DNA of 64,000 nucleotides from Akkermansia muciniphila (GTDB taxonomy: Bacteria; Pseudomonadota; Gammaproteobacteria; Burkholderiales; Burkholderiaceae_C). Where the stretch lies: the NCBI GenBank assembly GCA_943331105.2, contig CALQKH020000001.1:186001-250000 (forward strand). The letters run 5' to 3'. Under the pieces are notes generated by a model. That model did not search any database. It saw only the letters and a program-made list of their open reading frames with translations, and had not been told where the DNA came from. The position numbers and the translations under genes were made by a program. Positions 1-64,000 of the stretch are shown piece by piece (position 1 is the stretch's first letter; each line of letters begins with the position of its first letter).

Positions 1-2297
1 GCCCGGTGCCACTGCCACCCGTGATCCAGAAAATGCCCGAAATTCGGGATGTCAAGCCCCGCGCTGTGCTCCACATTGCACCCGCGCACCCCGCAGACCG
101 AGCTTTGCAAGGCCTGTTTTTGGCCGAATTGACGTTTGACTACGCTGGCCACAGCGGTTTTTGGCCGGGCACTCAAGGCCGCGTCATGGTGGGACAAGGT
201 GCACAAGCGCGCATGTTGCTCCGTGACCTGCCCAGTGAGCGCAAAGCGTGGGACACCCTGGCCGCTTTGGGTTTAGTCACTTTCGACGCCAACATGCTGG
301 TGTTGCCGCCCGATCAGTCTCAGCAGCGCTGGTTGGAGTGGGTCGAGAGTGATTTTGCCCCGCTGCGCCAAGCCGGTTTGGACGTGAACTTCATGGCTGG
401 CAACACCCCGTGGTTGCGCGAGGCTGATGACGTGCACATTGATTTATCGGGGGACTCCGAAGCGCCAGAAACCTCGCCTTGGTTTGACTTGTCTCTGGGC
501 ATGGACATCGACGGGAAGCGGGTGAACATCTTGCCTTGGGTGCCCACTATTTTGTCGACCCTTGCACAAATCAGCAGTTCGACCGCCGAGGCTGACAAAG
601 CAGCTTTGCCGCCGTTTTTGTACCTGCCCGACTTGCAAGGTGAAGGTTTTGTGAAACTGCCCACCGCCAAAATCGAGCCTTGGCTGACCACCTTGATGGA
701 GTTGGTGTCTGATCGTGGACGTGACTGGGGGGGCCTTGAGCTTCGTCTGTCGCGCTTGGAAGCCCTCCGCACCGCCGCCTCTTTGGGCGAGGGTGTCACT
801 TGGGCGGGCGCACAAAGCCTGATGAATCTGGTGCAGCAAATGCGCGGCCTTGACAGGCTGCCCGAGGTGCCCGTGCCCGCCAGTTTGAGAGCCACTTTGC
901 GGCCTTACCAACAGCAAGGCCTGAACTGGCTGCAGTTTTTGCGTTCGCACCAATTGGCCGGCATCTTGGCCGACGACATGGGCTTGGGCAAAACTCTACA
1001 GACCCTCGCGCACATCTTGACCGAAAAAGAAGCCGGACGTTTGACGCACCCGGCCTTGATCGTGGCCCCGGTGAGTTTGTTGGGCAATTGGCAGCGTGAA
1101 GCGGCCCGCTTTTGCCCCAGTTTGCGCAGTCACATTCACCATGGCTTATCGCGCCACGATGCCGCGCAAGACCTGAGTGGTTTTGACATCGTGCTCACAC
1201 CTTATTCTTTGCTGCACCGTGACCGCGAGCTGTGGATGGGCACCGAGTGGCACTTGTTGGTGCTGGACGAAGCGCAGAACATCAAAAATGCCAATACCAA
1301 TGCCGCTCAAACGGTTGGGGACATTCCGGCCCAACACCGTTTGTGCCTGTCGGGTACCCCCATGGAAAACCACTTGGGTGAGCTGTGGAGCTTGTTCCAC
1401 TTTTTGATGCCGGGTTTTCTGGGCAGCCAAAAGCGGTTTGGGGAGCTGTTTCGCAACCCCATTGAGCGCCAAGGCAACAGCGAAAAAATGGACCAGTTGC
1501 GCAAGCGCATTACGCCCTTCATGCTGCGGCGCACCAAGGACGTGGTGGCCAGCGAGCTCCCACCTAAGATTGAAACCCTGATGCCTGTGCCGCTGCAAGG
1601 CCAACAGGCCGATCTGTACGAAACCATCCGATTGGGCATGGAAAAAACCGTGCGTGACGCCCTGAACGCGCAAGGCTTGGCCAAATCGCAAATCACCATT
1701 CTGGATGCTTTGCTGAAGCTGCGCCAGGTGTGCTGCGATCCGCGTCTGCTCAAACTGGGCGCTGCCAGCCAAGTCAAACAATCGGCCAAGTTGGAACAAT
1801 TGCTCGACATGCTGCCCGAGATGGTGGCCGAGGGGCGCAAGATTTTGCTGTTCTCTCAGTTCACACAAATGCTGAGTTTGATCGAGCAAGAGTTGCCCCG
1901 ATTGGGTATCCCTTGGGTCAAGCTCACCGGTCAAAGCAAAAACCGCGACGCCATCATCGACCAGTTCACCAGTGGTCAGGTTCCGCTGTTTTTGATCAGC
2001 CTCAAAGCCGGCGGCGTGGGCCTGAACTTGCCGCAGGCCGACACCGTGATCCATTACGACCCTTGGTGGAACCCCGCTGTCGAAAACCAAGCCACTGACC
2101 GCGCCCACCGGATTGGACAGACCCAAAGCGTTTGGGTGCTCAAACTGGTGGCGCAAGGCACGATTGAAGAACGCATGCTGGCCCTGCAAGAGCGCAAAGC
2201 GCAACTGGCGCAAGACATGTACTCGGGCGCGGTACAGCGCAAAGAGCCGCTGTTTGGCGAGTCGGACCTGAATGAACTCTTCAAGCCGCTGGGCTGA
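1..2297 (+). CDS. SNF2-family helicase-like ATPase, 5' truncated by window edge
   Basis: ATP-driven DNA or nucleoprotein translocase of the Swi2/Snf2 superfamily (RapA/HepA relatives). The frame is open to the left edge, so the N-terminus is missing; related bacterial proteins often exceed 1000 residues. Counting from position 6, the Walker A motif DDMGLGKT lies near residue 323, the DEAQ box near 421 and SGTPMEN near 448. The second RecA lobe carries LFSQF near 617, GGVGLNL near 668 and ATDRAHRIGQ near 698, so both motor lobes are complete. The stop lies 10 bases before the ATG of the small lipoprotein gene, so the two are probably co-transcribed. The substrate cannot be predicted from sequence alone. 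Confidence 0.93.
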   Translation, partial: PVPLPPVIQKMPEIRDVKPRAVLHIAPAHPADRALQGLFLAELTFDYAGHSGFWPGTQGRVMVGQGAQARMLLRDLPSERKAWDTLAALGLVTFDANMLVLPPDQSQQRWLEWVESDFAPLRQAGLDVNFMAGNTPWLREADDVHIDLSGDSEAPETSPWFDLSLGMDIDGKRVNILPWVPTILSTLAQISSSTAEADKAALPPFLYLPDLQGEGFVKLPTAKIEPWLTTLMELVSDRGRDWGGLELRLSRLEALRTAASLGEGVTWAGAQSLMNLVQQMRGLDRLPEVPVPASLRATLRPYQQQGLNWLQFLRSHQLAGILADDMGLGKTLQTLAHILTEKEAGRLTHPALIVAPVSLLGNWQREAARFCPSLRSHIHHGLSRHDAAQDLSGFDIVLTPYSLLHRDRELWMGTEWHLLVLDEAQNIKNANTNAAQTVGDIPAQHRLCLSGTPMENHLGELWSLFHFLMPGFLGSQKRFGELFRNPIERQGNSEKMDQLRKRITPFMLRRTKDVVASELPPKIETLMPVPLQGQQADLYETIRLGMEKTVRDALNAQGLAKSQITILDALLKLRQVCCDPRLLKLGAASQVKQSAKLEQLLDMLPEMVAEGRKILLFSQFTQMLSLIEQELPRLGIPWVKLTGQSKNRDAIIDQFTSGQVPLFLISLKAGGVGLNLPQADTVIHYDPWWNPAVENQATDRAHRIGQTQSVWVLKLVAQGTIEERMLALQERKAQLAQDMYSGAVQRKEPLFGESDLNELFKPLG

Positions 2298-2307
2298 GCG
2301 GCTGCGC

Positions 2308-2682
2308 ATGAGCGTGTGGCTGAAAGTTTTTTCCTGGTTGGCTGGGTCTTTGATTTTGGCGTCTTTCAGCGCCTGCAGCCCCGACCAGCCAGAGGCGATG
2401 CCTGCGAATCAGGCCTTGGCGGGCGCTTGGGTGCCAGCCGATTCGTTCAGCCCCGCTGTGCAAGAAGCCGCCCGTTTTGCTGTACAGACTTTTGCGGTTC
2501 AAAACAAGGCGCGGGTGCTCTACAAAGATGTGACCCAGGCCCGTCAGAAAGTGGTGGCAGGCCTGAATTTTGAACTTCTGATTTTGGTGACTTGGGAAGC
2601 CACTCCCCGAACAGCCCAAGCCAAGGTGTGGCGTCAGTTAGACGGTACTTACCGCCTTCAGTCTTGGGATTGGCAAGACTGA
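2308..2682 (+). CDS. small lipoprotein with a cystatin-like domain
   Basis: About 124 residues. A hydrophobic N-terminus ends in a lipobox-like FSAC, with Cys23 as the likely lipidation site, so the protein is probably anchored in the cell envelope. I chose the ATG at 2308, giving MSVWLKVF; an upstream in-frame start at 2272 would overlap the helicase gene and put charged residues before the signal. The mature part resembles the cystatin fold: a Gly near residue 39 in the N-terminal trunk, a helix with AARFAVQTFAVQ, a KVVAGLNFELLI strand at 81-92 that matches the cystatin QxVxG-NY region, and a C-terminal KVWRQLDGTYRLQSW resembling the last hairpin. The first loop residue is Lys instead of Gln and the usual Pro-Trp pair is absent, so peptidase inhibition is only a possibility. 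Confidence 0.7.
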   Translation: MSVWLKVFSWLAGSLILASFSACSPDQPEAMPANQALAGAWVPADSFSPAVQEAARFAVQTFAVQNKARVLYKDVTQARQKVVAGLNFELLILVTWEATPRTAQAKVWRQLDGTYRLQSWDWQD

Positions 2683-2692
2683 CTCAGTTGAT

Positions 2693-4663
2693 TTAATGCA
2701 ACCCGACCACAGGCCTTGATTTGTAAAACTGCAAAGGACTTTCAGGCACGGCGTTCAGCACAGTTTTTTTGATCTTGCCGACCACATGCATTTCGCATGG
2801 TTTGCAGTCAAACCGGAGTGTGAGTTTTTCTTTGCCATTGATCAGTTGCATGGGCTCGGCCTTCACCGTGCCTTGCACGCCCGTCACGCCTTTGGCCTGT
2901 TTCGGACAAAGGCTGAGGCTAAATCGCACGCAGTGTTTGGTGATCATCAAGCTCACTTCGCCCAATTCTTCCTGGCTCTCGTAGGCCGCATCGATGACCT
3001 TGACGCCATGTTTGGCGTAAAAATCGCGGGCTTTTTGGTTGAAGACGTTGGCCAAATAGGTGAGGGTGTCTTCAGGGTAGGGCGCAGGCGGATCAATGGG
3101 CACAGCACGCGGCAGACGGTTCAGGCCCTCCGCGCGGGCGGCTTCTAAGGCTTGCACGGCCTCGCGACGCAGGGCGTTGAGCCGGGAAGGTGGCACAAAC
3201 CAGGCTCGGGGTAAGGCGAGCTGCACGTCCAGAGGCTCAAACAGGGTGTCGCCCAGCTTGCCTAAGGCGCTTTTGAGCTTGTCCGCGGCCTGGGCTGAAT
3301 CTTTGGGTGCTTGCCAAGTGATGGCCAAGTGCGCTGTGGCGCTGTGGCCGACCTCGTCGGTCAGAGTGAGTTGCAGTCCATTGTTGTTTTCTGCCAGCTG
3401 CATCCACACACCCATGCGGCGTTCCGCAGATTTTTTGTCCAGCGTGCGCACCCAACTCATGTCACGGTTGCGGTTGATCTGCACGCCTTGCCGCAGGTCC
3501 TTGAAGCCGTCCATAGGGTCTTTGGGAAACAACTTCCACACCCCTTTGGTTTTGGCAGCCTCGGCCCGGTTGATCTGCAAGCCCACCAGCTCTTTTTGAA
3601 GGTCGTAGTAGCAAAGGCCATCGCCGTTGTGCAGCTCGGTGGCTGGGTTGTCGGTGGTGATCTCGACGTGTTCAGCCGAGACCTTGCTGACCCAGCCAAT
3701 GGTCTGGCCTGGATTTTTGGGGGTGTCAAATGCGCCAATGTCTTCTTTGCGGCCTTGCACAAAATAATCGGTGAACTCGCGGTTGAAGTTCTGGTTCGGA
3801 TCAGGCTCAAAACTGAAGGTGGCGCGGCCGTGCGAGGATGCCGCCAGTTCGGGGCGCTCGTTGAGCACTTCATCGAACAGCTTGCGGTAGTGGGCCGTGA
3901 TGTTTTTCACATAGGCCATGTCTTTGTAGCGGCCTTCGATCTTGAAGCTGCGGACACCCGCATCCACAAGCTCGCGCAAGTTATCGCTTTGGTTGTTGTC
4001 TTTCATGCTCAGCACATGCTTGTCATGCGCCACGATGCGGCCTTGTGCATCCTTGACTTCATAGGGCAAGCGACAAGCCTGCGAACAATCGCCCCGATTG
4101 GCGCTGCGCCCTGTATGCGCATGGCTGATGAAGCACTGGCCACTGTAGGCCACGCACAAGGCGCCGTGCACAAAAAACTCGACCACAGTCCGGTCGGTGT
4201 CCACTGCATCGCGGATGGCGCTGATTTGAGGCAGCGTCAATTCTCGCGCCAAGACGATTTGAGAGAGGCCCGCGTCTTGTAAGAACTTGGCTTTTTCTGG
4301 CGTACGAATATCGGTCTGGGTGCTGGCGTGCAGCTGGATAGGCGGCAGGTCTATCTCCAACAGACCCATGTCTTGCACGATCAGTGCGTCAACGCCCACT
4401 TCGTACAGCTGCCAAGCCTGTTTTCTTGCTGCTTCCAATTCATCATCGCGCAAGATGGTGTTGAGTGTGACAAAAATGCGGCTGTGAAAGCGGTGGGCGT
4501 ATTGCACCAGTTTGGCAATGTCTTGCACCGAGTTGTCGGCGGTGGACCGAGCCCCAAACGAGGGGCCGCCAATGTAGACCGCATCGGCGCCATGGTTGAT
4601 GGCTTCGATGCCAATGTCGAAGGTGCGTGCGGGGGCGAGGAGTTCGAGGTGGTGAGGCTGCAT
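2693..4663 (-). CDS. rlhA: U32-family 23S rRNA C2501 hydroxylation protein RlhA
   Basis: 656 residues, matching the length of E. coli RlhA (YdcP), which with prephenate-derived metabolism forms 5-hydroxycytidine at C2501 of 23S rRNA. The shorter TrhP branch has about 450 residues. Family features include HGADAVYIGGP near the start, the U32 signature EFFVHGALC near residue 165, then SGQCFISH and NRGDCSQACRLPY. A C-terminal cysteine group (CVRFSLSLCP, FDCKPCEMH) fits the iron-sulfur ligands reported for this family. The N-terminus aligns with RlhA, supporting this ATG. It lies downstream of a prolyl isomerase gene but is separated from it by a terminator and a hairpin-rich gap, so it probably has its own promoter. 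The older label peptidase U32 is probably misleading. Confidence 0.88.
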   Translation of the reverse strand: MQPHHLELLAPARTFDIGIEAINHGADAVYIGGPSFGARSTADNSVQDIAKLVQYAHRFHSRIFVTLNTILRDDELEAARKQAWQLYEVGVDALIVQDMGLLEIDLPPIQLHASTQTDIRTPEKAKFLQDAGLSQIVLARELTLPQISAIRDAVDTDRTVVEFFVHGALCVAYSGQCFISHAHTGRSANRGDCSQACRLPYEVKDAQGRIVAHDKHVLSMKDNNQSDNLRELVDAGVRSFKIEGRYKDMAYVKNITAHYRKLFDEVLNERPELAASSHGRATFSFEPDPNQNFNREFTDYFVQGRKEDIGAFDTPKNPGQTIGWVSKVSAEHVEITTDNPATELHNGDGLCYYDLQKELVGLQINRAEAAKTKGVWKLFPKDPMDGFKDLRQGVQINRNRDMSWVRTLDKKSAERRMGVWMQLAENNNGLQLTLTDEVGHSATAHLAITWQAPKDSAQAADKLKSALGKLGDTLFEPLDVQLALPRAWFVPPSRLNALRREAVQALEAARAEGLNRLPRAVPIDPPAPYPEDTLTYLANVFNQKARDFYAKHGVKVIDAAYESQEELGEVSLMITKHCVRFSLSLCPKQAKGVTGVQGTVKAEPMQLINGKEKLTLRFDCKPCEMHVVGKIKKTVLNAVPESPLQFYKSRPVVGLH

Positions 4664-4665
4664 GG

Positions 4666-4682
4666 GCTGGGATTATCCCAGC
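4666..4682 (-). promoter_or_regulatory. 7-bp hairpin directly upstream of the rlhA start codon
   Basis: GCTGGGA (4666-4672) and TCCCAGC (4676-4682) are perfect inverted copies separated by three bases. On the minus strand the stem ends two bases before the ATG and occupies the place where a Shine-Dalgarno sequence would sit. It could limit ribosome access. No other clear ribosome binding site is visible. Confidence 0.5.
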
Positions 4683-4763
4683 TTGTGTCTTTTGTCCCTG
4701 GGGGCACCCTTCAGCTCCGGGGGAGCCATTGAGGTCTGGGGTAGCACTGAGACTCTGGGAGAT

Positions 4764-4845
4764 CCCTGAAGGGGCGGGCACTGGCCGGGGCTCAGAGGCG
4801 CTTCGCTTTGCCACATCGCCCCAGCCAGTGCCCGCCCCTTCAGGG
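4764..4845 (+). repeat. hairpin element A: 22-bp perfect stem with conserved 26-nt loop
   Basis: Left arm 4764-4785 is the exact reverse complement of right arm 4824-4845 (22 bp, GC-rich). After a C-A mismatch, GGGGC (4787-4791) pairs with GCCCC (4818-4822). The loop at 4792-4817 is 26 nt long and contains GCGCTTCGC. The same 26 bases occur in reverse complement at 4989-5014 as the loop of element B, although the stems of A and B are unrelated. There is no T-run after either arm, so a simple terminator role is unlikely. Confidence 0.9.
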
Positions 4846-4962
4846 CATGGGCGTTCGTGGTTTTGGTGCAGGTGTGATCTTCAGCGTTGCCATCAGGGTA
4901 GCCAAGACATGCCGGGGCTTAAAGTTCCTGCATTTTGGGCTTAGCTCTCCTGAGACGCCGAA

Positions 4963-5040
4963 CAAAAGGCATGGGCGCGGGATGGGGTGATGTGGCAAAG
5001 CGAAGCGCCTCTGAACCCCAGCCCGCGCCCATGCCTTTTG
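4963..5040 (-). repeat. hairpin element B: 19-bp perfect stem, same loop inverted
   Basis: Left arm 4963-4981 is the exact reverse complement of right arm 5022-5040 (19 bp). After a 2x2 internal loop, GGGGT (4984-4988) pairs with ACCCC (5015-5019). The loop at 4989-5014 is the reverse complement of the element A loop with no mismatch. The arm contains GGCATGGGCG (4968-4977), which also occurs just outside the right arm of A at 4844-4853. B lies 21 bases from the ppiC terminator. Confidence 0.9.
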
Positions 5041-5061
5041 ACCACAGAACCCCAGAAAACA

Positions 5062-5087
5062 AAAAACGCGACCGAAGTCGCGTTTTT
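5062..5087 (-). terminator. rho-independent terminator of the prolyl isomerase gene
   Basis: AAAAACGCGAC (5062-5072) and GTCGCGTTTTT (5077-5087) form an 11-bp stem closed by a CGAA tetraloop, with an A/T run at the base. It begins 19 bases past the ppiC stop in the direction of transcription. Confidence 0.85.
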
Positions 5088-5106
5088 AATGGACGCAAAG
5101 ACCAGA

Positions 5107-5880
5107 TCACTGGATCTTGGCTTTGGAGCGCAGACCTTCTTGGAAGCTGGCCAGTTTTTGCTGTTGCAGTTGCTGAGCGATCTGGGGTTTGACGTCGTTC
5201 AATTTGGGTAACTCGGCCTCACGCACATCGTCCACACGGATGATGTGAAAACCAAACTGGCTCTTGACCGGTGTGTCGGTCATCTGGCCCTTGGCCAGCT
5301 TCACCATTGCGTCCGAAAACTCTGCCACATAGCTGCCCGAAGCGGCCCAATCCAGATCACCTCCGTTGGCACCGGAACCGGGATCTTTGGACACCTTTTT
5401 GGCCAAATCTTCAAACTTGGCACCCTTTTTGATGTCGGCGATCAAAGCTTTGGCTTCGTCTTCTTTTTCGACCAAGATGTGGCGAGCGCGATACTCTTTA
5501 CCGCCGTTGGCAGCCACGAACTTGTCATATTCAGCTTTGATGTCGGCATCAGTGACAGGGTTTTTCTTCTGGAAGTCCGCAAAAAGCTGACGGATCAGGA
5601 TCGTCTGGCGGGCCAGCTCCAACTGGGCTTTGTAGTCGTCAGAGGCATCGAGGCCACGCTTACGAGCTTCTTGCATGAAGACTTCACGGGCGATGAGCTC
5701 TTCCTTGATTTGGGCCATGATTTCGGGTGTCACGGGTCGGCCAGAGGCTTCGACTTGCTGTTGCAAAGCTTTGATGCGGGAAGATGGAACAGGCTTGCCA
5801 TTGACCACAGCCAGGTTTTGCGCCAGTGCGGGTGCTGCCAACAGAGCCACCAAAGCGGCGCTGAACAAATGCTTTTTCAT
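5107..5880 (-). CDS. periplasmic parvulin-type peptidyl-prolyl isomerase
   Basis: 257 residues. A cleavable signal peptide (MKKHLFSAALVALLAAPALA, then Q) sends it to the periplasm. An N-terminal helical region (about 25-125) resembling the SurA/PrsA chaperone part precedes one parvulin (PpiC/rotamase) domain at about 130-225, with RARHILV, GGDLDWA and SQFGFHIIRVDD. This class isomerises Xaa-Pro bonds while folding exported proteins. It follows bolA at a gap of 84 bases and is closed by a strong terminator. Homologues in Burkholderiales commonly lie beside bolA and yciB, as here. Confidence 0.92.
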   Translation of the reverse strand: MKKHLFSAALVALLAAPALAQNLAVVNGKPVPSSRIKALQQQVEASGRPVTPEIMAQIKEELIAREVFMQEARKRGLDASDDYKAQLELARQTILIRQLFADFQKKNPVTDADIKAEYDKFVAANGGKEYRARHILVEKEDEAKALIADIKKGAKFEDLAKKVSKDPGSGANGGDLDWAASGSYVAEFSDAMVKLAKGQMTDTPVKSQFGFHIIRVDDVREAELPKLNDVKPQIAQQLQQQKLASFQEGLRSKAKIQ

Positions 5881-5964
5881 GGTTTTTTCCTCAAATACAA
5901 AGAGTCGGATACAGGGTAAAAGTACAAAAAATCAAAAACGAGCGCGTTTTGTGATGGCTCAAAT

Positions 5965-6237
5965 TCAGATCAGCTCGATGGCCAAAGCATGTAAACCCTG
6001 GTCGATGAAATCTTGCAGCGCATCATACACAAGGCGATGGCGCTGAACGCGGCTCATCGTTGCAAACAAAGGTGAGGCAATGCACACCCGCATGTGCGTG
6101 CCTTGACCACTGTCATTGGCACCCACATGGCCTGCGTGGTCTGCGCTTTCGTCGATCACGCGCAACTCAGTAGGTTGCAGCCGCTCCAGCAATCGGGCAT
6201 GTATCTGCTGGCTCAGGGGAAGGGAAGTGGCGTTCAT
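5965..6237 (-). CDS. bolA: BolA family protein
   Basis: 90 residues, normal for BolA. It has the family core: a helix-loop-strand start ([22 protein letters not shown]), a central variable loop with H residues (SADHAGH), and the conserved [12 protein letters not shown] segment with HALAIEL at the end. BolA proteins partner with monothiol glutaredoxins to bind [2Fe-2S] clusters and affect cell shape and stress responses. Its start overlaps the yciB stop by four bases, so the two are translationally coupled. Confidence 0.93.
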
Positions 6238-6791
6238 TCTTTGTCAGAGCCTTTGGCGCTCTGGTCGTCTTTGGGCAGGTAACGTGAAATGTAAATCCCT
6301 TGGCCCAGAATGAACACCAAGGGGAAAACATACCCCCAAAGTTTGAAATTCACCCAGTCCTCGGTGCTGAAGTAATGGGCCACATAGGCGTTGACCGTGG
6401 CCATGAAAAGGCAGTAGACCATCCAAGACAGATTCAAGCGGTTCCAGACCGCATGAGGCAGCTGCAATTGCTGGCCCAACAGCAGGTGCAAAAAATTCTT
6501 TTTCAGAAACCAGTGGGCCACAGCCAAAGCGATGGCCAGACCCGAATACAACAATGTAGGCTTCCACTTGATGAAGCGTTCGTCGTGCAGACTCAGTGTC
6601 AGAGCACCAAAGCCCAGCACCAACACCAGCGTGATCTTTTGCATGGTTTGCAGCTTGCCATCCAGTTTGTACATGATGGCTGTCTGCACCAAAGTTGCAC
6701 CCATCAACACGGCTGTAGCGGTGTAGATGTCGGCCATTTTGTAGGCCCCAAAAAACAGCAAAATGGGGAAAAAATCGAGGATGAATTTCAT
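6234..6791 (-). CDS. yciB: inner-membrane septation protein YciB
   Basis: 185 residues, mostly hydrophobic, with five or six predicted membrane segments. The family N-terminus [14 protein letters not shown] is intact, as are the later motifs [30 protein letters not shown] and a short charged tail. YciB (formerly IspA/IspZ) is an inner-membrane protein linked to septation and envelope synthesis. The gene is coupled to bolA downstream by a 4-base overlap and follows msrB after 43 bases. Confidence 0.94.
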
Positions 6792-6834
6792 GAAGGATTT
6801 TGTATGGCTGAGCGGTTCGCCCTGCCGACCATGG

Positions 6835-7242
6835 TCAGGAAGCCTCGAAGTCTAACGAAGCGGAGTTCATGCAGTAACGCAAGCCCGTGGGTGCCGGGCC
6901 GTCATCGAAAACATGGCCAAGGTGTGCGCCGCATTGGGCGCAGACAGTTTCTACCCGGCGCATGCCGTGGCTGTTGTCCACCCGGTCTTCAATGGCTCCT
7001 TCGACAGAAGATTGGTAAAAGCTGGGCCAACCGCAACCTGCGTCAAACTTGGTGTCGGATTTGAAGAGTTCGGCATCGCAGCAAACGCAACGGTAAGTGC
7101 CTTTGGCCCAATGGCCCTCGTATTTACCCGTGAATGGGCGCTCCGTTGCCGCTTGGCGCGTGACCGCAAAGGCCACGGGTTCAGCGCCTTTGGCGGACAG
7201 CAGATCGCGCCACTCTTGGTCGGTTTTGTTGATTTTGCTCAT
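6835..7242 (-). CDS. msrB: peptide-methionine (R)-S-oxide reductase MsrB
   Basis: 135 residues, full length for MsrB. The enzyme reduces the R epimer of methionine sulfoxide in proteins using thioredoxin. The zinc pairs C52/C55 (CVCC) and C100/C103 (CAQC) are present, as is the catalytic Cys123 in RYCMNSASL. Other signatures are CGWPSFY and [10 protein letters not shown]. There is no signal peptide, so it acts in the cytoplasm. Its ATG overlaps the selO stop by four bases, so the two repair/redox genes are translated together. Confidence 0.96.
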
Positions 7243-8786
7243 GAGGAACAGCTGATTTCGAGTTGACCAGCCCAGTCTGGCGGTAAATCGGCATAGGCTT
7301 GCATGCCTGAATGCTCGTCGAAGGGTGACTTTAACAAGTTGTGCAGAACTTCGATTTCCGAAAAATCGCCCAACTTGGCTTGGCGAATCGCCGTTTCGGC
7401 CAGATGGTTGCGCAGTACGAACTTGGGGTTGGTGCGCAGCATCTGCTGGCCCATGGCCGCGAAGCTGCTTTGACCTGTTCTCTCTGTGTATCGCGCGAGC
7501 CAGGCCAGCAGGCGAGGGCGGTCAAGCACCATATCGGTAACGCCGCTCCAGCCCGCGTCGGTGAGGGTGGAGGTTGTCGATTGCGCCACCACCGCTTGGC
7601 TCAGTTGACGCCAAAACAACGTGAAGTCCACTTTTTCGGCCGACATGAGTTGCATCACGTCCTCCACCAAGGACCAATCGGCTTCGCGTTCGGACTCGGG
7701 GGCCAAGTCGCCAACCAGGCCCAGTTTGGCTCGCATGGCATCGCCCAGGCAGCGCGGGAACAGGGTTTTGTAACCCTCGAGTACCTGCAGCGTCAAGTCG
7801 TGGTCATCGATCAGAGGGCCCAGGGCCTGGGCCAGGCAATACAAATTCCAATAAGCCACATTCGGCTGGCGTCCATAGGCGTATCGACCTTGGTAGTCCG
7901 AGTGGTTGCAAATGTGACCAGGGTCAAAGCCGTCCATGAATTGAAAAGGACCGTAATCGATGGTCAGGCCCAACAGACTCATGTTGTCAGTGTTCATGAC
8001 ACCGTGGCAAAACCCGACCGCTTGCCATTGGGCCAACATCAGGGCCGTGCGCTCTTGCACCACATCCAGCAAGGCGGCGTAAACATTGCCTTGCCAAAGG
8101 GCTGCACGTTCTTGGCACTCGGGCAAATGGTGGAGGATGGCGTGGTCCGCCAAGGTGCGCAAACTGTCTACATCACCTTGCGCAGAAAAATGTTCGAAGT
8201 GACCAAAGCGCAGAAAGCTCGGAGCAATCCGCGTCACCACGGCGGCGCTTTCGAGGGTTTCTCGCCGCACAGGTTCAGGGGACGCCACCAGGCACAAAGC
8301 GCGGGTGGTGGGAATGCCCAGACCGTGCATGGCCTCACTGCACAAATACTCGCGAATGCTTGAGCGCAGCACCGCCCGACCATCGCCGCCCCGGGAATAG
8401 GGCGTTCGACCAGCACCCTTGAGCTGAATTTCTTGCGGCCCTTGGGCTGATTGCGCCTCGCCGAGCCAAATAGCCCGGCCATCTCCCAACTGACCGGCCC
8501 ACTGGCCAAATTGGTGGCCGCTGTATACGGTGGCCAAAGGCAGGGACCCGACCAACAGGGCATTGCCGGCAAAAGCCTGAAGGTGGTTTTCGTCAAACAC
8601 GGCACTGGGCCAGCCCAGTTGAATGCGCAAATCTTCGTTGCGAGCAGCCCACGCGGGTGCGGCCAAAGGGGTCGGTTGCAAAGGCGTAAAGAAACGAGTG
8701 CCCAATCGACTCAATCGGTGAGTCCATTCCAACATGGGCATGTCGGGGTTTGAGTGGATCGGGGTATCGGTTGGCGCAAGTGACAT
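7239..8786 (-). CDS. selO: protein adenylyltransferase SelO (YdiU)
   Basis: About 515 residues. SelO is a pseudokinase-fold enzyme that transfers AMP to Ser, Thr or Tyr of proteins, with targets linked to redox control in E. coli. Conserved parts are [63 protein letters not shown] (the DFG-like metal site) and the C-terminal Cys-Ser-Ser, where eukaryotic SelO has selenocysteine. I prefer the ATG at 8786 (MSLAPTDT); an upstream ATG at 8816 would add ten residues. The stop overlaps msrB by four bases. Confidence 0.95.
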
Positions 8787-8833
8787 GGTTGAGATTGTCA
8801 CGCCCTTGACAAGCACCCGCTGTCAGGCGGGTT

Positions 8834-8847
8834 TTAGGGGTAAACCC
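8834..8847 (+). promoter_or_regulatory. dyad TTAGGGGTAAACCC upstream of the acyl-CoA ligase
   Basis: The site lies 59 bases before the ligase ATG. It differs at one position from TTAGGGGCAAACCC at 10581-10594, which lies at a similar distance before livK. The core GGG(G)-nAAA-CCC is symmetric, as expected for a dimeric regulator. The regulator is not identified. Confidence 0.5.
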
Positions 8848-8906
8848 ATAAAGCCCGGGGTGCACAATCTCATCTTTTAAGTCAAAACCTTGACAGGAGA
8901 CACCCC

Positions 8907-10535
8907 ATGCAGGGACTGATGCAACAGCAATCATTGCTGATTTCTTCGTTGATCGACTTTGCCGAAAAACACCACGGCGACAGCGAGGTGGTCTCGCGCC
9001 GAGTAGAAGGCGACATTCACCGCAGCAATTGGGCGCAAGTGGCTCGCCGTTCTCGCCAAGTGGCGAACGCGCTGGACGCTCAAAACGTGCCCCAAGGAGC
9101 CCGCATCGCCACCTTGGCATGGAACGGTTACCGGCACCTTGAGCTTTACTTTGGCGTCAGCGGATCGGGCCGCGTCTTGCACACCATCAACCCACGCTTG
9201 CACCCTGAGCAAATGGCCTGGATTGCCAACCACGCCGAAGACCAAGTGCTTTGCTTTGACATGACGTTTTTGCCATTGGTGAAAGTCCTGCATGCCCATT
9301 GCAAGACCGTGACCCATTTTGTCGCGCTGTGCGATGCTGACAATTTACCCAGCGACACCGACATTCCCAATTTGGTGAGCTACGAGGCTTGGATGGGTCA
9401 ACAACCCGACAGCTATCGCTGGCCACAACTCGATGAAAACACCGCGTGCAGCCTTTGCTATACGAGTGGAACCACAGGCAATCCCAAGGGGACTTTGTAC
9501 AGCCACCGCTCAACAGTGCTGCACGCTTATGCAGCCGCATTGCCCGATTCCATGTGCATATCTGCCCGGGACGCCATCTTGCCCGTGGTACCCATGTTCC
9601 ACGTCAATGCCTGGGGTATTCCATACAGCGCGGCAATGGCAGGCGCCAAACTGGTTTTTCCTGGACCGGCTTTGGACGGCAAATCGGTCTACGAATTGAT
9701 TGAATCTGAAGGTGTCAGCTTTGCGGCAGGTGTCCCCACAGTCTGGCAAATGTTGCTCGGCCATATGAAACCGGCGGGCCTTAAGTTCAGCACACTCCAG
9801 CGCACGGTGATTGGCGGCTCGGCATGTCCACCCGCCATGATCGATGCATTCCGTGAAGACTATGGCGTGGATGTTTTGCATGCTTGGGGCATGACCGAAA
9901 TGAGCCCTTTGGGCACCGTCTGCACCTTGAAGAACAAACACTTGAGCATGCCTGCCGATGCACAAATGAAATTGCGCATGAAGCAAGGTCGCTGCATTTA
10001 CGGCATTGACATGAAGATTGTCGATGCCGACGGAAATTCATTGCCCCATGACGGCAAAGCAGCAGGCGACCTGTTGGTCAAAGGTCCTTGGGTGATTGCC
10101 TCCTATTTCAAGCAGGAAGGTGGAGACCCCTTGGTCGAAGGATGGTTCCCGACAGGCGATGTGGCCACCATTGATGCCGATGGTTTCATGCAAATCACGG
10201 ACCGCAGCAAAGACGTGATCAAGTCGGGCGGTGAATGGATCAGCTCCATCGATGTTGAAAACATCGCCATGGGACACCCGGCAGTGGCCATGGCAGCGTG
10301 CATTGGCATGCGCCATCCCAAATGGGACGAGAGGCCCATTGTGTGTGTGGTCAAAAAGGCCGGATTGGAGGTCAGCCGCGAAGAATTGATCGCTTTTTAT
10401 GAGGGAAAAACGGCCAAGTGGCAAATCCCGGACGATGTGGTCTTTGTCGATGCCATTCCATTGGGAGGCACCGGCAAGATGCTCAAGACGCGACTGCGCG
10501 AACAATTGGCCAATTACATGTTGCCTGGGCTTTGA
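8907..10535 (+). CDS. DmdB-like acyl-CoA synthetase (AMP-forming)
   Basis: 542 residues. It activates a carboxylic acid with ATP and CoA through an acyl-adenylate. The P-loop [11 protein letters not shown] lies near residue 188, the A5 region WGMTEMSP near 330, GWFPTGD near 412, [15 protein letters not shown] near 432 and the catalytic Lys in GGTGKMLKT near 527. The opening ([16 protein letters not shown], then [17 protein letters not shown]) resembles 3-methylmercaptopropionyl-CoA ligases (DmdB) and medium-chain ligases; no dmdA lies nearby. A good ribosome site (AGGAGA) precedes the ATG. It is the first gene of the catabolic block and shares an upstream dyad with livK. Confidence 0.88.
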
Positions 10536-10580
10536 CTGCGATCATGAATTGAAGATTAAAAGTCGCGGGTGTGATACCCC

Positions 10581-10594
10581 TTAGGGGCAAACCC
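10581..10594 (+). promoter_or_regulatory. dyad TTAGGGGCAAACCC upstream of livK
   Basis: The site lies 68 bases before the livK ATG. It is preceded by CCCC, so CCCC-TTA-GGGG-CAAA-CCCC forms overlapping symmetric halves. It is nearly identical to the site at 8834-8847, suggesting that one regulator controls the ligase and the importer. Confidence 0.5.
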
Positions 10595-10662
10595 CGAGCG
10601 ATTTTCTTTGGGCTGAGGTTACGCTTCATTGGTCATACATTTACAAAGCAGGAGACCTTGTC

Positions 10663-11895
10663 ATGAAAACCACCATCCGTTTGATCGCCGCCACCACTTT
10701 GGCCCTCAGCGCCATGGGTGCTTATGCGCAAAAAGGCGAAACCGTCAAAATCGCCTGGATTGATCCTTTGTCGGGCCTGATGGCACCTGTGGGCAGCAAC
10801 CAGCTCAAGAGCTTTCAGTTCTTTGCAGAAAAGTTCAGCAAAACCAATCCTGCAGGTGTCAAGTTTGAGGTGATTGGCATTGACAACAAGTTGAGCCCCG
10901 CTGAAAGCCTGAACGCCCTGAAGGCCGCTATGGACCAAGGCGTGCGTTACATCACCCAAGGTAACGGTTCGTCTGTCGCAGGTGCTCTGATCGAAGCCGT
11001 GAACAGGCATAACGAGCGCAATCCCGGTAAAGAAATCATTTTCTTGAACCACTCAGCGGTCGACCCAGACTTCACCAACAGCAAGTGCAGTTTCTGGCAT
11101 TTCCGTTTTGATGCCGATACTTCCATGAAGATGGAAGCCATGACCACCTTCATGAAAGACCAGAAGGACATCAAAAACGTCTATCTGCTCAACCAGAACT
11201 ACTCTCACGGCCACCAAATGGTGCGCTATGCCAAAGAAAACATTGCGCGCAAGATGCCCGATGTGAAAATCGTGGGTGAAGACCTGCATCCTTTGGCGCA
11301 AGTGCGTGATTTCGCCCCCTACATCGCCAAAATCAAGGCTTCGGGTGCAGACACCGTCATCACCGGCAACTGGGGTTCTGACTTGGCCTTGCTGGTCAAG
11401 GCGGCCAACGAAGGTGGTTACAACGGCAAGTTCTACACCTATTACACCGGTGTGACGGGCACACCCACTGCCTTGGGGCAAGGCGGTGCGGGCCGTGTTT
11501 TCCAAATTTCCTATAACCACTACAACATGGGTGGTGAGATGGGCAAATGGATGGCCGAATTCAAGCAAAAGTTCAACGATGATTTCTACACTGGCTCTGT
11601 GATTTCGATTTACAGCGCTCTGGGTGAGGCCATGGCCAAGGCCAAATCGACCGATCCAGTCAAAGTGGCAGCGGCCCTCTCGGGCTTGACCTTCAAGAGC
11701 TACCACGGTGAAGTTCAAATGCGCAAAACCGACCACCAATTGCAGCAACCGCTGTGGATGACCGTTTGGCAAAAGGCGGACAAGAAGTTCCCTTACAGCC
11801 CAGAAAACACGGGCATGACCTTGGCTCCCGTCAAGGAATACCCATCGTTCATCTCCAGCACACCCACCAGCTGCCAGATGAAGCGTCCAAGCTAA
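10663..11895 (+). CDS. Liv-type ABC transporter substrate-binding protein
   Basis: 410 residues. The signal peptide is MKTTIRLIAATTLALSAMGAYA followed by Q, so the protein is periplasmic. It has the type I periplasmic binding fold (Peripla_BP_6) typical of LivK-like proteins: KIAWIDPLSGLMAPVG, then VRYITQGNGSSVAGALIEA, FLNHSAVDPDF and a late YHGEVQMRKTDHQ. It feeds the permease and ATPase genes that follow. Its neighbours are fatty-acid type enzymes, so I infer a carboxylic-acid or acyl-type ligand rather than leucine, but the sequence does not show this. A terminator-like hairpin follows the gene and probably keeps the binding protein more abundant than the membrane parts. Confidence 0.9.
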   Translation: MKTTIRLIAATTLALSAMGAYAQKGETVKIAWIDPLSGLMAPVGSNQLKSFQFFAEKFSKTNPAGVKFEVIGIDNKLSPAESLNALKAAMDQGVRYITQGNGSSVAGALIEAVNRHNERNPGKEIIFLNHSAVDPDFTNSKCSFWHFRFDADTSMKMEAMTTFMKDQKDIKNVYLLNQNYSHGHQMVRYAKENIARKMPDVKIVGEDLHPLAQVRDFAPYIAKIKASGADTVITGNWGSDLALLVKAANEGGYNGKFYTYYTGVTGTPTALGQGGAGRVFQISYNHYNMGGEMGKWMAEFKQKFNDDFYTGSVISIYSALGEAMAKAKSTDPVKVAAALSGLTFKSYHGEVQMRKTDHQLQQPLWMTVWQKADKKFPYSPENTGMTLAPVKEYPSFISSTPTSCQMKRPS

Positions 11896-11899
11896 GCAC

Positions 11900-11941
11900 G
11901 GGACGTCATCACCGTTCAATTTTGCAAGGGGTTGACGTCCC
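11900..11941 (+). other. stem-loop in the livK-livH gap
   Basis: GGGACGTCA (11900-11908) and TGACGTCCC (11933-11941) are perfect inverted copies with a 24-nt loop. It begins five bases after the livK stop. It lacks a T-run and may stabilise the livK message 3' end. Confidence 0.55.
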
Positions 11942-11967
11942 GTCATCGCCTTGCAGTGTGGGCCCAG

Positions 11968-11998
11968 ACCCGATCAACACACGTTCATCGGGTTTTTT
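11968..11998 (+). terminator. terminator between livK and livH
   Basis: ACCCGAT (11968-11974) pairs with ATCGGGT (11987-11993), followed by a T-rich run TTTTTGTTTTTT. It probably ends part of the livK transcripts before the permease genes. Confidence 0.7.
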
Positions 11999-12082
11999 GT
12001 TTTTTGCCTTCCTTCACTGGGTCGGTTGATCTGGCCCACTTTCGGTAACGCAGTTAGACCCTTGAAGGTCTGGAAAGTTTTT

Positions 12083-13117
12083 ATGGAGTTTTTCATCATC
12101 TCCATGCTCAACGGTCTCAGTTACGGACTGTTGCTCTTCATGCTCAGCTCCGGCCTGACGCTGATTTTCAGCATGATGGGTGTTCTCAATTTTGCTCACG
12201 CCAGTTTTTACATGGTCGGTGCATATTTTGGCTACACCCTGACTGGTTGGATCGGTTTTTGGCCTGCTCTCGTGTTGGCGCCCTTGTTGGTAGGGGCCTG
12301 TGGCGCGGTCTTTGAACGTGTCACATTGCGCAAGGTCCATCCTTTTGGCCATGTCCCAGAGTTGCTGGTGACCTTTGGCTTGTCCTATGTGGTTTTGGAA
12401 GTGGTGCAATTGGTATGGGGGCGTACAGCGGTTGAGTTCCCCCCACCCGAAATTTTGCGCAGTTCTGCTTTTACCCTGATCAACCACTCGGTTGACGGTC
12501 TCAGTTTTGTTTGGGGTGCCGCACCTGCAGAAGCATGCACCGCTGCGGATACCGCTGTGCGTTTGGTGTGTTCACCCTTCCCGGCCACCCGGGGCTTCAT
12601 GATGCTGGTGGCTGTTTTGATGCTCTTGTCCTTGTGGCTGCTCCTGACTCGCACCCGCATTGGCCTAGTGATTCAGGCCGCTTTGACGCATCCCGAAATG
12701 GTTGAATCCTTGGGCCACAACGTGCCCCGTGTGTTCATGTTGGTTTTTGGTGCAGGCACCGGTTTGGCCGGCTTGGCGGGTGTCATTGGTGGAAGTACTT
12801 TTGTGACCGAACCTGCCATGGCAGCCACTGTCGGTTCGGTGATCTTTGTGGTGGTGGTGGTGGGCGGCATGGGCTCTCTGTCGGGGGCGTTTTTGGCATC
12901 CATCTTGATTGGGGTGATTCAGACCTTTGCTGTGGCCATTGATTACTCTTTCCTCACATTGGCCAAGGACATGGGCTGGGCGTTGTCGGCCGCCACCCAA
13001 GAAAATTCTTTTGCAAAACTCACCATTTCACAGGTTGCACCGATCTTGCCTTATTTGTTCCTGGTTCTGATTCTGATTTTCCGGCCCAAAGGCCTCTTGG
13101 GCACACGCGAAGGTTAA
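12083..13117 (+). CDS. Liv-type ABC transporter permease (LivH family)
   Basis: About 344 residues with eight or more hydrophobic segments. It is an inner-membrane permease of the branched-chain amino acid type. Typical motifs include NGLSYGLLLFMLSSGLTLIFSMMGVLNFAH near the start, the EAA-like VVVVGGMGSLSGAFLAS near residue 255 and a final FRPKGLLGTREG. I chose the ATG at 12083 (MEFFIISMLNG), because the open frame upstream runs through the terminator. A Cys-containing loop at about 145-165 is longer than in E. coli LivH. The next permease gene starts three bases after the stop. Confidence 0.92.
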   Translation: MEFFIISMLNGLSYGLLLFMLSSGLTLIFSMMGVLNFAHASFYMVGAYFGYTLTGWIGFWPALVLAPLLVGACGAVFERVTLRKVHPFGHVPELLVTFGLSYVVLEVVQLVWGRTAVEFPPPEILRSSAFTLINHSVDGLSFVWGAAPAEACTAADTAVRLVCSPFPATRGFMMLVAVLMLLSLWLLLTRTRIGLVIQAALTHPEMVESLGHNVPRVFMLVFGAGTGLAGLAGVIGGSTFVTEPAMAATVGSVIFVVVVVGGMGSLSGAFLASILIGVIQTFAVAIDYSFLTLAKDMGWALSAATQENSFAKLTISQVAPILPYLFLVLILIFRPKGLLGTREG

Positions 13118-13120
13118 GCC

Positions 13121-14413
13121 ATGGCTGCTGTTTACAAATTCAAACCCTACAACGTTGGGCGTTGGGTCATCTGGAGCGCTTTTGCGCTGGTCTTGGTCTT
13201 CGCACCTTTGGTGTTCACCAGCAACTTATCGACCACGATGTTGGCGCAAATGGGCATTGCCATCATTGCCTGCCTTTCGTACAACATACTCTTGGGTCAA
13301 GGCGGCATGCTCAGCTTTGGCCACGCGGTCTACACCGGGCTGGGCTCTTACATGGCGATCCACGCCTTGAATGCCGTATCGGGTGGAAAGTTGCACATTC
13401 CCGTGAGCTTGCTACCCATAGTGGGAGGACTGGCCGGCATGGGTTTTGCCATTTTGCTGGGTTGGGTCACCACGCGCAAATCCGGCACACCTTTTGCCAT
13501 GATCACCTTGGGCGTCGCAGAGTTGGTGTTCGCCATGTCGCTCATGTTTTCTGAGTTTTTTGGCGGAGAAGCGGGTGTCTCTGGCAACCGCGTGACCGGT
13601 CAGCCATTTTTTGGCATCACTTATGCGCAGCAAATTCAGGTTTATTACCTGATTGCGATCTACACATTCGTGTGTGTGGCCCTCATGTATGCCTTTACAC
13701 AAACCCCGTTGGGTCGCATCCTCAATGCGGTGCGCGACAACCCAGAGCGGGTCGAGTTCATTGGCTACAACACGCAGCGTGTCCGGTACATGGCCTTCAT
13801 CATTTCTGGCTTTTTTGCCGGCATTGCAGGTGGCTTGGGTGCTCTCAACTTTGAGATTGTGACGGCCGAGGTCGTGGGTGCAGCACGTTCAGGGGCCTAT
13901 TTGCTCTTCACATTCTTGGGTGGTGCCACCTTCTTTTTTGGCCCCATCATTGGTGGCATTTTGATGATCATTGCCTTTGTTTTGCTGTCTGAGTTGACCA
14001 AGGCTTGGTTGCTGTATTTGGGCTTGATTTTCTTGTTCATGGTCATGTATGCGCCAGGCGGCATTGCCAGTTTGATCATGATGAATTTGCGCGTTGCCAA
14101 ATTTGGCAAGTTGCGCCAACTTTGGACCACCTATCTGGCTTTGGGTGTGACCGCCATTGTCATGCTTGCAGGAGCGGGCGCCATGATTGAAATGGTCTAC
14201 CACTTGCAGCTCAATTCGGCCTTGGGCGATACCGTGAAATTCATGGGAGCCAGCCTGAATGCCAGAGGGCTTGACAGCTGGTTGGGTTCAGCCTTTGTCA
14301 TGCTGACGGGTCTGGGTTTGTTCGAGTTGACACGTCGCCAATTTGCCCGTGACTGGAGTGAAATCCAGACGGAAATCGAAAAAGAAATCAAGCGAAGGGA
14401 AACTGCGGTATGA
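13121..14413 (+). CDS. Liv-type ABC transporter permease (LivM family) with C-terminal extension
   Basis: 430 residues. The core (about 15-325) is a normal LivM permease: SYNILLGQGGMLSFGHA, TPLGRILNAVRDNPERVEFIGYN, GGLGALNFEIVTAE and FLGGATFFFGPIIGG. After the usual end near MVMYAPGGIASL, another 100 residues follow (about 332-430) with two further hydrophobic stretches (YLALGVTAIVMLAGAGAM and WLGSAFVMLTGLGLF) and a charged tail EIQTEIEKEIKRRE. This extension is unusual for the family as I know it. The stop overlaps the following ATPase start by four bases. Confidence 0.92.
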   Translation: MAAVYKFKPYNVGRWVIWSAFALVLVFAPLVFTSNLSTTMLAQMGIAIIACLSYNILLGQGGMLSFGHAVYTGLGSYMAIHALNAVSGGKLHIPVSLLPIVGGLAGMGFAILLGWVTTRKSGTPFAMITLGVAELVFAMSLMFSEFFGGEAGVSGNRVTGQPFFGITYAQQIQVYYLIAIYTFVCVALMYAFTQTPLGRILNAVRDNPERVEFIGYNTQRVRYMAFIISGFFAGIAGGLGALNFEIVTAEVVGAARSGAYLLFTFLGGATFFFGPIIGGILMIIAFVLLSELTKAWLLYLGLIFLFMVMYAPGGIASLIMMNLRVAKFGKLRQLWTTYLALGVTAIVMLAGAGAMIEMVYHLQLNSALGDTVKFMGASLNARGLDSWLGSAFVMLTGLGLFELTRRQFARDWSEIQTEIEKEIKRRETAV

Positions 14414-15180
14414 GTTACGCCCTAGAACTGAAAGACGTTCGCAAGAACTTTGGTAAAACCGAAATCATCCGTGGCGTTGATCTGGCCGTTGAGGCTGGGG
14501 AGCGGATTGCGGTGATTGGCCCCAATGGTGCGGGAAAATCCACGCTGTTCAATTTGATCAGCGGACGATTTGGTCCAACCAGTGGTGATATTTTGCTCAA
14601 TGGTCAGCGCATTCAAAACAAGACTCCCTACGAAATCAACCGAATGGGTTTATCGCGCAGCTTTCAGATCACCAACATTTTCCCCAAGTTGAGTGTTTTT
14701 GAAAATCTACGCTGCGCTGTGCTGTGGAGTTTGGGCTACAAGTACACCTTCATCAAGTTTCTGTCCGGCCTGAAAGATGCCAATGAACGCACGGACCAGC
14801 TGCTGGACATGATCCGCTTGGATAAAAAGCGTGACGTTTTGGCAATGAACTTGACCTATGCAGAACAACGTGCGCTGGAGATTGGCGTGACGATTGCGGG
14901 TGGGGCCGATGTTATTTTGTTGGACGAACCCACTGCGGGCATGAGCAAAAGTGAAACCTCACGTTTTATTCAGCTCATCAAAGAAGTCACCGTGGGAAAA
15001 ACCTTGCTCACCGTGGAACACGACATGGGTGTGGTTTTTGGCTTGGCCGACAAGATTGCGGTGGTGGTCTATGGCGAGGTGATTGCCTTTGACACGCCCG
15101 AATTGGTCCGCTCGAACCCGAAAGTCCAAGAGGCTTACTTGGGCTCACCAGTAGCCGATAACCAAGCAGGAGGCCACTGA
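14410..15180 (+). CDS. ABC transporter ATP-binding protein (LivG family), atypical signature motif
   Basis: 256 residues; cytoplasmic ATPase of the importer. Walker A is canonical (GPNGAGKST, Lys43), Walker B is VILLDEPTAG with catalytic Glu, and the H-loop is TVEHDMG. The LivG-type Q-loop region SRSFQITNIFP is present. The ABC signature reads LTYAEQ at 148-153, where relatives have LAYGDQ or LSYGEQ, so the second glycine is replaced by Ala151. In the LivG/LivF dimer this signature faces the LivF Walker A, which is also altered. Four-base overlap with livM upstream, one-base overlap with livF downstream. Confidence 0.92.
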   Translation: MSYALELKDVRKNFGKTEIIRGVDLAVEAGERIAVIGPNGAGKSTLFNLISGRFGPTSGDILLNGQRIQNKTPYEINRMGLSRSFQITNIFPKLSVFENLRCAVLWSLGYKYTFIKFLSGLKDANERTDQLLDMIRLDKKRDVLAMNLTYAEQRALEIGVTIAGGADVILLDEPTAGMSKSETSRFIQLIKEVTVGKTLLTVEHDMGVVFGLADKIAVVVYGEVIAFDTPELVRSNPKVQEAYLGSPVADNQAGGH

Positions 15181-15875
15181 TGCTGAAAATTGAAAACCTG
15201 CACGCCTACTACGGCAAAAGCCATGTCTTGCATGGTGTGAATTTCGATGTTGCACCTGGTGAAATCGTGGCCCTTTTGGGGCGCAACGGTTCGGGACGAT
15301 CCACCACGGCCAAAGCCATCATGGGTTTGGTGGAGTGCCAAGGGCGAATTGACTGGAAAGGTGAAGCGATTCAAGGCAAAAAAGCTTTTGAAATTGCCCA
15401 CCAAGGCTTGGGCTATGTGCCTGAAAACCGGGAAATTTTCCCCAAGCTCACGGTTCATCAAAACTTGCAGCTGGGTCAAAAGCGCAGTGGCAAAAATGGC
15501 CGATGGTCTTTTGAAGACATGTTCAACATGTTCCCCCGCCTGAAGGAACGAGAGCACACCGAGGCCGGTGTGCTGTCTGGGGGGGAGCAACAGATGCTGA
15601 CCTTGTGCCGGACTCTGATGGGCGATCCTGATCTGATCATCATCGACGAGCCCACCGAGGGTTTGGCGCCGAAAATTGTCGAGCTTGTGGGTCAGTTCCT
15701 GCAGAGCCTGAAAACACGGGGGGTGTCGGTCTTGTTGATCGAGCAAAAACTCACCATCGCGATGAACATCTCAGACAGGGCCTTGGTCATGGGTCACGGC
15801 AGCATCGTGTTCGAAGGAACACCCGATGAACTGCGTGCCAACAATTACATCCGCAAGGAGTGGCTCGAAGTCTGA
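15180..15875 (+). CDS. ABC transporter ATP-binding protein (LivF family), Walker A Lys replaced by Arg
   Basis: 231 residues, standard LivF length. Walker A reads GRNGSGRST, so the nucleotide-binding lysine is Arg40 (codon CGA at 15297-15299). The Q-loop region is VPENREIFPKLTV, the signature is canonical LSGGEQQ, and Walker B is LIIIDEPTEG with the catalytic Glu. The H-loop position is Gln189 (LLIEQK), as is common in LivF. It completes the importer; the next gene, fadB, is 125 bases away with its own operator. Confidence 0.92.
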   Translation: MLKIENLHAYYGKSHVLHGVNFDVAPGEIVALLGRNGSGRSTTAKAIMGLVECQGRIDWKGEAIQGKKAFEIAHQGLGYVPENREIFPKLTVHQNLQLGQKRSGKNGRWSFEDMFNMFPRLKEREHTEAGVLSGGEQQMLTLCRTLMGDPDLIIIDEPTEGLAPKIVELVGQFLQSLKTRGVSVLLIEQKLTIAMNISDRALVMGHGSIVFEGTPDELRANNYIRKEWLEV

Positions 15876-15941
15876 TCACCTGTCGGTGGGGGAGCAGATC
15901 TCTGGGGCGACAAAAATCTTTTGGTTGCCCTTTTTTATGCC

Positions 15942-15947
15942 TACAAT
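15942..15947 (+). promoter_or_regulatory. possible -10 box of the fadB promoter
   Basis: TACAAT matches the sigma-70 -10 consensus at five of six positions. The -35 region 17 bases upstream (TTTTGG at 15919-15924) is weak. The predicted transcription start falls near 15954, just beside the TetR-type operator. Confidence 0.35.
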
Positions 15948-15955
15948 ACGAATAA

Positions 15956-15970
15956 ACGAACGGTCGTTCT
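15956..15970 (+). promoter_or_regulatory. TetR-type operator upstream of the fadB-like gene
   Basis: GAACG-GT-CGTTC (15958-15969) is a perfect short dyad inside ACGAACGGTCGTTCT. Such CGnnCG-centred palindromes are typical of TetR-family repressors that sense acyl-CoA or related ligands. It lies 31 bases before the fadB ATG, at or just after the probable transcription start. No TetR gene is in the window. Confidence 0.5.
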
Positions 15971-16000
15971 TTTTTCATTCTCTATCTAAGGAATTCCAGC

Positions 16001-18112
16001 ATGACAGCTGAATACAAAGTCCACGGTGATATTGCGGTCATCACTTTGATGAACCCGCCCGTCAACGGTTTGGGGTTGTCCACCCGCGTGGGCATCACCG
16101 ACAACCTGGAAAAAGCCAATAACGACCCGGCTGTCAAAGCCATCGTCATCACGGGTGCCGGAAAAGCCTTTTCGGGTGGCGCAGACATCCGCGAATTTGG
16201 CTCCCCCAAGGCTTTGCAAGAGCCCAACTTGCTGAGCGTGATTCGCACTTGCGAAAACTCAGCCAAGCCTGTTGTCGCGGCTATGCATTCGGTGGTCATG
16301 GGGGGGGGTCTTGAGTTGGCCTTGGGCTGCCATTACCGCATCGCTGCACCCGGTACCTCCATCGCTTTGCCTGAGGTGAAGTTGGGCTTGATCCCTGGCG
16401 CAGGCGGCACTCAGCGTTTGCCTCGTGTGATCGGTGTCGAGCCAGCCCTCAACATGATCGTCAGTGGCGAAGCCATCAAGAGCGAAATGCTGGCCATGCT
16501 GCCCGGGCAAAAATTGTTCGATGCTATGGCCCAATCTGCTGAGACCTTGGCGGAAGAGGCTTTGGCCATGGCCAAAAAAGTCGCGGCGGCACACGCCGAT
16601 GGCGCGCCGTTGCCATTGGTGCGCAACTTGCCCTGCAAGCATCCCCAAGGTGATGCGTATTTTCAGTTTGCCCGCAACATGGTCAAAGGCATGGCCAAAA
16701 ACTTGCCTGCGCCCGCCAAATGTGTGGATGCTGTCGAAGCGTCCACCAAGAAAAAATTCGAAGACGGCTTGGTCTTTGAGCGCGAAATTTTCATCAACCT
16801 GATGTGGACGCCTGAGTGCCGAGCATTGCGCCACATTTTCATGGCCGACCGTGCGGCCAGCAAAATCCCTGATGTTCCTGAAGACACGCCCAAGCGTGAC
16901 ATCCAGAGCATTGCCGTCATTGGCGCGGGCACCATGGGCGGTGGCATATCGATGAACTTCTTGAACGCAGGCATTCCGGTCAAGATGCTTGAAATGAAGC
17001 AAGAAGCCTTGGACCGTGGTGTCGCCACCATTCGCAAAAACTACGAAGCGCAGGTCAAAAAAGGCAAGCTTAAACAGGAAAAATACGACGAACGCATGGC
17101 TTTGCTCAGCACGACCCTGAGTTACGACGACATTGGTCAAGCCGATTTGGTGATCGAAGCCGTGTTCGAAGACATGGGCGTGAAAGAGGCCGTTTTCAAA
17201 GCGCTGGACCGTGTGATGAAGCCCGGTGCGATTTTGGCCTCCAACACCTCCACTTTGGACGTGAACAAGATCGCCAGCTTCACCCAACGTCCACAAGACG
17301 TGGTGGGCATGCACTTTTTCAGCCCTGCCAACGTGATGAAGCTTTTGGAAGTGGTTCGTGGTGAAAAGACGGGCAAAGACGTCTTGGCCACCGTGATGGC
17401 CATCGGCAAAAAAATCAAGAAAACTTCGGTCGTGTCTGGCGTGTGCGATGGCTTCATTGGCAACCGCATGATCGAACAGTACAGCCGACAAGCAGGTTTC
17501 CTGATCGAAGAAGGTTGCACACCCGCCCAGGTCGACAAAGCGGTCGAGAAGTTTGGTTTTGCCATGGGCCCCTTCCGCATGGGCGATCTGGCCGGCAATG
17601 ACATCGGCTGGGCCATTCGAAAGCGCCGTTACACCGAAAAGCCCAACCTCAAATACAGCAAAACCGCTGATTTGCTGTGTGAAATGGGCCGTTATGGTCA
17701 AAAGACCGGCGCTGGCTGGTACGACTACCAGACTGGCAAACGCGATGCGATTCCCAGTGCCGTGGTGGTCGAGATGATCGAAAAGCACCGCGCTGACCTC
17801 GGGATCACGCCACGCAAAATTTCAGACGAAGAAATTGTGCAACGCTTGGTGTATTCGCTGGTCAATGAAGCAGCGCACATCCTGGAAGAGGGCATTGCCA
17901 GCAAGGCCAGCGACATCGACATGGTGTACCTGACCGGTTACGGCTTCCCAATTTGGCGCGGTGGCCCCATGAACTACGCCGACACCATTGGCTTGTTCAA
18001 TGTGGCTGAAGCCATGAAGCGCTTCGCTAAGAACCCCCACGACGACGCCCAATTCTGGCAACCCGCGCCCTTGTTGGCACGCTTGGTGGCCGAAGGCAAG
18101 ACATTCAACTGA
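16001..18112 (+). CDS. bifunctional enoyl-CoA hydratase / 3-hydroxyacyl-CoA dehydrogenase (FadB type)
   Basis: 703 residues, in the order of the peroxisomal bifunctional enzyme: a crotonase domain (about 1-190), a linker, the NAD-binding domain (about 300-480) and a duplicated dehydrogenase C-terminal region (about 485-700). The crotonase oxyanion region SGGADIREFG and the two acidic sites VVMGGGLELALG and ALPEVKLGLIPGAGG are kept. The Rossmann motif is VIGAGTMGGGI near residue 308, followed by SNTSTLDVNKIA and GMHFFSPANVMKLLEVV. It hydrates trans-2-enoyl-CoA and oxidises the 3-hydroxyacyl-CoA. The thiolase follows after 59 bases, completing the lower part of beta-oxidation. Confidence 0.95.
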   Translation: MTAEYKVHGDIAVITLMNPPVNGLGLSTRVGITDNLEKANNDPAVKAIVITGAGKAFSGGADIREFGSPKALQEPNLLSVIRTCENSAKPVVAAMHSVVMGGGLELALGCHYRIAAPGTSIALPEVKLGLIPGAGGTQRLPRVIGVEPALNMIVSGEAIKSEMLAMLPGQKLFDAMAQSAETLAEEALAMAKKVAAAHADGAPLPLVRNLPCKHPQGDAYFQFARNMVKGMAKNLPAPAKCVDAVEASTKKKFEDGLVFEREIFINLMWTPECRALRHIFMADRAASKIPDVPEDTPKRDIQSIAVIGAGTMGGGISMNFLNAGIPVKMLEMKQEALDRGVATIRKNYEAQVKKGKLKQEKYDERMALLSTTLSYDDIGQADLVIEAVFEDMGVKEAVFKALDRVMKPGAILASNTSTLDVNKIASFTQRPQDVVGMHFFSPANVMKLLEVVRGEKTGKDVLATVMAIGKKIKKTSVVSGVCDGFIGNRMIEQYSRQAGFLIEEGCTPAQVDKAVEKFGFAMGPFRMGDLAGNDIGWAIRKRRYTEKPNLKYSKTADLLCEMGRYGQKTGAGWYDYQTGKRDAIPSAVVVEMIEKHRADLGITPRKISDEEIVQRLVYSLVNEAAHILEEGIASKASDIDMVYLTGYGFPIWRGGPMNYADTIGLFNVAEAMKRFAKNPHDDAQFWQPAPLLARLVAEGKTFN

Positions 18113-18171
18113 TTTTTTTATTTTCGGGGAAGCGGTTTTTCGGCTGCTTTCCCACATGAAAGGTTTTCATC

Positions 18172-19347
18172 ATGACGAATGCTGTCATCGTTTCCACCGC
18201 ACGCACTCCCTTGGCCAAGAGCTGGAAGGGTGCATTCAACATGACCCATGGCGCCACTTTAGGCGGCCATGCCGTACAGCACGCTGTGGCCCGCGCAGGC
18301 ATTGATGCTGCCGAGGTTGAGGATGTCATCATGGGCTGCGCCAGCCCCGAGGGCGCAACAGGCGCGAACATCGCCCGACAAATCGCGCTCAAGGCTGGTT
18401 TGCCCATTTCTGTTTCGGGCATGACCGTCAACCGCTTTTGCTCTTCAGGTCTGCAAACCATCGCCCTGGCTGCTCAGCGCATCATCGCTGGTGAAGGTCA
18501 GGTGTATGTGGCGGGTGGTGTCGAGAGCATTTCTTGCGTACAGCAAGAAATGAACTTGCACATGATGCAAGATTTGGCGCTGGCCAAGATGAAGCCCGAG
18601 ATTTACTGGAACATGCTGCAAACTGCTGAGCAAGTGGCCAAGCGCTACAAAATTGGCCGTGACGTGATGGACGCTTATGGCGCAGCCAGCCAGCAAAAAG
18701 CCTGTGCGGCCCAAGCAGCTGGTTTATTCAGCGATGAGATTGCCCCCATCACCGTGACCGCTGGCGTGGCCGACAAGGTCATGGGCCTGACCACCAAGCA
18801 AGTGACCGTGAGTGTGGACGAAGGTCTGCGCGAAGGCACCACTGTGGAAGCCATCAGCGGTCTGCGATCTGCGCTGCCCGGCGGTTTGGTCACAGCAGGC
18901 AATGCCAGCCAGTTTTCTGATGGCGCTGGTGCTTGCGTGCTGATGGACGAAAAGTTGGCCGAGCAACGTGGGCTGAAACCCATGGGCCGGTTCTTGGGTT
19001 TTGCCGTGGCCGGTTGCGAACCTGACGAAATGGGCATTGGTCCGGTGTATGCCGTGCCCAAAGTCTTGGCGCGTTTGGGTCTGACCGTCAATGACATTGA
19101 TCTCTGGGAACTGAACGAAGCCTTTGCGGTGCAGGTGCTGTATTGCCGCGACAAACTGGGCATTCCTGCCGACCGTTTGAACGTCAACGGCGGCGCGATT
19201 GCGGTTGGACACCCTTACGGTGTGTCGGGTCAGCGCCTGACAGGTCACGCCTTGATCGAAGGCAAACGCCGCGGCGCCAAGCGCGTGGCGGTGACCATGT
19301 GCATCGGCGGCGGCATGGGCGCTTGCGGCATTTTCGAAGTACTGTGA
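18172..19347 (+). CDS. acetyl-CoA acyltransferase (thiolase, FadA type)
   Basis: 391 residues. It cleaves 3-ketoacyl-CoA with CoA to give acetyl-CoA and a shortened acyl-CoA. Active residues are visible: nucleophile Cys90 in NRFCSSGLQ, His347 in VGHPYGVSG and Cys377 in [11 protein letters not shown]. The start [20 protein letters not shown] is typical. It lies between the fadB-type gene and an acyl-CoA dehydrogenase; the gap after it holds a terminator-like hairpin. Confidence 0.95.
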
Positions 19348-19391
19348 GTGTGAACGGCATCGGCTGTCGCCTGGATGGCTGATCCGAACAG

Positions 19392-19423
19392 GGGCAGGGG
19401 GCATGATGCCTCTTGCCCTTTTT
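19392..19423 (+). terminator. terminator-like hairpin between thiolase and acyl-CoA dehydrogenase genes
   Basis: GGGCAGGGGGCAT (19392-19404) can pair with ATGCCTCTTGCCC (19406-19418) apart from two G-T positions and a short closing loop, and is followed by TTTTT. It may be partial, as the downstream genes are in the same direction and functionally related. Confidence 0.65.
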
Positions 19424-19445
19424 CATTTGGAAGAGACAAACTGAC

Positions 19446-21260
19446 ATGAGCTTGCGTCCCACAGTTGATTTCTTGTTGCACGACTGGCTGAAGGTCGAAA
19501 GCCTGCAAAGCCGCGAGCGCTTTGCCGACCACTCGCGTGAAACCTTTGACGCCGTTCTGGACACTTGCGAGCGCATCGCCCGCGAGAAATACGCCCCCTT
19601 CAACCGCCTGGTGGACACACAAGAGCCACACTTTGATGGCGAAAAAGTCATCTTGCCGCAGGCCACACACGACGCCTACAAAGCCTATGCCGAATCGGGC
19701 ATGCTCAGTGCGGCGCAAGACTACGAGATCGGCGGTATGCAGCTGCCTTACACGGTGGAAGCCGCAGCCAACGCTTTTTTTGCCATGGCCTCGGTCAGCA
19801 TCGGCTCGGGCATGCTGACCAGTGGCAACGCCAATTTGCTGATGGTGCACGGCACCGACTTGCAACAGCAAGTGTTTGCTGCCAACGAATTTTCGGGTCG
19901 CTTTTCGGGCACCATGTGCCTGAGCGAACCACATGCGGGCTCTTCGCTCAGCGATGTGACCACCCGTGCCATACCCGATGGCACAGATTTTGAAGCCGAC
20001 GCTTTGGGACCACGTTACCGCCTCAAGGGCAACAAAATGTGGATCTCTTCGGGCGAACATGAACTGTCCGAGAACATCATCCATTTGGTGTTGGCCAAGA
20101 TTCCTGATGCGTCTGGCCAACTGGTGCCAGGCGTCAAAGGCATCTCGCTGTTCATCGTGCCCAAAAAGATGGTGGACACCAACGGTCAACTGACGGGCGA
20201 ACGCAACGATGTGGCGCTGGCGGGCCTGAACCACAAATGCGGTTGGCGCGGCACAACCAACACACTGCTGAACTTTGGCGAGGGCAAATACCCCGTAAGA
20301 GGAGATATCGGAGCGATTGGGTATTTGGTCGGCAAGCCCGGCGAAGGCCTGCGCTGCATGTTCCACATGATGAACGAGGCCCGCATCGGCGTGGGCATGG
20401 CCGCCACCATGCTGGGCATGGCCGGTTACTACGCCAGCCTGGATTACGCCAAAAACCGCCCACAGGGCCGACCCACAGGGGCAGGCGGGAAAGACGCCAG
20501 CCAACCGCAGGTGCGCATCATTGAGCACGCCGACATCAAGCGCATGCTGCTGGCCCAGAAAGCTTACAGCGAAGGCGCTCTGGCTTTGGCCTTGTATTGC
20601 GCCCGTCTGGTGGACGAACAGCACACGGGCACAGCCGAAGACGCCGATGTGGCGCGTTTGCTGCTGGAGGTGCTCACCCCCATTGTCAAGAGCTTTCCCA
20701 GCGAGTGGTGCTTGGAGGCCAACAGCTTGGCCATCCAGATCCACGGCGGATATGGCTATACCCGCGACTTTCCGGTGGAGCAGTACTGGCGAGACAACCG
20801 CCTGAACATGATCCACGAGGGCACCCACGGCATCCAGGCCATGGACTTGCTGGGCCGCAAGGTGTTGATGGAAAAGGGACGAGGCCTGCAATTGCTGGCT
20901 GAGCGCATGCTGGCCACTGCGGCCAAAGCCGAACCAAGCTGGGGCCCAGAGGCCGCGGCTTTGCGCGATGCCCTCCAACAAGTCGGCCAAGCGACCCAAC
21001 AAGCTTGGCAGGGCGCAGAGCCTGCCCAGGCTCTGGCCAATGCGGTGCCTTACTTGCAGGCCTTTGGCCACGCGGTGATTGCCTGGATCTGGCTCGACGT
21101 GGCCAGCAGCTTGGAGAACAACAACACGCCAGCAGCACAAGGTCGTCGCGCTGCTTGCCGTTTTTTCTTCCGTTACGAGCTGCCCAAGATTGGTGCCTGG
21201 CTGAAGGTGGTGTGCAGCCGAGATTCGACCTGTGCCGATTTACCCGAGGAGGCATTTTGA
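19446..21260 (+). CDS. acyl-CoA dehydrogenase, DmdC-like (about 604 residues)
   Basis: A flavoprotein that forms the 2,3-double bond of an acyl-CoA. Its length (about 600, against about 380 for short and medium-chain enzymes) and C-terminal domain place it with the DmdC group. Conserved parts are LSEPHAGSSLSD near residue 160, KMWISSGEHEL, the region QIHGGYGYTRDFPVEQYWRD and the catalytic base Glu458 in NMIHEGTHGIQA. I chose the ATG at 19446 (MSLRPTVDFLLHDWL), which matches family starts; an earlier frame start lies within the terminator. It overlaps the next start by one base. Confidence 0.92.
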   Translation: MSLRPTVDFLLHDWLKVESLQSRERFADHSRETFDAVLDTCERIAREKYAPFNRLVDTQEPHFDGEKVILPQATHDAYKAYAESGMLSAAQDYEIGGMQLPYTVEAAANAFFAMASVSIGSGMLTSGNANLLMVHGTDLQQQVFAANEFSGRFSGTMCLSEPHAGSSLSDVTTRAIPDGTDFEADALGPRYRLKGNKMWISSGEHELSENIIHLVLAKIPDASGQLVPGVKGISLFIVPKKMVDTNGQLTGERNDVALAGLNHKCGWRGTTNTLLNFGEGKYPVRGDIGAIGYLVGKPGEGLRCMFHMMNEARIGVGMAATMLGMAGYYASLDYAKNRPQGRPTGAGGKDASQPQVRIIEHADIKRMLLAQKAYSEGALALALYCARLVDEQHTGTAEDADVARLLLEVLTPIVKSFPSEWCLEANSLAIQIHGGYGYTRDFPVEQYWRDNRLNMIHEGTHGIQAMDLLGRKVLMEKGRGLQLLAERMLATAAKAEPSWGPEAAALRDALQQVGQATQQAWQGAEPAQALANAVPYLQAFGHAVIAWIWLDVASSLENNNTPAAQGRRAACRFFFRYELPKIGAWLKVVCSRDSTCADLPEEAF

Positions 21261-21562
21261 TGATCCGACACATCGTCATGTGGAATTTAAAAGACCACGC
21301 CGAGGGCGCTGACAAAGCCAGCAATCTGCAAAAGGCCAAGGCACTGCTTTTGTCTTGTGCTGAGGTCGTACCTGGAATTCAGGCGTTTGAAGTGGCCACT
21401 GCCACACCGGGCATGGATTGCACGAACGACTTGGTACTGCACATGTTGTTGGATGACGCGCAGGTGCTAGCGGCTTACCAAAATCACCCGCAACATTTGG
21501 CCATCAAGCCTTTCATGAAGGCGGTGGTGCTAGAGCGCCGCTGCATGGATTTTGAAATCTGA
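21260..21562 (+). CDS. Dabb-domain (stress-responsive A/B barrel) protein
   Basis: 100 residues beginning MIRHIVMWNLKDHAEG, which is the typical first strand of the Dabb family of dimeric alpha-beta barrels. Some relatives are small enzymes of aromatic or polyketide metabolism; most bacterial ones have no known role. The ATG overlaps the stop of the dehydrogenase gene (ATGA) and the gene is clearly co-transcribed with it. The family assignment is firm, but the function is not. Confidence 0.88.
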   Translation: MIRHIVMWNLKDHAEGADKASNLQKAKALLLSCAEVVPGIQAFEVATATPGMDCTNDLVLHMLLDDAQVLAAYQNHPQHLAIKPFMKAVVLERRCMDFEI

Positions 21563-21606
21563 CCTCACTTTTACCCCTTCACGTCAAGAACCCAAGGATT
21601 TATCGC

Positions 21607-22398
21607 ATGGCACGCACCATACAACAACTGTTTGACTTGACCGGTCAGGTCGCTTTGGTCACTGGCGGCTCGCGCGGCTTGGGCCTGCAAATGGCCCACG
21701 CACTGGGTGAAGCCGGTGCCAAGATCATGCTCAGTTCGCGCAAAGCTTCCGATCTTGAGCATGCCGCGGCTGAGCTGCAGGCAGCTGGTATCGACGCCCG
21801 TTGGATCGCCGCCGACTGCGGCAAAGAGGAAGACATCCGCCGCTTAGCAGCAGAAACCATGGAGCGCATGGGGCCCATTGACATTTTGGTGAACAACGCG
21901 GGTGCCACTTGGGGTGCCCCCGCTGAAGACCACCCTGTTGAGGCTTGGGACAAGGTCATGAATTTGAACGTGCGCGGGTACTTCATCCTCTCACAAGAGG
22001 TGGCCAAGCGCTGCATGATTCCGCGTGGTAAGGGTCGGATTTTGAATGTGGCATCCATTGCTGGTCTCGCTGGCAACCCCTCCGAAATGAAGACCCTTGC
22101 GTACAACACCTCCAAAGGTGCGGTGGTCAACTTCACCCGCGCTCTGGCGGGGGAGTGGGGCGAGCACGGCATCACCGTCAACGCCATTTGCCCTGGCTTT
22201 TTCCCGAGCAAGATGACTTATGGTCTCTTAGAAAAAATGGGCGCCGAGAAAATCGCCCAAGGCGCACCCTTGCGCCGTTTGGGCGACGATGAAGACCTCA
22301 AGGGTTTGGCCGTTTTGTTCGCTTCCGATGCGGGCAAGCACATCACCGGTCAGTGGATGGCTGTGGATGGCGGTGTGAGCGCCATCATCGGCGGCTGA
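21607..22398 (+). CDS. SDR-family NAD(P)-dependent oxidoreductase
   Basis: 263 residues, a classical short-chain dehydrogenase. The cofactor motif is VTGGSRGLGLQ near residue 20, NNAG is near 98, the catalytic Ser lies in the NVASIAG region and Tyr-x3-Lys in YNTSKGAVVNF. The C-terminal FASDAGKHITGQWMAVDGG is typical of 3-oxoacyl- or gluconate-type reductases. Set in the beta-oxidation block, it may act on a hydroxy- or keto-acyl intermediate. Confidence 0.92.
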   Translation: MARTIQQLFDLTGQVALVTGGSRGLGLQMAHALGEAGAKIMLSSRKASDLEHAAAELQAAGIDARWIAADCGKEEDIRRLAAETMERMGPIDILVNNAGATWGAPAEDHPVEAWDKVMNLNVRGYFILSQEVAKRCMIPRGKGRILNVASIAGLAGNPSEMKTLAYNTSKGAVVNFTRALAGEWGEHGITVNAICPGFFPSKMTYGLLEKMGAEKIAQGAPLRRLGDDEDLKGLAVLFASDAGKHITGQWMAVDGGVSAIIGG

Positions 22399-22416
22399 TT
22401 TGAGGCCAGCAACAGC

Positions 22417-22848
22417 ATGAGCATTCCGTTTGGCGCAACCATACCGTTTGTGGACCACCTGGGTTTCACTTTAGAAAAGTTCGAAGGTGGTCAATCTGAG
22501 TTGCACTATGCACCCCAACCAGAACACCTCAATTCATTTGATGTCACCCATGGTGGCGCCGTCATGGCGCTGCTGGATGTGGTCATGGCCACTGCAGCCC
22601 GCAGTGTGGAAGTCAGCATGGGTGTGGTCACCATCGAGATGAAAACAAGTTTCATGCGGCCAGCGAAAGTGGCAGCAGGTCAAAAGTTAACCGGTCATGG
22701 TCAATTGCTGCACCGCACGCGCACCATGGCTTTCACTGAAGGCAAGATTTACGACACAGAAGGGCAGTTGTGTGCCCACGCCACAGGGACCTTCAAATAT
22801 TTGCCCCGCAGCAACACCGAGCCATCTGGCAGTGTGCCCACCGATTGA
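22417..22848 (+). CDS. PaaI-type hotdog-fold acyl-CoA thioesterase
   Basis: 143 residues. The hotdog core has LNSFDVTHGGAVMALLDVVMATAAR, where the HGG motif and following acidic helix are typical of PaaI thioesterases. A second strand set follows, VTIEMKTSFMRPAKVAAG. The enzyme probably hydrolyses stalled acyl- or aryl-CoA to free CoA. It starts 18 bases after the SDR stop. Confidence 0.92.
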   Translation: MSIPFGATIPFVDHLGFTLEKFEGGQSELHYAPQPEHLNSFDVTHGGAVMALLDVVMATAARSVEVSMGVVTIEMKTSFMRPAKVAAGQKLTGHGQLLHRTRTMAFTEGKIYDTEGQLCAHATGTFKYLPRSNTEPSGSVPTD

Positions 22849-22875
22849 TTTTTTTTTACACTGGAGAACTTCCCC

Positions 22876-23892
22876 ATGCCCTTGAACCACCGCATCGTTC
22901 TTGATAACCGCCCCCAAGGCGAAGCCACTGCACAAAACTTCAAATTGATCGAGCTGCCTCTGCCAGAAATCAAAGACGGTGAAGTGTTGGTGTGCCACCA
23001 TTTCTTGAGCTTGGACCCCTACATGCGTGGCCGCATGAACGAGAGCAAAAGCTACGCCCAACCTCAAGCTTTGGGCGAAGTCATGATCGGCGGCACTGTG
23101 GGCGAAGTGGTGGACAGCCGTCACCCCAAGTTCAAGGCCGGAGACCAAGTGGTCGGCATGGGCGGCTGGCAAGAGTTCAGCGTAGTCGATGCCACCGTGG
23201 TTGGCGCACTGCGCAAGGTCGACACCACCCATGTGCCGCTCTCGCACTACCTGGGCGCTGTGGGCATGCCCGGCGTGACCGCTTGGTACGGCTTGGTCAA
23301 GATCATTGCCCCCAAAGCCGGCGAAACCGTCACAGTCAGTGCAGCCAGTGGCGCAGTAGGCAGTGCTTACGGCGCTCTGGCCAAAGCGCGTGGTTGCCGT
23401 GTGGTGGGCATCGCAGGCGGCAAGGACAAGTGCGACTACGTGGTCAAGGAGCTGGGCTTTGACGCCTGCATCGACTACAAGGAACACAAAGACTACATCA
23501 GCCTGTCCAAAGCACTTCGCGAAGCCTGCCCGAACGGCATCGACGGCCACTTTGAAAACGTGGGGGGCATGGTGCTGGACGCGGTGATGTTGCGCACCAA
23601 TGCCTTTGCACGCATCGCGGTGTGCGGCATGATCGCCGGCTACGATGGCGCACCTCTGCCGATGGCCAACCCAGCCCTGATTTTGGTCAATCGCATGAAG
23701 ATCGAAGGCTTCATCGTCAGCGAACACATGGAAGTCTGGCCCGAGGCGCTACAGGAACTCGGCACCTTGGTGGGCACAGGTACGTTGCGCCCTCGCGAAT
23801 CCGTGGCCCAAGGCTTGGCTGCTGCGCCTGAGGCATTCCTCGGTTTGCTCAAAGGCAAGAACTTCGGCAAGCAGCTGGTCAAACTGGTCTGA
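22876..23892 (+). CDS. NADPH-dependent MDR-family reductase (CurA/leukotriene-dehydrogenase type)
   Basis: 338 residues, a zinc-free medium-chain reductase. The N-terminal RIVLDNRPQGEATAQNF and LSLDPYMRGRM resemble CurA and prostaglandin or enone reductases. The NADPH site is SAASGAVGSAYGALAKARG near residue 155, and HFENVGGMVLDAVM follows. These enzymes reduce activated double bonds of 2-enones. It may remove or reduce an unsaturated intermediate of the pathway in this block. Confidence 0.92.
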   Translation: MPLNHRIVLDNRPQGEATAQNFKLIELPLPEIKDGEVLVCHHFLSLDPYMRGRMNESKSYAQPQALGEVMIGGTVGEVVDSRHPKFKAGDQVVGMGGWQEFSVVDATVVGALRKVDTTHVPLSHYLGAVGMPGVTAWYGLVKIIAPKAGETVTVSAASGAVGSAYGALAKARGCRVVGIAGGKDKCDYVVKELGFDACIDYKEHKDYISLSKALREACPNGIDGHFENVGGMVLDAVMLRTNAFARIAVCGMIAGYDGAPLPMANPALILVNRMKIEGFIVSEHMEVWPEALQELGTLVGTGTLRPRESVAQGLAAAPEAFLGLLKGKNFGKQLVKLV

Positions 23893-23902
23893 GACAGCCC
23901 GC

Positions 23903-24838
23903 ATGTCCGATCTGATCCTTCACCACTACCCGACCTCGCCGTTTGCAGAAAAGGTTCGGTTGATCCTGGGCCACAAGCAACTGGCCTGGAAGAGCGTTTT
24001 CATCCCGATGATCATGCCCAAGCCAGACCTCACGGCGCTGACGGGTGGTTACCGCAAAACCCCCGTACTGCAGATCGGTGCAGACATCTACTGCGACACC
24101 GCGCTCATTGGCGATGTGCTGGAGCAATTGGCACCCAAGCCCACGCTTTACCCCGAAGCCATCCAAGGCGCAGCCCGCATCGTGGCGCAGTGGGCGGACA
24201 GCGCCTTGTTCACGGCGGCGATGGCCTACAACTTTCAACCTGCTGGCGTGGCGCAAGTCTTTGCGGGTGTACCCGCTGAAGGCGTGCAGGCCTTTGTGGC
24301 CGACCGCACCGCCATGCGCGGCGGTGCGGCCCGCATGGCGTCCGCTGATGCCACCAGCACGTACAAAACTTATCTGCAGCGCATCGCCAGCATGCTGCAT
24401 GGGCAAGACTTTTTGTTCGGCAATCAGCCTTGCGTGGCCGACTTTGCGGTTTATCACCCGCTGTGGTTCACTCAAGAGCGCACGCCCGCGTTATCGGGCA
24501 TTTTGGATGCGACACCCGAAATCCAAAGCTGGATGTCCCGCATGAAAGCCATTGGCCACGGCACACCCGGTAAATGCAGCGCCGAGGAAGCCTTGCACCT
24601 GGCCCGCAACGCAACGCCTGTCGCCTTAGGATCTGAAGTCTTTCAGGACGAACACGGTATCGCCTTGGGCAGCCAAGTGGTGATCGCGGCCGACAACTTC
24701 GGGTTGGAGACCACGCAAGGCGAACTGGTTGCAGCGACAAGTACCCGATACATCTTGCGCCGTAGCGATGAACGCGCGGGCACCGTCCATGTTCACTTTC
24801 CCCGCCTGGGCTTCACATTGAAAAAGGTTTCCCCATGA
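23903..24838 (+). CDS. glutathione S-transferase family protein
   Basis: 311 residues. A thioredoxin-like N-domain (HHYPTSPFAEKVRLILGHKQLAWKSV, then the cis-Pro region YRKTPVLQIG) is followed by an all-helical GST C-domain to about residue 210. About 85 further residues form an extra C-terminal segment rich in strands, which is longer than standard GSTs. The position among acyl-CoA enzymes suggests detoxification or a glutathione-dependent step, but the substrate is unknown. Its stop overlaps the next start by four bases. Confidence 0.88.
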   Translation: MSDLILHHYPTSPFAEKVRLILGHKQLAWKSVFIPMIMPKPDLTALTGGYRKTPVLQIGADIYCDTALIGDVLEQLAPKPTLYPEAIQGAARIVAQWADSALFTAAMAYNFQPAGVAQVFAGVPAEGVQAFVADRTAMRGGAARMASADATSTYKTYLQRIASMLHGQDFLFGNQPCVADFAVYHPLWFTQERTPALSGILDATPEIQSWMSRMKAIGHGTPGKCSAEEALHLARNATPVALGSEVFQDEHGIALGSQVVIAADNFGLETTQGELVAATSTRYILRRSDERAGTVHVHFPRLGFTLKKVSP

Positions 24839-25740
24839 TCGAAAATTTCAAAGGAAAAACCGCTGTCCTGACCGGTGCTGGATCCGGCTTTGGTCTGGAG
24901 TGCGCCCGCATCGGTGCCAAGCTGGGCATGAACCTGGTGTTGCTGGATGTGCAGCAAGATGCGCTTGACAAAGCCGCTGCAGAAATGACCGCGCAGGGCG
25001 TACCAGTGTTGGCCCGAAAAGTGGACGTCTCGAATGCCCAGGCCATGGAGCAGCTCGCTGCCGAAGTGAAGAGCCGTTTTGGCGCACCGCACTTCGTGTT
25101 CAACAACGCAGGCGTAGGAGCAGGAGGCTTGGTTTGGGAAAACTCGGTGGCCGACTGGGCATGGGTGCTGGGTGTCAACCTCTGGGGTGTGGTGCATGGC
25201 GTGCGCCTGTTCACCCCCATGATGCTTGAAGCCGCCAAAGCCAATCCGGACTATCGGGGGCATATCGTCAACACGGCCAGCATGGCCGGTTTGCTCACGC
25301 CTCCCAACATGGGCATTTACAACGTGAGCAAACACGCCGTGGTGTCTTTGACTGAAACCCTGTACCAAGATTTGCAGCTGGTGTCTGACCAAGTCAGTGC
25401 CAGTGTGTTGTGCCCATACTTTGTGCCTACGGGCATCAGCCAGAGCCACCGTAACCGACCTGCAGACCTGGCGGCAAACAAACCCACCGCCAGCCAATTG
25501 ATCGGTCAAGCGCAGAGTGACAAAGCGGTTGGAAGTGGTAAGGTGTCAGCGGCCGATGTGGCTCAAAAAGTCTTTGACGCTGTGGCGTCTGGCCAGTTTT
25601 ACATTTACAGCCACCCTCAAGCCTTGGGTAACGTTCAAAGTCGGATGGAGGCCATTGTCCAGGGCCATAACCCGCCCGATCCTTTTGAAGCCCGTCCTGA
25701 CTTGGGTGAGGGTTTGCGCAAAGCATTGCGTTCAGCATGA
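24835..25740 (+). CDS. SDR-family oxidoreductase
   Basis: 301 residues. The cofactor site is VLTGAGSGFGLECARIG, followed by NNAGVGAGG, and Tyr-x3-Lys is in YNVSKHAVVSLTETLY. The C-terminal part (about 240-300) is longer than in minimal SDRs. Relatives are often called SDR family oxidoreductases of fatty-acid or steroid metabolism. It is the last gene of the catabolic block and is coupled to the GST gene by overlap; 198-210 bases without a gene separate it from tex. Confidence 0.92.
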   Translation: MIENFKGKTAVLTGAGSGFGLECARIGAKLGMNLVLLDVQQDALDKAAAEMTAQGVPVLARKVDVSNAQAMEQLAAEVKSRFGAPHFVFNNAGVGAGGLVWENSVADWAWVLGVNLWGVVHGVRLFTPMMLEAAKANPDYRGHIVNTASMAGLLTPPNMGIYNVSKHAVVSLTETLYQDLQLVSDQVSASVLCPYFVPTGISQSHRNRPADLAANKPTASQLIGQAQSDKAVGSGKVSAADVAQKVFDAVASGQFYIYSHPQALGNVQSRMEAIVQGHNPPDPFEARPDLGEGLRKALRSA

Positions 25741-25950
25741 AAAAGCAACACAAGCGGCCATCTCGGCGGGGTCTCATGGCATATGCCGATTTGTCATTGC
25801 ATTTCTGTTTTTTTCAAGACCTGCATGCGCACGCGGGTTTTGACTTTTTTTATTGAAAGTGAAGACCGGTTTTAAACAACAACGGCCTGCTGATTTTGAA
25901 CATTTGCATGTGGCAAACTCGAAGTTTTCGCACAATCTGTGAACCGTGAC

Positions 25951-28326
25951 ATGCACAAAATCCTGGCCCAACTGGCCGCTGAAATCAAAATTCGATCGGA
26001 TCAGGTCAAGACCGCAGTAGAACTGTTGGACAGCGGGGCAACGGTTCCTTTTATTGCCCGATACCGAAAAGAAGTGACCGATGGCTTGGACGACATTCAG
26101 TTGCGTGAACTTGAATCACGTTTGGGCTATTTGCGAGAGTTGGAAGAGCGACGCACAGCCGTGATCAAAAGCATCTCCGAGCAGGGCAAGATGACACCCG
26201 AGTTGTTGGCCGCGATCGATGCTGCGCCCACCAAGCAAGAGCTTGAAGACCTTTACCTTCCCTACAAACCCAAGCGCCGAACCAAAGGCATGATTGCCCG
26301 CGAAGCTGGTTTGGAGCCTTTGGCCGACAAACTTTTTGCCGACCCAACGCTGGACCCGCACGCACAGGCTCACGACTATGTTTTGGCAGCAGGCGCAATT
26401 GAAGGGGCCGACTTCACCACCACAGCCGCCGTGCTCGACGGCGTCCGAGATTTGCTGAGTGAGCGCTGGGCCGAGGATGCGTCATTGGTACAAGTTCTGC
26501 GCGAGTGGTTGTGGCATGAAGGCCTTTTCAAAAGCAAGCTATCCGACGGCAAGGATGAGAACAATCCAGAAGTGGCGAAGTTCCGTGATTACTTTGACTA
26601 CGACGAGCCGATTGGTCACGTTCCCTCACACCGTGCGTTGGCCGTGTTTCGTGGCCGCGCTTTGGAATTGCTGGATGCCAAGTTGGTGCTACCCGTTGAG
26701 CCCGAGCCTGGCAAGCCCAGCATCGCAGAAGGCAAGATCGCCATGCACCTAGGATGGAGCCATAAGGCCCGCGCCTCAGACGATTTGATTCGCAAATGCG
26801 TGGCCTGGACTTGGCGCGTGAAGCTGAGTCTGTCCACCGAACGCGATTTGTTCACCCGCCTGCGCGAGGATGCCGAAAAAGTCGCCATCAAGGTGTTTGC
26901 CGATAACCTGCGCGATCTGCTTTTGGCCGCGCCAGCTGGCCCCCGAGTCGTCATGGGCCTAGACCCGGGCATCCGAACAGGTGTGAAAGTGGCTGTGGTG
27001 GATGCCACCGGCAAACTGGTCGACACCACCACGGTTTACCCGCACGAGCCTCGCAAGGACTGGGAAGGCGCTCTGTTCAATTTGGCCAAGCTCTGCGAAA
27101 AGCACCACGTCAACCTGATCGCGATCGGTAACGGCACCGCCAGCCGCGAGACCGACAAGCTGGCGGGCGATCTGATCAAACAACTCGCCAAGCTGCGCGA
27201 GGGCGTGGACATCACGAAAGTGGTGGTCAGCGAGGCGGGCGCTTCGGTGTACTCCGCCAGCGAATTTGCCAGCCAAGAGATGCCCGACGTGGACGTGAGC
27301 CTGCGTGGCGCCGCCAGCATTGCCCGCCGCTTGCAAGACCCGTTGTCTGAGTTGGTCAAGATCGATCCCAAAGCGATTGGCGTGGGCCAATACCAGCACG
27401 ATGTGAACCAGAGCGAATTGGCCAAGACCTTGGACGCGGTGGTGGAAGATTGCGTGAACTCAGTGGGCGTTGACCTGAACACCGCCAGCGTGCCTTTGCT
27501 CACGCGCGTGTCTGGCCTTTCTGGCGCCGTAGCCAAGTCGGTTGTGCGTTGGCGCGATGCCAATGGCGTGTTCAGGACGCGCCAAGATTTGCTGAAAGTC
27601 ACTGGTTTGGGCGCCAAGACCTTTGAACAAAGTGCGGGTTTTTTGCGCATCCGGGGCGGCGACAACCCGCTCGACATGACCGGTGTGCATCCCGAAACCT
27701 ACCCGCTGGTCGAGCAGATCATTGTCAAAACGGCCAAGCCCATCCAAGAAATCATGGGCCGTTCAGAAGTGTTGAAGGGACTCAAACCAGAGCTGTTTGT
27801 GAGCGACAAGTTCGGTCCTGTCACCATCAAAGATATTTTGGGTGAACTGGAAAAGCCCGGCCGTGACCCACGCCCCGACTTCAAAGTAGCCCGCTTGGCC
27901 GACGGTGTAGAAGACATCAAGGATTTGAAAGAGGGCATGACCTTGGAAGGCACTGTGAGCAACGTGGCCCAGTTTGGCGCTTTTATCGACTTGGGTGTAC
28001 ATCAAGACGGCCTGGTCCATGTCAGCCAATTGGCCAACAAGTTTGTGTCCGATGCACGCGAGGTGGTCAAAACGGGCGACATCGTCAAAGTGAAGGTGCT
28101 CGAAGTGGACGTGTCCCGCAAACGCATCAGCTTGACGATGAAGCTGGACGCTGCGCCCGCGAGACAAGTGCAAGACAGAAGGGACCCCCGCGACAACAAG
28201 TTTGAAGGTGCAGGGCGTGACAACCGCCAGCGTGGTGGTGGTTCGGTTGGGGGTTACACCACGCCAGCCGCCGCCAGCTCGGCCATGGCCAGCGCCTTTG
28301 CCAAGCTGCAAGGTCTGAAAAAATAG
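25951..28326 (+). CDS. tex: Tex-family RNA-binding protein
   Basis: About 791 residues. Tex proteins bind nucleic acid and influence transcription and RNA quality in the cytoplasm. The N-terminal helical region (SGATVPFIARYRKEVTDGLDD) and the YqgF/RNase H-like core (GLDPGIRTGVKVAVVD near residue 335) are intact. A helix-hairpin-helix part (VDLNTASVPLLTRVSGL) follows, then an S1 domain near 650-725 (GTVSNVAQFGAFIDLGVHQDGLVHVSQL). I prefer the ATG at 25951 (MHKILAQLAAEI) over the GTG at 25939. The tail after the S1 domain is charged and glycine-rich. Confidence 0.95.
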   Translation: MHKILAQLAAEIKIRSDQVKTAVELLDSGATVPFIARYRKEVTDGLDDIQLRELESRLGYLRELEERRTAVIKSISEQGKMTPELLAAIDAAPTKQELEDLYLPYKPKRRTKGMIAREAGLEPLADKLFADPTLDPHAQAHDYVLAAGAIEGADFTTTAAVLDGVRDLLSERWAEDASLVQVLREWLWHEGLFKSKLSDGKDENNPEVAKFRDYFDYDEPIGHVPSHRALAVFRGRALELLDAKLVLPVEPEPGKPSIAEGKIAMHLGWSHKARASDDLIRKCVAWTWRVKLSLSTERDLFTRLREDAEKVAIKVFADNLRDLLLAAPAGPRVVMGLDPGIRTGVKVAVVDATGKLVDTTTVYPHEPRKDWEGALFNLAKLCEKHHVNLIAIGNGTASRETDKLAGDLIKQLAKLREGVDITKVVVSEAGASVYSASEFASQEMPDVDVSLRGAASIARRLQDPLSELVKIDPKAIGVGQYQHDVNQSELAKTLDAVVEDCVNSVGVDLNTASVPLLTRVSGLSGAVAKSVVRWRDANGVFRTRQDLLKVTGLGAKTFEQSAGFLRIRGGDNPLDMTGVHPETYPLVEQIIVKTAKPIQEIMGRSEVLKGLKPELFVSDKFGPVTIKDILGELEKPGRDPRPDFKVARLADGVEDIKDLKEGMTLEGTVSNVAQFGAFIDLGVHQDGLVHVSQLANKFVSDAREVVKTGDIVKVKVLEVDVSRKRISLTMKLDAAPARQVQDRRDPRDNKFEGAGRDNRQRGGGSVGGYTTPAAASSAMASAFAKLQGLKK

Positions 28327-28331
28327 AACCC

Positions 28332-29423
28332 ATGCACGCCCTTCATATCCACGCAGGCCCCAAGGCGCTGGCCCACATCCGTGAACATGGCCTACGGCCA
28401 GAGCACATCGGCGTGATCCCGGGTGCTGCAGGCGGCCCCAAGGGCTTGATCCTTGGACCATTGGATCGCTTCATTTTTGGCGATTGGCTGGCCCGAAGCA
28501 CACAAGCTGTGGATTTGGTGGGTGCTTCCATAGGGGCGTGGCGCATGGCCACCGCTTGCCTGAACCAGTCGGTGGCGGCGTTTGAGCGGCTAGAGCACGA
28601 TTACATCCACCAGCATTACGAACCGTTACCAGGTCAAAAGCGGGTGAACGCCAAGCAGGTGAGCGATGCGTTTGGACACAGCCTGCAAGTCTTTTATGGC
28701 GGACGCATTGGCGAGGTACTGAGCCATCCGCGCTTTCGCTTGCACATCATGACCTCACGCGGGCGCCACATTTTGCAACGCGAACACCCACTGGCCACTC
28801 CACTGGGCTACGCCGGTGCTTACCTAAGTAACGCCCTCAGCCGCAGAGCTTTGGGCGGGTGGCTGGAGCGCGTGGTGTTTTCAGGGCAGGGCGCGGCTTT
28901 GCCGTTTGACGCTCAAGACTTTCGCACCCGTGCTGTGGGCTTGACAGAAGGCAACTTCATGGCCGCGCTTCAAGCGAGCTGCTCAATCCCCTTTGCCCTC
29001 AAAGCCGTGCAGAACATACCGGGCGCTCCCGCAGGCGCTTATTGGGACGGCGGCATCACCGACTACCACCTGCACCTGAACTGGACCGCACCCAAGCTTG
29101 GCCAAGGCCCAGAACGCACCATTGTTCTGTACCCGCATTTCCAGAGAAACGTGGTACCCGGTTGGCTCGACAAAGCACTCAAGTGGCGGCACGGCGCGAC
29201 CTCATTTTTAGACAACACCGTGGTTCTGGCCCCCAACCCTGAATGGGTCAAAACCCTGCCTGACGGCAAGCTGCCCGACCGTCACGACTTCGTCCGTTTT
29301 GACCGCAATCTGCCCGCACGGGTCAAAGTGTGGTTTGCGGCCGCAAGCGCCAGTCAGCAATTGGCCGATGAGTTCCATGCCTGGTTGCATCAGCCCGACC
29401 TTTCTGTTCTGAAAGCTCTTTGA
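28332..29423 (+). CDS. patatin-like phospholipase family protein
   Basis: 363 residues. The nucleophile elbow is GASIG with Ser66, preceded by an oxyanion stretch GAAGGPKG near 31-38, and the catalytic Asp lies in YWDGGITDYH. This Ser-Asp dyad is that of patatin acyl hydrolases. No signal peptide is seen, so it is probably cytoplasmic. It begins five bases after tex and is probably co-transcribed. The natural lipid substrate is unknown. Confidence 0.85.
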   Translation: MHALHIHAGPKALAHIREHGLRPEHIGVIPGAAGGPKGLILGPLDRFIFGDWLARSTQAVDLVGASIGAWRMATACLNQSVAAFERLEHDYIHQHYEPLPGQKRVNAKQVSDAFGHSLQVFYGGRIGEVLSHPRFRLHIMTSRGRHILQREHPLATPLGYAGAYLSNALSRRALGGWLERVVFSGQGAALPFDAQDFRTRAVGLTEGNFMAALQASCSIPFALKAVQNIPGAPAGAYWDGGITDYHLHLNWTAPKLGQGPERTIVLYPHFQRNVVPGWLDKALKWRHGATSFLDNTVVLAPNPEWVKTLPDGKLPDRHDFVRFDRNLPARVKVWFAAASASQQLADEFHAWLHQPDLSVLKAL

Positions 29424-29432
29424 GGATTTGTC

Positions 29433-29720
29433 ATGACCCAAGCCTTTGTCGTCGGTCAAATGACCGTGAAAAACCAAGAAAAATGGGCGGAATACCGATC
29501 GCAGGTTTTGGCAACATTGCTGCCTTTTGGCGGTGAACTGGTCTTTCGGGGTGAGCAGGTCAACGCCTTTTCGGGTGTTTGCCCGCACCCTGACATCGTG
29601 GTGATCCGATTCCCCTCTTTGGATGCGGCCGAAGGCTGGCATGGCTCCGCAGCCTACCAAAGGCTGATCCCCTTGCGCCAACAGGCAGCCGATGTCGTTT
29701 TGGTCACTTATGCCGCATGA
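29433..29720 (+). CDS. DUF1330 family protein
   Basis: 95 residues. The segment [28 protein letters not shown] and the later [30 protein letters not shown] fit the DUF1330 alpha-beta barrel family, which is small and mostly uncharacterised. The gene lies between the patatin and trhO genes in the same direction. No catalytic residues can be assigned. Confidence 0.85.
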
Positions 29721-29748
29721 CCCTGTTATCAAAGCGGATAATCACGGC

Positions 29749-30702
29749 ATGCCGACTGATCCCCTTTTCCTCACTGCCGCCCTCTACAAATTTGTTGATT
29801 TGCCGGACTTTGAAGCCCTGCAAGGGCCTCTGCAAGACTGCTGTGAAGCCAATCTTGTCAAAGGTACCTTACTTTTGGCGCAAGAAGGCATCAATGGCAC
29901 GATTGCCGGGCCGGAAGAAGGCATTCGCGTCGTGCTGGCGTTTTTGCGGGCTGATCCGCGCTTGGCCAGCTTGGTGCACAAAGAATCGTGGAGCCCCTTG
30001 CCGCCCTTTACCCGCATGAAGGTCAAGCTCAAAAAAGAGATCGTGACTTTGCGCGTGCCCGAGCTGGACCCCAACAAGACAGTGGGCCAGTATGTCAAAC
30101 CAGCCGACTGGAACGCCTTGCTGGCCGATCCGGACGTGGTGGTGATCGACACGCGCAATGACTACGAGGTGGCGATAGGCACTTTCAAGGGCGCCGTGAA
30201 CCCCAAGCTCAAAAACTTTGTTCAGTTGCCCGCGTGGCTCGATGCACAGCCTCATTTGCAAGGTGAAGCCGCCAAAAAGACCAAAGTGGCCATGTTTTGC
30301 ACAGGCGGTATCCGTTGCGAAAAATCCACCGCGCTCATGAAGATGCGCGGCTTTGACGAGGTCTACCACCTCGAAGGTGGCATTCTCAAGTACTTGGAAG
30401 AGATACCGCCTGAGCACAGCATCTGGGAAGGCGAGTGTTTTGTTTTTGACGAGCGCGTGAGCGTGGGCCATGGTCTTGGCTTGGGACACCACGAGCTGTG
30501 CCGTTCTTGTCGCTGGCCATTGAGTTCACAAGACAAACTTTCACCGCATTACGTCCTGGGTGTGAGTTGCGCGCACTGCCACGACCAGCGCACACCAGAG
30601 CAAAAGGAAAAACTGGCCGAGCGCCAGAGACAGGTGGAATTGGCCGAGGCCAGAGGTGAGATCCATGTGGGCGCGAAGATGCCCAACCAGAACGCACCTT
30701 GA
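29749..30702 (+). CDS. trhO: tRNA uridine(34) hydroxylase TrhO (rhodanese-like)
   Basis: About 317 residues. TrhO (YceA) uses oxygen to form 5-hydroxyuridine at position 34 of certain tRNAs. The N-terminal domain has [16 protein letters not shown]; the rhodanese domain carries [16 protein letters not shown] and the catalytic Cys184 in [13 protein letters not shown]-terminal cysteine-rich part (CRSC, CAHCH) may bind metal. I chose the ATG at 29749 (MPTDPLF); the frame extends upstream over the DUF1330 end. Confidence 0.94.
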
Positions 30703-30773
30703 ATCTTGGCCATCAGCGACATGACCCTCTTCGTCAACGGCAACCGCGAAGGGGGATCTATGTCCGCGGCTGA

Positions 30774-31910
30774 TCACAAACTCTTGAGCAACATGTCCCG
30801 GTATTCGTCTGCAGAAGCGATGCGCGGGTTGGTTTTGTGACAGTGATCGGCCAATGCCCCAGTGATCACCGCGTCGAACAGGCCCTCGGTCACGCCCATC
30901 GCGCCCAGCCCGGTGGGTAGGCCCAAACGAGCGCACATGTCCCGAATGGCATCCGGGATGTCAGAGCCGCTTTGCAGGCCCATGGCCTGGGCCATGCGGT
31001 TCAGGCGGTTTTCCTTTTGCACCGATTCGGCCGAGGCATTGAAATTGATCACCGCAGGCAAAAACATGGCATTCAAGGTGCCGTGGTGCAGACGCGGGTT
31101 GACGCCGCCCAGGCTGTGACTGAGCGAGTGCACACAGCCCAAGCCTTTTTGGAAGGCCATGGCGCCCTGCATGCTGGCGCTCATCATGTTCAAACGCGCA
31201 TCCCGGTCTTGACCATTGGCTGTGGCGCGTTCGATGTGCGCCCAGCCACGCGCCAAACCATCCAAAGCAATGCCATCGGCTGGCGGGTTGAAAGGCGCCG
31301 CCATGAAGGTTTCCATGCAGTGCGCGACCGCGTCCATGCCGGTCGCAGCCGTCAAGATGGGGGGCAGGCCGAAGGTGAGTTCGGGGTCGCAAATGGCGGC
31401 TTTCGGTACGATGAACCAAGAGTGGAAACCGACTTTGCGGCCATCGTCCAGAATCAAAATCGCGCCACGGGCCACCTCGCTGCCGGTGCCGCTGGTGGTG
31501 GGCACCGCAATGATGGGGGCCACCCGGTCAGTGATCTTGAGCGAGCCGCCTTCGATGGTGGCGTAGGTTTTGAGCGGGCCTTCGTGGCTGACGGCAATGG
31601 CCACGCCCTTGGCGCAGTCTATGGCCGAGCCTCCACCCACCGCGATCAGACCGTCGCAGCCATGCTGTTGGTACATGGCTGCAGCGGCGCGGACGGCTGC
31701 CTCGTTGGGGTTGGATGGGGTCTGGTCAAAAACGGTGACGGGCAAGCCCGGCAAGGCGTCCAGGGCTTTTTGAAGCACGCCCGCAGCTTTGACGCCTGCG
31801 TCGGTCACGATCAGCGGTTTGCTGATGCCCACGCGTTCACATTCGGTTTGCAGCAGTTTGACCGCGCCGAAGTCGATCTGGATTTGGGTGACGTAGTTGA
31901 TGAAAGACAT
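30774..31910 (-). CDS. iron-containing alcohol dehydrogenase
   Basis: 378 residues, group III alcohol dehydrogenase. The cofactor site is GGGSAIDCAKGVA, followed by VPTTSGTGSEVA; the metal-binding part includes DAVAHCMETFMA and the late HSLSHSLGG and RLHHGTLNAMFLP. It probably oxidises a primary alcohol or reduces an aldehyde with NAD(P). I chose the ATG at 31910 (MSFINYVTQ); the frame runs further upstream without a credible start. It converges on trhO. Confidence 0.93.
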   Translation of the reverse strand: MSFINYVTQIQIDFGAVKLLQTECERVGISKPLIVTDAGVKAAGVLQKALDALPGLPVTVFDQTPSNPNEAAVRAAAAMYQQHGCDGLIAVGGGSAIDCAKGVAIAVSHEGPLKTYATIEGGSLKITDRVAPIIAVPTTSGTGSEVARGAILILDDGRKVGFHSWFIVPKAAICDPELTFGLPPILTAATGMDAVAHCMETFMAAPFNPPADGIALDGLARGWAHIERATANGQDRDARLNMMSASMQGAMAFQKGLGCVHSLSHSLGGVNPRLHHGTLNAMFLPAVINFNASAESVQKENRLNRMAQAMGLQSGSDIPDAIRDMCARLGLPTGLGAMGVTEGLFDAVITGALADHCHKTNPRIASADEYRDMLLKSL

Positions 31911-32047
31911 GCAAAAACTCCAATCAGGGGCCTGGTTCAGAATAGACAGAACACCGGGCCAGGGCGTTGTACGATCTGACTGCATTTTGATGCAGGAATG
32001 GGTAGGAGGCCTGCCGGGGCTGTCACCCTTGTTTGCCTTTTACCCCG

Positions 32048-33055
32048 ATGCCCTCCAGTACTGGATTCGACTACACCCCTTTCCCTGAAACCATGAGCAG
32101 CCACCACGCTAACCCCCATGCCTTGCTGAACGCTGCCACTCGCAGCCTGATTGACCGGGTTCACCGTGCAGGGCGTCCGCCCATGGCTGCGATGACGCCA
32201 GAACAGGCGCGTGAGTTTTACGACATCGGCAGCCCTATGCTCGACCTGCAGCCCGCCCCGCCAGTGGACCGGGTAGAAGACATCACATTGCCCGCCCGAG
32301 ATGGCTTCGCCATGCCCGCCCGCTTGTATGCACCTCAAAGTGCCAAACCTGTGCCCTTACTGCTGTACATACACGGCGGTGGTTTCACTGTCGGCAGCCT
32401 CACAACCCACGACGTTTTATGCCGTCAACTGTCTCGCCTTGGTCACTGTGCTGTGGTGTCGCTGGCTTACCGGCTTGCGCCTGAGCACCGTTTTCCTCAG
32501 GCTGTACACGACAGCTGGGACGCCTTGAATTGGCTGCACCAGAACGGCCAGACTTTCGGCTTGGACACCACGCGCCTGGCTGTGGGCGGCGACAGTGCGG
32601 GCGGAACATTGGCTGCCGTGTGCGCTTTATTGGGCCGTGATGCAGGATTACCACTGCGCTTGCAACTGCTGTTTTACCCCGGTACGTTGGCCAAGCAAAA
32701 CACCGCCTCGCACCACACTTTTGCCGACGGCTTCATGCTCGACAAGCAAACCGTCGACTGGTTTTTTGCCCATTACATCGATCATGCTGACCGAGATGAT
32801 TGGCGCTTTGCACCCATGAACGCCCCCGACCACTCGGGCTTGCCCCCCGCTTGGATTGGCCTGGCCGAGTGCGACCCTCTGGTGGACGAGGGCGTGCAGT
32901 ACGCCGACACCCTGCGCATGGCGGGTGTACCGGTCGATTTGGAAATCTACAAAGGCGTGATCCATGGTTTCATCACCATGGGTCGCGCCATTCCCGACGC
33001 ACTGCGCGCGCACGCCGATGCGGGTCGGGCCTTGAAACTCGCTTTTGAAAGTTGA
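32048..33055 (+). CDS. HSL-type alpha/beta hydrolase (esterase)
   Basis: About 335 residues. The hormone-sensitive-lipase signature HGGG (109-112) forms the oxyanion hole and GDSAGG holds the nucleophile Ser183; the Asp is in ECDPLVDEG and the His in VIHGF. There is no signal peptide, so it is a cytoplasmic carboxylesterase. The start is uncertain: MPSSTGF at 32048 or MSSHHAN at 32093 are both possible. The next gene starts four bases after the stop. Confidence 0.9.
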   Translation: MPSSTGFDYTPFPETMSSHHANPHALLNAATRSLIDRVHRAGRPPMAAMTPEQAREFYDIGSPMLDLQPAPPVDRVEDITLPARDGFAMPARLYAPQSAKPVPLLLYIHGGGFTVGSLTTHDVLCRQLSRLGHCAVVSLAYRLAPEHRFPQAVHDSWDALNWLHQNGQTFGLDTTRLAVGGDSAGGTLAAVCALLGRDAGLPLRLQLLFYPGTLAKQNTASHHTFADGFMLDKQTVDWFFAHYIDHADRDDWRFAPMNAPDHSGLPPAWIGLAECDPLVDEGVQYADTLRMAGVPVDLEIYKGVIHGFITMGRAIPDALRAHADAGRALKLAFES

Positions 33056-33059
33056 ACCG

Positions 33060-33917
33060 ATGAAACGCCAGGACTTCCGTTTTTCACACCGCATGCGCGT
33101 GCGCTGGGTCGAAGTGGACATGCAAAAGATCGTGTTCAACGGTCACTATCTCATGTACTTTGACACTGCCGTGACCGACTATTGGCGCAACCTCGCCATG
33201 CCCTATGCCGAGACCATGCACCAGCTGGGCGGGGATTTGTTCGTCAAAAAGGCCAGTGTCGAGTACCACGCCAGCGCCGAAATGGACGATTTTCTGGATG
33301 TGTGCATGCGTTGTGACCGGGTGGGCAACTCGTCCATGATGTTTGCTGGGGCGATTTTTAGGGGCGATGAACTGTTGATCACCAGCGAGCTGGTCTATGT
33401 GTATGCTGACCCGGTGGCCAAAAAGAGCCAGACCATCCCGGCCCCGCTGCGCGACATGCTGGAGGGCTTCGAGCGGGGCGAAGACATGGTGCAGGTGCAT
33501 ATCGGGTCGTGGCACGACTTTCAGAAATTAGCCAGCCCGCTTCGCACCGAGGTGTTTGTGCAGGAGCAAAAAGTGCCCGCGGAGTTGGAATGGGATGAGG
33601 CCGATGAAACAGCCTTACACGCCGTGGCGCTGAACCGCATGGGTTTTTGCCTGGCGACCGGACGACTGATTGAATACGCGCCCGGTGTGGCCAAAATCGG
33701 GCGCATGGCGGTCAAAAAGCAAATGCGCGGCAGCGCATTAGGCCGGCGCGTTTTGCACGCGCTGATTGACGCCGCTCGGCACCGCGGTGACACCCAAGTG
33801 ATCCTGCATGCCCAGTGCAGCGCCGAAGCTTTTTACAGTCGCTCTGGCTTTGTGTCGCAGGGCGCAGTTTTTGAAGAGGCAGGAATGGCGCACATCGAGA
33901 TGGTGCTCAAGCTTTAA
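33060..33917 (+). CDS. fusion: 4HBT/YbgC-type thioesterase and GNAT acetyltransferase
   Basis: 285 residues with two domains. Residues about 1-140 are a YbgC/FadM-type hotdog thioesterase (VRWVEVDMQKIVFNGHYLMYFDTA), with Asp20 at the catalytic position. Residues about 145-285 are a GNAT acetyltransferase of the ElaA/YjcF type (PLRTEVFVQEQKVPAELEWDE, then the acetyl-CoA loop KQMRGSALGRRVL). I chose the ATG at 33060, four bases after the esterase stop. Each half is close to the length of its free-standing family, so this looks like a genuine fusion. A joint role, such as acting on the same CoA ester, is inference. Confidence 0.9.
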   Translation: MKRQDFRFSHRMRVRWVEVDMQKIVFNGHYLMYFDTAVTDYWRNLAMPYAETMHQLGGDLFVKKASVEYHASAEMDDFLDVCMRCDRVGNSSMMFAGAIFRGDELLITSELVYVYADPVAKKSQTIPAPLRDMLEGFERGEDMVQVHIGSWHDFQKLASPLRTEVFVQEQKVPAELEWDEADETALHAVALNRMGFCLATGRLIEYAPGVAKIGRMAVKKQMRGSALGRRVLHALIDAARHRGDTQVILHAQCSAEAFYSRSGFVSQGAVFEEAGMAHIEMVLKL

Positions 33918-34025
33918 AACCAGCGCATGGGTGCGGTATGGCTCTTGTCGACCACAGGCTTTGCTTTGCGGCACAGCCCGCCCATAGGTGGGTAATTTTC
34001 CATCTTCAGGCAGATTCAAAAGCGC

Positions 34026-34979
34026 TCAAATGTCTGCAAGCAGGGGGTAGGGCAGAGGCAAAAAGTTGAGCGCTTGGCCGTCAGATTTACCCACTCGCCA
34101 ACCTGTCTGCATGCTTTCAAGTGTGCCACTCACCAGCGCGACAAAGCCTTGTCCGTCGGGCCGAGCAGCGCTCAAGACCACGGTGGCGCAGGCTTGCTCT
34201 GGGTCTTCGGGAGTGAACACCTCTTGACCTGCAGCCATCAACACAGGGCTGTGAACCAAGGCCATGCGCCGCTTGAGTGTTCCGCGAAACTGGCTGCGGG
34301 CGACAACTTCCTGGCCGGGATAACAGCCTTTTTTGAAGTTGACGCCGCCCACCGATTCGTAATTGAGCATTTGCGGGACGAAGGCTTCAAACACGGGCTG
34401 GCTGACCAAGGTCACGCCGCTGAGCACTTCGGTCCATTGCCAGACCTCGGCAGAAACATCGGGGCCAGTGGGCAAAGTTTGTTCAACTGACGCGACCCAC
34501 AAAGCGCGAGGGGTTCGGGTATCACCCAGCACAGCGGGATAAAGCGCGACCGTGTGGACGCCGTCATGGAGCATGGTCTGCCAGGGCGTGGCATCGTCCG
34601 TCAGTTTCAAGGCATTCTCGCCCAGCAAGCCGCGCAGCTGCCACTGGCTGGTGGCATCGCTCATTTTGACTTTGGCGCGAAGCACAAACATGGAAAGGCG
34701 TTTGAGGGTCTGGGCCAGCAAGTCTTGACTCAAGATCAGCAAGACGTTGTCCGGCGCGGTTTTAATGACAATGAAGCTGGCTTGCATTCGACCTTTTGCA
34801 GAACAAAAAGCAGCCAAGCGCGCTTGGCCAACGGGCAAAAGCAGCACGTCATTGCTCAGTTGGTTGTGCAGAAAGTTCGCCGCGTCCTCACCTTGGGCTT
34901 GAATCACGCCCAAAGTGGGCAGCAAACTGACACCATGTAGAGCAGACAGGTTGATGCTGGATTTGACAGGCATGTTCAT
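34026..34979 (-). CDS. ygfZ: folate-binding protein YgfZ (iron-sulfur cluster repair)
   Basis: 317 residues of the GcvT-like family. The YgfZ signature KGCYPGQEVVARSQFRG is intact near residue 220. YgfZ binds tetrahydrofolate and supports assembly or repair of certain Fe-S enzymes. Alternative starts at 34979 (MNMPVKSS) and 34973 differ by two residues. The gene diverges from mltG. Confidence 0.94.
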   Translation of the reverse strand: MNMPVKSSINLSALHGVSLLPTLGVIQAQGEDAANFLHNQLSNDVLLLPVGQARLAAFCSAKGRMQASFIVIKTAPDNVLLILSQDLLAQTLKRLSMFVLRAKVKMSDATSQWQLRGLLGENALKLTDDATPWQTMLHDGVHTVALYPAVLGDTRTPRALWVASVEQTLPTGPDVSAEVWQWTEVLSGVTLVSQPVFEAFVPQMLNYESVGGVNFKKGCYPGQEVVARSQFRGTLKRRMALVHSPVLMAAGQEVFTPEDPEQACATVVLSAARPDGQGFVALVSGTLESMQTGWRVGKSDGQALNFLPLPYPLLADI

Positions 34980-35057
34980 GGGACACCGGGTAATGAGATA
35001 AAGCAGTCTGAATTATCATCGCCACCAAGTTTTCAACATCTGAACAAGGACTCTGCT

Positions 35058-36053
35058 GTGATCAAAGGCTGGATGCGTTGGTTGATCAGCCTGGTGGTCT
35101 TGGGCGTGACAAGCTTTATTGCCGTGAATGTCTGGCTTCATGCCCCCATGGATACGCGGCAAGCCACTTTGGACTTGTCAATTGAGCCGGGCACATCGGC
35201 CAAAGGCATTGCCCAGGCAGTGCAAGATGCTGGCGCGCAGACATCGTCCACACTCTTGTTCTCTTGGTTTCGTTTGTCAGGCCAGTCGCGTCTGATGCGC
35301 GCCGGCAGCTATGAGATCCCACCGGGGACCACACCTAAGCGTTTGCTCAGCATCCTGGTGCGGGGCGAAGAAAGCCTGCGCAACGTGACCTTGGTGGAGG
35401 GCTGGAATTGGCGGCAAGTGCGCCAAGCCCTCGCGAAGTCTGAAAACCTCAAGCCAGACAGCCAAAGCCTGAGCGATGAGGCCTTGATGGCGCAATTAGG
35501 ACGTCCCAGCGTGTCCCCTGAAGGGCGCTTTTATCCGGACACCTATTCTTATGCCAAAGGTACAAGCGACCTGACCGTGTTGAAAAGGGCGATGATCGCC
35601 ATGGACAAACATCTTCAACAAGCTTGGCAGTCCCGTTCCGCCAATGCCGCACTCAAGTCGCCTGAAGAAGTCTTGATTTTGGCAAGCATCGTCGAAAAAG
35701 AAACCGGCAAAGCGCAAGATCGGCCTGAGATTTCGGGGGTTTTCAACAACCGATTGCGCATCGGTATGCGCTTGCAAACCGATCCAACGGTGATTTACGG
35801 CCTCGGCGATGCCTTTGACGGTAATTTGCGTCGGGTGCACCTGACGACCGATAACCCTTGGAACACCTACACGCGTTCGGGACTGCCCCCAACCCCGATT
35901 GCCATGCCAGGCAAGGCCTCCTTATTGGCCGCAGTGCAGCCCGCCAAAACCCAAGCCATTTATTTTGTGGCCAAGGGTGATGGCTCAAGCCATTTCAGCG
36001 CCACACTGGATGAGCACAACCGGGCCGTCAACCGATACCAGCGCGGCCAATGA
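35058..36053 (+). CDS. mltG: endolytic murein transglycosylase MltG
   Basis: 331 residues. One N-terminal membrane anchor (WLISLVVLGVTSFIAVNVWL) is followed by a periplasmic LysM-like part and the YceG catalytic domain. The catalytic Glu lies in LASIVEKETG near residue 213, followed by GVFNNRLRIGMRLQTDP. It cuts nascent glycan strands and helps set their length. The GTG start at 35058 is supported by AAGGA seven bases upstream; an internal ATG at 35073 is less well placed. It is followed by tmk. Confidence 0.95.
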   Translation: MIKGWMRWLISLVVLGVTSFIAVNVWLHAPMDTRQATLDLSIEPGTSAKGIAQAVQDAGAQTSSTLLFSWFRLSGQSRLMRAGSYEIPPGTTPKRLLSILVRGEESLRNVTLVEGWNWRQVRQALAKSENLKPDSQSLSDEALMAQLGRPSVSPEGRFYPDTYSYAKGTSDLTVLKRAMIAMDKHLQQAWQSRSANAALKSPEEVLILASIVEKETGKAQDRPEISGVFNNRLRIGMRLQTDPTVIYGLGDAFDGNLRRVHLTTDNPWNTYTRSGLPPTPIAMPGKASLLAAVQPAKTQAIYFVAKGDGSSHFSATLDEHNRAVNRYQRGQ

Positions 36054-36111
36054 CAGGCCTGCAAGCTTGCCAACAGCATCAGCGACAATCGGGGATTGAA
36101 TTCATATCTTT

Positions 36112-36753
36112 ATGAGCAGCGGCATATTCATCAGTTTTGAAGGCATCGACGGCGCGGGCAAATCCACCCACATTGCCCGTGTCGCCGATTTATTCCGCCA
36201 AGCGGGCAGGGTGGTGGTGCTGACCCGTGAGCCGGGTGGCACATTTTTATCCGAAAAGCTGCGTGAATTGGTGTTGCACGAACCCATGGATTCTCTGACC
36301 GAAGCCCTGTTGATGTTTGCAGCCCGTCGCGAGCATTTGGTGCAGGTGATTGAGCCCGCATTGGCCCGCGGTGAGGTGGTCCTATCAGATCGTTTCACCG
36401 ACGCCACCTTTGCTTACCAAGGCGGTGGAAGGGGATTTGATTGGCAGGTTTTGGGCCAATTGGAGGGCATGGTGCAGGCCTTGCCCGACAGCAGCTTGCG
36501 CCAACCTGAACTGACAATTTGGTTTGATTTGGACCCGGTCATTGCGGCCGAACGACTGGCCTCTGCCCGCGTACCCGATAAGTTTGAATCACAACCCGCT
36601 GATTTTTTTGCCGCAGTCCGGAGCGGTTATGCCCGCCGCCAAGCAGAAATGCCCAGCCGTTTTGCACGCATTGACGCAGCGCAGAGCATCGAGGCTGTGA
36701 GTGAAGACGTTTCTCGCATCGTGACCGATTGGCTGAGTCGGAGCACAAGATGA
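36112..36753 (+). CDS. tmk: thymidylate kinase
   Basis: 213 residues. The P-loop [12 protein letters not shown], the DRX motif [25 protein letters not shown] and the lid region RVPDKFE are present. It phosphorylates dTMP to dTDP in the cytoplasm. The TGA overlaps the holB ATG, so the two are translationally coupled. Confidence 0.96.
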
Positions 36754-37766
36754 GCGTCGACCACACCGATTCGTTGCACGCCCCGTGGATTGCCCGGCAG
36801 ACCACCGATTTGCTGGCGCAAGGTGGCCATGCTTGGTTGCTCCAAGGTCCCTCTGGCTTGGGTCAGTACGAGTTGGCTTTGGCTTTGGTTTCGGCCTGGT
36901 TATGTGAAAAGCCTACCCAGAATAGGGCATGTGGCGATTGCCCCAGTTGTCATTCAATGGCTGTTCGCACGCATGCCGATTTAGAAGTGTTGATGCCCGA
37001 AACGGTCATGATCGAACTGGGCTGGCCTTTGTCAGAAAAAGCCCAAGACGAGATCGACAAAAAAACCCGCAAACCCAGTAAAGAGATACGTGTGGACGCG
37101 ATGCGCGATGCGGTGGAGTTCTCGCAGCGCACCAATGCTCGCGGTCGTGGCAAGGCCGTTTTGGTTTATCCGGCCGAGCGCATGAACACGATCACGGCCA
37201 ATGCTTTGCTCAAAACCCTGGAAGAGCCACCAGGTGATGTGCGTTTTGTGCTGGCCACCGAGGCCAGCCATATGCTGCTGCCCACCATCCGAAGCCGCTG
37301 TTTGGCCCACACCATGAAATGGCCCGAAGCCGATGAGTCTTTGGTTTGGTTGACCGGGCAGGGCGTGCCCAGCGCTGTTGCGCAAGAGTTGCTTCGCAGC
37401 GCTGGCGGCCGACCCGCAGATGTGCTGCGTCAGACCGAATCCGGTTTGTCGCCGGACTGGTGGGCCCAATTGCCCAAAGCCATGATCCAAGGCGATGCTC
37501 GGCATTTGACCGATTTGAGCCCTGCCCAGGCGATCGATGCGCTGCAGAAGCTTTGTCACGACCTCGTGCTGCGCCATTCAGGTGCAGAGCCACGTTTTTT
37601 TGAGAAAACGCAATTGCCTCCCAGCGCAGCCTCTGTGATGAATTTGACCGATTGGTTCAAGCGACTGATGCAGTCTGCACGTACCTCGGAACACCCTTTC
37701 AATGCAGGTTTGATGCTGGAAGCCATGACCGCCGACGCCCAACAAACCCTGATGTCCAAGGGCTGA
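36750..37766 (+). CDS. holB: DNA polymerase III subunit delta'
   Basis: 338 residues. Clamp-loader subunit delta' of the replicase. The P-loop position reads [11 protein letters not shown], with Gln instead of Lys, as expected for the non-catalytic delta' subunit. The zinc module has CGDCPSC plus an upstream Cys, and the sensor region [17 protein letters not shown] and RSRCL follows. I use the ATG at 36750, which overlaps the tmk stop (ATGA). The order mltG-tmk-holB is common in proteobacteria. Confidence 0.95.
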
Positions 37767-37769
37767 GCC

Positions 37770-38573
37770 ATGTACACCGATTCACATTGCCATTTGAATT
37801 TTCCTGAACTGATGGGCGAGCTGGACACCATCCAGCAAGCCATGCGCGACGCACAGGTGACGCGTGCCCTTGTGATCTGCACCACCATGGAAAAGTTCGA
37901 TGAGGTGCACGACTTGGCCTTGGCGCACGACAACATGTGGGCCACCGTGGGGGTGCACCCAGACAACGAAGGTGTGCGTGAGCCCAGTTTGCAGGATCTG
38001 CTGGATGGCGCTGGCCGACCCAAAGTGGTGGCAATTGGAGAGACCGGCCTTGATTACTACCAAATGGATGAACGCAAAGGCGGTCGAACTGTGGCCGATA
38101 TGGAATGGCAGCGTGAGCGGTTTAGGACCCACATTCGGGCAGCAAGGCATACCGCCTTGCCCTTGGTCATCCACACCCGACAGGCTTCAGACGACACGAT
38201 TGCCATCTTGAAAGAAGAGGGTGAAACCGGGGGAATTGGGTGCGCCGGCGGTGTATTTCACTGTTTTACTGAAAGCCAAGAAGTGGCTCGCGCTGCACTG
38301 GATCTGGGTTTTTACATCTCGTTTTCCGGCATCTTGACTTTCAAAACGGCCGCTGATCTGCGAGACGTGGCTCAGTTTGTGCCCGATGACCGCTTATTGA
38401 TTGAGACTGACAGCCCCTATTTGGCACCAGTGCCCTATCGAGGTAAAACAAACAACCCCTCTTATGTGCCCTTTGTGGCCAAGCTCTTGGCCAGTTTGAG
38501 AGGCCGTTCTGCCGAAGAAATAGGCCATCTCACGACCCGGAATTTCTTGAATTTGTTCAATAAAACCCATTGA
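37770..38573 (+). CDS. TatD family deoxyribonuclease
   Basis: 267 residues, a TIM-barrel metal hydrolase. Metal ligands are visible in DSHCHLNF, AIGETGLDYY, VIHTRQA, FHCFTES and ETDSPYLAPVPYRGK. TatD proteins degrade DNA with 3' exonuclease activity and take part in repair. It begins three bases after holB. In many Betaproteobacteria a PilZ gene sits between the two; here it is absent. Confidence 0.94.
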   Translation: MYTDSHCHLNFPELMGELDTIQQAMRDAQVTRALVICTTMEKFDEVHDLALAHDNMWATVGVHPDNEGVREPSLQDLLDGAGRPKVVAIGETGLDYYQMDERKGGRTVADMEWQRERFRTHIRAARHTALPLVIHTRQASDDTIAILKEEGETGGIGCAGGVFHCFTESQEVARAALDLGFYISFSGILTFKTAADLRDVAQFVPDDRLLIETDSPYLAPVPYRGKTNNPSYVPFVAKLLASLRGRSAEEIGHLTTRNFLNLFNKTH

Positions 38574-38582
38574 TCATTTATC

Positions 38583-39296
38583 ATGTATTACATTAATAAA
38601 GCCATAAAGTTCTTTGTTTTAATTGAATTTATTTTTTTTGGACTGCATGCTCAAGCGGGTTCTTACGAAGATTTCTTCAAGGCCGTTCAGGTTGACAACG
38701 TCAGGACGGTTCAAATGCTTTTGCAAAGAGGTTTTGATCCCAATACAGTCAATCCTGAGGGTGTTCCGGCCTTGATGCTGGCCGTTCGAGAGCCTTCACT
38801 CAAAGTCGCCGAACTTTTGGCCGGTTGGCCCCAAACGCGTGCCGAAATACGCAATGCCCACGATGAAAGTCCCTTAATGCTCGCCGCGCTCAAGGGGTAT
38901 TTTCCTTTGGTCAAAAAGCTGGTGAACAACGATGCAGATGTGAACAAACCCGGTTGGACGCCCTTGCATTACGCAGCCACAGGGGGCCATGTGCCCGTGA
39001 TTGAGTTTTTGCTGGAAGAAAGTGCTTACATTGATGCCGAATCACCCAATGGCACCACGCCCTTGATGATGGCTGCGATGTACGGTAGCCCCGAAGCGGT
39101 CAAAGTATTGATTCAGGCTGGTGCTGATTTGACCCTCAAAAATCAACAAGGCATGACCGCCTTGGATTTTGCGGTTCGTGGGCAGCGCGCCAACGCCCGT
39201 GAGTTGATTGAAACGGGTTTATCCCGTTTGGCCGATCGACAAAAGCGGGACTCACAACTTCAACAAACACCAGCCGTCCAGCCTGCAATGCGTTGA
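38583..39296 (+). CDS. secreted ankyrin-repeat protein
   Basis: 237 residues. The N-terminus is hydrophobic and ends in HAQAG, consistent with a signal peptide. About five ankyrin repeats span 35-200, with typical TPLHYAATGGHVPVIEFLL and TPLMMAAMYGSPEAVKVLI. A short Gln-rich tail follows. Such proteins bind other proteins, and the periplasmic partner is unknown. It lies ten bases after tatD and is probably in the same transcript. The start of the gene is AT-rich compared with its neighbours. Confidence 0.92.
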   Translation: MYYINKAIKFFVLIEFIFFGLHAQAGSYEDFFKAVQVDNVRTVQMLLQRGFDPNTVNPEGVPALMLAVREPSLKVAELLAGWPQTRAEIRNAHDESPLMLAALKGYFPLVKKLVNNDADVNKPGWTPLHYAATGGHVPVIEFLLEESAYIDAESPNGTTPLMMAAMYGSPEAVKVLIQAGADLTLKNQQGMTALDFAVRGQRANARELIETGLSRLADRQKRDSQLQQTPAVQPAMR

Positions 39297-39440
39297 TGTT
39301 CCTGTGACAGATAAAGCTCGGGTTTGTTTCAAACATCCCAACTTTAAATTGCTTACGATGTGTATTATGTAAAGTAACAATGATATGGATTGAGTTCTAT
39401 CCAAGACCCATCTTATGGGTGGACTGGATAAATAGAATGA

Positions 39441-41927
39441 TCAGGGTATCAGGCGCAAAGAGTGAACGTGTGCGGGCCGAGACAACGATAAGCTCCGGTA
39501 GTGCCCCCGAGCCCATTGATGGGCCATGTCACGGCTGCGCGATGAAACGACATGCCCACTTTGGCCCGTTTGGTAAATGAACCAACCTTGACCCTCTGAG
39601 CTCAAATCATAGATCGCGCGCATCGATGCGGCATGGCGATTGGCAAAAGGTTCTTTCTTGTCATTGGCCCAATACTGCCCGACATTGACCGTGAAAAGAT
39701 CACCAGGACTTTCAACGCGAACATCGAACAATGCGTTCAAGCCGGGAACTTTGCCAAGAGGCTTGTGGCTGCTGATGGCCGGATGCCATGCACCCCAATG
39801 CCATTGATTTGTATTTGAGCCCAACTTGGCGGAAATTCGGCTCAAACTGCGGTCCATGGCCGCTGAAACCAAGGGAGCACAGCCCGCACTACCGCACCAA
39901 AACTTGTCATCGCGGGCCAAAATACCCTCCAGCGAAAGCCTGAAGTGACGCTTGCCATACAAAGCTTGAAACCGTTCAGCACCCAAACGGGATGACAAAA
40001 CAGTGCGTGTGATTTCGTCGGCCCAAACATTCAAAATCAAGGCCCCTGCGCTTTGGGTACGCATCTGGCCATCAAAAGAAGCCAGCAACTTCATGGCCTC
40101 ATCACCGGTTGCATGTGTGGGCTTGGCCTGCAATGCAGCGGGTAAAAGCGACTTCGCACCCAAAGAAAATACATCGTTTTGTACCTGCTGCATGCTCTGC
40201 AGATTGTGCAAAGGGCTGGATGAGAGCAGCTGCTCAATGCGCTCAAACCGCTCAGGTGTCGTCCAATCAGATCCAAAAAAGTGAGGGTAATCTTTGGGCA
40301 AAATATTCTGGTTCGCAGTCGCGTGCCAGCCCTTTGCGCCAATTTGAGCCGTGTTCAAACTGGGCGTTTCCGAATAGGGAATCCAGCCTTGCCAGTCATA
40401 CTGAGGCAGCCATCCTGGGGCGGGTGCCACACCTTGAATGTCGTTATCGGCCAGTCGAAAGGGAACTTTGCCAATGGCCTTGAAGGCCACCTCCCCTTGT
40501 GTGTCGGCCATCACGACACTTTGCATGGGTGAATGATGGCCCTCAAAGGCCTCTTGCAACTGGATAACGTTTTGAGCCCAATTGGCTCGCATACCTGCAT
40601 CGATGGTGCGGTTATCGGGCGTGAGCGCCGACCACTTCAGACTCATCGCAAAAGCGGCCGAGTTGAGCACCCCTTTGTACTGCGCTTGAACATCGCTGAT
40701 GACTGGACCATGGCGAGTGTTTCGAACAGTCATGACTTCATCACCCTGCCCTTTGACTCGAATGGTTTCGGTACGGGTCTCAAACGCAGCCCATCCCGTT
40801 GGCGTTCGGTATTGCCCAGGACGGGCCGCATCCAATTGTTCCAGATAAAGATCTTGAACATCAGGTCCTGTGTTGGTGAAACCCCAGGCCACACCTCGGG
40901 TTCTGCCCAGCACCACAAATGGAAGACCCGGCAAGGTCGCACCCATCACATCCAAAGCTGGGAGTGATTGACCTTGCCAAATAAATGCAGGCGATTGAAG
41001 GCGTGCGAAATACCAAATGGCAGGGGCACTCAGCGCCAAATGGGGGTCATTGGCCAGCAAAGGCTTACCGCTTTGTGTATGGCTTCCGGCTACCACCCAG
41101 TTGTTGCTGCCTTTGCCGTCCAAAGTGCCAACATCACGTACCCAGTCTTGAGACCATTGAGCCAAAGCTGTCTGCGCTTTGGGCGAATGAAGGGCTGCTT
41201 TGGAATTGGCTTCAGCCGATGCATAAACACCCAATTGGGCATACAAGGCCGGTAAATCGACCGCAGTAGCAGGCTTTTCGCCGGGGTATGGCGGCATCAG
41301 TTGCCACAGTTGCTGTTGCGTGAGCACTTGGGAAGCGCTCAGCCGGGCAAATTCATTGCCCCAGTTGCCCCCCAAATCCAAGGCCATCATCAGCGCCCAA
41401 CCCACGCAGTCTTCGGGTTGCCAATATTGCGCTTTTTCCCCTCCTGGGGTTGCACCCAAGATCATGAATTCGGGTGATGGGCGCACAGCGCCTGTTTGCC
41501 AAGCCGCCTGAATGCCATCGCTGTAAGCCTGCAAAGCCGCTTGCGCCAAAGGTGACATGGCTTTCAATTGCTGCTGCGCCATCGAAATGATGCCCAAGGT
41601 GCGCATCAATTTGTCGGTGTCCAGGGTGGCAGGTCCTAATATTTCAGACAACTCACCCCGCATGACGCGGCGGTTGAATTCCAATTGCCAGCCACGTTCT
41701 TGAGCATGCACAAAACCCATCGCTCTCCATGCATCAAAGGGGTTGCTGGCTTGAATGTGGGTGACATCGGACTCATCGCGTCCAATGTGCACCGAGCCCG
41801 ACAAACCGGGTAGTCGCAAAGTGCCATCAAGCTGCGGCAAGCTGCGAATCATCTGCACTGAGAAAACGCCACCCGCCAGTAAAAAAGCCGCAATGGCCAA
41901 CACTGTCAAACGTCCGAGCCATTTCAT
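39441..41927 (-). CDS. penicillin acylase family protein (Ntn hydrolase)
   Basis: 828 residues. A signal or anchor segment opens the protein (LTVLAIAAFLLAGGVF), then comes the alpha chain, and the predicted autoprocessing point is before the Ser of GSNNWVV near residue 275. That Ser becomes the N-terminal nucleophile of the beta chain. Further family motifs are LLANDPHLAL and GHHSPMQSVVMAD. Relatives cleave amides such as beta-lactams or acyl-homoserine lactones; the substrate here cannot be read from sequence. It is the last gene of a four-gene minus-strand set. Confidence 0.92.
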   Translation of the reverse strand: MKWLGRLTVLAIAAFLLAGGVFSVQMIRSLPQLDGTLRLPGLSGSVHIGRDESDVTHIQASNPFDAWRAMGFVHAQERGWQLEFNRRVMRGELSEILGPATLDTDKLMRTLGIISMAQQQLKAMSPLAQAALQAYSDGIQAAWQTGAVRPSPEFMILGATPGGEKAQYWQPEDCVGWALMMALDLGGNWGNEFARLSASQVLTQQQLWQLMPPYPGEKPATAVDLPALYAQLGVYASAEANSKAALHSPKAQTALAQWSQDWVRDVGTLDGKGSNNWVVAGSHTQSGKPLLANDPHLALSAPAIWYFARLQSPAFIWQGQSLPALDVMGATLPGLPFVVLGRTRGVAWGFTNTGPDVQDLYLEQLDAARPGQYRTPTGWAAFETRTETIRVKGQGDEVMTVRNTRHGPVISDVQAQYKGVLNSAAFAMSLKWSALTPDNRTIDAGMRANWAQNVIQLQEAFEGHHSPMQSVVMADTQGEVAFKAIGKVPFRLADNDIQGVAPAPGWLPQYDWQGWIPYSETPSLNTAQIGAKGWHATANQNILPKDYPHFFGSDWTTPERFERIEQLLSSSPLHNLQSMQQVQNDVFSLGAKSLLPAALQAKPTHATGDEAMKLLASFDGQMRTQSAGALILNVWADEITRTVLSSRLGAERFQALYGKRHFRLSLEGILARDDKFWCGSAGCAPLVSAAMDRSLSRISAKLGSNTNQWHWGAWHPAISSHKPLGKVPGLNALFDVRVESPGDLFTVNVGQYWANDKKEPFANRHAASMRAIYDLSSEGQGWFIYQTGQSGHVVSSRSRDMAHQWARGHYRSLSLSRPAHVHSLRLIP

Positions 41928-41965
41928 GCGCTGTCTCTCCAGGGTCTATCTCACCGAAAAAGGTC

Positions 41966-42877
41966 TTAAATATGACCCCAAACCATGAGCGCGTCACGCC
42001 CTTCTGTGACAAGGTCTACCTTGGCACCAACGGGCAGCAGGACCTTGGTTTCGACATGGCCAAAGGGCAAGCCCGTCAGGACAGGCGCTTTGATTTGGCT
42101 GCGCAGCCAGTCAAACACAGTGAGCAACTTGAAACCTTTATCGTGTCCGGGAACCAGCTTGAACTTGCTGAACTGGCCCATCAGCACCGCCCTTTGTTGA
42201 GCCAACACACCTGCATGAAGCAGTTGCGTCAACATGCGCTCTAAGCGGTAAGGGTGCTCTCCCACGTCTTCGAGGAACAAAACCCCACCTTTGACCTGCG
42301 GGAAATACGTCGTGCCCAGCAAAGATGTCAGCACCGTTAAATTGCCACCCCACAGCGGTGCGTCTTTCACCAACACGCGACGTTCAGCTTCGGCCTTGGG
42401 CAACTGCCAGCCTGTGCCCTCGCCCTGCTCCAAGAGTAAGTCATCAAAGCACGCTTGCATGATGTCGTCAGGCTCTTGCTCCATGCCAAAGTCTTCACCG
42501 AGGGCGGGGCCTTGCCAGCTGATTCGACCTGTCTTGGCTAGCACCGCCAGGTTGAAGGCTGTGAAATCGCTCAGACCCACAAATTGCATGCCGCCGTCAA
42601 TCGCTTTGGCAATTTTTGGGTAGGGCAAGGCAGGTAGGATCCGCGTGAGGCCGTAGCCGCCGCGCGAAATGAGGGCCAGGTCGGCACCACTGGCACAAGC
42701 GCGGGTGATGGCGGCGATGCGCGTGGCGTCGTCGCCCGCAAATCGCAGATGGGTATCCAAGGCTGATTCGTCAACTTCCACCTCATGGCCTTGCGCTTTC
42801 AAACGCTTGAGGCCTCGACGGAAAGCGGCTTTGTCCCGCACGGCGCTGGAAGGGGAAAAAATGTAGATTTGGGCCAT
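41966..42877 (-). CDS. LD-carboxypeptidase (LdcA, peptidase S66)
   Basis: 303 residues. It removes the terminal D-alanine from murein tetrapeptides during cell-wall recycling in the cytoplasm. The nucleophile Ser lies in VGLSDFTAF near residue 100, with RGGYGLTRIL before it; the Glu is in FLEDVGEHPYRLERML and the His in GLPFGHVETK. No signal peptide is seen. It lies 38 bases upstream of the acylase gene and 14 bases downstream of the tadA fusion. Confidence 0.94.
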   Translation of the reverse strand: MAQIYIFSPSSAVRDKAAFRRGLKRLKAQGHEVEVDESALDTHLRFAGDDATRIAAITRACASGADLALISRGGYGLTRILPALPYPKIAKAIDGGMQFVGLSDFTAFNLAVLAKTGRISWQGPALGEDFGMEQEPDDIMQACFDDLLLEQGEGTGWQLPKAEAERRVLVKDAPLWGGNLTVLTSLLGTTYFPQVKGGVLFLEDVGEHPYRLERMLTQLLHAGVLAQQRAVLMGQFSKFKLVPGHDKGFKLLTVFDWLRSQIKAPVLTGLPFGHVETKVLLPVGAKVDLVTEGRDALMVWGHI

Positions 42878-42891
42878 GGATTGTTTTCTCT

Positions 42892-44301
42892 TCAGGGCTT
42901 GAAGTGTCGCACAGCGTTTTCTGCGATCGCCCTGCCCTGCTCCTGTACAAAGTGACCCGCATCGGGGAGCAACATGGGCTCAGGGCAGCCCTTGATCTGG
43001 CTTTGCAACTGGCGCATCACGGGCTCCCCCAAAACCGGGTCTTGCTGGCCAATGGCCATGAACGTTTGGCCTTGCCAAGCGAGGCGCCAAAATGCCTCGG
43101 CTTGGCGCGACACGGCCGCGCCGGGTGAATCCGCAAACTCCGGCACCATGGGCGGAAAAGCCCTGAGCGCCGCGCGAAAGCCTTTGTCCGGAAACGGTGC
43201 GTTGTAAGCCGCTGTCTCTTGCGTTGTCATGGCGCTGTTGCCCCGCTTGAACAACTTGCCAACATCAAACAGCGGCTGACTGGAGCACCACTCTCGCCAT
43301 GCCAAAAAGCCTGGGCTTAAGGGAGCTTCACCTGTGGCCAAGGTGGTGTTCATGACCAGCAGTCCTGTGTAACGCTCGGGTGCGGCCATGGGCAAAGTCA
43401 GGCCCAAAATGCCACCCCAGTCTTGCACCACCAGCACCACGCGCTGCAAATCCAGTTGCTCGATCATCTCCAGTAACGACTGACGGTGGGTGTCAAAATG
43501 GTGAAAATCATCCTTCTTGGGCTTGTCGCTCTTGCCAAAACCAATCAGATCGGGCGCCACCACGCGGTGACCCGCCGCTAACCAGACGGGGATCATCTTG
43601 CGGTAAAGGTAACTCCAGGCCGGATTGCCGTGAAGGCACAACCAGGTCAACGCGGAGTCCTTTGGGCCTTCGTCCAGGTAATGCATACGCAGTCCGGCGA
43701 TGCTGGGCAGATGGTTGACATAGTGAGCTTGCCAGGGGTAATCGGGCAAGTCGGCAAACGCTGCATCGGGCGTGCGCAGAGCGTCTTCGCGCACTGGGTC
43801 GGTATTCAAGCGCCGGGTTTTGAAAAAGTCTTTGAGTAACTGGCCGCATTCCTCTGCCAGCACGCCACCTGAGACTTGCGTCTGGTGGTTCAACTGCGCG
43901 TGGTCAAACAGGTTCAGTACCGAACCCGCCACACCCGTTCGCGGATCGGGCGCGCCGAAAACCACTCGGTCCACACGGGCATGCAACATGGCTCCGCTGC
44001 ACATGGCGCAGGGCTCCAGCGTCACATACAAGATGCAGCCATCCAGTCGGTAGTTACCCAGCACCCGCGCAGCTTCGCGCAGGGCCACCACCTCGGCATG
44101 CGCCGTGGGGTCGTGGTTGGCAATCGGCGCGTTGCGGCCTGTGGCGATCACCTGTCCATCCTTGACGACCACTGCGCCCACGGGCACTTCGCCTGCAACG
44201 GCAGCCAATTGCGCCTGTGTCAAGGCCAAGCGCATGCCTTGCTCATCGGTCATCTGTGGTCGGGCAGGGTCGTGATGGAGAGATTGTTTGGGCAGGTACA
44301 T
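42892..44301 (-). CDS. tadA: fusion: tRNA adenosine deaminase TadA and haloalkane dehalogenase-like hydrolase
   Basis: 469 residues in one frame. Residues about 17-165 are TadA, which makes inosine at tRNA position 34: zinc and proton-shuttle residues H68-A-E70 and PC98AMC101. Residues about 171-469 align over their whole length with Xanthobacter haloalkane dehalogenase DhlA as I recall it, starting from LRTPD. The nucleophile Asp294 and halide Trp295 lie in VVQDWGG, a second halide Trp is 335, Asp421 is in GQQDPVLG and His450 in DAGHFVQEQG. HGNP (224-227) forms the oxyanion region. All dehalogenase catalytic residues of the DhlA (HLD-I) type are kept. The start may instead be Met17. The ldcA-like gene follows after 14 bases. 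Confidence 0.93.
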   Translation of the reverse strand: MYLPKQSLHHDPARPQMTDEQGMRLALTQAQLAAVAGEVPVGAVVVKDGQVIATGRNAPIANHDPTAHAEVVALREAARVLGNYRLDGCILYVTLEPCAMCSGAMLHARVDRVVFGAPDPRTGVAGSVLNLFDHAQLNHQTQVSGGVLAEECGQLLKDFFKTRRLNTDPVREDALRTPDAAFADLPDYPWQAHYVNHLPSIAGLRMHYLDEGPKDSALTWLCLHGNPAWSYLYRKMIPVWLAAGHRVVAPDLIGFGKSDKPKKDDFHHFDTHRQSLLEMIEQLDLQRVVLVVQDWGGILGLTLPMAAPERYTGLLVMNTTLATGEAPLSPGFLAWREWCSSQPLFDVGKLFKRGNSAMTTQETAAYNAPFPDKGFRAALRAFPPMVPEFADSPGAAVSRQAEAFWRLAWQGQTFMAIGQQDPVLGEPVMRQLQSQIKGCPEPMLLPDAGHFVQEQGRAIAENAVRHFKP

Positions 44302-44344
44302 GATGCTCAGAGGTTACCAAATGGTGGGGAAACCCATTGACATC

Positions 44345-45490
44345 TCAAGGCCGAGCGGGTTCCAGCCGCATCAAGGCCCCGTCGGCGCTGTCGCTCAGCA
44401 AGTAAACCAATCCGTCAGGTCCCATGCGGATATCGCGAATACGACCTGCACGACCTTGCAGCAGACGTTCCTCGCGGATCACTTTCTCGCCATTGAGCAC
44501 CAAACGCACCAACATTTGGCCACGCAAGGCGCCCACCAGCAAATCCCCCTGCCATTGAGGAAACTGTGAACCGCTGACAAAGGCCATGCCCGAAGGCGCA
44601 ATCGATGGCACCCAAACGTGCAAGGGCTGAACCATGCCTGGCTTGCTTTGACCCTCACCGATGCGCGTGCCCAAGCCGTAATTCACCCCGTAAGTGACCA
44701 CGGGCCAACCGTAATTGAGTCCCGAGCGCATGACATTGATCTCATCACCACCTTGCGGCCCGTGCTCGTGCGTCCACAATTCACCCGTTTGGGGATGCAA
44801 AACCGCCCCTTGCATGTTGCGGTTGCCGAGGGTCCATTTTTCAGGCAACGCCCCAGCCCGCTTGTTGAAGGGGTTGTCGGCAGGCACGCGGCCATCGTCA
44901 TGCAATCGGATCACTGAACCTGCATGGTCGTCGATTTTTTGTGCGCGATCTTTGTCGCCCCGATCACCCAAGGTGAGGTAAAGCATGCCAGCTTTGTCAA
45001 ACACGATGCGCCCACCAAAATGCTGACCTGAACGCGTCTTGGGCTGCATGCTGAACAGCAACTGAACCTCGGTCATGCGCTGGCCTTGGAGTTTGCCTCG
45101 GGCCAAAGCCGTGCCCCACCCCCCCGGTCCCGCCGCGTTATAAGCCCAATAAATCCAGCCATTTTGCGCATATTGCGGGTGCAAAACCACATCGAACAAG
45201 CCGCCCTGCCCTCGTTCAATGGACTCCGGCAGACCTTCAATCGGTTTAGGGTCTAAACGAAAATCTTTTCCCACCAAACGCATTCGTCCGGCCCGTTCGG
45301 TCACCAACATGCGTCCGTCTGGTAAAAAAGCCAATGACCAGGGATTTTCCAATCCGCTTAGCAAGGTTGTTAGCCGTAAGCCATGCTTTTCGGAATGGAT
45401 GACCCCAGAAATTTCTTGTGCCCACGTGAAAGCACAGCCTGACAGGGTCAAAAGCAGAATTTGAAGAGATCGAATAACCAAGACTTTCAT
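44345..45490 (-). CDS. PQQ-dependent aldose sugar dehydrogenase family protein
   Basis: 381 residues. A signal peptide is present (LQILLLTLSGCAFTWAQ), so it is periplasmic. It is a six-bladed beta-propeller of the soluble glucose/aldose dehydrogenase (YliI) family: GLENPWSLAFLPDGRMLVTERAG, GLFDVVLHPQYAQNGWIYWAYN, GDRGDKDRAQK, NRNMQGAVLHPQTGELWTHEHGPQGGDEIN and a late MAFVSGSQFPQWQGDLLVG. It oxidises sugars with PQQ and Ca. I chose the ATG at 45490 (MKVLVIRS). Cys within the signal (SGC) might instead be a lipobox. Confidence 0.93.
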   Translation of the reverse strand: MKVLVIRSLQILLLTLSGCAFTWAQEISGVIHSEKHGLRLTTLLSGLENPWSLAFLPDGRMLVTERAGRMRLVGKDFRLDPKPIEGLPESIERGQGGLFDVVLHPQYAQNGWIYWAYNAAGPGGWGTALARGKLQGQRMTEVQLLFSMQPKTRSGQHFGGRIVFDKAGMLYLTLGDRGDKDRAQKIDDHAGSVIRLHDDGRVPADNPFNKRAGALPEKWTLGNRNMQGAVLHPQTGELWTHEHGPQGGDEINVMRSGLNYGWPVVTYGVNYGLGTRIGEGQSKPGMVQPLHVWVPSIAPSGMAFVSGSQFPQWQGDLLVGALRGQMLVRLVLNGEKVIREERLLQGRAGRIRDIRMGPDGLVYLLSDSADGALMRLEPARP

Positions 45491-45708
45491 CTGTACAGGC
45501 TCCTGTGGTTGGACTGCTGAAATGCATCCATGCTGTGGATAAATTGTCCAATTTTCTTTGGACCTCAACCCACAGCCATGCCAAAGAGAACGTTTTCAAA
45601 GTCATGAAAAAGGCGGCATGTGCTATAAAAGTTCGAATAAGAAGTGTAGTTCTGGGTCCCCAAATCACAGGGTTTGCGAGCCGTCACTGCAAAAAATGGA
45701 GACAAAAT

Positions 45709-47442
45709 ATGCTGAATAAAAAACTGTTCTCATTGACTGCTTTCGCATGCGTGGCTTTTGCAGGGTGCAGTTCACTAGGAATCAAGACTACACCGCCACA
45801 ACTGGCACCCGCTCAAGGCGCTGCGCTTTTAAATTGTGATGCACTGGGTAGTTTCAGCTTTACCAGCACCACAGTCACAATGGCACGTGTCGTGGCTGCT
45901 GGGACCCTCAGAAATGCAGAGCAGCCAGTGGGCGAACACTGCCAAGTGACAGGATTTATGAACCGGCGTGTCAGTCCGGTTGATGGTCAAACCTATGCCA
46001 TCGGCTTTGAAATGCGCCTGCCCCATGACTGGAATGGCCGATTTTTGTACCAAGGCAACGGCGGCACTGATGGCATGGTTGTGACGGCCGACGGCGGTTC
46101 ATCGTTGGGAAGCGGCGGCATGCTTCGTAACGGATTGCAGCAAGGTTTTGCCGTGATCAGCTCTGATGCCGGACACACAGCCGCACAAAATCCACTGTTT
46201 GGACGAGATCCTCAGGCGAGACGCGATTACGGCTACCATGCAGTCGGCTCTCTCACGCCCATGGCCAAGGCTTTGATTCGCTCAGCTTACGGCAAAGGTC
46301 CTGATCGTTCCTACATCGGAGGCACCTCAAACGGTGGTCGTCATGCATTGGTGGCAGCCTCCCGCTATGCGGCCGACTACGACGGCATCTTGGCCAATGC
46401 GCCCGGCATTTACCTGCCCAGGGCATCGGTGGCCAATCTGTCCCAAGTCAAGCGTTGGGACTCGGTCGCTACCACACGTGTTGTCAACGGTTTGCCCGAC
46501 TATGAGTCGGCCCTTCCCATCAACGAAAGGCGGCTGATAGCCAACGCCATCTTGATGCATTGCGACGCGCTAGATGGCTCGGTAGACGGGCTGGTCCAGG
46601 ATACGCAAGCTTGTCAAAAATCTTTTGACCTGTTGAGAGATGTGCCCACGTGTACAAGCTCGCGCGATGGCACCTGCCTGACGTCTGAACAAAAGGCCGT
46701 GGTTGCTGCTGTGTATTCACCGGTGAAACGTGCCAACGGTGAACTGTTTTATGCGGGCTTTCCTTTTGATCCTGGTATTGCCCACCCAGGTTGGGCAGAG
46801 TGGAAATTCAGGAACTCAGTGCGTACCGCGCGCAATCCGGTATCCGTCGGCTTCATTTTTTCGACCCCACCTTCTTCCGACTTGGCCAAAGCCAAAGAGC
46901 CATCACGAACTGCAGCATTTGCGCTCAACTTTGATCTTGAAAAAGAGGCGCCCAAAATTTTCGCGACCGACGCCATCTACACGGAAAGTGGCATTTCTTT
47001 CATGTCTCCTCCCAACGCCACTCGCATGGAGGAACTTCGAGCACGGGGCGGCAAAATTTTGGTGGTTCACGGCACTTCAGACCCCATCTTTTCCATTGAC
47101 GACACAGCAGCGTGGTACAGAGATCTGAATGCTCACCATGGTGGCAAAGCCGACAGTTTCGCTCGATTTTTCCCGGTACCGGGCATGGGGCATTCAAGGG
47201 GTGGACCCGCTACAGACCAGTTTGACGCCCTGAGTGCGCTGGTCGATTGGGTGGAGTTTGGCAGAGCGCCTGAGCGAATCGTGGCCGCTTCACGGGGGCC
47301 AGGCAACCCGGGTGGTGCCAATCCCGATGTGCCCAGTACTTGGCCGAATCCGCGCACACGCCCGCTGTGCCCCTATCCAACGGTTGCCAGATACCAATCT
47401 GGTGACAAGGAGCAGGCCGCAAGTTACGCTTGCGTGCGCTGA
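45709..47442 (+). CDS. tannase/feruloyl esterase family lipoprotein without CS-D-HC cysteines
   Basis: 577 residues of the tannase/feruloyl esterase family (PF07519), which includes MHETase. The N-terminus ends in FAGC (Cys20), a likely lipobox. The catalytic triad is visible as Ser in GGTSNGGRH near residue 206, Asp in HGTSDPIFS near 456 and His in GMGHSRGG near 493. Most of the family has Cys before the Ser and after the His, joined by a disulfide; here these are Thr and Ser. The ATG at 45709 follows GGAG at a good distance; the frame runs further upstream without a secretion signal. It probably hydrolyses an ester of an aromatic acid. Confidence 0.9.
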   Translation: MLNKKLFSLTAFACVAFAGCSSLGIKTTPPQLAPAQGAALLNCDALGSFSFTSTTVTMARVVAAGTLRNAEQPVGEHCQVTGFMNRRVSPVDGQTYAIGFEMRLPHDWNGRFLYQGNGGTDGMVVTADGGSSLGSGGMLRNGLQQGFAVISSDAGHTAAQNPLFGRDPQARRDYGYHAVGSLTPMAKALIRSAYGKGPDRSYIGGTSNGGRHALVAASRYAADYDGILANAPGIYLPRASVANLSQVKRWDSVATTRVVNGLPDYESALPINERRLIANAILMHCDALDGSVDGLVQDTQACQKSFDLLRDVPTCTSSRDGTCLTSEQKAVVAAVYSPVKRANGELFYAGFPFDPGIAHPGWAEWKFRNSVRTARNPVSVGFIFSTPPSSDLAKAKEPSRTAAFALNFDLEKEAPKIFATDAIYTESGISFMSPPNATRMEELRARGGKILVVHGTSDPIFSIDDTAAWYRDLNAHHGGKADSFARFFPVPGMGHSRGGPATDQFDALSALVDWVEFGRAPERIVAASRGPGNPGGANPDVPSTWPNPRTRPLCPYPTVARYQSGDKEQAASYACVR

Positions 47443-47463
47443 ACCTTATCGCTCGATCACAAC

Positions 47464-47480
47464 GACCCTCTCAAAGGGTC
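47464..47480 (+). terminator. weak terminator-like hairpin after the tannase gene
   Basis: GACCCT (47464-47469) and AGGGTC (47475-47480) are perfect inverted copies with a 5-nt loop, 21 bases after the stop. There is no strong T-run, so it may act with Rho. Confidence 0.4.
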
Positions 47481-47637
47481 ATTGACATGGGCCTTGGTTA
47501 TGTCGATTCTCGATATCCCCACTCAATAATGACGTGGGAAAAATTGCCGATGAATTCAATGGGTTGCGTGTGCTCAATTCCATTCAAAATCCATAAGTTT
47601 GAAGATTTTTAGTTACACAGCGCAACCTCTTAAAAAG

Positions 47638-48387
47638 TTAATTCTTATTTTCAAGTAGAAATTTTAAAACCGCATCTCTAGCTATTGGTTCATTTGCATT
47701 GAAATGCCCCTTTCCTTCCAATAAAATTTCAGTAGATTTGGTTCTCCACTGCCAATATGGTTTATCGGAACACTGTTGATAAGAACCATCGTTACGAATA
47801 AAGTCAGGATCAATTTTCCAGTTAACGATGAGTGTGGGAGTAGTAAAATGTGATTTAATTGGATTCCTAAGAGCACAAGGGAAGCCAGATATAATAATTC
47901 CAGCAAAACCATCTTCCTTGGCATTATGGGCAGCCATACCGCCTTCACTGAAACCCATCAAGAAAATATTATTTTTATCCGCCCAATCAAGTTCTTTAAT
48001 TTTTGACAAAGCATATTCAGCTTCAGCTGGGCGCAACTGATCAACTGGAACTCTCCAAACCATTCTATTTGGAAGTGTTGAAGTACAATTAGTTTGTCTA
48101 TTGAGTATTGCGAAAGAATTGGGAAGTACAACAATAAAATTTTTTGATTTAAGGTACGATGCCCATCTTATTTCATGGTCATTTATTCCACCGCAACCAT
48201 GCATAAATATAACAACAGGCAATGGTGAATCAACTTTTACATTGTTAACATTTTTAACCAAAAAATTGGAAGGCACATAAACTTGAGCACTTTCCCAAGC
48301 TTTAGAAACATCATAACCTTGCACCATAAAAGAATTTGCTATACTTGAATACAAGACTAAGGCAGCAAATAAAATTTTATTTGTCAT
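47638..48387 (-). CDS. secreted alpha/beta hydrolase, AT-rich gene
   Basis: 249 residues. A signal peptide is likely (ILFAALVLYSSIANS). The dienelactone-hydrolase-like fold shows HGCGG (His63) and the nucleophile elbow GFSEGG with Ser148; the His is in GKGHFNAN near the end. The exact substrate is unknown. The gene is markedly AT-rich with AT-ending codons, unlike everything around it except the next gene, which suggests transfer. I chose the ATG at 48387; a longer frame start at 48423 would overlap the neighbouring gene. Confidence 0.82.
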   Translation of the reverse strand: MTNKILFAALVLYSSIANSFMVQGYDVSKAWESAQVYVPSNFLVKNVNNVKVDSPLPVVIFMHGCGGINDHEIRWASYLKSKNFIVVLPNSFAILNRQTNCTSTLPNRMVWRVPVDQLRPAEAEYALSKIKELDWADKNNIFLMGFSEGGMAAHNAKEDGFAGIIISGFPCALRNPIKSHFTTPTLIVNWKIDPDFIRNDGSYQQCSDKPYWQWRTKSTEILLEGKGHFNANEPIARDAVLKFLLENKN

Positions 48388-48404
48388 AGATCTACTCAGG
48401 AAAA

Positions 48405-49529
48405 TTAATTCATCGTTTGCCAAGTTGCAAATAGTTCGTAGATTTGGTCCATATAGTCTTCACGCCAACTTGAAACGACAATGATACGCTCAGTTTCAGG
48501 CTCAATACCTACTCGCTGTCCACCATAGCCAACCCACCAATAGCTGGATCTACTTCCGATGTTTCCAATCCAAGTTTGATATCCATAGCTCTTAAAATTT
48601 GGCGCAACTTTACTGTTATTTGCCATTTGTGATTTGGTTAAGGAAGTCATAAATTCTCTCATACAAACATCAGAGCCTTTCAGTCTGTCAATTGACCACA
48701 TAGCCAATCTTCCCCAGTCTCTTGTTGTAGCCGAAAATCCAGCATAAGCAACAGCTCTATTATTTTTATCAACAATCCAACTTCCTTTTTTTTCTGATCC
48801 AATTTTCATCCAAATATTCTCATCGAATTCCTTAAGGAATCCACCACGAGATTGGATAACACTCTCCAATGCTAGCGTATCTAGATTACTATAATTGAAA
48901 GATTCACCTGGTTTTCTGTCTTTAAAGAAACCGGTTCCATTTCCGCCAAATTGATGCATATACTCTAAGCCTGTAAGTGTTTGATCTATAGCAATCCTTA
49001 GCCAAGCATTTTGTATGAATTCACCATTACTTAATGAATCAGCAACACCACTTGACATGGTCAAAAGATTCCTAACACTTGAGGCTCCAAGTTGTGTGCC
49101 AACAAGCTCTGAACTGTAATCAGCAGCAGACTTATCAAGACTATCAATCTTCCCAGAACAGAAAGCTGTACCTACTGTCATTGCTGTAAGAGTTTTACTC
49201 ATAGACCAACTTAAGAAGTGCTTATCCTCTGAAGCAGGCTTATTATGATGTTCGAAAATAATTTTACCTTTTTCAATCATAAGTAAACTAAGAAGACTTG
49301 AATTCTTCGCCAATACACTAGCACGATCAGCTATAAGCTTCTCAGACGGTGACAATTGCTCGGTATTAAATCTACGAATAGCGCTAGGATCAATAGGTGT
49401 CCAATGCCTATTTTTCGCAACAGATAAAAATCCACTAGCTTGTGCAGCTTGAGATACTTGCCCAACTTGTGACCAGACGGGATAGCTTAAAAAAATCGTA
49501 AGCGACAACAACAATGATTTGACAAGCAT
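48405..49529 (-). CDS. serine hydrolase of the beta-lactamase (class C/PBP) family, AT-rich gene
   Basis: 374 residues. The signal peptide is MLVKSLLLSLTIFLSYPVWS then Q. The SxxK motif is Ser109-Met-Ser-Lys112, and the YxN motif appears as YSN in SFNYSNLD; GGQRVGIEPE near the end occupies the KTG-like strand region. Such proteins can be esterases, peptidases or beta-lactamases, and the sequence does not decide which. It precedes the AT-rich hydrolase by 17 bases, so the two form a small operon, and shares its unusual base composition. Confidence 0.85.
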   Translation of the reverse strand: MLVKSLLLSLTIFLSYPVWSQVGQVSQAAQASGFLSVAKNRHWTPIDPSAIRRFNTEQLSPSEKLIADRASVLAKNSSLLSLLMIEKGKIIFEHHNKPASEDKHFLSWSMSKTLTAMTVGTAFCSGKIDSLDKSAADYSSELVGTQLGASSVRNLLTMSSGVADSLSNGEFIQNAWLRIAIDQTLTGLEYMHQFGGNGTGFFKDRKPGESFNYSNLDTLALESVIQSRGGFLKEFDENIWMKIGSEKKGSWIVDKNNRAVAYAGFSATTRDWGRLAMWSIDRLKGSDVCMREFMTSLTKSQMANNSKVAPNFKSYGYQTWIGNIGSRSSYWWVGYGGQRVGIEPETERIIVVSSWREDYMDQIYELFATWQTMN

Positions 49530-49676
49530 CTCTACTCCACAGAGAAATTGACAAGTTAAGATTAAAAGTAAATTAAACTTAAAAAATAACGCTTCCTCAG
49601 AAGAGGAAAGTCGTCGTAGCTAAATTTTGCTTTTTTGAGTGCCATAGGACTTTAGAGTCACTACGTTTTTGAGCAA

Positions 49677-49710
49677 TTGCAACGTTATGTTACTTAACGT
49701 GTAACTGCAA
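49677..49710. other. bulged inverted repeat in the AT-rich gap
   Basis: TTGCA-ACGTTA (49677-49687) pairs with TAACGT (49695-49700) and, after a 5-nt bulge, TGCAA (49706-49710). It lies between the AT-rich operon and guaA. It could be a protein-binding or recombination remnant; no function is shown. Confidence 0.4.
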
Positions 49711-49719
49711 AGTCAATAC

Positions 49720-49745
49720 CCAATAAAATCAACAGACTTTATTGG
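49720..49745 (-). terminator. possible transcript end downstream of guaA
   Basis: CCAATAAA (49720-49727) and TTTATTGG (49738-49745) are perfect 8-bp inverted copies, 61-86 bases past the guaA stop. The stem is AT-rich and lacks a clear U-run, so it is weak as an intrinsic terminator. Confidence 0.35.
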
Positions 49746-49805
49746 TTTATGAAACATTTGTGTAAGTTGAAAACCTATATAAATCAACAACTTAGCTCAC
49801 AAATG

Positions 49806-51419
49806 TCACTCCCACTCGATCGTCGCTGGCGGTTTGCTCGACACGTCGTAAGTCACCCGGTTGATGCCGCGCACCTCGTTGATGATGCGGCCTGAAACTT
49901 TCTTGAGCAGCGCATAAGGCAACTCAGCCCAATCAGCGGTCATAAAGTCGCTGGTTTGCACTGCACGCAAAGCCACCACGTAGTCGTAGGTGCGGCCGTC
50001 GCCCATCACGCCCACGCTTTTGACGGGCAAGAACACAGTGAAGGCTTGGCTGGTCAAGTCGTACCAAGTTTTTCCGGATTCGTCGGTGAAGTTGCGCAGT
50101 TCTTCAATGAAGATCGCATCGGCGCGGCGCAGCAGGTCGGCGTATTCTTTTTTAACTTCACCCAAAATACGCACGCCCAAACCGGGGCCAGGGAACGGGT
50201 GGCGGTAGACCATCTCACGTGGCAATCCCAGCGCTACGCCAAGTTCACGCACTTCGTCTTTGAACAATTCGCGCAGCGGCTCCAAAAGTTTCAGGCCCAG
50301 TTGTTCGGGCAAGCCGCCCACGTTGTGGTGGCTCTTGATGGTGACGGCTTTTTTGCTTTTGGCGCCGCCCGACTCAATGACGTCGGGGTAAATCGTGCCT
50401 TGGGCCAGGAACGTCGCGCCCTTATGCCCGCCGTCACCGGCTTTCAACTTGGCAGCCTGCTCTTTGAACACATCCACAAACAAACCGCCGATGATCTTGC
50501 GCTTGGCTTCGGGCTCGCTCACGCCCGCCAGATTGCCCAGGAACAAATCGCTGGCATCGACGCGGATAACTTTCGCATGCAGTTTGCCGACGAACATCTC
50601 CATGACCATGTCGCCCTCATTCAGGCGCAGCAGGCCATGGTCCACAAACACGCAAGTGAGTTTGTCGCCAATGGCGCGGTGGATCAGCGCGGCGGCCACG
50701 GACGAATCCACGCCGCCCGACAAGCCAAGGATGACTTCTTCGTCACCCACTTGTTCACGAATTTTGGCCACGGCTTCTTCGATGTAGTTGCCCATGATCC
50801 AGTCAGGGCTGGCCTTGCAAATGTCGAGCACAAAGCGGTTGAGCAGCGCTTGGCCTTGAACGGTGTGCGTGACTTCAGGGTGAAACTGCACCGCATAGAA
50901 ATGACGCGATTCATCGGCCATTCCCGCAATCGGGCAAGCCGGGGTCGAGGCCATGACTTTGAACCCGGGAGGCATGGCGGTGACCTTGTCGCCATGGCTC
51001 ATCCAAACCTTGAGCATGCCGAAGCCTTCTGGTGTGGCGAAGTCTTCAATGCCCCTGAGCAATTCGGTGTGGCCATGCGCACGCACTTCTGCGTAACCAA
51101 ACTCGCGGGTAGTGCCCGCCTCCACCTTGCCGCCCAATTGCTCAGCCATGGTCTGCATGCCATAGCAAATACCCAGCACCGGAATGCCCAACTCAAACAC
51201 GGCGTCCGGTGCACGGTCATCGACTTCGTAGACGCTGGCGTGGCTGCCCGACAAAATAATGCCTTTGAGGTTGCCGTCTTTGGCGTACTCGCGCACCCAG
51301 TCGCTGCTGACATCACAGGGGTGCACTTCGCAAAAAACATGCGCTTCGCGCACACGGCGAGCAATCAGCTGGGTGACTTGTGAACCGAAGTCGAGGATCA
51401 AGATTTTGGAGTGCTGCAT
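49806..51419 (-). CDS. guaA: GMP synthase (glutamine-hydrolysing)
   Basis: 537 residues. It converts XMP to GMP using glutamine and ATP. The class I glutamine amidotransferase domain has Cys85 in LGICYGMQ and the His-Glu pair in QFHPEVTHT; the ATP pyrophosphatase loop is [12 protein letters not shown] near residue 235, and the C-terminal dimerisation domain ends ATIEWE. The ATG at 51419 ([14 protein letters not shown]) matches family starts; the frame runs upstream without support. It lies 69 bases after guaB in the usual guaB-guaA order. The 3' end of guaA is a known integration hot spot for islands, and AT-rich foreign-looking genes lie just beyond it here. Confidence 0.97.
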
Positions 51420-51488
51420 GGCAGGCGCCGTTCTAAAGAAATGAAAAGGCGTCTGGGGTGCAGACGCCTTGGTTATCAAGCACAGATT

Positions 51489-52958
51489 TTAGTCGGCCCT
51501 GTAGTTCGGGGCTTCTTTGGTGATCTGCACATCGTGAACATGGCTTTCTCGAATCCCCGCAGCGGTGATTTCCACAAACTGCGACTCGTTGTGCATGGCC
51601 TCGATGGTGGCGCAGCCGCAGTAGCCCATGCTGGCCCGCAAACCACCCGCCATTTGGTAAATGATGGCCACGACCGAGCCTTTATAGGGCACACGGCCTT
51701 CAATGCCCTCGGGCACCAATTTGTCGGCATTCGGGTTGCCAGTGCTGGACTCTTGAAAGTATCGGTCAGCACTGCCCTGCTGCATGGCACCAATTGAGCC
51801 CATGCCGCGGTAGCTTTTATAACTGCGACCCTGAAACAAGACGATTTCGCCGGGTGCCTCCTCGGTACCCGCAAACATGCCGCCCATCATCACAGTGCCA
51901 GCGCCCGCGGCTATCGCTTTGGCGATGTCGCCGCTGTAGCGGATGCCGCCGTCAGCGATGAGTGGTACGCCTGTGCCTTTGAGGGCTGTGGCCACAGAGT
52001 CCACCGCCATGATTTGCGGCACGCCCACGCCAGCCACAATGCGGGTGGTGCAGATCGAGCCGGGACCGATGCCCACTTTGACCGCGTCGGCGCCGGCTTC
52101 GACCAAGGCCAAAGCGGCAGCGCCGGTGGCGATGTTGCCGCCAATGACTTCGATGTGAGGGTAGTTTTGCTTGACCCAGCGCACGCGGTCGATCACGCCT
52201 TTGCTGTGGCCATGGGCTGTATCCACCACGATGGCGTCCACACCGGCACGGGCCAGCGCTTCCACGCGCTCTTCGGTACCCTCACCAACGCCGACGGCCG
52301 CACCCACACGCAGCTTTCCGGCTGTATCGCGGGCGGCGTTGGGAAAGTTGAGTTGCTTGGTGATGTCTTTGACCGTGATCAGTCCCTTCAGTTCAAAGGC
52401 TTCGTTCACCACCAGCAGGCGTTCGAGTTTGTGTTTGTTCAGCAAATGCTTGGCCTGCTCGGGCGTGGTGCCTTCGGGGACGGTTACCAAACGCTCGCGC
52501 GGTGTCATGATTTCACTGACCTTTTGGTCGTAGCGGGTCTCAAAGCGCAGGTCTCGACCGGTCACGATGCCGACCACCTTGCCGCCGTCGCAAACCGGAA
52601 AGCCCGACACGCCAAGCTCGTCGCTCAATGCCATGACCTGGCGCACGGTGGTCTCGGGGGTGATCACCACCGGGTCGCGCAACACGCCCGATTCGTAGCG
52701 CTTGACCTTGGCCACTTGGGCAGCTTGCTCTTGGGCGGTGAGGTTTTTGTGGACGATGCCAATACCACCTTCTTGCGCGATGGCAATGGCCAAACGCGCC
52801 TCGGTCACAGTGTCCATGGCGGCGGAAACCAGGGGCAGATTCAGGCGAATGTTGCGGGTGAATTGCGTCGCGAGAGACGTGTCCTTGGGCAGGACTTGGG
52901 AGTACGCGGGAACGAGGAGAACGTCGTCAAAAGTCAGGGCTTTACCAAGTAGGCGCAT
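51489..52958 (-). CDS. guaB: IMP dehydrogenase
   Basis: 489 residues, the usual length. It oxidises IMP to XMP with NAD. The N-terminus [24 protein letters not shown] is the family start, which decides the ATG at 52958 although the frame continues upstream. Two CBS domains lie at about 95-215, and the catalytic Cys is in [15 protein letters not shown], with [17 protein letters not shown] following. Together with guaA it forms the GMP branch of purine synthesis. Confidence 0.97.
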
Positions 52959-53044
52959 AAGCTGAGGCTCCAAAAAATGGATTGTACCCGTGCAGACCAA
53001 GGGATTTCCCTGATCTGACCTCAAAAATCGAAGGCTCAAAAGGC

Positions 53045-53953
53045 TCAGGTGTTTTGGTAGTGCAGGACCTTGAGCGACTTTTCCGAGTCGGTGTCGGCAA
53101 AAGCTTGCGGGTTGGCCAAACGCTCCACAAAACGCAAGATTGGCGCCGCTTGCGCCACCTGCGCGTGCAAAAAAGAAGTGTCCAGTTCGGGCGCGTTCAG
53201 ACACAGCAGCACATGGCCTTGAGGCTCCAGCAAATCCGGCAAGCGCCGGATCAGCTTGATGTAATCCTTGGAAGCGATAAAACTGCCCTTTTGGTAGCTG
53301 GGCGGATCAACCACGATCACGCCGTACGGCCCCATTTTTTTGATCTTGCCCCAAGTCTTGAAGATGTCATGCCCTAAAAACCGGGCTTTGGCAGGCAAGT
53401 CATTCAAGCGGTGGTTTTGCTGGCCCACGGCCAATGCGCCCTGACTCATGTCCAGATTGACCACTTGGGCCGCTCCACCCTGCAGAGCCACCACCGAAAA
53501 AGCGCAGGTGTAAGCAAACAGGTTGAGGATGTTTTCGTGTTGTGCATGGCGTTTGAGCCACTCGCGACCGTTGGCCATGTCCAAAAAAAGACCGTGATTT
53601 TGACCGCGCATCACATGCACCAAGTACTTGGCACCCTGCTCTGTCACCAAATGCGGCTCGGGCACGCTACCGGCCATGAGACGGGTTTGTGCTTCCCCCT
53701 GCGCGCGGCACTGAAATACCCAGTTGAGCGGCTCGCCTGGGGCCAGGTTCTCCCAGCGCTGGGCCAGAGTCTGGTGGCACCGGGCCAATTCTTCCTCGCT
53801 CACGGGCTTGAAACTGGTCAAGACCCAGACGGGTGCAAACCAATCAAGCGTCCAGTGCTCGCATCCGGGATACAGCCCGCCACGCCCGTGGAAGACCCGG
53901 TGCACGTCGGCTGTGTTTTCCATCTGGGAGATGGCGTTCAAAAGGGCTTGCAC
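53045..53953 (-). CDS. class I SAM-dependent methyltransferase (RlmI/RlmK-like)
   Basis: About 302 residues. The C-terminal half has the Rossmann methyltransferase core: [40 protein letters not shown] and the catalytic [12 protein letters not shown], with the DPPS motif typical of RNA or base methyltransferases of the RlmI/RlmK group. The start is uncertain: GTG at 53953 or ATG at 53923 (MENTADV) are the candidates. An ATG further upstream is excluded because rnfH occupies that region in another frame. The substrate is unknown; 23S rRNA is a reasonable guess. Confidence 0.82.
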
Positions 53954-53960
53954 GTTGTTT

Positions 53961-54329
53961 TCAATATCCTGCAGCGGAGCCGCTTTTGCGGTTGGCAAAG
54001 AGGCCCGTGCGGCCTTTACCTTGGCGCTTGAAGCGCTGGCGGCGTGCGACCTTGGGGTCCACCTTGAGTGGGCGGTACAACTCAATCCGGTCGTCGGCTT
54101 GAACCACCTGATTCCAGGGTACTGGTTTGCCCCAAATGCCGGGCTGCTGAAACTGGAGAGATGACAAAGAGACATCGTCGGTTGAACCCTGACTTTTCAG
54201 ACTTTGCGCCACCCCCTGCTCCAGCACAAACGCCACCGTGCTGCCATTGGGCACTTGCAAGCGCATTTCTTGCACATGACGGGGCCCCAAGCTCCAGCAA
54301 AGCGTGACAAGAATGTCTTGCTCAACCAT
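53961..54329 (-). CDS. rnfH: RnfH family ubiquitin-like protein
   Basis: 122 residues. The conserved centre PGIWGKPVPWNQVVQADDRIELYRPLKVDPKVARR is the RnfH (UPF0125, PasI) signature of a beta-grasp fold protein. It is usually paired with ratA, as here, with an 8-base overlap. In some strains the pair has been described as toxin and antitoxin (PasT/PasI), but this is disputed. A basic C-terminal tail of about 25 residues follows. Confidence 0.92.
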   Translation of the reverse strand: MVEQDILVTLCWSLGPRHVQEMRLQVPNGSTVAFVLEQGVAQSLKSQGSTDDVSLSSLQFQQPGIWGKPVPWNQVVQADDRIELYRPLKVDPKVARRQRFKRQGKGRTGLFANRKSGSAAGY

Positions 54330-54762
54330 AGATGGCTTCTGCGCGTTTCACAAAGGCATCGACCAGGCTGGCAGCAATCTTGTCAAAGACAGGACCCACA
54401 ATAGCCGCCAGCGTTTTGCTCGAAAAACCGTATTGCAACTCCAACTCCACCTTACAAGCGCGTTGCGTGCCATCGCCCACGGGGGTGAAGCGCCACATGC
54501 CACTCAGGTTTGAAAAAGGGCCTTTGACCAGGCTCATACCGACCGAACGACCTTCTTCGTGGGTGTTGCGGGTGGTGAAGGTTTGCTGGATGCCGCCCAG
54601 GCTGATGCCGACCTCGGCCACCATGCCTTGGGCGTCGGTTTCGAGCACGCTGGCTTTGTCACACCACGGCAAAAATTCGGGGTAACGCGCCACGTCGGTC
54701 ACGAGGCGAAACATTTCTTCTGGCGAGTACCAGATCAAAACGGACTTGTGGATATTCTTCAT
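54322..54762 (-). CDS. ratA: RatA/COQ10-type START-domain protein
   Basis: 146 residues. It has the polyketide cyclase/COQ10 fold: [37 protein letters not shown] and a final helix [21 protein letters not shown]. Relatives bind ubiquinone; the E. coli protein RatA (PasT) has also been reported to block 70S ribosome assembly. It is divergent from smpB with 94 bases between and overlaps rnfH downstream. Confidence 0.93.
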
Positions 54763-54856
54763 ACAATGCAGCGATTGTAGTTTTTCGATGCGCCTGCAGG
54801 CGGATCAGTCAGCTGCACACCCTTGCGAACGGCCTTGCCGTCCTTATCTGCTCCTC

Positions 54857-55351
54857 ATGGCCACCACCAAAAAGTCCCCTGCTGCCCCCACCTTTTCTAA
54901 GATCGCCGAGAACAAAAAAGCGTCCTTCGACTATTTTTTTGAAGAACGCTACGAGGCTGGGATGGTGCTGGAAGGCTGGGAAGTCAAGGCCATCCGTGAA
55001 GGCAAGGTGCAACTCACCGACGGGTATGTGGTCATTCGCAATGGCGAGTTGTTCATCATCGGCTGCTTGATCAACCCGCTCAAAACCGCGTCAACGCACA
55101 TCAACCCTGAAGCAGCACGGACACGCAAACTGCTGCTGAACAAAGAAGAGATCAAGCGCTTGATCGGGAAGATTGAGCAAAAGGGCTACACCCTGGTGCC
55201 CATCAATTTGCACTGGAAATCGGGCAAGGTGAAGTGTGACATTGCACTGGCCAAGGGCAAGGCCGAGCACGACAAGCGTGACACCATCAAGGACCGTGAA
55301 GGGAAACGAGAAGTGGAACGCGCCATGAAGAGCCGCCACCGCGACCGCTGA
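54857..55351 (+). CDS. smpB: SsrA-binding protein SmpB
   Basis: 164 residues. It binds tmRNA and brings it to stalled ribosomes. The beta-barrel core has [35 protein letters not shown] and [18 protein letters not shown], and the basic C-terminal tail ([24 protein letters not shown]) that enters the mRNA channel is intact. I chose the ATG at 54857 (MATTKKS); the frame extends upstream into the divergent promoter region. No ssrA gene is visible in the window. Confidence 0.96.
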
Positions 55352-55376
55352 GTTCGCCCGCGCAGGACTCTGCCGT

Positions 55377-56459
55377 TCAGCTCAAATCGCGCAGCGGGTG
55401 ATCTTCTAAAGACCATGGACTCACAAAGAAACTTGCCGCTTCCAACGCGTTCACTTCTTCCACCCGAACCGGTTTCCATTGCGGACTGTGGTCTTTGTCG
55501 ATCGCTAAAGCACGAATGCCTTCCACCGTTTCGCTGTCCTTGACAGCACGCAGGTGGAAACAATGGTGCACCATGTCACGCTCCATGCGCAGGTCATCGG
55601 CCAAGCTCATTTGCCGGGCGCGACGAATTTGCTCAAGCACCACGTGCAGCATCAAAGGCGAGCGGTGGCGCAAGGTACCGGCCGTTTTTTGGCTCCATTC
55701 GTCTGAAGCCGCTTCTAAACAATGCACCATGTCGGCCACCGAAGACAAGCCAAAAACTTCATCGATCTGAGGCTGTTGAATGAGCTTTTCAGGGGTCAGT
55801 GAACCTGATTGGGCCAGCACCCAGCGCTCTACCGATTCGGCGTTTTCAAAAGGACTGCTGATCAAGGTTTGCCAGATGGGCTCCAGCATGCCACTGGGCA
55901 AGGCGATGTCAGCCAACTTGGCTGCCACAGCTTGCGCGCCGGTCAGCATGGTTCCGGTCAGGGCCAAATATTCACCCAATCGCCCAGGGCAACGGCTTAA
56001 GAAATAGCCCCCCCCCACGTCCGGGAACAAGCCAATGTGGGTTTCAGGCATGGCCATTTTGGTTCGCTCAGTCACCACTCGCACGCTGGCGCCCTGGCTG
56101 ATGCCCATGCCGCCGCCCATGACGATGCCGTCCATGAAAGCGATGTAAGGCTTGCTGTAGGTGTGAATCAGGTGATTGAGGCGGTATTCTTCGGTAAAAA
56201 AGTCAGCCAAAGAAGCATCGCCTGCGTGAGCAGCCTGATGGAAAAACCGGATGTCGCCACCCGCGCAAAAGGAACCAAATGGGCCCTCTTTGCCCATGCC
56301 GCGCACGGCCACAGCCAAGACTTGGGGCTCGTTTTTCCAAGCCATCAGCGCGTCTGTGATGTGACGCACCATTTCCAATGACAAAGCGTTCAGTGCCTTC
56401 GGACGGTTCAGGGTGATGCAGCCAATGCGGCCTTCGATTTGTGCGATGACATCAGTCAT
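55377..56459 (-). CDS. enoyl-CoA hydratase/isomerase family, 3-hydroxyisobutyryl-CoA hydrolase type
   Basis: 360 residues, longer than plain crotonases and typical of the HIBCH group that hydrolyses 3-hydroxyisobutyryl-CoA in valine breakdown. It has GSFCAGGDIRFFHQAAH, DGIVMGGGMGISQGA with the oxyanion glycines, and the PETHIGLFPDVGGGYFLSR stretch with the catalytic Glu. The extra C-terminal helical part LEQIRRARQMSLADDLRMERDMV is also HIBCH-like. Its start overlaps the EamA stop by eight bases. Confidence 0.88.
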   Translation of the reverse strand: MTDVIAQIEGRIGCITLNRPKALNALSLEMVRHITDALMAWKNEPQVLAVAVRGMGKEGPFGSFCAGGDIRFFHQAAHAGDASLADFFTEEYRLNHLIHTYSKPYIAFMDGIVMGGGMGISQGASVRVVTERTKMAMPETHIGLFPDVGGGYFLSRCPGRLGEYLALTGTMLTGAQAVAAKLADIALPSGMLEPIWQTLISSPFENAESVERWVLAQSGSLTPEKLIQQPQIDEVFGLSSVADMVHCLEAASDEWSQKTAGTLRHRSPLMLHVVLEQIRRARQMSLADDLRMERDMVHHCFHLRAVKDSETVEGIRALAIDKDHSPQWKPVRVEEVNALEAASFFVSPWSLEDHPLRDLS

Positions 56460-57336
56460 TGTTTTGTTTCCAGCCTAACCATTGGTTCATGAGCAAAGCC
56501 CCCAGGACGAGGGAGCCACCTAACAATACGCTCATTTGCGGGGCTTCGTTAGCACCCCACCAAGCCAATCCAATGCCAAAGACAATCTCGAGCAAACACA
56601 GCAATGAGGCTTCAGGCGCTTTGAGCACCCGCACACAAATGACCGAAAGCACGCAAGGAATGGCCAATTGGAACAGGCCTAAGATGGCCAGCAGCCCTAC
56701 ATCGTGAACAGAAGCCTGAAAAGGCATCGCCAAGGGCAAGGTCAACAAAGTGGAGAAGATGGCGCCCAACAAAACCGATGGAACCAAGTCCAGGCTGTGT
56801 CCTTCGTTTTGGCTCTTTTGAGCCAATGTCCATTGAACGGCACCTGCAATGGGGACGCAAAGGGCCACCAGAGAACCGATCAAAAAGTTGGGGTCACCCA
56901 AACTCAGCTGTGTGCCGTACATCCACCCGATGCCAAGGCCCGCCACCCAAATCGCGATCCAAGTCCTTAAGGGCAAATGGTGGTGCAAAAAGACACGGGT
57001 GAAAAGCGCGGTCAGCAATGGGCCTACGGCCATGGTCACCAAAACATTGGCCACTGCCGTCAAGGTCAAAGCGACCATGAAAGCAGTGAACATCACACTC
57101 CAGCACAGGCCAGAGAGCCAGAAATAGCGGTTGCGCCAAGGCAACCGAGACCAGACGTCCCTGCCTTGCCACAAAGGCAAGATGATCAGCAGGGACACCA
57201 CGGTAAAGAAGCTGCGCCAGAAGGTGACTTCAAAGCTACGGGCTTCCTCAAGATACCGAGTGACCACACCAGCCATGGACCACAAGGCGGTGCAGCCCAC
57301 CATGGTCCAAACGGCCATGCCGTGGGTCATGCGCAT
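56452..57336 (-). CDS. EamA/DMT-family membrane transporter
   Basis: 294 residues with about ten hydrophobic segments in two repeats (EamA domains), the form of drug/metabolite exporters. The first repeat has WSMAGVVTRYLE and SFEVTFWRSFF; the second has AIAGAVQWTLAQ-like and LLCLLEIVFGIGLAWW. The transported compound is unknown. It is upstream of the HIBCH-type gene and 13 bases after typA, so it may belong to the typA transcript. Confidence 0.88.
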   Translation of the reverse strand: MRMTHGMAVWTMVGCTALWSMAGVVTRYLEEARSFEVTFWRSFFTVVSLLIILPLWQGRDVWSRLPWRNRYFWLSGLCWSVMFTAFMVALTLTAVANVLVTMAVGPLLTALFTRVFLHHHLPLRTWIAIWVAGLGIGWMYGTQLSLGDPNFLIGSLVALCVPIAGAVQWTLAQKSQNEGHSLDLVPSVLLGAIFSTLLTLPLAMPFQASVHDVGLLAILGLFQLAIPCVLSVICVRVLKAPEASLLCLLEIVFGIGLAWWGANEAPQMSVLLGGSLVLGALLMNQWLGWKQNND

Positions 57337-57349
57337 GATTGATGGCCGA

Positions 57350-59167
57350 TCACTTGTTGCGCTTGCGGTCGCTTTCTTTCAAGAAGCGCTTGCGCAGACG
57401 TACGCTCTTGGGCGTGATTTCAACCAACTCGTCATCCTCGATGAACTCGACGCCGTATTCCAAGGTCAGGTCAATCGGGGGCGTGATCTTGATCGCGTCC
57501 TCCTTGCCTGACACTCGGAAGTTGGTCAGCTGCTTGGTGCGGGTGGCGTTGACCACCAAGTCGTTGTCACGGCTGTGGATACCCACGATCATGCCTTCGT
57601 ACACCGGATCGTTGGCCTTGACGAACATGCGACCGCGGTCGTCCAACTTGCCCAGGGCGTAGGTGAAGATTTCACCGTCGTCCATGGAAATCAGCACGCC
57701 GTTCTTGCGACCGCCAATGTCACCTTTGTGGGGTTCGTAGCTGTCAAAGATGTTGGAAATCAAGCCGGAGCCACGTGTCAGGTTCAGGAATTCGTTGGTG
57801 AAACCGATCAGACCACGGGCTGGAATACGGTACTCCAAACGCACACGACCACGGCCATCGGGTTCCATGTTGACCAATTCGCCCTTGCGCTCGCCCAAGG
57901 CTTGCATCACACCACCTTGGTGGGTTTCTTCAATGTCTGCAGTGACCAACTCGATAGGCTCATGGCGCTCGCCATTCACATCTCGGAACACCACGCGAGG
58001 CTTGGAAACCGCCATTTCGTAGCCTTCGCGGCGCATGTTTTCCAGCAAAATGGTCAGGTGCAATTCGCCGCGGCCCATGACCTCAAAGATACCTTCTTCG
58101 TCAGTTTCCTTGACGCGCAAAGCCACGTTGTGTTGCAGTTCTTTTTGCAGGCGGTCCCAGATTTGACGGCTGGTCACAAACTTGCCTTCACGACCGGCCA
58201 GAGGGCTTGTGTTCACACAGAAGTTCATGGTGAGCGTGGGCTCGTCCACTTTGAGCATCGGCAATGGTGCGGGGTTGGTCACGTCGGTCACCGTCACGCC
58301 AATGTTCAGATCGGCAATGCCGTTGATCAAAACGATGTCACCAGGACCGGCTTCGGTCACTTGCACACGGTCCAAACCTTGGAACTTGAGGACTTGGTTG
58401 ATGCGGCCCTTGATGGTTTTGCCGTTCGGTCCCTCCATGACGACCACGTCCATTTGGGGTTTGATGGTGCCCTGGCTGATGCGGCCTACGCCGATGCGGC
58501 CTACAAAGGTCGAGAAGTCGAGCGCAGAGATTTGAAGTTGTAAAGGTGCTGCTGGGTCACCTTGTTGGGGGGGGACATGCTTCAGAACAGTGTTGAACAA
58601 GGCCGACATGTCAGGGCCCCACTGCTCACCAGGTGCGCCCTCGTCCATCGATGTCCAGCCGTTGATACCGGATGCGTAGACGACTGGGAAATCGAGCTGC
58701 TCGTCATTGGCGCCGAGTTTGTCAAACAGGTCAAAAGCGGCATTAACCACCTTGTCTGGGTTGGCGCCGGGCTTGTCGACCTTGTTCACCACCACGATGG
58801 GCTTCAAGCCCAAAGCCAATGCTTTCTTGGTCACAAAACGGGTTTGAGGCATTGGGCCTTCTTGGGCGTCAATCAGAAGCACAACACCGTCCACCATGGA
58901 CAAAGCGCGCTCGACTTCGCCACCAAAGTCCGCGTGACCGGGTGTATCAACGATGTTGATGTGGGTGCCCTCCCAGCTCACCGCGCAGTTCTTGGCCAAA
59001 ATCGTGATGCCACGCTCGCGTTCGATGGCGTTGTTGTCCATCACGGTGTCCACGATTTTTTCGTGGTCAGCGAAGGTACCCGACTGGCGAAGCAGTTGGT
59101 CCACCATGGTGGTCTTGCCGTGGTCAACGTGGGCAATGATGGCGATGTTGCGAATTTGCTTGGTCAT
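57350..59167 (-). CDS. typA: ribosome-associated GTPase TypA/BipA
   Basis: 605 residues. Translation-factor GTPase with G1 [10 protein letters not shown]3 [16 protein letters not shown] and G4 NKVDKPGA, then the EF-G-like domains and the TypA-specific C-terminal region ([23 protein letters not shown]). It assists ribosome assembly and stress growth. It lies 13 bases after truB, extending the nusA-infB-rbfA-truB set. Confidence 0.97.
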
Positions 59168-59180
59168 GCTTTCTCTTCCT

Positions 59181-60161
59181 TTAAACCTGCTCGGCCAGCA
59201 ACGGCTCGGTGGCAGGTGATTTTTCTAAAATCTGTTGAATTTCCATCGGGCTCAACAATCGACCCGGAATCAATTCGCCGCCATGCACAACTGCTGTTCC
59301 CAGCAAGGCACGAGGATGTCCTCCATACACGGCAACTTGATCACAATCAACCCAAGGGCCGTGTCTGCGCACCCCATTCAAAAAACGATCTGAGCTGGTT
59401 TTGTCGAGCTGCACCTCGGTGTAACCCGGCAACAAGACCTCTACCGGCTGCAGGACTGCCAAACGCTGGTCTTCGTCCATGGCCTCCAGTTGCATCAATG
59501 ACACGCACTCAGCCTCTGCAAAAGGCCCAGTGACCACTCGGCGCAATGCACTCAAGTGGCCACCACAACCCAAGGCATCTGCAATGTCTTCGCCCAGCGT
59601 TCGGATGTAAGTGCCTTTGCTGCAACGCACACGCAAACGCAAAAAAGGGGCATCGCCTTGCAGTTGCATGTCCAGCAAATCCAGATCATGAATCACCACG
59701 TTGCGCGGCTCGCGCTCAACGGTTTCACCCTCGCGGGCATACTCGTACAAGGCCTTGCCATCCTTCTTCAAGGCACTGTGCATCGGGGGTACTTGACTGA
59801 TGGGGCCCATGAACTTGTCCAACACCTCCACCACCATACCCGCTGAACATGACACTTCGCGGACAGTGATCACATCGCCTTCGGCATCGCCTGTGCTGGT
59901 TTTCAAGCCCAGACGCACTGTCGTTTCGTAAGTCTTGTCGGCATCGAGATGTTGCTGGCTGAACTTCGTGGCTGCACCAAAACACAAAGGCAAGACGCCT
60001 GTGGCCAATGGGTCGAGTGTGCCGGTATGGCCAGCTTTTTCAGCCCGAAGCAACCATTTGGCTTTTTGTAAAGCCTGATTGCTGGAAAGACCCAAAGGTT
60101 TATCGAGCAACAACACCCCATGCACAGGGCGCCGCTGCACCCTGGTGCGTGGCGAGTTCAT
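59181..60161 (-). CDS. truB: tRNA pseudouridine(55) synthase TruB
   Basis: 326 residues. The catalytic Asp lies in [18 protein letters not shown], with [17 protein letters not shown] before it and [17 protein letters not shown] after it. It makes pseudouridine 55 in the T-arm of most tRNAs. Two bases separate it from rbfA, so they are co-transcribed. Confidence 0.97.
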
Positions 60162-60163
60162 GC

Positions 60164-60538
60164 TCAGTCCTCCTGGGCGCGAGACGACACAGCTTTAGCG
60201 ATCAAGGCATTCATGTCGGACGCACGCTCGGTGGTGCGGTCAAACAAAAAATGCAACGTTGGCACGGTGTGGATGTGCAAACGCTTGAACAAACCATTTC
60301 GCAGGAAACCGGCTGCCGCATTCAGTCCTTCGGTGGCTTCGTCGGGGTTACCCGTCAAAACACTGAAGAAGACCTTGGCGTGCGCGTAATCCGGTGTGAC
60401 CTCGATCGCATTGATCGTGACCATGCCGACTCGCGGGTCTTTCAACTCGCGCGCAATCAACTCGGCCAGATCGCGCTGGATCTGGTCGGCCACGCGGAAA
60501 CCGCGGTTGGGCACAGAAGACTGCTTTCTTCGGACCAT
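60164..60538 (-). CDS. rbfA: 30S ribosome-binding factor RbfA
   Basis: 124 residues, normal length. KH-type fold with [46 protein letters not shown] and [15 protein letters not shown]. It helps mature the 5' end of 16S rRNA. It begins directly after the infB stop without a gap. Confidence 0.96.
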
Positions 60539-63502
60539 TTACAGCGTTCTCGCAATTTCCTTGACGTCGAAGAATTCGAGGTAATCGCCTTCTTTGATGT
60601 CGTTGTAATTTTTGAGTTTGATACCGCACTCAAAGCCTTCTTTGACTTCGCGCACGTCGTCCTTGAGGCGTTTGAGCGAGTCGAGTTCACCCGTGTAGAT
60701 GACGACGTTGTCGCGCAACAAGCGGAACTTGGCGCTGCGGGTAACTTGACCCGAGGTGACCATACAACCGGCAACAGTGCCGATCTTAGAAGCCACAAAC
60801 ACGGTCCGGATTTCGGCCATGCCCATGATTTCTTCGCGCTGCTCAGGTGCCAACATGCCCGACATGGCGGCCTTGAGTTCATCCACAGCGTCATAAATGA
60901 TGTTGTAGTAATGAAGGTCAACACCATTGCCTTCGGCCAGCTTGCGCGCACCGGCGTCAGCACGCACGTTGAAGCCGATGACAATAGCCTTGGAGGCAAT
61001 CGCCAAGTTGATGTCCGACTCGCTGATGCCGCCCACGCCGGAGTAAACCAGTTGGACTTTGACTTCTTCGTTAGACAGTTTAAGCAAGGATGCACCCAAG
61101 GCTTCTTGTGAACCTTGTACGTCGGCCTTGATGATGATAGGCAGCATCTTGACCTCACCCGCAGACATGTCAGTGAACATGTTCTCAAGCTTGGCAGCTT
61201 GTTGTTTGGCCAATTTGGTGTTGCGGAACTTGCCAGCGCGGTAGGTGGCGATTTCTCGGGCACGGCGCTCGTCGCCCATGACCATGAATTCGTCACCCGC
61301 TTGGGGCACTTCGGTTAAGCCTTGAATCTCAACAGGGATCGAGGGGCCAGCGGACTTGATGGCAGCACCATTTTCATCCAACATGGCTCGCACGCGGCCA
61401 AAAGTCTGACCTGCCAACACCACGTCACCTGTGTTCAAGGTACCTGACTGAACCAGGATGGTGGCCACAGGACCACGACCCTTGTCCAGACGCGCTTCGA
61501 TGACCAGACCCTTGGCGGCGGCTTGCACCGGGGCTTTGAGTTCCAGCACTTCGGCCTGCAGGAGCACTTGCTCCAAAAGATCGTCGATGCCCATGCCGGT
61601 TTTGGCCGAAACGGAGACAAAAGGTGATTCCCCACCGAATTCTTCGGGCACGACTTCTTCAGAAATCAGCTCAGCACGGACGCGTTCGATGTTGGAGTCG
61701 GGCTTGTCCATCTTGTTGATGGCCACCACAATCGGGACACCGGCCGCTTTGGCGTGTTTGATGGCTTCTTTGGTCTGGGGCATGACGCCATCGTCACCGG
61801 CCACCACAAGAATGACAATGTCAGTGGCTTGTGCACCACGGGCACGCATGGCCGTGAAGGCTTCGTGACCAGGCGTGTCCAGAAAAGAGATCATGCCGCG
61901 AGGCGTCTCGACGTGATAGGCACCAATATGCTGCGTGATGCCACCGGCTTCACCAGAAGCCACTTTGGCACGGCGAATGTAGTCAAGCAGCGAAGTTTTT
62001 CCATGGTCGACGTGGCCCATGACGGTGACCACTGGGGCACGTGGCAGGGACTCGGCTTGTTGATCCGACACTTCGTCATCGGTAAAGGCTTCTGGATCAT
62101 CCAAAGCTGCCACCACCGCTTTGTGGCCCATCTCTTCCACCACGATCATGGCAGTGTCTTGGTCTAATGGCTGGTTCATGGTGGCCATTTGGCCCAGCTT
62201 CATCAGGTGCTTGATGACTTCAGAGGCTTTGATGGCCATCTTGTGAGCCAACTCGGACACGGTGATGGTCTCTGGCACGTGAACTTCGATCACGCGAACT
62301 TCGGTTGGGGCCTGCTGGTTCTGGCCATCATCACGATCACGGTCGTTGCCACGTCGGCCACGAGGACCGGTGCGCCAATTGTTGCGGCCTACACCACCAC
62401 TGGTGTCGCCGCGCGTTGGGATGGCTTTCTTTTTGGCGGGGTCTCCTGCCCAACTGGACGACAGCTTGGCGGATTTGACTTCCTTGTTCACGCCAGGCGC
62501 TACAGGGGCAGCTGCTTGTGCCGCCGCTGCTCGGGTGCCTGGTGCTGGTGTCCCCGCAGGTTTATGCAAGGTCCCTTTGACGGCCGCTTTGGGCTCGGCT
62601 TTGGGCTCATCTTTTTTAGCGACCAAGACCTTTTTGGGCGCATTCATCATGCTGCGAATGGCTTCGGCTTCGGCCAAGGCTTTGCGGCGGCGTAAGTCCA
62701 ATTCTTGAGCGCGGGCGGTTTCTTCATCGGCTTTGGCTTTTGAATCCGCCGCAGCTTTGAGCACTGCGGCTTCGCGCACAGCCTGATCAGCTTTGACTTT
62801 GGCGGTGGCAGCTTCTACAGCCTCGGCCGCCTTGTTGGCCGCTTTGTCTTCGGCAGACACCACCGGTGTCAGTTTGGCTTGAGAGGCAGCATTGATGCTG
62901 GCCGCTTCTGCACGGGCCAACTGTTCGCGGTCAGCGCGGCTCAAAGCTGGCTTGTCGGGTGTTTGACCCGTAGACAACGCAGCAGCTTCGGCCAATGCTT
63001 TGGCATCGGCTTGCGCTTGGGCTTCTTGCGCTGCCATTTCAGAACGCTGCTGGGCTTCTTGAGCTTCGCGTTGGCGGCGCATTTCAGCCAACTCTTGCTC
63101 TTGGCGACTGATCAGCTCGGCTTGGTGACGGGCTTCTTCTTCTCGACGGGCCAAATCGGCATGGTCAATGACGGGCTCTTCCACCACTGCGCTCGACTCG
63201 TCATCGCGTTTGAGCACGGTGCGCTTCTTGCGAACCTCTACTTGAATGGTGCGTGCCTTGCCCGAAGCATCGGCTTGCTTGATCTCGCTGGTCGATTTCT
63301 TGACCAAAGTGATCTTTTTACGGTCCGCCGTGACGGTGCCGTGGCTGGCTTGCAGGTAACTGAGCAATTTTTGCTTGTCAGCATCTGTCAACACATCATT
63401 GTCAGAGGCTTTTGCAACGCCCGCAGATCGCAATTGATCAAGCAAGACATCGGCAGATTTTTTGAGTTCATTGGCGAACTCGGCAACAGTGGTACTGGAC
63501 AT
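60539..63502 (-). CDS. infB: translation initiation factor IF-2
   Basis: 987 residues, in the usual range for this group. The N-terminal IF2_N part ([23 protein letters not shown]) is followed by a long, charged, Ala/Glu/Lys-rich linker (about 90-400). The GTPase domain has [26 protein letters not shown] and NKMDKPDSN, and then the C-terminal beta-barrel and C2 domains. It delivers initiator tRNA to the 30S subunit. I chose the ATG at 63502 (MSSTTVAEF), the family start; the longer frame adds 16 unsupported residues. Confidence 0.97.
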
Positions 63503-63528
63503 AATTTTGTTCAAGACTCCATCAGGCT

Positions 63529-64000
63529 TCAGGCCTGGCCAGCGAACCAATGTTCGCGAGCTTTCATGATCAAGGCGGTTGCCTCTTCAGCCGTCTGGGC
63601 CGTGATGTCTGTTAACTCATCAGTGGCCAAGTCAGCCAGGTCATCACGGGTTTGGATGCCCGCGTCCACCAGCTTAGAAATCAACTCAGGCGTCAAGCCC
63701 GGCAAGTCACGCAAATCCTGGGAGACGTCTTCAACGCTCTCTTCACGCGCAATCTCAAGCGTCAGCAGTGCATCTTTGGCACGGGTCCGCAGCTCATTGA
63801 TCGTGTCTTCATCGAAGCTTTCGATCTCCAGCATTTCTTGAATCGGCACGTAGGCCACTTCTTCCAAGCTGGTGAAGCCCTCACCAATCAGGATGTCGGC
63901 AATTTCTTGGTCGACATCCAGCTTTTCCATGAACAACTGGCGAATGCCCGTGGTCTCTTCAGCCTGCTTTTGGGCGGACTCGGCCGCGTCCATGATGTTG
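63529..64000 (-). CDS. nusA: transcription factor NusA, C-terminal part (truncated by window edge)
   Basis: The frame is open to the right edge, so only the last 157 or so residues are present. They form the acidic C-terminal repeat region: [45 protein letters not shown], then [32 protein letters not shown], matching the two helix-hairpin-helix repeats of long NusA proteins. NusA controls pausing, termination and antitermination. infB follows after 26 bases in the standard order. Confidence 0.95.

Follow-up and report, generated by a model that had tools for sequence, protein, structure and literature searches.

The two long hairpins at positions 4764 to 5040 of the window (the whole stretch of 64,000 nucleotides that was analyzed), designated here elements A and B, are on balance best explained as members of a palindromic repeat family, akin to REP or RPE, that is dispersed in Comamonadaceae-type bacteria and to judge from its sequence would act as a strand-specific folded DNA hairpin. 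The properties of the family point to selection for a folded shape, and this shape is probably taken up as single-stranded DNA. The family represents a new type within the dispersed bacterial palindromes, one that is conserved in the loop, nearly free in the stem, and probably read as one folded DNA strand. Its fixed loop, nearly free yet covarying stem, set length, and strand polarity would amount to a natural experiment on the reading of folded DNA, and the copies would form a ready set of substrates for finding the protein involved. A and B are placed between the terminator of a ppiC-type gene and the start of a U32 peptidase family gene, in the following arrangement:

2693–4663, − strand: U32 peptidase family gene, called rlhA in the first-pass annotation (Pfam Peptidase_U32, DUF3656)
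4764–4845, + strand: element A, long hairpin with the core on the + strand (inverted-repeat search; match to covariance model R2 of 82.7 bits at 4770–4839)
4764–4791, + strand: left arm of A, G-rich, 28 nt (inverted-repeat search)
4792–4817, + strand: loop of A, 26 nt, with the same letters as the loop of B (sequence; core search)
4800–4806, − strand: apical GCGAAGC of A, a GNA-triloop mini-hairpin on the putative folding strand (sequence; GNA apex test)
4818–4845, + strand: right arm of A, C-rich, 28 nt (inverted-repeat search)
4963–5040, − strand: element B, long hairpin with the core on the − strand (inverted-repeat search; match to R2 of 78.7 bits at 4967–5036)
4963–4988, + strand: arm of B (the right arm in element orientation), 26 nt (inverted-repeat search)
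4989–5014, − strand: loop of B, 26 nt, the loop of A inverted (sequence; core search)
5000–5006, + strand: apical GCGAAGC mini-hairpin of B on the putative folding strand (sequence; GNA apex test)
5015–5040, + strand: arm of B (the left arm in element orientation), 26 nt (inverted-repeat search)
5062–5087, − strand: terminator-like hairpin with a T run, after ppiC and ahead of B in the direction of transcription, outside the element (terminator scan)
5107–5880, − strand: ppiC-type peptidyl-prolyl isomerase gene (Pfam Rotamase)

The folding strand would be the − strand in A and the + strand in B. Both hairpins were confirmed at the positions given by the first-pass annotation, with identical 26-nt loops at 4792–4817 and, inverted, at 4989–5014. 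The perfect stems of 22 and 19 bp described there hold for the outer parts; the full arms go further, with one mismatch before the inner paired bases, and are 96% complementary in both A (28 nt) and B (26 nt), with 26 nt between the arms in each case. The stems had also been called unrelated, and the arms do differ, yet they are not wholly free, since the left arm is G-rich in 37 of 42 arm families and some families resemble one another. A 23-nt core of the shared loop matched twice in the window and not once in 100 shuffles (up to three mismatches), and A and B were the only matches to the R2 model there. The RNA folding z-scores of the four strands of A and B ranged from −8.0 to −9.8. Neither element overlaps a gene called by codon-usage score; mechanical open reading frames do cross both. 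The outer arm of A had itself as the sole match in the genome at up to three mismatches, while that of B matched B, one place with two mismatches, and seven with three. An intrinsic terminator was rejected as an identity for either hairpin: the scan, with its loop limit of 8 bases, found none at A or B, and no terminator-type T run follows either stem. A simple scan of positions 4600–5200 gave no promoter-like site. TGGGATAAT, which adjoins the start codon of the U32 gene beyond the A/B pair, may be the promoter of that gene; the scan gave no sigma-70-type site.

We then determined how widely the core is distributed. Rather than being confined to this place, it turned out to be present in eight copies in the own genome (A and B included), all with zero or one mismatch in a search allowing up to three, and in 50 of the 90 genomes examined from the genus (Limnohabitans, by record names), or 35 of the 56 good ones. 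Since 40 of the 90 genomes are without it, the core is not essential to the group. A sample of 299 genomes from the family yielded it in 10, of which three belong to the same genus and several others look like chance. Among the matches listed (loci L059 to L138), the core-bearing taxa were Limnohabitans, Curvibacter, Rhodoferax, other Comamonadaceae, Burkholderiaceae, and Burkholderiales. A covariance model (R1) matched 23 of the 299 family genomes and revealed further loop subtypes, in other genera of the family too; common to most subtype loops are CTCA, an apical hairpin, and an AAATC end. The second model, R2, built from all loop subtypes, matched 34 of 40 genus genomes, 14 places in the own genome, and 7 of 300 genomes of the order (five within the family and two weaker ones outside it, with stricter filters that lose weak matches). 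In a genome assembled as one contig (G009), the copies occupy scattered chromosomal positions.

The core pattern had two matches in viral contigs; both are in an identical local sequence, lack paired arms, and look like chance. The subtype II and III patterns had no viral matches. By blastn, A gave only partial matches to plasmids and phages (E of 0.6 or more), and a subtype III hairpin only partial matches to plasmids (E of 0.2 or more). Rfam returned 48 matches with E up to 5 in positions 4600–5200, mostly to microRNA hairpin models, none over the gathering threshold. No description of such repeats was found in the open-licence literature, which is no proof of absence. The idea of an undescribed mobile or structured element is borne out insofar as the repeat is dispersed, is present or absent at one and the same site, and stays below the Rfam threshold.

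The site in question is the rlhA-ppiC gap itself. Here, 40 of 83 other genomes with a ppiC match were compared together with the window, and the U32 gene was recognized in 28 of the 41. Sorted by eye, these 28 gaps comprised nine with the B/A pair, one with B and a damaged A, four with a single hairpin having other arms, four deletion or fusion forms, seven short gaps without the core, and three with other repeats. Empty orthologous gaps, which it had been proposed to look for, are therefore found, the number of hairpins being two, one, or none depending on the species. In G005, whose ppiC is 96% identical, there is no hairpin, and 73 bases separate the terminator from the first codons of the next gene; in G084 (ppiC 98% identical), both hairpins are kept and the spacer is different. 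Read by eye, the empty gaps are too diverged to show a target-site duplication, and neither such a duplication nor a fresh insertion was noticed at the sites inspected. Terminator-like hairpins similar to that at 5062–5087 occur in most of the orthologous gaps. In one gap (L321, from G013), the left arm of B runs into that of A at a junction inside the cores (TTCAGA..CTGAG); the inner halves and the spacer are gone, and by eye the junction shows no clear microhomology. Three others (L328 from G015, L320 from G044, and L325 from G002) are occupied by short repeats of a quite different sort, which in G015 are arranged in tandem.

The inverted arrangement of A and B is common in the family. Of 48 neighboring copies within 400 bp, many of them representing one locus in several species, 43 were inverted (27 with the cores facing and 16 facing apart) and 5 had the same direction, with a spacing of 69 to 206 bp from start to start. 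The gene contexts of the copies were tandem, convergent, and divergent (gene calls being poor at the polA locus). Near polA (L011, L015, L048, L083, L114, and L174), a half-element is situated 69 to 70 bp past a full copy; it has the core and the right arm but no left arm to match. In L005, a full copy and a half-element seem to have fused across their cores, and the arms pair badly.

The arms of the copies are complementary elsewhere as well, as the first-pass annotation had proposed to check. In 189 distinct copies taken at up to three mismatches to the core, the own arms paired at a mean of 20.2 of 24 positions, compared with 11.2 of 24 between arms of different copies, orthologues included. 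At least 14 of 24 positions were paired in 171 of the 189; the 18 below this value include chance matches in other genera, hybrids (L030), and half-copies (L011). Subsequent counts were based on 170 copies, on the 157 of 166 unique copies that had at least 18 pairs (the set used to count mismatches), or on the 161 of 170 whose stem measured at least 20 bp. Among 52 diverse copies, on which R1 was built, each of 22 pairs was changed on both sides, the covariation score was 0.792 versus 0.162 for shuffled arms, and 90.5% of cells were paired, compared with 54.6% after shuffling and 35.8 to 48.0% when the arms were slid. These 52 were left after eight worse-paired ones had been removed by eye from 60 references; keeping all 60 lowers the share of paired cells to 88.2%. 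The count of standard pair types was no higher than in shuffles (55 versus 57.1). Within groups of orthologues, all 16 loci paired better than the mean of their shuffles; 7 of the 16 also surpassed the best of 300 shuffles, six small groups equaled it, and three fell short of it. The compensatory changes in the 52 copies and within orthologous groups uphold the earlier proposal that structure is constrained more than arm sequence.

The stems also have a set reach. Pairing is high up to bp 25, drops over bp 26 to 29, and is low from bp 30; the stem ends at 25 to 30 bp in 148 of 161 copies and at exactly 29 bp in 68 of them. In subtype I copies, mismatches cluster at bp 5 to 8 from the loop, with 58 of 157 copies having no Watson-Crick pair at bp 6, and this cluster is possibly a recognition irregularity. 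In the nine rlhA-ppiC gaps with both hairpins, which were picked for holding both and not by flank similarity, the mean pairwise identity was 85 to 95% for the four arms and 99 to 100% for the loops, compared with 42% from the terminator to B, 56% in the spacer, and 62% between A and the following gene (whose first codons are included). The hairpin thus evolves more slowly than its surroundings, with a border near the stem base. The same was seen in 263 copy pairs with similar arms and dissimilar flanks, a contrast partly made by choice, since the pairs were chosen for exactly these two properties.

The residual mismatches turned out to be strongly polarized. On the core strand of 157 copies, A·C or C·A mismatches numbered 205 and G·T or T·G only 31. 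An excess of A·C on the core strand corresponds to wobbles on its complement, so the complementary strand would be the folding one. Scarcity of G-U, considered as a sign of DNA, was dropped, since most mismatches are wobbles when the opposite strand is read. A further 39 hairpins, belonging to other subtypes and situated in loci already collected, were selected by requiring 17 or more pairs, a CTCA, and an end resembling AAATC, and their A·C to G·T ratio was 89:11; their pairing and motifs are not independent evidence because they were selection criteria, while the strand bias is independent. Among multicopy loci, the bias was 43:6 in the four with a ++ gene context and 34:3 in the three with a −− context, and between divergent genes it was 7:4 (LOC11), 3:1 (LOC14), 7:1 (LOC15), and 6:0 (LOC17). 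It was weak in convergent contexts (9:6 at LOC7 and 5:3 at LOC9), and it was missing from B's own group (LOC5, 3:2) and from LOC13 (1:2). Its presence in ++, −−, and several divergent contexts makes it a property of the element and not of neighboring transcription.

The apex of the loop shows the same polarity. On the folding strand, 33 of 41 distinct loops contained a GNA triloop with two or more closing pairs, and on the other strand none of the 41 did; shuffled loops gave a mean of 4.3 and a maximum of 10. Of the 33 triloops, 18 were GAA, 11 GCA, and 4 GTA. The apex stem is swapped in a few subtypes (GAACC/GGTTC, GAGCC/GGCTC, and GCCC/GGGC) with the GNA kept, and while 33 of 41 overstates independence because the loops are related by descent, these three exchanges are clear. 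Taken together, the wobble bias and the GNA apex favor, rather than prove, a folded single-stranded DNA.

Some copies lie inside a gene, as was seen for subtype III. Hairpins of this subtype are in frame within linker regions of a methyltransferase gene of the MmeI type (Pfam MmeI_Mtase and MmeI_TRD), and the versions of this gene in L187/L349 and in L206 each carry two of them in opposite directions. In L350, a homologue with 68% identity across the aligned region carries no hairpin in either linker. The in-frame hairpins speak for past mobility. Linkers of the MmeI-type gene (L349, L351, L356, L358, and L227) hold several kinds of in-frame palindrome, including CCCTCCCCC...GGGGGAGG types, and look like a hotspot for palindromic repeats.

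The same strand bias and compensatory arm changes could also be accounted for, although this seems unlikely to us, by a role of the transcribed folding strand as RNA, with the loop bound by a protein or a small RNA and G-U wobbles tolerated. The folds would be very stable as RNA, the bias is confined mostly to one strand, and tolerance of G·T and a GNA apex are compatible with RNA, in which G-U is accepted too. Against this, the bias is independent of gene direction, inverted neighbors would place one copy in each direction, as do the two copies within one gene, and A and B lie beyond the ppiC terminator and ahead of rlhA, where the simple scan of 4600–5200 was without a promoter-like site. 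It is less probable still that the hairpins are immobile sites of DNA architecture or barriers, at which a chromosome protein would bind a cruciform or hairpin. The conservation of arms at orthologous loci and the scatter of copies over the chromosome of G009 agree with such sites, but the presence or absence at one site and the copies inside a gene suit a repeat that moved, and a cruciform exposes both strands, whereas the constraint is on one only.

We also looked for a partner enzyme among the Y1 transposases, given that dispersal, inverted neighbors, and a strand-specific hairpin are what REP elements served by a Limnohabitans RAYT would display. The Y1 transposase family (PF01797) was indeed found in 85 of 90 genus genomes, including some without the core. 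Nevertheless, 30 Y1 loci of about 3 kb each, a part of all Y1 matches, had no convincing copy alongside (one R1 match with E of 0.39 and none to R2), both Y1 loci that were inspected have another palindrome nearby, and the stems are far longer than the 6 to 13 bp of GTAG REPs in the available part of PMC3733652, so that service by this RAYT is very improbable. The palindrome in question is AT-rich, TTAATTGGGGTC.GATCCCAATTAA, and is shared by the two loci (L246:1106-1163 and 1899-1923; L248:1106-1163 and 1892-1918); it is possibly the REP of that transposase. The other condition raised at the outset, that the sequence might prove to be a known REP or terminator family, was likewise not borne out by the terminator scan or the 30 RAYT-type loci.

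Least probable of all is a neutral by-product, in which template switching in quasi-palindromes perfects the arms without selection, as it is known to do for inverted repeats (in the available parts of PMC7202029 and PMC8604942), because the loop is near-invariant in differing stems, the stem reach is set, the mismatches are biased by strand, and the GNA apex is on one strand. Two related proposals of the first-pass annotation are likewise not supported. The insertion of a bare core into existing palindromes and the building of arms from flanking DNA are both opposed by the set stem reach of about 25 to 29 bp, by the outer A arm, which at up to three mismatches is found nowhere else in the genome, by the identity of 85 to 95% for the arms between nine species against 42 to 62% for the flanks, and by the strand bias of the mismatches, an outcome that would not be expected from plain template switching. 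The GGCATGGGCG of the B arm does recur beside A (4844–4853), as had been pointed out in favor of copying; it is not seen, for example, in the orthologous gap of G041 and thus gives copying no support.

In the reading that we prefer, a dispersed repeat acting as a folded DNA strand, the complement of the core would fold into a largely free stem of about 25 to 29 bp, an internal loop (CGATTT/TATGAG on the folding strand, GATGT/TCTGA in A and B), and, usually, an apical GNA-triloop mini-hairpin. A protein would recognize the unit as single-stranded DNA, reading the loop and needing the long stem. The unit, itself nonautonomous, would once have spread much like REP/BIME or Rickettsia palindromic elements; the copies would now be largely vertical in inheritance, with selection keeping the stems complementary. 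We tentatively suggest, with less confidence than for the folded strand as such, that a loop-reading enzyme other than the local RAYT might recognize one strand of a free-sequence stem of about 29 bp with a GNA cap, the stem serving as a length gauge, and might have dispersed such units, frequently as inverted neighbors, both within and between genes of Comamonadaceae-type bacteria.

REP-type palindromes are recognized largely through a conserved foot and stem. Rickettsia palindromic elements are palindromes that occur in frame within genes, and also between genes, a conserved sequence of the palindrome being what defines each family; the in-frame presence of subtype III is shared with them, but the arms differ between loci here. 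The likeness to REP/BIME and RAYT (TnpA-REP) lies in the dispersed palindromes, in the inverted pairs (43 of 48 neighbors within 400 bp), and in the putative recognition of one strand. Here, in contrast, the loop is conserved, the stem of about 25 to 29 bp is largely free, and neither a strong foot motif nor linkage to a RAYT was seen: the foot tetranucleotide (GTAG/CGTC) was not encountered, with flank information not exceeding 0.41 bits at any position (weighted over subtype I arm families), no companion RAYT gene was found at the 30 Y1 loci, and 148 of 161 stems are 25 to 30 bp long, not 6 to 13 bp as for GTAG REPs (available part of PMC3733652). According to the parts of PMC8266576 and PMC3733652 that bear on REP and RAYT, stem irregularities and loop contacts matter. 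Comparison with MITEs, whose terminal inverted repeats match those of an element with a transposase and which are bounded by target-site duplications, gave no parent element, and intrastrand-triplex repeats were set aside, no link to them being found in the available part of PMC4666352. The ends of IS200/IS605 and integron attC sites are also folded single-strand DNA substrates (available part of PMC8266576); in our case, the conserved part is the loop, and no transposase or cassette was noticed beside the copies inspected, non-systematically. Closest in the apex is the extraordinarily stable DNA mini-hairpin d(GCGAAGC), with its GNA loop, which in the available part of PMC4686876 is a short synthetic fragment that melts in isolation near 78°C. 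On the folding strand of the present family, an apical triloop of this GNA type with two or more closing pairs caps a long hairpin of genomic DNA.
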